Below are positions 1-23,514 of a stretch of DNA of 23,514 nt, one piece after another; the stretch's first letter is position 1, and each line of letters begins with the position of its first letter. The DNA is from a virus. Location of the stretch: positions 1 through 23,514 of IMG/VR virus record IMGVR_UViG_3300023235_000139. One strand, given 5' to 3'. A model generated the notes under the pieces. It searched no databases. It was given only the letters and a program-made list of their open reading frames with translations, and had not been told where the DNA came from. A program made the position numbers and the translations under genes.

Positions 1-34
1 CATATTCAAATCCTTCTACTCTTTTTTTTGCCAT
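1..34 (-). CDS. N-terminal fragment of a phage early gene
   Basis: The minus strand opens with ATG at 34 and reads MAKKRVEGFEY before leaving the window. A Shine-Dalgarno-like AAAGGG lies about six bases upstream of the ATG, which supports this as a true start. The gene would be the next member of the leftward operon, about 60 bases past the HD-hydrolase stop. Eleven residues are too few to assign a family. Some Mu-type Gam proteins begin similarly (MAKKR), but that is only a hint. Confidence 0.5.
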   Translation of the reverse strand, partial: MAKKRVEGFEY

Positions 35-96
35 TTCAACCCTTTGTTTTAGTTTATATTCAAATTTCGCCTTTCAACACATAACACTCGTTAAAA

Positions 97-618
97 TCAA
101 CTCTGCTGAATCTTAGCTTTGTACGTTAGCCGGTAAAAGAGGTCTAAGAACTGGCGCTTGGTTTTGCGCCAATGCTGGTATCTGATGTCGGCAGAAACTA
201 TCGGCTCCTGTCCCTTCAATACCATGCGTTCGCGAATGAGTGCAGCAGCATCTACTTCCTTCACTCGTGGATCTAAGATTTCCGGCACGCCGAACTTCTT
301 TGCGATTTCGCTCCACAAGCGACCTTCAATCAATTGATAGTTCAGGCACTGCTTCTTAATTGGTGATGCCAAATCTTGCATATATGCTTCCGTAGCATCG
401 TGCAGTAAGGCTTGCAAACCCAACTCTTTGCCGTACACATTGCGGTAGCACCATATAGAATGTTGCCCAACGGTGTATGGGAATCGGGTGTGCCCGGTCC
501 AACGTGGAATCATGCTTAAGGCGTGGGCAATGTCTTCGATATGAATACACTCAGGATTTGGATACATGATGTCCAACACATTACGGCTCGGATAGGTATC
601 TACTTTGGCGCTTGGCAT
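97..618 (-). CDS. HD-domain phosphohydrolase, YfbR-like
   Basis: A 173-aa protein of the HD superfamily, probably a metal-dependent nucleotide phosphohydrolase acting on (deoxy)nucleoside monophosphates in the cytoplasm. Visible features are the entry segment IEDIAHALSMIPRWTGHTR, then VGQHS, then LLHDATEAYMQDLASPIKK. This gives the H...HD...D metal-ligand pattern, and the EAYxxDxxxPxK ending is typical of phage-encoded HD proteins related to YfbR. The start at 618 is chosen because GGAG lies seven bases upstream and the ATG follows the TAA of the upstream gene (620-622) by one base. A longer reading from 678 would run 20 codons into that gene. It belongs to the leftward operon. The family assignment is secure; the substrate is inferred. 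Confidence 0.85.
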   Translation of the reverse strand: MPSAKVDTYPSRNVLDIMYPNPECIHIEDIAHALSMIPRWTGHTRFPYTVGQHSIWCYRNVYGKELGLQALLHDATEAYMQDLASPIKKQCLNYQLIEGRLWSEIAKKFGVPEILDPRVKEVDAAALIRERMVLKGQEPIVSADIRYQHWRKTKRQFLDLFYRLTYKAKIQQS

Positions 619-619
619 G

Positions 620-904
620 TTAGTTCTCCAATTGTGGTGAAACATCGACAGTGATTCTGTTTGTGTGCTCAGAAACATGGAATACCAAGCTGTTGAGTGC
701 TTTATTGGCTTTCTCCGCTAAGTTTACCTTATTGCCAAAGTTGTGAATTACATACGCCTTACCATCACTGTACTTGGCAATCACTATGTTTTGATGCGTG
801 CTTTTATCTAGCGATTTGTTGGTTAGTACCAGTTTTTGCGTGGTAAAGAAAAGCACTTGCTCCAGGTCTAATTCTGCAATCGGTTCAATGGATTTGATAA
901 TCAT
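620..904 (-). CDS. Small phage protein of unknown function
   Basis: A 94-aa protein (MIIKSIEPIAELDLEQVLF...) that I do not recognise. It looks soluble, with no membrane segment or signal peptide and alternating beta-like and helical stretches. Its ATG overlaps the TGA of the upstream gene as ATGA, and AAGGAAG lies at the end of that gene about six bases before the start, so translation is probably coupled. Its stop lies one base before the start of the HD hydrolase. Coding status rests on its place in a gapless operon. Confidence 0.7.
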   Translation of the reverse strand: MIIKSIEPIAELDLEQVLFFTTQKLVLTNKSLDKSTHQNIVIAKYSDGKAYVIHNFGNKVNLAEKANKALNSLVFHVSEHTNRITVDVSPQLEN

Positions 905-1194
905 ATTGCTTCCTTTTTTGGATTAGATTCTTCAATTCTGATTAAGGTGATGTACACTTGATACTCTCGGTTCTCTTCGGTTCGCCCGAAAATATCAAAC
1001 CATTTATTAGGCAATCTGTTTTTAGCCAGGCGTTTAATCTGCTGGGTATCAAAGCGGTTATTGCCTACAAAGCCCATTACTTCGTTAAGGTCTAGTTCAT
1101 CCATTTCGGTAAGCACTTCGTCAAACTTCGATTTTTGTCGCGCTCGCCCTACGTGGGTTGGTAACTTGTCTAGCTTAAATGGCTCGGGTCTCAT
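901..1194 (-). CDS. Small phage protein of unknown function
   Basis: A 97-aa, strongly charged protein (MRPEPFKLDKLPTHVGRAR...) with a central helical-looking segment rich in D, E and L (residues about 24-40) and a basic stretch (QQIKRLAKNRLPNKW). No family recognised. It starts by a TAATG overlap with the upstream gene, whose last codons carry AAAAGG as the ribosome binding site. It ends in ...SNPKKEAI, resembling the ends of two other genes in this operon because the same bases form the next gene's ribosome binding site. Confidence 0.7.
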   Translation of the reverse strand: MRPEPFKLDKLPTHVGRARQKSKFDEVLTEMDELDLNEVMGFVGNNRFDTQQIKRLAKNRLPNKWFDIFGRTEENREYQVYITLIRIEESNPKKEAI

Positions 1195-1388
1195 TACACT
1201 GCCTTTTTATTGGTAGACTTCTTAATTCTATCGCTGGCGTTCATCGTTTTGAGATGGTCGATGATTAGGAGTGCTTCGCGACTGTAAGGCGGTTGGAACT
1301 TAAAGGTGCATACTTCGGGCAAGTAGGTCTGCATGACGGCATGTTTGTCCGACTCGGCTTGATCAATATGTTGTTGTGGGATTTTCAT
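1194..1388 (-). CDS. Small phage protein of unknown function
   Basis: A 64-aa protein (MKIPQQHIDQAESDKHAVM...) with no recognised domain. It is separated from the upstream 370-aa gene by about 30 bases holding an AATT-type heptamer repeat, so it lacks the stop-start overlap seen elsewhere in this operon. No clear Shine-Dalgarno sequence precedes the ATG. Its stop overlaps the next start as TAATG. The C-terminal STNKKAV encodes the downstream ribosome binding site. Confidence 0.62.
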   Translation of the reverse strand: MKIPQQHIDQAESDKHAVMQTYLPEVCTFKFQPPYSREALLIIDHLKTMNASDRIKKSTNKKAV

Positions 1389-1402
1389 CTAAGATAATGT
1401 TG

Positions 1403-1424
1403 AATTCTAAATTTTGAATTAATT
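1403..1424. repeat. AATT-type heptamer repeat, intergenic
   Basis: Two heptamer units, AATTCTA and AATTTTG, followed by AATTAATT, lie between the 64-aa and 370-aa genes. The block begins at the stop codon of the 370-aa gene, so the repeat supplies that stop. It belongs to the same family as the blocks at 2489, 7249 and 10435. Confidence 0.6.
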
Positions 1425-2531
1425 GAGGATTTCACCTGTTGCTTCGTCTACGGTTTCGCCGTGCATGTCTTTGACGGGGCGGGTTTCGGTGGCGCCTGCA
1501 AAGGCTTCGTAATTGTTGTTGTACAAGCTTTGGCGGCCTCCATCAATAGTGCGATGTAGATTCACAATGTGGTGGCGTAGATCTTCGGGGCAATCGTCCA
1601 TCATCTTAATCTTGGTGATGAACTTGTTTGCCACATGTTGCGCCTCGAAAGCGTAGCCAAGCATATTCTCTAAACCTTCTACGGTTGCCGCCTTATTGCC
1701 GTGCATCATATCCATGCGTTCAGCGTACTCGGCTTTTTCTTGTAAATCACTTACTAGCTTTTTCTGCTGCTTAAGTTCAGCTTCTAGTTCACTCTTAGCA
1801 TCCAGCAGCTTGGCATTGCGATCTTTGTAGCCGTCAATTTCACCCTTTAACAACTTACTGATCTCGTTTCGAGTTCGCATCTGAATATCTTCCAGGGCTA
1901 CTTCACGTCCATCGCCGAATTTCACCACGCCTGTATTAAGCACCTCAGCGAAATCGGCGTCTTCGATTCGGGCTACTTCGTACCACTTAGATAAGCCAAT
2001 ACTGTTTAAGGCGGTTAAATTTGCTTGTTGTTCTTCATTTAAGTGGGACGCTGGTGTCTCACCATGTAACACCGGTGTTACATTGCTATGTAAACCCAGG
2101 TTTACATTCGGAATTAAATCCTCAAACCTATCAGCCACTTTTAACTTTTTGTGAGCTGCTTGCCTAGAAATACCTAGCTCCACTTGATAGAACTCTTCAC
2201 GAGTACTGTAGCCTAGATCTAGATGATGCTCACCATCTAAGAACTTCTTAAGGAGAATAGCTTGGGCAAGGTCTGCCATTTTCATGAGGCTGTACAGCGA
2301 ATGCGCACTGGCTTGCTGTTGTGGTGTACGTTGCACTATTTCGCCACGTTCGGCGTCGTACACTTCGCGTACTTGGAATGAGGGTGCGGCCGTGGTCTGG
2401 TTGCCCGGAACCGCCACTGCGCCGCCATTTTGTGTGCTTTCGCAAGAATCATCCGTAGATGATGTTGTGACCTCATTTTCTTGATCGGAATTTTGAATTC
2501 TGAATTCTGAATTTTGAATTTCTTCAGCCAT
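1419..2531 (-). CDS. DNA-binding protein with HTH and coiled coil
   Basis: A 370-aa protein, the largest in the leftward operon. In order it has a low-complexity N-terminus (residues 1-50, partly encoded by heptamer repeats), a helical region with an HTH-like signature (about residues 95-140: GYSTREEFYQVELGISRQAAHKKL), a short insert-like stretch around residues 140-165, a predicted coiled coil rich in E, K and L (about 235-290), and a C-terminal helical region. GYSTxEEFxxxxLGISRxxAxxxL resembles DNA-binding segments in plasmid and phage replication or regulatory proteins; the exact family is not identified. The start at 2531 follows GGAAG and overlaps the previous stop as TAATG; an open reading from 2624 would cover the upstream gene. 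Oddly, residues about 150-163 are encoded by a palindromic repeat also found at 10328-10374. Confidence 0.78.
   Translation of the reverse strand: MAEEIQNSEFRIQNSDQENEVTTSSTDDSCESTQNGGAVAVPGNQTTAAPSFQVREVYDAERGEIVQRTPQQQASAHSLYSLMKMADLAQAILLKKFLDGEHHLDLGYSTREEFYQVELGISRQAAHKKLKVADRFEDLIPNVNLGLHSNVTPVLHGETPASHLNEEQQANLTALNSIGLSKWYEVARIEDADFAEVLNTGVVKFGDGREVALEDIQMRTRNEISKLLKGEIDGYKDRNAKLLDAKSELEAELKQQKKLVSDLQEKAEYAERMDMMHGNKAATVEGLENMLGYAFEAQHVANKFITKIKMMDDCPEDLRHHIVNLHRTIDGGRQSLYNNNYEAFAGATETRPVKDMHGETVDEATGEILN
2043..2083. repeat. Palindromic dispersed repeat inside a coding gene
   Basis: This stretch contains the perfect 20-base palindrome ATGTAACACCGGTGTTACAT (2064-2083), joined to a second dyad (GTGGGACGCTGGTGTCTCAC, imperfect). 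Positions 2043-2071 match 28 of 29 bases of the reverse complement of 10328-10356, and 2060-2080 match 10354-10374 exactly. It is read in frame by the 370-aa gene as NVTPVLHGETPAS. A neighbouring dyad (GTAAACC/GGTTTAC, 2090-2105) adjoins it. The shared unit suggests a mobile REP-like element tolerated in a protein linker. Confidence 0.72.
2489..2521. repeat. AATT heptamer tandem repeat, in-frame
   Basis: Four tandem heptamers (AATTTTG, AATTCTG, AATTCTG, AATTTTG) plus a partial unit lie just inside the 370-aa gene. Three heptamers make 21 bases, so translation gives a seven-residue period, seen as EIQNSEFRIQNS near the N-terminus. Similar NSEFRIQ-type stretches are known from proteins of Bacteroidota, Chlorobiota and cyanobacteria; that link is from general knowledge, not a search. 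Confidence 0.75.
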
Positions 2532-2824
2532 TACACTGCTTCCTTGTTTGATTTTTCGTTTAGTATTTTTCGGATGTACTCGTGCGATAAGCAGAAGTAG
2601 AAGGCGATTTTTCGCAAGCTCCACTCAAACGAAACTTGGTGAAATCGCCATGCGGTCCATTCCATATCTGTGCCCATAAAGGGGTTTTCGGTGTAGCCAA
2701 CAGGCTCAATTTCTAAGGCTCTGCGAACGGTGCGTTCGCTGCATTCTAGGCGCTTGGCAATAAGTGCATTACCCATGCCTACCGATTTCGCCATTACTAT
2801 GCGGTTGTGGAGATTAGTCGGCAT
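2531..2824 (-). CDS. Small helix-turn-helix DNA-binding protein
   Basis: A 97-aa protein with one clear HTH, GMGNALIAKRLECSERTVRRAL (about residues 16-38), close to the pattern of transposase/recombinase-type and regulator HTHs. A second possible HTH is SLRKIAFYFCLSHEYIRKIL (about 69-88). It is probably a DNA-binding regulator or replication accessory protein in the early operon. GAGG lies eight bases before the ATG, inside the 23-aa microORF that overlaps its start. Its stop overlaps the next start as TAATG. The DNA-binding role is inferred from the motif; target and function are unknown. Confidence 0.72.
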   Translation of the reverse strand: MPTNLHNRIVMAKSVGMGNALIAKRLECSERTVRRALEIEPVGYTENPFMGTDMEWTAWRFHQVSFEWSLRKIAFYFCLSHEYIRKILNEKSNKEAV

Positions 2825-2885
2825 TAGGCGACCTCTTCATTGCATGTAATACCTTAACGGTAGCCTCATTTTTTTCTGCACCCAT
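2814..2885 (-). CDS. Possible 23-aa microgene in the early operon
   Basis: An ORF reading MGAEKNEATVKVLHAMKRSPNAD fills what would otherwise be the only gap between the two HTH genes. GGGAG lies six bases before its ATG at 2885. An ATG at 2888, overlapping the upstream TGA as ATGA, would add one Met. Its end overlaps the next gene by 11 bases and contains that gene's GAGG ribosome binding site. It may make a real micropeptide or serve only to couple translation. Confidence 0.42.
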   Translation of the reverse strand: MGAEKNEATVKVLHAMKRSPNAD

Positions 2886-2887
2886 CA

Positions 2888-3166
2888 TCAACTCCCAGTG
2901 GCTGTTAATTCTTGAGCAAGTTGATCGCTCACTTCTATTTTCTGCCTATTTAAGATTTCGTCACGATATGAGACAGCCTCTTTTATAATCGCTGAGATTT
3001 TAGGAGTGATTGGGTAATCTTCTTTAAAAGCACGACCAATAGTACGGACCGTAACTTTTATATCCTTTTTATCGAGTCTTGATTGTATTTGTTTGTGCGC
3101 ACCCAGTGGCAAAAGGGTGTTCAATGCCACTCTATTGATGGTGCTTATGGAAATTTGTTTTCGCAT
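2888..3166 (-). CDS. Small HTH-like putative phage regulator
   Basis: A 92-aa protein, first gene of the leftward operon. LLPLGAHKQIQSRLDKKDIKVTVRTIGRAF (written here only as a region, residues about 19-49), followed by a helical ITPKISAIIKEAVSYR segment, matches the layout of small HTH proteins common in Bacteroidota phages, where an LPxG helix start precedes the recognition helix and a final helix of the IxxAAxxL type. Its position next to a divergent control region suggests a Cro- or repressor-like role. ATG at 3166 is preferred over the preceding TTG (3169). No Shine-Dalgarno is visible. No family member is recognised by name. Confidence 0.62.
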   Translation of the reverse strand: MRKQISISTINRVALNTLLPLGAHKQIQSRLDKKDIKVTVRTIGRAFKEDYPITPKISAIIKEAVSYRDEILNRQKIEVSDQLAQELTATGS

Positions 3167-3369
3167 CAATTGTCTGTATTATGTTGGTTGTGTGTCTGAA
3201 CTCTGTCATAATATAATCACAATTTGTCATAATGCCAAAAGAATTATCGAATAATTCAATAAAAATATTCAGGTTTTTTACGCCATACTTAGTGGCGTAG
3301 CAATACTAGGTTCGATCATTGCAGTATCAACATATTGACATAATCCACCGTATCACCTAACTTAACAAG
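3167..3369. promoter_or_regulatory. Divergent control region with repeated operators
   Basis: The region separates the leftward and rightward operons. It carries TGTCATAAT at 3204-3212 and 3225-3233, 21 bases apart (two helical turns), and TGACATAAT at 3336-3344. It also holds the dyad GAATTAT-CGA-ATAATTC (3241-3257). The third copy overlaps a possible -35 TTGACA (3335-3340), with a poor -10 (TAACTT, 3358-3363) 17 bases on, which would place a transcript start near the GTG at 3370. Operator function is inferred from repetition and helical spacing. Confidence 0.5.
3279..3299. repeat. Inverted repeat in the divergent control region
   Basis: TACGCCA and TGGCGTA form a perfect 7-bp dyad around the seven-base centre TACTTAG. 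A T run precedes it on the plus strand, and neither strand has a T run after the stem, so it is not a convincing terminator. A protein-binding dyad is more likely. Confidence 0.45.
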
Positions 3370-3678
3370 GTGAAATCTTCAGCAAGTGCATCCTCCGAAC
3401 AATCTGATCTATTCCCTAGTGAGTTCCAACTCGGACCTATTACTTCTATCTTGAGAGAAGAATTGAGTCCGGCTGGGTTCGCAGCTATTAAGAATCTCGG
3501 CAAGCATGTGGAGTATCTAATGCGCGAACAGCAACGCAAAGACGAGATTAGAACCGAATACTTCACCCTTCGCGAATCGCTTGGCTCGGCAAAAGAAGCA
3601 CAACGGCACATCATGGATACCTACGAGCTAGAATACGATCTGTTTGATAAGATCATCTACCCAAGAATCGGGAATTGA
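3370..3678 (+). CDS. Small unknown protein upstream of the terminase
   Basis: A 102-aa protein, first gene of the rightward arm. It is mostly helical in appearance, with basic and acidic residues alternating in the middle (KHVEYLMREQQRKDEIRTEYFTLRE is within residues about 44-70). No family recognised. The only available start is GTG at 3370, since an in-frame stop (TAA, 3358) precedes it and there is no ATG until residue 51. AAGG lies directly against the GTG, too close for a normal Shine-Dalgarno, so a leaderless message or a shorter product is possible. Confidence 0.55.
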   Translation: MKSSASASSEQSDLFPSEFQLGPITSILREELSPAGFAAIKNLGKHVEYLMREQQRKDEIRTEYFTLRESLGSAKEAQRHIMDTYELEYDLFDKIIYPRIGN

Positions 3679-3723
3679 CACACCCCTACATCCCCTCTCA
3701 AGCGGGGACGTAAACGCCACCTT

Positions 3724-3740
3724 CGTACACCTGTTGTACG
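3724..3740. promoter_or_regulatory. Late-control dyad, copy 1 (terminase side)
   Basis: The dyad CGTACA-CCTGT-TGTACG lies about 85 bases upstream of the terminase small-subunit ATG. The only other copy seen is at 10497-10513, upstream of the protease gene, differing by one central base. A TATATT that could be a -10 lies about 22 bases further on (near 3763). Shared placement before two morphogenesis blocks suggests a binding site for a phage activator or repressor. Confidence 0.5.
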
Positions 3741-3781
3741 TAATAGGTCTAAGCGCGGCACTGTATATTAGGATTGGTGTA

Positions 3782-3817
3782 TCTCGACAAGCTCGATAAC
3801 CGAATCTCGATAAGCTC
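3782..3817 (+). repeat. Short direct repeat in terminase leader
   Basis: TCTCGACAAGCTC (3782-3794) and TCTCGATAAGCTC (3805-3817) are 13-mers with one difference, 23 bases apart, just before the ATG at 3825. They lie within a possible N-terminal extension from TTG 3774, but their repetition fits a leader or operator better than coding sequence. Confidence 0.4.
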
Positions 3818-3824
3818 TACCATC

Positions 3825-4289
3825 ATGCCGAAAACAGGAAACAAAGCGTACTTATTAGAACCGCAAGCCTTTGAGCTGTACAGAACAGGTATGACTTTGA
3901 CCGAGATTGCCAAAACCGTAGGCGTTTCTTTACAAACCATATCGGGTAAAAAGGGCTGGAAGGTAAAGTACAATTGGGATCAGAAGATTGAGAAGTATGA
4001 GACCTCGAGCCGTTCCAGTGTAGAGATTATCAAGCGGATTATAAAAGACAAGCTAGACGAAGTTAAGAATACGCCCGTGAAGGAATTGCCCAAAGGCTTC
4101 GAAGATGGGCTGTTTAAGTTGCAATTGATGGCAGAAAAGATGGATGTGAATTTTGATCGCCTTGCCTTTACCCTCGAAATTATGAAGGATTACAACGAGT
4201 TTCTTACGTACCATCATCCTGAACTTGCTGGGCATTTCCACGAATTGTTACCTGAATTTTTAAATGCCCAAAGCAAGAAGTATGGCTAA
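3825..4289 (+). CDS. terS: Terminase small subunit, DUF1804-like
   Basis: A 154-aa protein with an N-terminal HTH, FELYRTGMTLTEIAKTVGVS (about residues 17-36), followed by LQTISGKKGWKVKYNWDQKI. This layout, an HTH then a WD segment and a long helical tail, matches the small terminase proteins of Mu-like phages (DUF1804). It would bind phage DNA and hand it to TerL for packaging. ATG at 3825 is preferred; an upstream TTG (3774) would add 17 residues encoded by a repeat-rich leader. The gene ends inside the TerL start (ATGGCTAA overlap), which supports the pairing. The HTH is seen directly; the terminase role comes from motif and position. Confidence 0.72.
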   Translation: MPKTGNKAYLLEPQAFELYRTGMTLTEIAKTVGVSLQTISGKKGWKVKYNWDQKIEKYETSSRSSVEIIKRIIKDKLDEVKNTPVKELPKGFEDGLFKLQLMAEKMDVNFDRLAFTLEIMKDYNEFLTYHHPELAGHFHELLPEFLNAQSKKYG

Positions 4290-5769
4290 GCGACTGATAT
4301 CCAAAAAAGACTATCTCAAGCGTTCAGAGGAACTACTTCAACTCATCCAACAGGATGTGAAGCCGTTTATGGATGTGAGTGTTGCTGGTATAGCTGAGCG
4401 TAGGCACCGAGCAGAAACCGATCTAGAATATCTCTGCCAAACGTATTTACCGCATCATTTTAGTGGAGTATTTGAAAGCGGACACAAAAAAATTATTCAA
4501 GCAACCACGGTTTGGAATAAAGTAATCCAAGCTCGTGGATTTCGCGGTTTGGGTAAAACTACCATCATTGGCGTGGGATATGCTTTGCAAGCCATTCTGT
4601 TCAAGCGCACCCGATACCTTCCATTCATATCCGATACGGACGATCAAGCAGAAATGCAGATCCTTACCATTAAGATGGAACTGGAAAAGAATCCACGAAT
4701 TATTGCCGATTTTGGTGAACAGCGTGGTTTGGAATGGAGCGAAAACGCCTTTGTTACTAAAGACGGTGTGAAGGTTGAAGCAAGTTCCTGGCGTAGTTTT
4801 AAACGTGGCAGAAAGTACATGCAATATCGTGCCAAGATTATTGTGTGCGATGATCTGGAGAGTTTGGAATCTGCTAAAACCAAAAAGAATGTAGATAAGC
4901 GTGAAGATGCTCTCCTTGGTGATATCCTGAATGCCCTCGATTTGAAAGCCGAATGGCAGCTGTTTGTGGTTACCAACAAATTAAGCCGTGATGATGTTGA
5001 TGATCGATTGTCAAAGAATAAATCAGTGCATACGGTTTCTGTTGTTGCCGAGCAAGAAAATGAGCGTGCTACTCACCCAAAGAGTTTTCCAAAGAAGGTC
5101 TTAAATCATATTAAAGACACTATTGGATCGGTTAAGTACGCCCGTGAATATCTGCTGAAAATTATAAGCAGTGAGCAAGATGATTTTCAAGAAGAATGGT
5201 TTGTGATGCTGGATAAGCCCGCACTAAACTACAAATACATAGTGCAAGCGAATGATCCATCAGTAGGCTCTACCGAAGGTCATGATACCAAGGCTTGGTT
5301 AATTATGGGATTGACTGAAGACGGCAAGCATGTGGATGTAATGCACGCTTGGATTCGGCATACCACCATCAACAGCATGTGTAAAACGGCGTTTGATTTG
5401 CATAAGGTTTGGAATCCACACAAGGTTGCCTTCGAAAGTAACGGCTTCCAGGTGCTCTTGAAAGACAAGCTCGAAACGATTGCCCAGGAGAATGGCCACG
5501 GTTTTGGATTAATGAGTTCGTTGCAACTCATTCAAAATAACACCGTAAAGAATACGCGGATAATGAGATTGCAGAGTGGTATTGAAAATGGATTCTATCG
5601 TTTTGTGAAAGGCTCGGATATGAGGCGCTTAATCAATCAATTCTTAGATTTTGACAGTTCCACCACATCCAACACCGATGATGGACCTGATGCGATGGAG
5701 ATGGGCAACCGTGCCCTACGAAAATTAAACGGCGAAATTGAAACTGTAAATGCAGAGGTATATTACTGA
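4282..5769 (+). CDS. terL: Terminase large subunit, TerL
   Basis: A 495-aa packaging motor: an N-terminal ATPase that pumps DNA into the procapsid and a C-terminal RNase H-fold nuclease that cuts concatemers or host-joined DNA. Walker A is RGFRGLGKTT (about residues 85-94) and Walker B KIIVCDDLE (about 185-193). Nuclease acidic residues are in QANDPSVG (about 325), AFESNG (about 384) and DDGPDAME (about 466-472). Length is normal for the family. ATG 4282 is chosen because it overlaps the terS stop as ATGGCTAA and follows AAGAAG; ATG 4264 would add six residues. The stop overlaps the portal start (TGATG). Confidence 0.95.
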   Translation: MAKRLISKKDYLKRSEELLQLIQQDVKPFMDVSVAGIAERRHRAETDLEYLCQTYLPHHFSGVFESGHKKIIQATTVWNKVIQARGFRGLGKTTIIGVGYALQAILFKRTRYLPFISDTDDQAEMQILTIKMELEKNPRIIADFGEQRGLEWSENAFVTKDGVKVEASSWRSFKRGRKYMQYRAKIIVCDDLESLESAKTKKNVDKREDALLGDILNALDLKAEWQLFVVTNKLSRDDVDDRLSKNKSVHTVSVVAEQENERATHPKSFPKKVLNHIKDTIGSVKYAREYLLKIISSEQDDFQEEWFVMLDKPALNYKYIVQANDPSVGSTEGHDTKAWLIMGLTEDGKHVDVMHAWIRHTTINSMCKTAFDLHKVWNPHKVAFESNGFQVLLKDKLETIAQENGHGFGLMSSLQLIQNNTVKNTRIMRLQSGIENGFYRFVKGSDMRRLINQFLDFDSSTTSNTDDGPDAMEMGNRALRKLNGEIETVNAEVYY

Positions 5770-7166
5770 TGAGCACCGACCCCGAAGACCGACAAAAATA
5801 TGCCTACGCCGAAGTAATCACCGGCGATGAAAGTGAAAGCTGGATGTTGCCATTGCTAGAAAAGAGTGGGATTGCGAAAAGCTCGAAGACATCCATCAAA
5901 AAGAATTCCTATGCCATTATAGATGAGCCTGTCGGCACTCGGGATTGGATTGAGCCGAAACTCGCGTTCAACGATCTGCTCAGTTGGTTGGAAATGAGTA
6001 TTTGGCACAAGCGATGCGTATTTGCAAAAGCCGCCGTTACGGTTGGCCTTGGTTGGCGCTTGGTTACTAAAGAGGAAGACAAGGCGCCCGACGAAGCTCA
6101 TGCGAAATTGATGGAGTTCTTGAGTCAGCCGAACGAAAACAAGCTAGATAGTTTTTCCTTAATCGCCTTCAAAAGCTTGGTAGATTATGAAGCGACAGGG
6201 AACTTCGTGAATGAATTAAGTAGCGCAATGGGTGGCGAGCTTGGCAGATTGTATCACCAACGAATGGCGAATTTTCGTGTGGCTAAGAAACGGAATGACG
6301 GCTATTACCAAGTTCCCATTAAGGGGTATACATTGCGACAGGTGCATTTTACGCGCTGGGGAGTGGTTGAGCCTGGCAAGAATCAGATCCTCCATTATTA
6401 CCAGTACGATCCAAGCAGTGATTATTACGGTAGCCCAATTTGGGTGCCCGCACTGGCTGATATGGTTCTAGATCGTTCGGCGGTGGAATTCAACATCAAT
6501 CTATTTCGGAATCAATTAGTGGCGAAGTTCGCCGTGATTGTGGAGGGTGGGAAATTAAGTGCTGGCGCAAAGCAAAGCCTTCGGGAGTTCCTAGCCTCGC
6601 AAGCTACCGGCACCAAAAATGCAGGGCGAACACTGATATTTGATACGGATGATCCTAATGTGAAGGTGAAGATTGAGAAGCTGGAAATGGATTTCGGCGA
6701 CAAAAACGGCTTCATGGGCAAGACTCGGGAAACATCACGAGATATGATTGTGAGTGCGCATGGCGTACCACCTCGCATTGTCGGCATTGTTACTGCAGGT
6801 CAGCTAGGCGGTGGCGGTGAGGCTGATTCTCAGTTGAGGATCTTCGAAGAAATTGATCGCGCTCCCGAACGTAATCGTATTGAAGAGTTCTACAATCGCA
6901 CGATTATTCAAGATGCACGATTCGGTGAACACAAATGGAACCTGGAGTTCAATGCTATTGATACGACGAACCGCAAGATGGATGCCGAGATTGAGAACAT
7001 CTTGAAGCAAGCTGGCATTAAGCTCCCTGAAGAGAGTCGGCAAGATCTTGGGCTGCCATCATTGGATGAGGAAGGTATGCAACGCCTGGGCGCAAGCTCG
7101 GGATTGGAGCAAAACGTGAATGAGCTGGTGAGCCTCAGAAAACGTTTAGAAGGTCTAGATGAATAA
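5769..7166 (+). CDS. Phage portal protein
   Basis: A 465-aa portal, the dodecameric ring at the head vertex through which DNA passes and on which TerL and the neck assemble. Family signs include the mid-protein YYQYDPSSDYYGSPIWVPAL stretch (about residues 215-235), the acidic and glycine-rich region around residues 325-355 with SAHGVPPRIVGIVTAGQLGG, and a helical C-terminus with FYNRTIIQ. These are typical of the P2/PBSX-type portal superfamily. It sits directly after TerL and before the gpF-like gene, the canonical order. Translation is coupled to TerL by a TGATG overlap. Confidence 0.9.
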   Translation: MSTDPEDRQKYAYAEVITGDESESWMLPLLEKSGIAKSSKTSIKKNSYAIIDEPVGTRDWIEPKLAFNDLLSWLEMSIWHKRCVFAKAAVTVGLGWRLVTKEEDKAPDEAHAKLMEFLSQPNENKLDSFSLIAFKSLVDYEATGNFVNELSSAMGGELGRLYHQRMANFRVAKKRNDGYYQVPIKGYTLRQVHFTRWGVVEPGKNQILHYYQYDPSSDYYGSPIWVPALADMVLDRSAVEFNINLFRNQLVAKFAVIVEGGKLSAGAKQSLREFLASQATGTKNAGRTLIFDTDDPNVKVKIEKLEMDFGDKNGFMGKTRETSRDMIVSAHGVPPRIVGIVTAGQLGGGGEADSQLRIFEEIDRAPERNRIEEFYNRTIIQDARFGEHKWNLEFNAIDTTNRKMDAEIENILKQAGIKLPEESRQDLGLPSLDEEGMQRLGASSGLEQNVNELVSLRKRLEGLDE

Positions 7167-7248
7167 AATAGGCACTCGAATACGTTGGACTTGTTAGAAA
7201 TCGAAATGAACGGGAAATGAACGAAGTGCCACGGCCTAGTCGTCGTGG

Positions 7249-7281
7249 AATTATGAATTATGAATTTTAAATTTTGAATTT
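7249..7281. repeat. AATT heptamer repeat at the gpF-like gene start
   Basis: Four heptamers (AATTATG, AATTATG, AATTTTA, AATTTTG) and a partial unit span the start of the next gene. The units supply an in-frame ATG at 7253 that runs into a TAA at 7268, just before the TTG at 7274. The gene therefore has no usable ATG at its beginning. Confidence 0.7.
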
Positions 7282-8614
7282 CCCAAAAAACAAATACTAT
7301 CTCGTCACCAAAGGGCTTATTGAAGCGCGGAAGATATATGCGATAATCCGAAAGGATGAATATGATAAGATTGCGGCGGAGCTACAGGATCTCTTGGTTC
7401 GCAGTTGGAATGAGGCGACAACCGAAGCGATTCGCGATGTAATTCGGGCAACCAACAATAGATTGGCGTTCACCAACGAGATGCTGGACGAGATGATTGC
7501 CGCACTTAAGCCCAAGCTCGGCGCTGCCTTTGCTGGGAATGTGGCAAATACCATGCTCGAGATTCAAGCGAGTACGTACTCCCTAGGAATGAAAGACATT
7601 CTAGGAATCTCGCCGTCGTTGAACTTGGTAGACAATAAGGCACTGGAAGCTCTTGCACGTTACGCCAACTATCCCGTAATGCATCACTTCGATGCTCAGC
7701 TCGAAGGCAAGATTCGCGAATTTGGCTCCAAAATTATAAGCGAAGGCTTAAACCGTGAGGAAGCCGGAAAGCTCTTTGAGGATGAATTTGCAAAAAAATA
7801 CGACCTTCAATCCTTCCGATACTGGCAAGGCTATGCGAATCATGTTGTCACTGATACCAGGGAATCGGGTAGAATTAGTGCCTACGAGCAAGCCGAAGTG
7901 GAGTATGCAGAAGTGCGAGCCATTCTAGATCACCGAACTACGGAGATCTGCCGACACATGCACGGACGCAGAATTTTGGTGTCTGAACTTAGAAGAGTTG
8001 AAGATATCAAGTTGGCCAATCCAGATCCCTCAAAAATAAAAGACATTATGCCATGGGCGAGCGCCAAATCGGTAAGTGAGAGCAAAACTACCAAACTCCC
8101 TGATGGAGCCCTAAAACCACCGTACCATTTCAACTGCAGAACACGAACGGTAATGGCGCGAGAAGTAAGCGAACGCAATCAAGTTTCTGGCACTTCAATG
8201 GGCAAAGGTGTTGGAGCCGATGATAAGAAAAAGCTGAATAGTCTTACCGATGAGGAATACAGCAATTGGATGCAGACCATTCGTGGCAAGCGCAAGTTCG
8301 GCTTTGCGCCCGATCAGATTGAAGAGCAGCTGAAAGAATATGCCAGCAGCTTGGGCTTGAAAACCGCCGACAAAGACGCCTACCTCAAAGCCGGGCAAGG
8401 TATCGTTCGAAATGCTACGGGCGTAATTGCCAAGGTGAACAATACTGCAGACGGCAAACGACAGTTCAACTTTCATTTCTTTTCGGCTGCCGGCGTTGCC
8501 GTAGTGGGTGATGATCTGCTCTTCCACTCCATTAAAGGATTAGAAGATTCCGCCAAGAGCTTCGCCGGGAGTCTCAGTAATGGCTTGAAGCTCGGTGGTA
8601 GCTGGGATGAGTAG
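7274..8614 (+). CDS. Mu gpF-like head morphogenesis protein
   Basis: A 446-aa minor head protein of the Mu gpF/SPP1 gp7 family, which associates with the portal during procapsid assembly and may enter the cell with DNA. The diagnostic part is DHRTTEICRHMHGRRI (about residues 219-234), followed by KPPYHFNCRTRT (about 281-292): conserved Cys/His residues with a proline-rich link. The N-terminal 200 residues are helical. After about residue 300 a further 145 residues follow, including a beta-rich end (NFHFFSAAGVAVVGDDLLFH), which could be a separate C-terminal domain. The start is uncertain: TTG 7274 lies in a heptamer repeat, with a stop at 7268. The 107-base gap before it breaks the otherwise tight operon. 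Confidence 0.85.
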   Translation: MNFPKNKYYLVTKGLIEARKIYAIIRKDEYDKIAAELQDLLVRSWNEATTEAIRDVIRATNNRLAFTNEMLDEMIAALKPKLGAAFAGNVANTMLEIQASTYSLGMKDILGISPSLNLVDNKALEALARYANYPVMHHFDAQLEGKIREFGSKIISEGLNREEAGKLFEDEFAKKYDLQSFRYWQGYANHVVTDTRESGRISAYEQAEVEYAEVRAILDHRTTEICRHMHGRRILVSELRRVEDIKLANPDPSKIKDIMPWASAKSVSESKTTKLPDGALKPPYHFNCRTRTVMAREVSERNQVSGTSMGKGVGADDKKKLNSLTDEEYSNWMQTIRGKRKFGFAPDQIEEQLKEYASSLGLKTADKDAYLKAGQGIVRNATGVIAKVNNTADGKRQFNFHFFSAAGVAVVGDDLLFHSIKGLEDSAKSFAGSLSNGLKLGGSWDE

Positions 8615-8660
8615 CATAACGTGCCGGGCTATGTTCAGTTGATTTTAGCGAGCGTTATGT
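8615..8660 (+). other. attC-like site 1, left edge of cassette island
   Basis: CATAACG (8615-8621) and CGTTATG (8653-8659) form outer arms, with inner GCTA/TAGC pairing (8628-8631 with 8646-8649 approximately). The right arm includes GTTATGT (8654-8660), comparable to the integron R' core GTTRRRY, though one position departs from consensus. It begins directly at the stop of the gpF-like gene. The size and nested arms match folded attC sites. Confidence 0.42.
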
Positions 8661-8748
8661 ACGGTTTGGCTATGCAGCGTTGAGGAACGAAACGATTTAT
8701 AGGTTGTGTTATATACTGGCACGACTTTAACAACTAAAAATTAATAAA

Positions 8749-9048
8749 ATGGTACATTCTAAATTTATAATTGAAGGCGAAAACTTGATAATGGCTAAAT
8801 GCACTTTTCATAAACAACTAGCAACTGACAAAGAAAAAGTAAAAGGCGGTGGATGGTTTAGATTCGATGATAACAAGAAAGCCTTTATACTTGGTGGATC
8901 TTCTCATGACTTTGGTTATGCTGAGATGAACGATATTAAAAAGTGCATTGAAGATGGTAATGTTTACGGAAATAGCAGAATGAGTAGGAAGATGGACAAT
9001 TATAAATTTTTCTATGACACACCATCTGAATTGATAGCACTAAACTAA
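8749..9048 (+). CDS. Unknown cassette protein, probably truncated
   Basis: A 99-aa protein (MVHSKFIIEGENLIMAKCTFHK...) not recognised. Glycine/aromatic stretches such as GGGWFRFDDNKKAFILGGSSHDFG suggest a compact alpha/beta fold with no membrane segment. Codons are far AT-richer than those of the head genes. No Shine-Dalgarno is seen; a shorter start at the internal MAKCTFHK is possible. The reading ends at 9046-9048, but coding character continues in the -1 frame to 9206, so this may be the front part of a roughly 150-aa gene broken by an indel. Confidence 0.55.
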   Translation: MVHSKFIIEGENLIMAKCTFHKQLATDKEKVKGGGWFRFDDNKKAFILGGSSHDFGYAEMNDIKKCIEDGNVYGNSRMSRKMDNYKFFYDTPSELIALN

Positions 9049-9206
9049 GTTCTTGTATATACTCGGATGATGCTATTAAAATTTTAGAAGATGCAGGATT
9101 AAAATTAAATACTGATTTTGTGACAGGAAATGATTCTCCAAGAGGTGGGAAAACAGGGAACTTTGTTGAATTAACCTCTAAAGGAAAAACAAAAGCAATC
9201 AAATAA
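9030..9206 (+). pseudogene. 3' part of a frameshifted cassette gene
   Basis: In the frame one base back from the preceding ORF, a stretch of about 58 codons stays open and reads IYSDDAIKILEDAGLKLN, then DFVTGNDSPRGG and ends ...KTKAIK. It has no ATG, GTG or TTG near its beginning, yet its TAA overlaps the ATG of the next gene as TAATG, the hallmark of a natural gene end. This suggests it was once fused to the 8749 reading frame and lost or gained bases between about 9027 and 9046. A sequencing error would look the same. Confidence 0.5.
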
Positions 9207-9469
9207 TGGATAATAAACAATCATCAGAAATCCGTCAGGATTTAATTCTGACCTATTTAAAAAACAGAATGAAAGAAAAAAAAGTTACTCAAAATAAACT
9301 TGCTGAAATACTGCAAGTAAGTGTAATTACTTTAATAAGATACTTTAAAAAAGAAACACAAATGCCTTTAGGTGTGTATTTAGAAATATGTGTTGCTTTG
9401 GAATTAAGACCTTATTTAATACCAACTGAAAGCGATAATACTGAAATGCAACGAATGTTTTTAAATTAG
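9206..9469 (+). CDS. XRE-family HTH regulator
   Basis: An 87-aa protein with an XRE-type helix-turn-helix, VTQNKLAEILQVSVITLIRY (about residues 26-46), then a typical helix pair ending MPLGVYLEICVALELRPYLI (about 54-73). It probably binds DNA as a dimer and regulates its own cassette or the preceding gene; in toxin-antitoxin pairs such proteins follow the toxin, but no toxin fold is recognised next to it. It is coupled to the upstream reading frame by TAATG. Composition is very AT-rich (for example 12 G/C in the 60 bases 9241-9300). Confidence 0.75.
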   Translation: MDNKQSSEIRQDLILTYLKNRMKEKKVTQNKLAEILQVSVITLIRYFKKETQMPLGVYLEICVALELRPYLIPTESDNTEMQRMFLN

Positions 9470-9514
9470 TTTTTTTAGCGCATGAGTGGTCGCCTTTTTT
9501 TTATTTTATTGTAG

Positions 9515-9567
9515 ATAACGGAAATAATATGAGCCGTTTTTTCTATGGCTTATATTTGGTGTTAGGC
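9515..9567 (+). other. attC-like site 2, between cassettes
   Basis: TAAC (9516-9519) pairs with GTTA (9561-9564). Inside it AATATGAGCC (9526-9535) pairs with GGCTTATATT (9547-9556) over ten positions with one G-T wobble. The right core is GTTAGGC, an exact match to GTTRRRY. The stem-loop with unpaired spacer between core and inner stem, about 50 bases long, is the classic attC layout. It lies 46 bases after the XRE stop and 47 before the methyltransferase start. Confidence 0.52.
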
Positions 9568-9614
9568 ATCTGTATTTTTTAATTTTTTAGGGAGGGATTT
9601 TTTAATTTAATTAT

Positions 9615-10247
9615 ATGAGCGAAATAAACTTTTACAATATAGACAACATCGAGTTTATGAAAACTAAACCTGATAACTTTTACGACCTTGCAATAGTAGA
9701 TCCGCCTTATGGATATGGGAATAAAGAAACGGCAATACTTAATTTTAGAATGGAGGCGCAAGAAAAGGATTGGAATATTGCACCAACTGAGGAATATTTT
9801 AAAGAACTGTTTAGGGTTTCTAAAAACCAAATTATTTGGGGCGGAAACTACTTCCCGTTTATTTGGGGGTTTGGTGGTAGATGCTTCATTTATTGGCATA
9901 AAGGAAACCCAGTGCCAAATTTTGCAGATGGTGAACTTGCCTGGACATCTTTTGATAAGAATGCCATACAAATAGATTATCGATATTATGGTAATCTGCA
10001 AGGCAAAACAAGCGCCACTAAAAAACTACACCCAACACAAAAGCCAATATACTTATACAGAAAAATACTAACCGAATTTGCGGAAAAGGGATTTAAAATA
10101 TTAGACACGCACGGAGGAAGCCACACACACGCAATTGCAGCCGATATGGAGGGATTTGATTTAGATATTTGCGAAATAGAAAAGGAGTATTTTAATAATG
10201 GTAAAAAGGCTTTTAATGAATACAGAAGCCAACCTAAATTGTTTTGA
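9615..10247 (+). CDS. Orphan DNA methyltransferase, N6-adenine/N4-cytosine type
   Basis: A 210-aa S-adenosylmethionine-dependent DNA methyltransferase. Catalytic motif IV is DPPYGYG (residues 29-35), near the N-terminus, and HPTQKP (139-144) precedes the cofactor-binding region ILDTHGGSHTHAIAA (162-176) and GFDLDICEIEKEYF. That order, motif IV before the AdoMet site, fits the beta class, and the short length fits phage versions. The glycine loop (THGGSHTHA) departs from FxGxG in a way common in phage homologues. There is no partner nuclease, so it is probably protective or regulatory. GGAGG lies about 18 bases before the ATG, too distant for a normal ribosome binding site. Confidence 0.88.
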   Translation: MSEINFYNIDNIEFMKTKPDNFYDLAIVDPPYGYGNKETAILNFRMEAQEKDWNIAPTEEYFKELFRVSKNQIIWGGNYFPFIWGFGGRCFIYWHKGNPVPNFADGELAWTSFDKNAIQIDYRYYGNLQGKTSATKKLHPTQKPIYLYRKILTEFAEKGFKILDTHGGSHTHAIAADMEGFDLDICEIEKEYFNNGKKAFNEYRSQPKLF

Positions 10248-10284
10248 AAAAACAAAAGAGCGGTGGATTTTTATTTTTTATTGT

Positions 10285-10377
10285 GCATAACACCAAGCTA
10301 ACGTGGGTTACTATCCATGTTAGCAACTGTTACATGGTGAGATACCAGCGTCCCACCATGTAACACCGGTGTTATGC
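10285..10377 (+). other. attC-like site 3 with nested hairpins
   Basis: Outer arms GCATAACACC (10285-10294) and GGTGTTATGC (10368-10377) are perfect complements. They enclose two hairpins: GCTAACGTGG/CCATGTTAGC (10297-10306 with 10315-10324, one G-T wobble) and the perfect GTTACATGGTG/CACCATGTAAC (10329-10339 with 10354-10364). The whole can fold as a three-way junction. The right core reads GTTATGC. The first hairpin plus outer arms resembles an attC; the second hairpin may be a repeat inserted into it. Confidence 0.5.
10328..10374. repeat. Palindromic dispersed repeat, second copy
   Basis: Positions 10328-10356 match 28 of 29 bases of the reverse complement of 2043-2071, and 10354-10374 match 2060-2080 exactly. 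The block includes the perfect 14-base palindrome TAACACCGGTGTTA (10361-10374). Two self-complementary parts side by side, found in both coding and noncoding settings, indicate a REP-like or miniature mobile repeat. Confidence 0.72.
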
Positions 10378-10434
10378 CAGGCGGAATTTATAGCTATTCT
10401 TTTTTAGCTCAGATTTTTGTAAAATTGACGAAGA

Positions 10435-10468
10435 AATTATGAATTCTAAATTTTTAATTTTGAATTAG
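10435..10468. repeat. AATT heptamer repeat, intergenic
   Basis: Four heptamers (AATTATG, AATTCTA, AATTTTT, AATTTTG) followed by AATTAGG. An inverted unit, AATTCAAAAT, follows at 10481-10490. Same family as the blocks at 1403, 2489 and 7249. Confidence 0.68.
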
Positions 10469-10496
10469 GATCTTGTCTTTAATTCAAAATCCATTC

Positions 10497-10513
10497 CGTA
10501 CACCTCTTGTACG
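10497..10513. promoter_or_regulatory. Late-control dyad, copy 2 (protease side)
   Basis: CGTACA-CCTCT-TGTACG, differing from the copy at 3724-3740 only in the central base. TTATAC, a possible -10, starts about three bases after the dyad, and the protease ATG is 60 bases downstream. It probably drives or controls the protease-capsid block as a separate transcription unit. Confidence 0.5.
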
Positions 10514-10572
10514 TTTTATACCATTCCCACCCTTTTTATTTTGCCGTCAGATACTAATCTAATTCTGATCGG

Positions 10573-11703
10573 ATGCCCCAGGCCAAACCAAAACGCCGTC
10601 TCAAAAATCTAACCGTTGAGTTCATCTCCCTGGTAGATGCCGGTGCGAATAAGCGCGAAGTCATTTACAAAAATGCTGATGCTAATTCACTCGAAAATAA
10701 CGTTGCTAAGACCATCGAAATTCGCAAAGTAGATGATGAGCAAGGTCTTGTGTATGGTATTGTATATGCTCCCGATGAATCTGATGCTCACGATGACACG
10801 ATGCTTGCCGCCGATATTAAGAAAGCCGCGCATGAATTTCTTGCTGCCGGCAAAACCAATCGCGTAGATAAGCAGCACGATCAAAATCCCGATAAAGGCT
10901 ATGTTGTAGAAAGCTACATTATTGGCAAAGCGGACGCCAATTTCCCCTCTGATCCAATTGGCTCCTGGGCGGTAGTGATTAAAGTAACCGACGAAGCCAC
11001 CAAAAAAGAACTTAAAGATGGCGAGATCAAAGGTATAAGTATGGAAGGTTTTGCTGAAGTCGAAAATCTAGAAGACGAAACCCCTGTAGAAAAAGCGGAA
11101 TTCATTATTTCTGAAGTGAAGAAATACATCGACGAGAAATTCCCGTCCATCAAAAAACTATTTAAAAATGGCGAAGAAATGAATACTACCAAACAGTCAG
11201 TGACCGATTTTGCAGAAATATTAAAAAGCCTAGATGGCAAGACAGAAGAGGAGTTTATTGCCATTCAGAAGAGCTTCGCCGATTCCCTGGTAGACAATCA
11301 ACTTCGCCAAGCGGTGTTCGCGCTAGAATCTTCCAGCTATGAGATTATGAGATCCGATTCTATATCAGACAAAAAGGCGGCATTAGTTACCAACGCTGGT
11401 GAATTCGCAGACTATGTATCCGGGCTAACCATTTCAAAATCAAAAACCCCAAAAAATGAGGACACATCCATGTCTGAAGTAACAAAAGAAGCAACCGATG
11501 TGGAGAAATCCGAAGGTGGTGATGAAAAGAGCCCGGAACTCCAGGCTATCGAAAAATTAACGTCAACCGTAACGGAGCTTGGCAATCGCATTGAGAAGGT
11601 CGAGAAGACTGCCGGTATCAGTAAGGCTAATTCCGGACAAGATGATGGCGAGCATGTAGAGAAGAGCTACAGCGCAGACGCTCCTCTTAATATTTTCGGA
11701 TAA
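10573..11703 (+). CDS. XkdF-like prohead protease fused to scaffold
   Basis: A 376-aa protein with an N-terminal protease domain (about residues 1-165) of the XkdF/peptidase S78-like family: VYGIVYAPDESDAHDD (60-75), RVDKQHDQNP with a candidate catalytic His (about 102), and GISMEGFA with a candidate Ser (about 156). The remaining 200 residues are acidic, lysine-rich and helical, ending in a coiled-coil-like segment (ELGNRIEKVEKTAG). That is the usual form of a scaffold released by proteolysis during capsid maturation. It directly precedes the capsid gene. The ATG at 10573 has only a weak GATCGG upstream; no better start exists. Protease-scaffold fusion is a known arrangement; the cut site is not visible. 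Confidence 0.82.
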   Translation: MPQAKPKRRLKNLTVEFISLVDAGANKREVIYKNADANSLENNVAKTIEIRKVDDEQGLVYGIVYAPDESDAHDDTMLAADIKKAAHEFLAAGKTNRVDKQHDQNPDKGYVVESYIIGKADANFPSDPIGSWAVVIKVTDEATKKELKDGEIKGISMEGFAEVENLEDETPVEKAEFIISEVKKYIDEKFPSIKKLFKNGEEMNTTKQSVTDFAEILKSLDGKTEEEFIAIQKSFADSLVDNQLRQAVFALESSSYEIMRSDSISDKKAALVTNAGEFADYVSGLTISKSKTPKNEDTSMSEVTKEATDVEKSEGGDEKSPELQAIEKLTSTVTELGNRIEKVEKTAGISKANSGQDDGEHVEKSYSADAPLNIFG

Positions 11704-11740
11704 GCGACCAACCCAACCCCCAATTTCAAAAACTACGATT

Positions 11741-12688
11741 ATGCCTAATCTATTAACCAACGAAGAAATTCAAGCGCTTGTACAAAAAGCGGCGATTCTT
11801 ACAACTACCGGTGGGCAATTGTCCCCCAAACAAGCATCCGATTTTGTAAATCTGATGACCGATCAAACAACCGTTCTGCAACAAATGCGGGTAATCTCCG
11901 ATATTGAGACTAGCTACGATGTAGATGGCTTAGAATTCGGCGATCCTGTGATTCGCGCTCCTGGTGAAACGCTTACTTCAGACGGTGGCGATCCTCGCGA
12001 CCCTGATATGCCTCGCCTACGATTAACACCCGTGAAATTCCAAGCCGATGTTAACCTGTCGTATGACTTCATTCGCAAGAATGTGAGCAAGGAAAATGCC
12101 GAGCAAGAAATCAACGCCGCTATTGCTAAGCGAATCGGTATGGATATCGTGAACCTCGTGTTCAACGGTGATACTTCTCTCGCAAACGATACCGCACAAA
12201 ATAAAGCACTTCGTATTATTGATGGCTTGATAAAACAAGTTAAAGCGGATGCGCAAGTGAACGATTTTGTTGTGGGAGCTTCACCTACTTATGTAGGTGC
12301 AAACTCAGAATTCGGCAAGGCTCTATCAACCATTCCGAAGCAATACCGCGACAATCGTGACGCATTGATTCACTTCTGTTCGGTGGATACGATGGACGAT
12401 TATGAGGATGAAATCGCAGATCGCCCAACTGCAGCTGCTGATAATGTGCTATTTGGCACTAACAAAATCAGCATGCACAAGCGTGTTAAGATTGCAGCTC
12501 CGTTTGGCTTCCCGGATAACAAAATCTTATCCAGTGTGGCTTCCAACTTTGTGGTGGGATTCGGTCGCAACATGAAGATGTACCGCCAAGAACAGCACAG
12601 AAAGCAGCAAGTAGAGCTTACTATTGTAGGTGATATCGATTGCGGATTTGTGTTTGACCGCGCGATTGCATTCGGCGAGCAGGCTTAG
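11741..12688 (+). CDS. Major capsid protein, HK97 fold
   Basis: A 315-aa protein that forms the icosahedral shell. Signs of the family are position directly after the protease/scaffold, the appropriate length for a mature-size capsid protein without its own delta domain, an N-terminal helix (TNEEIQALVQKAAIL), the segment VISDIETSYDVDGLEFGDPV leading into the E-loop-like region, and the C-terminal KMYRQEQHRKQQVELTIVGDIDCGFVFDRAIAF, a typical closing beta segment of XkdG-like capsids. No Shine-Dalgarno is evident in the 37-base leader. A stem-loop terminator follows, which fits high-level expression of this gene relative to those after it. Confidence 0.85.
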   Translation: MPNLLTNEEIQALVQKAAILTTTGGQLSPKQASDFVNLMTDQTTVLQQMRVISDIETSYDVDGLEFGDPVIRAPGETLTSDGGDPRDPDMPRLRLTPVKFQADVNLSYDFIRKNVSKENAEQEINAAIAKRIGMDIVNLVFNGDTSLANDTAQNKALRIIDGLIKQVKADAQVNDFVVGASPTYVGANSEFGKALSTIPKQYRDNRDALIHFCSVDTMDDYEDEIADRPTAAADNVLFGTNKISMHKRVKIAAPFGFPDNKILSSVASNFVVGFGRNMKMYRQEQHRKQQVELTIVGDIDCGFVFDRAIAFGEQA

Positions 12689-12707
12689 AAACTAAACCCC
12701 TGATAGA

Positions 12708-12741
12708 AAAGGTCGGTGCTCTTGTGTGGGTGCCGACCTTT
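12708..12741 (+). terminator. Stem-loop terminator after the capsid gene
   Basis: AAAGGTCGG (12708-12716) and CCGACCTTT (12733-12741) form a perfect 9-bp stem with a 16-base loop. A and T runs are built into the stem, so it could act on both strands. The following T run is short, which suggests partial termination. Confidence 0.65.
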
Positions 12742-12789
12742 ACAATCATTTCGATTTAATGAACTACACTTTAACCAAATTTTAGACCC

Positions 12790-13314
12790 ATGAAAAAATT
12801 ACTTCACAACTTTTTAATGATTTTCGCGGTAATTGCCGCTTTTGCGATTCCGTTGCAGGCACAAACCTATGACAGCGCCGTTACGGTAGTAGAAGGCAGT
12901 ACCTTCATCAGATATACAGGCTCAGCAGAGGTCACCACAACCGAAAGCACGTACACCCAAGCCATGTTTCTTGCGGATGCAAGTGCAAATTATGCGTTTA
13001 TCGCTGCAAGTTTGCCTGATGTTACAGGCACCGAGGACGTGAATGTTCTCGTAGAATTCAGCAATGATCTATTGAACTGGACGGCAGGTGGAACTACCGT
13101 GATTGATCAACTTACCACTACAGCTAGGTATGATACTCTTAATTCCGTTGCAGGTACAGAATTCACGTATTGGAAAGGATCGGTATGGTTCAGGCTTGTT
13201 TTTGATGGTCAGACTGGTAATCCCACCAACACCGCGTCCTGGAATGTGATTTTGCCCAAGAATGCAGGCGCACCCCTAAAAGGCGCAGCAAACGCTGTTA
13301 ATAGACGAACCTAG
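12790..13314 (+). CDS. Signal-peptide-bearing phage protein
   Basis: A 174-aa protein with a clear Sec signal peptide: MKK, then a hydrophobic core FLMIFAVIAAFAIP (about residues 8-21), then LQA before QTYD, with cleavage expected after Ala24. The mature part is rich in Thr, Ser and aromatic residues with beta-strand alternation, and contains VLVEFSNDLLNWTAGG and YWKGSVWFRLVFDGQTGN, suggesting an Ig- or jelly-roll-like domain. No family recognised. It sits directly downstream of the capsid gene, where a decoration or head-fibre protein is usual, but a cleaved signal peptide is odd for a virion protein. It could instead be exported to the envelope, for example to block superinfection. Confidence 0.75.
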   Translation: MKKLLHNFLMIFAVIAAFAIPLQAQTYDSAVTVVEGSTFIRYTGSAEVTTTESTYTQAMFLADASANYAFIAASLPDVTGTEDVNVLVEFSNDLLNWTAGGTTVIDQLTTTARYDTLNSVAGTEFTYWKGSVWFRLVFDGQTGNPTNTASWNVILPKNAGAPLKGAANAVNRRT

Positions 13315-13347
13315 AATTTTCAATTCAAATTAATACCGGACACCATT

Positions 13348-13677
13348 ATGCCAAAAACAGAATATACCCTAACTCGCCGAGGATCAATTACAGGTCCTAT
13401 TGACGAGAAGACGAAAAAGCCTAGCTACCACTACGATCGTGGTGATGTAATTAGCGAAGAGCAGCACAAAGAGCTGATTGCTCGCCACAAAGATCAGTTT
13501 GAGCTTGGCGCTAAGGATTTGAACAAATCTAAAGATCCTAAGACAAAAGCCCAGGACCAAGTAATTGCTGAACTGATTGAACGAGTAGAAGCTCTAGAGC
13601 AAGTATTAGCAGAACCCGTAGCGAAAGAAGCAGGCGAAGAGCTTGCGCCAAAATCACCGGCTAAAAACCCTAAATAA
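13348..13677 (+). CDS. Small unknown structural-region protein
   Basis: A 109-aa protein with a beta-like N-terminus (TEYTLTRRGSITGPI), a His/Tyr-containing turn (SYHYDRGDVISEE) and a helical C-terminus that looks like a short coiled coil (IAELIERVEALEQVLAE), ending in a Pro/Lys-rich tail. No family recognised. Its place between capsid-proximal and connector genes suggests a head-tail joining accessory or capsid-associated protein. Confidence 0.65.
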   Translation: MPKTEYTLTRRGSITGPIDEKTKKPSYHYDRGDVISEEQHKELIARHKDQFELGAKDLNKSKDPKTKAQDQVIAELIERVEALEQVLAEPVAKEAGEELAPKSPAKNPK

Positions 13678-13683
13678 TAGTAC

Positions 13684-14205
13684 ATGTCGTCGCTAGTAAC
13701 CACATCAGATCTTATGAATACCTACATTGGCATTGGCAAGAAAGCCAGTACCAAGGTGTTTTTGTATCAGCCCATTGCTGAGCGGGATCTTCGTGCGTTA
13801 CTTACCGACACCTTGTACGATGCCCTTGTCACCGATCTGCCCGGAAATGGTGTGGATGCCTTGAGTGCCGCTCGCGCTGAGTGCCTCCTGGCTCTGCATC
13901 ATTCGATTACCATTTTGGGTTTTCGAGTGGTTGATGATGGAGGCTTGGCCAAGCATTTTGGATTAGGTGATTATGCAGGTGAACTGCTCTCGCCGTTCCA
14001 AATTGGCACCTTGAAGAAGAATATTCATGCTCAGGCGTTGGAAGCCATTCGGCATCTGATTCCAGCCAGTGAAATTGACGGCGCTATTTTTAAGGATCAA
14101 GCGGATCTTGATGCGCAGTACCAGGGCAATGGCTTTGGATTTACGGCGGTTGGAGATCCTGATTCGGATGATATCAATTATAGAACTGGATTGGGGATAC
14201 TATGA
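13684..14205 (+). CDS. Head-tail connector-like protein
   Basis: A 173-aa protein with a helical N-terminal half (LTTSDL... through AARAECLLALHHSITIL, to about residue 80) and a C-terminal region ending in a Gly/Asp-rich stretch. Position after the capsid gene and before the gp10-like gene, with an ATGA overlap to it, fits an adaptor/connector that extends the portal ring. I do not recognise a specific family, so the role is inferred from order and size. Confidence 0.62.
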   Translation: MSSLVTTSDLMNTYIGIGKKASTKVFLYQPIAERDLRALLTDTLYDALVTDLPGNGVDALSAARAECLLALHHSITILGFRVVDDGGLAKHFGLGDYAGELLSPFQIGTLKKNIHAQALEAIRHLIPASEIDGAIFKDQADLDAQYQGNGFGFTAVGDPDSDDINYRTGLGIL

Positions 14206-14681
14206 GCATCCGTAAAGAGGGACATATTGATCCAATTAAGGATGAAAAGAAAATCCGTCGCGAAGTCGAAAAAGAAATGCAACGCATGGGTTTACATGCT
14301 GAAAGAACGATACTCGACTACTTTCAAAAACACAATATTGATGATCGTGGTGATCTTGCAAAAAGTGTGTATAGCGAAGTGAAAACCACGCTTAAACGGA
14401 TTCAGCTCCAATTTGGGACTAATGCCAAGCATGGCATTTTTGTGCATGATGGCACAAAGCCACATTGGGCGCCCATCAAAGCGCTCGAAAAATGGGTAGT
14501 GCGAAAGTTGGGAATGAGTTTTCCTGAAGCTGGGCAAGTAGCCCGCAAAATTCAGTTGAAAATTGCGAAAAAAGGCACGAAAGCGAAACCTTACGCCGCC
14601 GTTACTATGCGATTATTGCAACGCACGGCTCCAATGAAAATTGAAGCCGCTATTGCGAGAGGTATTCGAATTGCAAGTTAA
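14202..14681 (+). CDS. HK97 gp10-like neck/tail-completion protein
   Basis: A 159-aa protein resembling HK97 gp10 family members: charged helical N-terminus, then GTNAKHGIFVHDGTKPHWAP (about residues 72-91), where YAxxVxxGTxPH is the family hallmark, then a helix and a basic C-terminus (PYAAVTMRLLQRTAPM). Such proteins join the tail to the head or complete the tail. It is coupled to the upstream gene by ATGA, and its end overlaps the next gene's TTG start by 11 bases. Confidence 0.75.
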   Translation: MSIRKEGHIDPIKDEKKIRREVEKEMQRMGLHAERTILDYFQKHNIDDRGDLAKSVYSEVKTTLKRIQLQFGTNAKHGIFVHDGTKPHWAPIKALEKWVVRKLGMSFPEAGQVARKIQLKIAKKGTKAKPYAAVTMRLLQRTAPMKIEAAIARGIRIAS

Positions 14682-15081
14682 TGTAAAAGAAATATTGACA
14701 GCTGCAGCTGCTTTGGATGTGTTCGAAAAAGTATTAGATCGCCCAGTAGTAGGTAAAGATGATGTACCTGCCTTCGTGATTTTAGGTCGCTCTAAAGATT
14801 TTGAGAGCTTTGATACCGGCAATACGCAATACAATGGCGCTTGGGAATACCAGTGCCTAATTGCGGACGAAATGGACAAAGACGAAGCCGATAGCGCCAC
14901 GTATGAAGGAACCGATTACACCGCTATTGAGGGATATTTTACAAGTTTCTGCACCGCTTTTTTAGGAGATGGTGCATGGAAAATTGAAGGGCTGGTTGAT
15001 TTTGCACCCTATGCTATAAATGGAAGAGAATTGTTAGGCGTAGCATTTACCCTTGCCAAGCACCAAATGGATAGATTTTGA
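14671..15081 (+). CDS. Probable tail terminator/completion protein
   Basis: A 136-aa protein starting LQVNVKEILTAAAAL if TTG 14671 is used. This start is chosen because GAGAGG lies eight bases before it; there is no in-frame ATG, and the alternative TTG at 14641 would sit deep in the previous gene. The size, acidic character, alternating strands and helices, and position straight after the gp10-like gene match tail terminator or Gp37-like (DUF1834-type) proteins of long-tailed phages. The family is not certain. The stop overlaps the next start (TGATG). Confidence 0.6.
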   Translation: MQVNVKEILTAAAALDVFEKVLDRPVVGKDDVPAFVILGRSKDFESFDTGNTQYNGAWEYQCLIADEMDKDEADSATYEGTDYTAIEGYFTSFCTAFLGDGAWKIEGLVDFAPYAINGRELLGVAFTLAKHQMDRF

Positions 15082-15539
15082 TGAGTGATTCAAACAGACA
15101 TATAGATCTATGGCGCATTCGCGAGACAGGTGTAAGCAATTTGGGTTATTTGCATTTGCTTGAAGGAACCAAAACTGTGCATAGCTTAGTAAGTATTGAG
15201 CCAACCGAGCTGTTCAATCTGCCCGAAATTAGTTGCATTAAGGAAGGCGAATATTCGGTGGAGCATCATGTAAGTCCAACTTTTGGCAAGTGCCTATTGG
15301 TGAAGGATGTAGAAGGTCGAAGTCATGTGTTATTTCATACTGGGAATTTCTTTGAAAATACCAAGGCGTGCATTCTTCCAGGCGTGTATTTCGGTTATGC
15401 CAATAAGGATGCACAGATCGATGCAATTGAGAGCAAAGTTGCCTTAGATAAGATATTAGCGTTTGTACCTGCAGCTGGGTGTAAACTAACCATCAAAAAA
15501 GTAGACAATTTTCAAAGCGTATTTGGGGGGCAACAATGA
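15081..15539 (+). CDS. DUF5675-family protein, probable lysis role
   Basis: A 152-aa protein with the DUF5675 signature: SPTFGKCLLVKDVEG (about residues 65-79), VLFHTGNFFENTKACILPG (about 83-101), including the His-x-GN and C-I-L-P-G elements of the family. The HxGN...C pattern recalls wall-active enzymes, and the next two genes encode small membrane proteins, so this may be an endolysin-like or lysis-associated protein; that role is inferred. The usual Gly before Cys is Ala here (TKAC). The start at 15081 overlaps the previous stop as TGATG; the preceding TTG is less likely. Translation of the next gene is coupled by ATGA. Confidence 0.68.
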   Translation: MSDSNRHIDLWRIRETGVSNLGYLHLLEGTKTVHSLVSIEPTELFNLPEISCIKEGEYSVEHHVSPTFGKCLLVKDVEGRSHVLFHTGNFFENTKACILPGVYFGYANKDAQIDAIESKVALDKILAFVPAAGCKLTIKKVDNFQSVFGGQQ

Positions 15540-15802
15540 GTGATTCAGATAATGCCCGTATAGAAATTCTTGAGTCGCAATTAACGGCGGCCAACCAGAG
15601 CTTGCAGCGCATTGAAACCGCTCTTACGGGTGACGATGCGATGGGGCAAGCCGGTTTAGTTAACCGTGTGGGTACGCTGGAAAAAACAGCGAAATCACTT
15701 GAAAATGCACGTTGGTATGTATTAGGCGCAGTTGCCGTTATTGTGGTTTTAGCTGGATTTGGTGCCTGGGCGGTAGATACATTTTTAAAATTTAAAGGAT
15801 AA
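15536..15802 (+). CDS. XhlA-like holin/hemolysin-type membrane protein
   Basis: An 88-aa protein with an N-terminal coiled coil (ARIEILESQLTAANQSLQRI, about residues 7-26), a short Gly-rich turn, a second helix, and one transmembrane segment (YVLGAVAVIVVLAGFGAWAV, about 61-80) near the C-terminus. That layout is the one found in XhlA-type proteins that work with holins. It begins by an ATGA overlap with the DUF5675 gene and is followed by another membrane protein, so these three genes look like a lysis cassette. Confidence 0.7.
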   Translation: MSDSDNARIEILESQLTAANQSLQRIETALTGDDAMGQAGLVNRVGTLEKTAKSLENARWYVLGAVAVIVVLAGFGAWAVDTFLKFKG

Positions 15803-15806
15803 TATT

Positions 15807-16280
15807 ATGAGTAAGCCACGAATTCCCATACTGAGTTTTATCGCCGATGCCATTATCGGCAAAAACAATTTTGGCAAGAAAGCCAACGAATTCCTGCCAG
15901 CTCGAAAAACCCGTGAAGCGGTTGGGTCTGTAATACAAGGAGTTGGTGATTTAGTGCCTAAAGCCCAGGCCAAAGATGCCAGTATTATACGCGATGCTGC
16001 TAAAGCCAAGCAGATTTTGGGAGACATTCCAAAAGACACTGAGCAGATTAAAAAGATGCTGAATGAATCTCCGGATCTTATTGCAGAAAAACTTTACCAG
16101 GCTAAAGATTTACTGGATGATGGTCGCCTGAATGACAGCGCCGACGGCTTAACTGCAGACACTAAATTTAAGATTCGAATTGGTACGAGCATTGCCATAA
16201 TTAGTGGTGTTGCCTACCAACTTTTAGCGATGTGGTTTGATTGGCCACTACTCCCAATATTCAAATTTATAGGATTATAA
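15807..16280 (+). CDS. C-terminally membrane-anchored protein
   Basis: A 157-aa protein whose first 120 residues are charged and helical (NESPDLIAEKLYQAKDLLDD). The last 35 residues carry a hydrophobic segment, IGTSIAIISGVAYQLLAMWF, followed by another short hydrophobic stretch at the very end. AAAGGA eight bases upstream supports the ATG. It could be a holin or a membrane-associated lysis accessory; the long soluble part is unlike the common small holins. No family recognised. Confidence 0.62.
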   Translation: MSKPRIPILSFIADAIIGKNNFGKKANEFLPARKTREAVGSVIQGVGDLVPKAQAKDASIIRDAAKAKQILGDIPKDTEQIKKMLNESPDLIAEKLYQAKDLLDDGRLNDSADGLTADTKFKIRIGTSIAIISGVAYQLLAMWFDWPLLPIFKFIGL

Positions 16281-16282
16281 CC

Positions 16283-16597
16283 ATGCCAGCACAACAAGGC
16301 GAAGAATATCGAATTATTGCACCACGGGCACCCGAAGGCGGTCGCTTACCGTATGTTAACGGTGTGCAGATCTCTATCGATCAATACACAAGCACCTTCA
16401 CGGATGCAACAGGCAAGCAATTAGTTGTTACCGATTTAGTGGGCGATGTAATTAAGGCATCTGCCAATGTCGCATACCCACGAGGCACGATTAACGATTA
16501 CCGCAATCTGCAATGGATTGATGAGAATCCAGATCGGTTCGAGTTGATTGTAGCTGAACCTGAACCTGAACCTGAACCTGAATCCCAACCCGAATAA
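16283..16597 (+). CDS. Small unknown protein with PEPEPE tail
   Basis: A 104-aa protein. AGGA nine bases upstream supports ATG 16283; an open reading from 16241 would overlap the preceding gene. The body has beta-like stretches (GVQISIDQYTSTFTD and VTDLVGDVIKASANV). The C-terminus is a Pro-Glu repeat, PEPEPEPEPESQPE, encoded by a tandem hexamer GAACCT (about 16556-16580), which could expand or contract by slippage. No family recognised. Its position just before the tail-tube-like gene suggests a tail-associated role. Confidence 0.62.
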   Translation: MPAQQGEEYRIIAPRAPEGGRLPYVNGVQISIDQYTSTFTDATGKQLVVTDLVGDVIKASANVAYPRGTINDYRNLQWIDENPDRFELIVAEPEPEPEPESQPE

Positions 16598-16627
16598 TTT
16601 CATTAACCCCCAAAAAAGGAACCTATT

Positions 16628-17050
16628 ATGGCAACATATAACCCAGCCGGCCTAAAGGCTGTTCATTACAGCACCGACGGCACCGACGATTCGTGGACAG
16701 CAATTGCAGGACCTATTGCAGCAGCAGAAGGCCTTGAAGAGACTACCATCGAACAATTAATTACAAATTCTAGCTACCAATCTGGTGGCAGTATCAATCC
16801 AACCATCACCTTCATGGATCACGCCACTAAGGCAACGATGAAGGGATTTGCAGTTGGCAACTCAAGAGCTGCGAAATTCTTTGCGTTCGAATATCTCAAC
16901 GGCAGACTGATGAAAACAAGTCTTGCCATCTTTCCACACGTTACCGAAGCGCCTAAATTCCAGCGGTCAGAAGGCGATTCTGGGTGGAAGCTGATGCTTA
17001 AATTGGATGATGATGCACCGATTGCCGAACTCGATTCCTTGACTGCTTAA
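16628..17050 (+). CDS. Tail-tube-like protein 1
   Basis: A 140-aa protein, likely a major tail (tube) protein or close relative. It contains IEQLITNSSYQSGGSINP (about residues 41-58) and QRSEGDSGWKLMLKL (about 112-126). The same two elements, ITNxxYQSG and RSEGDS, occur in the same order in the next gene, so the two are paralogues. AAGGA precedes the ATG at a good distance. A strong terminator follows directly, consistent with a highly expressed structural gene. The tube assignment comes from size, order and paralogy rather than a recognised family. Confidence 0.62.
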   Translation: MATYNPAGLKAVHYSTDGTDDSWTAIAGPIAAAEGLEETTIEQLITNSSYQSGGSINPTITFMDHATKATMKGFAVGNSRAAKFFAFEYLNGRLMKTSLAIFPHVTEAPKFQRSEGDSGWKLMLKLDDDAPIAELDSLTA

Positions 17051-17069
17051 TTCTATTAAAAGCCCTTTT

Positions 17070-17102
17070 GGTAGCGATGCTTGAGTGTATCGCTACCTTT
17101 TT
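17070..17102 (+). terminator. Rho-independent terminator after tail-tube gene 1
   Basis: GGTAGCGAT (17070-17078) and ATCGCTACC (17089-17097) form a perfect 9-bp stem with a 10-base loop, followed by TTTTT. It separates the two tail-tube-like genes and would lower expression of everything downstream unless read-through or antitermination occurs. Confidence 0.85.
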
Positions 17103-17125
17103 CTAACTCAAAAAAATCTACCAAT

Positions 17126-18016
17126 ATGGGAACGTATAAAAAAGATTCGTACAAAGCCGCCGCCATCTATGATCCAGCCACGGGTGACAAAGCGCAAATG
17201 AATGTAATGATAGCTCCAGATACCAAATTCTACGAGCCTGAGATCATTCCGCAAGCCATAACCAACGGAGAATATCAAAGCGGGTGGAAGTTTAGGGTAG
17301 ATCTAGCAAGCTCCGATTGGGATGCCTATGCGCAATTAAGAACCTTCAAGAATGCCTACACCGGTGTACGAGCTGTAGCCGCTGGAGCTGGCGTGGGTAC
17401 CAAAAACCTACAATGGTACGAGACGGTACAAATTGCTGAATTGCGCGTAGTACCGAAATCCAACCGAAGCGAAGGCGATAGCCATTTTATAGTTAGCCTT
17501 ATTTTTGAAGGTGGCGAAAATGCAGCGATCTTCACCAACGTGAACCTATTGCACCAAGCAAATGTGAATGCGGTGACGGTTACTGGATTTGTGGATAGTG
17601 ACACTAATGGTATTGCTAATGGGTTTACCAATCAAGCATCAGCAACGCTATCTTTTGCTGCGGGGGTACAAACTATTACTGGTGCAACTGGAGGAATGGG
17701 TATTAATAGTAATATTTCATTTCCAATTGGAATAGGGAAAATGAAATTTTCGGTAGAGCAAATAACTGGTCGCGCAAATAAAGCTTCACTAGTCCTAGTT
17801 TCTAAAAATTTTACTGATTCATCACTAGGGACAACTGAGGTTATTTTAGAAACAGTTTTTGTTGGAATTGCAAGTGGAAGTTTAAGCCTATCATCTACGA
17901 ATTTTATTTTAAGTCTAAGTATACAATGTAGAAGCTCTGGTGGCACAGACACGTCTTTTGAAGTCACCAAACCCTGCCTACGAACCGATGGAAGTAGCAG
18001 TTATGTAGCAGGGTAA
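17126..18016 (+). CDS. Tail-tube-like protein 2 with extra domain
   Basis: A 296-aa protein. Residues 1-145 are related to the previous gene (AITNGEYQSGW, about 45-55; NRSEGDSHFIVSL, about 112-124). Residues about 150-296 form an added domain beginning VTVTGFVDSDTNGIANGF and rich in Ser, Thr, Gly and Ile, suggesting a beta-sandwich like the carbohydrate-binding or jelly-roll domains displayed on tail tubes. The DNA from about 17590 to 17930 is visibly more AT-rich than its surroundings, as if this domain was acquired separately. ATG 17126 is chosen since an earlier start (17081) would run through the terminator. Confidence 0.68.
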   Translation: MGTYKKDSYKAAAIYDPATGDKAQMNVMIAPDTKFYEPEIIPQAITNGEYQSGWKFRVDLASSDWDAYAQLRTFKNAYTGVRAVAAGAGVGTKNLQWYETVQIAELRVVPKSNRSEGDSHFIVSLIFEGGENAAIFTNVNLLHQANVNAVTVTGFVDSDTNGIANGFTNQASATLSFAAGVQTITGATGGMGINSNISFPIGIGKMKFSVEQITGRANKASLVLVSKNFTDSSLGTTEVILETVFVGIASGSLSLSSTNFILSLSIQCRSSGGTDTSFEVTKPCLRTDGSSSYVAG

Positions 18017-18020
18017 TGCC

Positions 18021-18530
18021 ATGCCGATAGACCGTATCAAATATGTTGGGTTCCAGTTTAACGAGGGCGAAATGACTATTTTTAAGGCGGGCGAGCTTAA
18101 GTATGAGTTTGTAGAGACCCTTAACAAGTGGAACCTAATTGATGGAACCTACGTGGTTGATAAGCGCTATAGACATATCAAATTCAAGATATTACTGCAG
18201 TATTTGGGGCAACAAAATACAACAGTAGCAGGGCTACCAACGACGCTTACGCAACAATTCGGGGATACTTTAGAAGCTCTAGAAACCACAGAGCTAAGCC
18301 TTAGTGCATTACTTACCTTTTTTGGAGTACCAGGCGAAGACATATGGTTTTATCCGCGATTAGTCGATCAGTTCGATGCGGTAGATACTACCTACTACCC
18401 TGTAGTGTGCGATCAGAAGAGCTTTTCGATAATGGACGCCAAAAAAAACGGGCGATTTCCGATGTACTTACCCATTACTTTTCAAACCATAACACCAGTA
18501 GCGACTTACCCTACTTGGATTAACCGCTAA
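18021..18530 (+). CDS. Unknown tail-region protein
   Basis: A 169-aa protein with beta-like and aromatic-rich stretches (IKYVGFQFNEGEMTIFKAG, YVVDKRYRHIKFKILLQYLG, MYLPITFQTITPV). No family recognised. It lies between the second tube-like gene and the tail chaperones, four bases after the preceding stop, a place often held by a second tail protein or tail-fibre-tip component. GCAGGG provides a weak ribosome binding site. Confidence 0.65.
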   Translation: MPIDRIKYVGFQFNEGEMTIFKAGELKYEFVETLNKWNLIDGTYVVDKRYRHIKFKILLQYLGQQNTTVAGLPTTLTQQFGDTLEALETTELSLSALLTFFGVPGEDIWFYPRLVDQFDAVDTTYYPVVCDQKSFSIMDAKKNGRFPMYLPITFQTITPVATYPTWINR

Positions 18531-18547
18531 CTTAACCGGGCAACCTA

Positions 18548-18970
18548 ATGAGCACAGAAGAACCAAAACGATACGAACTTTTTGATATTGATCGCCAAAA
18601 TTTTATTACAAATTTTGTAATCCACAAAACCACCAAGCAACACATTCGTGCCGTATGTGCGGTACAGGCTCAAAATGTGAGTCTCAGCGATGCAAGTCGC
18701 GCCGTGTATGCTCGTGATGCTGGTTTTTTCTTGGGGGATGAGGATGCGGAAGTTCCTGATGTGTACGACAGCTACACCGCGCCTGCTGCACTTGCCGAAG
18801 CCTTATTCAAAGGATGCCCGAAATTACTTTCTGTGTCGGGCGCAACGATAGAAATAGTAGACGAAGAGCTATTCAACAGCCTAGACGAGGGAATGGTGAT
18901 GGCGGGTTTTTTGGCTTTTCAACAGCAGCGCGGAAAGACACTGAGCACGCGGCTGAATTACTTGAGCTAA
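18548..18970 (+). CDS. Tail assembly chaperone, short form (gpG-like)
   Basis: A 140-aa product of normal translation, analogous in place and design to lambda gpG. It coats the tape measure protein during tail assembly and is absent from the virion. The N-terminus reads MSTEEPKRYELFDIDRQNF and the rest is acidic and helical. Most of the gene (to residue about 121) is shared with the frameshift product; the last 19 residues after the slippery site are specific to the short form. The family was identified by position before the tape measure gene and by the overlapping -1 frame. Confidence 0.78.
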   Translation: MSTEEPKRYELFDIDRQNFITNFVIHKTTKQHIRAVCAVQAQNVSLSDASRAVYARDAGFFLGDEDAEVPDVYDSYTAPAALAEALFKGCPKLLSVSGATIEIVDEELFNSLDEGMVMAGFLAFQQQRGKTLSTRLNYLS

Positions 18971-19209
18971 TTGCTCAGTGGCCTACACCGCCAACGCCCG
19001 ATAAGCCCGATCATAAGTTAGACGATTATCGGTGGGCAATTCGAGCTTGGAAACAAGATTATCTTAAAAATTTCGATACGATGGGAAAAATAGTACGACA
19101 ATTGGCCCCAGGCAATCCCGACCTGCAGCACCGCTTAGAATGCGATTATACGCATACGCAAGTAGTACAGGCTTTTTGTGAAAAATTAATGTTCGCACAC
19201 CATGGCTAA
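18548..19209 (+). CDS. Tail assembly chaperone, -1 frameshift form (gpGT-like)
   Basis: A predicted product of about 220 aa: the first 121 residues of the short form, then a -1 shift at 18904-18913 and 99 residues read as FGFSTAARKDTEHAAELLELI and onward to the TAA at 19207-19209. The -1 frame is open from before the slip to the tape measure start and has no good start of its own. The T-part contains DDYRWAIRAWKQDYL, helical as in lambda T-like domains that bind the tape measure protein. It ends inside the tape measure ATG (ATGGCTAA). This is the standard G/GT arrangement. Confidence 0.82.
18904..18955 (+). other. -1 frameshift signal: slippery site and stem
   Basis: In the normal frame the codons are GCG-GGT-TTT-TTG. 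G-GGT-TTT (18904-18910) is a perfect X-XXY-YYZ heptamer, and T-TTT-TTG (18907-18913) overlaps it. About 13 bases downstream CAGCGCG (18926-18932) can pair with CGCGGCTG (18948-18955) with one bulge, a possible stimulatory stem. Confidence 0.8.
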
Positions 19210-22057
19210 GACTGTTAAGTATTATATGGAAGTGGATGCCTCTGGCGCCGTAAAAAGTGCTGGAGAAGCTCAAAAAGGATTCCTAGATGTTGATAATGCC
19301 GCCGACCGTACAGGCGTTGCCACTATTGCCCTTGGCAATATTATGGCAAATGCCGCATCCATGATGGCGAATAGCCTTGCCAATGTCGTTTCCCAATCCC
19401 AAGAATTATTCTCTCGCCAAGAGCAAGCGGAACAAAAAGCAGCTGCCGTAATTAAGGCAACCGGAGGCGCCGCTGGCTTCGAGATTGAACAGCTGAAAGT
19501 GTACGCCTCTGAGCTACAATCCTACACTACCGTTGGGGATGAATCCATCTTAGAGAGCATGTCTACCTTGCTCACTTTTCGCCAAGTATCGGGCGATACC
19601 TTCAAGCAAGCTACGGAATTGGCATTGGATACCTCTATGATTTTCGGCAGCTTGGAATCGGCTACGTTGCAGATTGGTAAGGCATTGGAAGATCCTATTG
19701 AGGGAATGACCGCTTTGCGACGTGTTGGGGTAACGTTCAACGAGCTTCAAAAAGAACAGGTGAAAGACTTTCTCGCACAAAATAACTTAGCAGCTGCACA
19801 AGGCGTAATTCTTGATAATTTGCGTGGTCAATTAGGCGGTGTTGCCAGGGAACTTGCCCTAACCGATACCGGGAAGTGGGAGCAGTTCATGAACCGTATT
19901 GGGGATTCTCAAGAAGATTTAGGGGGATTGATACTGAGTCTAAAAGTAGGATTAATCCCAGTTTTTGAACGTTTGCTTTCCATTTCAGGCGCATTTGTTG
20001 GCAAATTGGAAGAATGGTTAGGTTTGGATCTTGCTTCGCAATTGAATGATGAACGCATTAAGATGAATGGTTTGGTGTTGAGCATCACCAGTCTTAATGA
20101 AGAAAATGAAGATCGACAGGCACTAATTAATGAGTTAGTGAAGACCTATCCTGAGTTTTTAGGCAAAATCAACCTAGAAAAAACCACCAATGAAGAGCTT
20201 AGAACGGCATTAGAAGAAGTCAATCAATTATACATAGATCGCGCAGCTATACAAATTGCGACCGCCTCGCAAGAGGAGGCCATTGTCGAAGCTGGACAGG
20301 CGTTGGTAGCTCAAAAAACCAAAGAAGGGCAAGCCTATCAGACGTTAACTCGCCTTAATGAACAATATGGGTTTGGCATAGATTTGACGACAGGAACGCT
20401 GCAAGAGAACTTAATAGCTACTCGCGAGGCGCTAACTGCCCGCGGTGAATGGGCAAATAGTGCAACATTAGGCAGAATTGCTACCAACGAAGAAGCTATG
20501 GCGGCGGAAAATTTATTAGGCGTACAGAATGATTTAGTAGTTGCGTATAATAAGGTAACCAAGGCTCAAAATCAGGTAGTTGAAGCGTCCGAATTTCGAA
20601 AAGTGATTGAAGATAGCCTGGTAAAATCAGGATCTGAAGCCATTAAGGTAGAAGGCGTTGTTGAGATCACCATTCCTGATGCTCCAGAACTTCCCGAAAT
20701 TCCCACTCCTGAACCAGTAGATGTATTTATACCTGCAGGTGAAATAGTATTTGGTGACTTTGCTATGCCCCATTGGGATGAAATCCTCTTTATTCCAGAC
20801 GGCACGATTGATACGCTGAATAAGAATTTGGCTAAGATCGATTTGATGCCTGATAGCACGCTACAGAACTTGCAGGATCAACTAAGTGTAGTGCAAGATC
20901 TGTACGTGAACTCGCAAAGTGATGCCGAAAGACAGCGGTTAGCAGTGGTTGAGGAAAGTATTCAGCTTCAAATTCAAGCCAAAACAGAAGGCGTTGATGT
21001 TGATCGTATTATCGCCGAAGAATACCTTGAAGAGCAAAAAGAGACGTTTAGCAATTTGTATAACACCGCTTCCGATTATGTGAATGTGTTCAGTCAAATT
21101 CGGCAACAAGAAGCAGAACGGCAAATTACGCGCATAGATAAGGAGACTCAAAAAAGAGTTAAAGCCATTGATGTGGAGCTCAAAAAAGAAAATTTAAGCG
21201 AAACAGAACGTGCGAAGCTTATTCAAGAGCGGCAACAAATTGAAGCATCTGCAGAAGAAAAAAAGGCGACCATAAAACGCGAAACGTTTGACAAAGAAAA
21301 ACGTGCCAATACGGTAATGGCAATTGCCCAAACCGCACTTGCGATAATTAAAGCTTTGCCAAATATTCCATTAAGTATAGCAGTTGGAGCTTTAGGCGCA
21401 CTTCAAACGGCGGTGGTTGCCTCCCAGCCCAATCCCTATTTAGAAGGTGGATTGATTGAAGAGCGAATGCCGAATGGGTTAAGCGCCCCAGGAATAAAGA
21501 TGATTTCTATCAACGAAAATGGATCTCCTGAATACGTTGTGAATGCTGAGAGTACCAAAAAATTCCAGCCTATCTTAGACCTAATGAACTACAATCCGGG
21601 GCAAGCAGAGCAGCTTATTGCCGAATTAGGAGTGCAGCCATTTTTAAGCGGTGGATTGATTTCAGAATCATCAAATTCAGAAACCAAAGCAAAAACCGTA
21701 GCAGATTATTTACGTATCGAGCGTGAATTGATGGAGCTATTGAATCGCTCCGAAATCAGTAATTATAGCGAGAGTACGACTCTGAATGAGCAGATATTAA
21801 GCGGCACTCTAGATCGATTTAATGAGGTTGGAGGCTTAGCGCCTGTTCAACCTTCCATTAATGCCTTATCAGGTGCTAATTTTGATGTGCCAACATTGGA
21901 AACTAACACCATCACCGATGCCATAGCCGAGGCGATTGAGAATGGGTTAAGCAATTTTAAAGCGAATCTTAGGCTAGTTGCAGAAGGTAGAGAGCTTAAT
22001 GTAGCCTCTGATAATGCACGCGAATTCGAAACTAAGCAAACTATTCCGTTCAATTAA
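19202..22057 (+). CDS. Tail tape measure protein
   Basis: A 951-aa protein, the longest in the window, that sets tail length and is expelled with the DNA. Features in order are an N-terminal YYMEVDASGAVKSAGEAQKGF start typical of the family, helical Ala/Gln-rich regions, a Pro-rich stretch (about residues 485-510), a strongly charged coiled coil (RQQEAERQITRIDKETQKR, about 635-690), a hydrophobic segment (ALAIIKALPNIPLSIAVGAL), then EGGLIEERMPNGLSAPG and NENGSPEYVVNAEST, a Gly/Pro ending common in tape measures of Bacteroidota phages. No peptidoglycan hydrolase domain is seen. It starts inside the chaperone stop and ends in a TAATG overlap with the next gene. Confidence 0.92.
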   Translation: MAKTVKYYMEVDASGAVKSAGEAQKGFLDVDNAADRTGVATIALGNIMANAASMMANSLANVVSQSQELFSRQEQAEQKAAAVIKATGGAAGFEIEQLKVYASELQSYTTVGDESILESMSTLLTFRQVSGDTFKQATELALDTSMIFGSLESATLQIGKALEDPIEGMTALRRVGVTFNELQKEQVKDFLAQNNLAAAQGVILDNLRGQLGGVARELALTDTGKWEQFMNRIGDSQEDLGGLILSLKVGLIPVFERLLSISGAFVGKLEEWLGLDLASQLNDERIKMNGLVLSITSLNEENEDRQALINELVKTYPEFLGKINLEKTTNEELRTALEEVNQLYIDRAAIQIATASQEEAIVEAGQALVAQKTKEGQAYQTLTRLNEQYGFGIDLTTGTLQENLIATREALTARGEWANSATLGRIATNEEAMAAENLLGVQNDLVVAYNKVTKAQNQVVEASEFRKVIEDSLVKSGSEAIKVEGVVEITIPDAPELPEIPTPEPVDVFIPAGEIVFGDFAMPHWDEILFIPDGTIDTLNKNLAKIDLMPDSTLQNLQDQLSVVQDLYVNSQSDAERQRLAVVEESIQLQIQAKTEGVDVDRIIAEEYLEEQKETFSNLYNTASDYVNVFSQIRQQEAERQITRIDKETQKRVKAIDVELKKENLSETERAKLIQERQQIEASAEEKKATIKRETFDKEKRANTVMAIAQTALAIIKALPNIPLSIAVGALGALQTAVVASQPNPYLEGGLIEERMPNGLSAPGIKMISINENGSPEYVVNAESTKKFQPILDLMNYNPGQAEQLIAELGVQPFLSGGLISESSNSETKAKTVADYLRIERELMELLNRSEISNYSESTTLNEQILSGTLDRFNEVGGLAPVQPSINALSGANFDVPTLETNTITDAIAEAIENGLSNFKANLRLVAEGRELNVASDNAREFETKQTIPFN

Positions 22058-23424
22058 TGCCATTCTACACCACACATAGCGTAAATGTAAAAAATGCCAA
22101 GGGAAGCAATTCGGTATTTAAGTTGCAGCAGGATCTAGTTTCCGATCCTGGAACGCCTGCTAAGCTTTCAATTACCAAAGAGCCGAAAATAAAGTTCTCT
22201 TTCAGTAATGATCATGGTGAAGGTCTATTAAGCTATTGGGTAGAGTTGACGCTGCTTAATGGCTTTGGTGGTGACATTTTGGCTACTTTTTTAGCAAATG
22301 AACAATCAGATTTTAGGCTTCTGATCGAAATAAACAGTGTTGAGGTATTTAGAGGGATTCTTGATTCACAATGGAATGATAAGCCAGTTTCTGATGATAC
22401 AAGCACTTATTTTGAACTTAATGCGGTATTTCATTCAGGCTTCGCTAATTCGGACAGTGTGAGTATTCAAAGTATTCTTACTGCTATCAATTCAAGCAGT
22501 AATACCTTGCATACGTATCAAACAAGCGATAATCTTGGTTCACTTCCATTTGCAGATTTATGGCATGAGTTTATTTTTCAAGAAATTTGCGGATATACTA
22601 CCAACGACATATTAATAGCTCACGATTGGATTGCAAGCGGAGCACGAGCTGCGGTTAGCTGTCAACTTAGAGAACTGCAAATCAACCCTTATTTCTTGAA
22701 TGAACTGGTATCGAGAGACGTTTGGTATAAGGCATTGTGTAGGTCTTTCAGCTTAGCCGTTGGATATAGTTGGTCGGTCGGCAAGCCTATTATACAGGAT
22801 GTTAGAAAAGGCAATGCGGGTAATTATAGCGCTATTCCATTAACTAAGGTATCAAGTGGCTTAAGAACGCAAGGTTCTGCAGTTACAATCAGTGAACAGA
22901 CTGTAATCAATTGGATCGATAATAATCCAAAAGCACCATATCGCCCACAATATGTTTCCGTGGCAGTAGTAGATAAGGATAATGTACTTAAGGTTGTCGC
23001 TTCAAATGATGATGCCAATGCAGTTGGGGAAGGAGTTTTGACTGTAGAAATCAAGTTTAATCCTGAAGTAGATGCAGAGACAACAGTTGGTGGGCAAAAG
23101 TATGGCATTAGTGTTTTGGGAATCGTGGATTATGAACCCGCAACCACATTTAAAGGTTGGAATTCTGACAATCCAACATCAGTAGAATCTCTTTTTCATG
23201 CGAACGCCTACGCTCAAGGCTCTTTTAGTCGGGCTTTACCAACCGATGAGAACGTTAATTTTAAGGGGGAACTCAATAACATCGTAGATCCAATGTTACC
23301 CGTTAAGTTAGGCGACTATCGCTATAGGATTTCGAAGGGTGAATTGTTTACTTTACAGATGAAAACCAAAGTGCAGGACGCGGTACTACTAAGCGACGAC
23401 AGCACAAATCTAACCATCACATAA
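22057..23424 (+). CDS. Distal tail/baseplate hub-like protein
   Basis: A 455-aa protein immediately after the tape measure gene, where distal tail (Dit) or tail-hub (Tal/gp27-like) proteins lie. The N-terminal 130 residues are beta-rich (KIKFSFSNDHGEGLLSYWV and FRLLIEINSVEVFRGILD, the latter resembling the domain entry of hub proteins). A helical middle part is followed by a beta-rich C-terminus. No lysozyme domain is visible. It is coupled to the tape measure by TAATG. The hub or Dit role is inferred from order and appearance. Confidence 0.68.
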   Translation: MPFYTTHSVNVKNAKGSNSVFKLQQDLVSDPGTPAKLSITKEPKIKFSFSNDHGEGLLSYWVELTLLNGFGGDILATFLANEQSDFRLLIEINSVEVFRGILDSQWNDKPVSDDTSTYFELNAVFHSGFANSDSVSIQSILTAINSSSNTLHTYQTSDNLGSLPFADLWHEFIFQEICGYTTNDILIAHDWIASGARAAVSCQLRELQINPYFLNELVSRDVWYKALCRSFSLAVGYSWSVGKPIIQDVRKGNAGNYSAIPLTKVSSGLRTQGSAVTISEQTVINWIDNNPKAPYRPQYVSVAVVDKDNVLKVVASNDDANAVGEGVLTVEIKFNPEVDAETTVGGQKYGISVLGIVDYEPATTFKGWNSDNPTSVESLFHANAYAQGSFSRALPTDENVNFKGELNNIVDPMLPVKLGDYRYRISKGELFTLQMKTKVQDAVLLSDDSTNLTIT

Positions 23425-23514
23425 TTCGCGGTTTTAGACTGTCAACAGAAAAAAGAATAAACTAATCATTTGTTGTAGTTTTGGGTTTGATTTTTTGCGG
23501 TTTGGTACAAAGAG
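23425..23514. other. Noncoding tail of window
   Basis: No gene is seen in these 90 bases. A TAGTTTTG (23476-23483) matches the Bacteroidota -7 element TAnnTTTG, but no TTTG lies at the required distance upstream, so a promoter here is unproven. Confidence 0.4.

Follow-up and report, generated by a model that had tools for sequence, protein, structure and literature searches.

Probable integron-type gene cassettes stacked between phage head genes and their relation to an integrase of Bacteroidota and their phages

Integron cassettes can also enter short GTT-type targets outside an integron, a process known as attG insertion. The integron integrase IntI possesses an extra domain that has been described as necessary for integron recombination (PMC9668308), and a survey of complete genomes found one complete integron in the Bacteroidetes proper, namely in Salinibacter ruber (PMC9024848). 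The closest phage system was described by Qi 2023 (PMC9892861), who report attC-like sites with methyltransferase genes in phages, Polaribacter phage P12002L among them, as well as clusters in virulent phages without an integrase. One site of the P12002L attC cluster was recombined with attI1 by IntI1, and that study names neither Cellulophaga nor Bacteroidota. From this work, gene cassettes in phages, including those with methyltransferases, are already known.

Here, an AT-rich insert in the head operon of a virus contig, that of an aquatic phage, is analyzed. The window, i.e. the whole stretch of DNA under study, comprises the 23,514 bases of the virus record IMGVR_UViG_3300023235_000139. 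We regard it as quite probable that integron-type cassettes, in a form specific to Bacteroidota, make up the insert as an array, and that they entered a palindrome behind the gpF gene through site-specific recombination at AA^C, which reads G^TT on the other strand.

Units and folded sites in the head operon

The insert is located between the genes for a gpF-like minor head protein and an XkdF-like protease (Table 1), and the GC content falls across it from about 0.48 to 0.29-0.39. All its coding content, a 99-aa protein, an 87-aa HTH protein and a 210-aa N6/N4 DNA methyltransferase, lies on the plus strand. Positions 8620-10363 consist of three stacked insertions of 899, 772 and 73 bp in a 20-bp palindrome just past the gpF stop. 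Searching the insert against Rfam gave no match; an S15 leader match at 21613-21721, within the tape-measure gene (E 0.004, 28.8 bits versus a gathering score of 39.5), is probably a chance match. The glycine-rich motif of the methyltransferase reads DTHGGSH compared to DSHLGSG in the corresponding enzyme of the related phage L001 (see below), hence the window enzyme may differ in cofactor binding or be impaired. Comparisons of the terminase and portal proteins of the window did not fix the host of the phage.

Table 1. Positions of the insert features and of the flanking genes in the window.
Feature	Position	Strand	Remarks
gpF-like minor head protein, left flank	7274..8614	+	stop codon 8612-8614; Phage_Mu_F E 6e-6 (slightly short of the curated cut-off), PHROG minor head E 9e-12
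Site 1, weak attC-like site of second type	8613..8660	+	R' = GTTATGT 8654 or GTTATAT 8708
Target site, left half	8615..8619	+	GCATAA from 8614 on, with the AA^C cut; 8619 joined to 10364 rebuilds palindrome GCATAACACCGGTGTTATGC
Cassette A, 899 bp	8620..9518	+	site 1, two genes, right end GTAGATAA
99-aa protein, cassette A	8749-9048	+	ORF
87-aa HTH protein, cassette A	9206-9469	+	HTH_26
Site 2, attC-like hairpin with R boxes	9513..9567	+	model R1 69 bits, fold z -2.1
Cassette B, 772 bp	9519..10290	+	site-2 hairpin and methyltransferase; other unit in L001
N6/N4 DNA methyltransferase, 210 aa, DPPYG motif	9615..10247	+	PF01555 E 2e-9, PHROG_67 E 2e-32
Gene-less mini-unit, 73 bp	10291..10363	+	hairpin 10291-10341; end CACCATGTAA mirrors GTTACATGGTG over 11 nt; absent in L001
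Target palindrome, right half CACCGGTGTTATGCC	10364..10378	+	common to L001 from 10361 onward
XkdF-like head maturation protease, right flank	10573..11703	+	PF14550 E 3e-30

A first-pass annotation had described the AT-rich insert with the right cores GTTATGT (8654), GTTAGGC (9561) and GTTATGC (10371) and with T-rich flanks, and all of these features are present, the T-rich flank being common to sites 2 and 3. Its three attC-like sites turned out to be of unequal strength. Site 2 is strong: it reached 69 bits with the covariance model R1, although this model includes site 2 among its 28 rows, and its hairpin also occurs in another phage (L025). Site 3 is a composite of the mini-unit, which has its own hairpin (fold z -2.4), and the right half of the target palindrome. 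By its folding, site 1 is weak, with z values (-0.2 and -0.9) no better than chance. Thus, attC-like folded sites with R''/R' boxes are found in site 2 and in the mini-unit, and the window represents a CALIN, a cluster of two or more attC sites in the absence of intI, with two strong sites, one weak site and no recombinase on the contig. A prophage had been assumed as carrier; nothing shows one, since the 23.5-kb virus contig encodes no tyrosine recombinase (no PF00589 match in a profile search of the window). The second hairpin type represented by site 1 (GTTGATTTTARCGAGYGTTATG) recurs at 83-139 of the window on the minus strand, at about 4200-4270 in an unrelated contig (L254) and also in the L001 contig (L253). 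The copy at 83-139 overlaps the end of a 193-aa ORF at the left end of the window.

Exchange of a unit between two phages and the empty site

A second virus record, IMGVR_UViG_3300022844_000020 (L001), is 100% identical to the window over 1274-9520 and 99.8-99.9% identical from 10361 onward. Between these blocks it carries a different sequence of 0.7 kb with another hairpin and another methyltransferase (46% identical to the window enzyme in the alignment) and without the mini-unit; the exchange is known from these two metagenome assemblies. The breakpoints, ..GTAGATAA^C and TAA^CACCGGTGTTATGCC, fall exactly at AA^C, which is G^TT on the minus strand in both cases, the same as the integron crossover. 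The exchanged units differ in both hairpin arms and loop. Because the site-2 hairpin changes along with the downstream gene, the hairpin and the gene after it form the mobile unit. The standard reading, in which an attC follows its gene, was rejected, because the hairpin moves with the following gene in the L001 exchange.

The exchange sets the unit edges at AA^C (8620-9518, 9519-10290 and 10291-10363), which corrects the previously proposed units running from GTT to GTT, and the folded sites travel with the gene after them instead of closing the genes before them. Nor does site 3 serve the methyltransferase gene as its attC; it consists of a gene-less 73-bp unit with its own hairpin plus one half of the palindrome. 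The suggestion to look for an empty site proved useful: when all three units are removed, GAGTAGCATAA and CACCGGTGTTATGC become joined and the resulting sequence contains a perfect palindrome, and the empty site as deduced from the sequence is this 20-bp palindrome behind the gpF gene. Relatives with 68% identity (L003-L005) provide no such test, because in them another small gene separates this pair of head genes, and no attC-like site was seen there by inspection.

Each unit is laid out as C, attC-like hairpin, GTTRRRY, leader, gene and RYYYAA, with the hairpin preceding the gene. If the unit were circularised, its right end plus the C would rebuild an R'' box mirroring R'. The mirror comprises 9 nt in the L001 unit and 11 nt in the mini-unit; the right end of cassette A mirrors GTTATATAC (8708) or GTTATGTAC (8654) in 8/9 bases, and the core mirror of cassette B is imperfect and only partial. 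These comparisons show that a folded attC-like site of its own marks the 5' edge of each unit and a mirrored R-box end its 3' edge, and that one whole unit was exchanged between two otherwise near-identical phages. Hence, the window units appear to have been swapped at the G^TTRRRY core in the way of integron cassettes.

The hairpin family in phages and the direction of its cargo

The 20-nt loop core of the hairpin was found in 77 viral stretches. In 257 Gb of genomes it gave 17 matches, three of which belong to the family by sight, and a host origin of the core was rejected because of these three real matches only. One of these three is a spacer in a 30-repeat CRISPR array of a Prolixibacteraceae genome (L140, 470-508); since this spacer matches the core, a host has sampled a phage hairpin site of this kind. 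Different units occupy one common flank (..gatgaataa^C) in L044, L045, L059, L068 and L116, and one common unit is found in two flanks in L044 and L059. A mirrored core of at least 9 nt occurs downstream of 33/69 distinct family hairpins and upstream of none of the 69 (Fisher p 1e-12), therefore the layout of the family is not due to chance. Together with the L001 exchange at AA^C, the mirrored ends bear out the initial proposal of integron-type gene cassettes in a phage head operon.

Homologous recombination at the conserved hairpins, leaders and T-rich flanks could also have shuffled the phage modules without a site-specific enzyme. The T-rich flank common to sites 2 and 3 would fit, as would the hybrid-looking hairpins of L068, L081, L036 and L073, whose arms are mismatched, as would result from a crossover between two units within the conserved loop. 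However, the units are bounded precisely by AA^C, a position beyond the conserved core of the hairpin, the units of the window and L001 have neither hairpin arms nor loop in common, and the mirrored ends of 9-11 nt would have no role, making this explanation very unlikely.

The covariance model R1, built from 28 sequences including site 2 of the window, found Polaribacter phage P12002L to have four sites, of which two lie shortly before the methyltransferases gp35 and gp36. These family hairpins are likely the sites of the published attC cluster. In four Cellulophaga phages the variable array abuts a constant junction, RYYYAA^CAATGTTATATAACTAATTC, which adjoins a 79-codon gene and a tyrosine recombinase gene coding for a PHROG_1-type integrase (P0001), which is distinct from the Bacteroidota integrase described below. 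Several junctions in the Cellulophaga phages phi13:2, phi18:3, phi19:3 and phi46:3 (L142-L145) keep the left half only (AACG..TATATG..) without the right half and GTT core, and perhaps represent decayed or locked cassettes. A search with P0001, run without a positive control, matched 0/28 other hairpin phage records, and PF00589 was found in 4/45 hairpin phage records; a phage-encoded recombinase common to all hairpin phages was rejected on these counts.

The direction of the cargo was compared by one method. The longest ORF is on the AACG (bottom) strand in 62/72 phage units and 79/91 units of phage integrons, versus 5/67 chromosomal units (Fisher p 2e-22 and 2e-25, respectively, values that overstate independence since the units share descent). 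The usual gene direction is thus found in 62/67 chromosomal cassettes, and the phage units mostly lack the arrangement of an attC at the 3' end of its gene in the same direction. Moreover, an upstream ORF has its in-frame TAA stop at AA^C in 20/72 phage units compared to 3/67 chromosomal ones. According to these comparisons, the same cassette family appears in many phages at different places, with its cargo inverted relative to chromosomal arrays. Among 59 phage-unit proteins, including those of the window and L001, Pfam identified 14 N6/N4 methyltransferases, 5 C5 methyltransferases, one N6_Mtase, one Mom and single others, a sample that is biased since some loci were found via a methyltransferase. 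The cargo likely serves DNA modification against restriction.

It might be envisaged that the folded strand of the cassette is cut and then joined to the G^TT target by a XerA/IntI-like tyrosine recombinase of Bacteroidota, which would come from the chromosome of the host or from a co-infecting phage. The inverted cargo would then set the new gene in the same direction as the phage operon, often right after a TAA stop, such that it could be expressed with the phage genes. The pay-off would be the exchange of DNA-modification and similar genes guarding phage DNA from host restriction.

The Bacteroidota integrase and known systems

A phage-type hairpin unit directly adjoins the gene for a 370-aa tyrosine recombinase on a contig of a Chitinophaga-binned genome, and the same neighbourhood occurs in two more genomes; phage-type units lie beside the Bacteroidota integrase in two chromosomes. 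The best match of this enzyme is XerA, followed by IntI. Its spacing from the Arg-I box to patch III is 93-98, apart from two misread motifs, compared with 135-136 in IntI1 and Vibrio IntIA, i.e. about 42 residues of the IntI-specific domain are missing between Arg-I and patch III. TIGR02249 stayed below its cut-off in 9/9 genomes, the match being split around the insertion. A tree puts the 42 Bacteroidota enzymes into one group (100/98) that is separate from IntI and Xer, a rough placement based on two sequences each for the latter two. Judged by the extra domain near patch III, the enzyme would not be an IntI and is not filed as such; its neighbourhood suggests that it may act as an integron integrase.

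Integrons are thought to be rare in Bacteroidota, yet a related integrase (E 1e-30) was found in 191/395 sampled genomes, which is a count of homologs and not of proven arrays. The chromosomal loci were analyzed by a simple stem search, because R1 alone misses the chromosomal sites of about 130 bp. At 43 loci, attC-like stems lay downstream of the integrase in one orientation 74 times and were placed otherwise 5 times. Sister loci are alike for about 40-140 bp past the integrase stop and then diverge, several pairs exactly at the GTT core; this attI-like point seems to behave as attI would. In genome G143, four contigs (L171-L174) end at the same hairpin and the integrase is near a contig start; this assembly is broken at repeated attC-like sites. 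A treble-clef-like gene (DUF2116-like) is located by the chromosomal integrase at five or more loci, e.g. L170 15949-16338, L179 10365-10748 and L125 3227-3589.

Among viral contigs, a scan with the single 375-aa integrase P0002 gave no match, and the integrase alignment A3 matched many. In 57 viral contigs, 126 attC-like sites are upstream on the integrase strand and 5 elsewhere, and in several contigs the integrase is preceded by a YAA^C junction with an AT-rich TATATA stretch after it. One contig (L344) combines family hairpins with an integrase of the Bacteroidota family and a terminase (PHROG_9, E 1.6e-118); its methyltransferase is 56% identical to that of the window and is the same gene as in L029. 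Another (L345) has a window-type hairpin, a DnaB-like helicase and an integrase. Not all integrase contigs are proven phages, since Terminase_6N was found in 5/34 viral contigs searched and the remaining ones are viral by IMG/VR classification. Two viral-contig integrases among L264-L343 show an Arg-I to patch III spacing of 135, as in true IntI. The integrase is present in 4/47 hairpin-bearing records, many of which are fragments, and no A3-type integrase was found in the 27.9-kb record of L001. A complete integron, with integrase and attI beside the array, is not seen in the window phage, and the window and L001 may be fragments.

Collectively, our data make it likely that a large integron class, driven by a XerA-like integrase lacking the IntI domain, is common to Bacteroidota and their phages, that the phages carry complete versions as well as cassettes with inverted cargo, so that insertion behind a TAA stop would set the gene in the phage operon, and that the window is an integrase-less outpost in which an exchange was caught between two natural phages.

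Two other explanations have to be considered here. A transposon of the IS200/IS605 kind, with a single-strand Y1 (HUH) transposase reading hairpins, would account for an end hairpin, a short target sequence and the strand-specific layout. However, the units have one hairpin and not one at both ends, the mirrored cores are 9-11 nt and not 4-nt guides, and the arrays flank tyrosine recombinases, which leaves this origin extremely improbable. Alternatively, the units might be classical cassettes with ordinary attC from bacterial integrons, placed by true IntI at secondary (attG-like) sites in the phage without any special system. The G^TT crossover is identical, and one attC of P12002L, a phage with the family hairpin, was recombined by IntI1 (PMC9892861). 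In contrast, the core occurs in 77 viral stretches versus three real matches in 257 Gb of genomes, phage cargo is inverted relative to chromosomal arrays, and the integrase beside such arrays has no IntI domain; hence classical cassettes appear unlikely. The integrase tied to the present family is not a classical IntI.

Returning to the Bacteroidota-type integron class, the comparisons point to a family in Bacteroidota and their phages that is large and apparently undescribed. The openly licensed literature yielded no account of such Bacteroidota integrons, and within the literature searched, novelty appears to extend to the class of integrase and its integrons in phages as well as to the inverted cargo and the natural swap. 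With cassette arrays of their own, phages would be able to pass DNA-modification genes directly from virus to virus, and perhaps also between virus and host. Because the Bacteroidota integrase is missing the extra domain, hairpin recognition without it becomes a testable question.

Compared to known systems, the present units resemble classical integron cassettes in the G^TT crossover, the mirroring R''/R' boxes, the folded strand and the small single-gene units, and classical integrons in that arrays adjoin a tyrosine recombinase and have a constant junction resembling attI. They differ by the hairpin ahead of the gene in phage units, i.e. the inverted cargo, by compact hairpins with a conserved T-rich loop and a mirror of up to 9-11 nt, and by an integrase without the IntI-specific domain. 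As in attG insertion, a short GTT-type target would be used, here the gpF palindrome, whereas enzyme and gene orientation would be different. The Bacteroidota enzyme aligns best with XerA and shares the Xer-like spacing from Arg-I to patch III; unlike XerA/XerD-type recombinases, it adjoins attC-like arrays in chromosomes and viral contigs. Finally, the phage CALINs likewise comprise methyltransferase-linked attC-like sites and P12002L holds the present hairpin family, whereas that report describes no natural swap, inverted-unit logic or phage-encoded integrase of the present class (PMC9892861).
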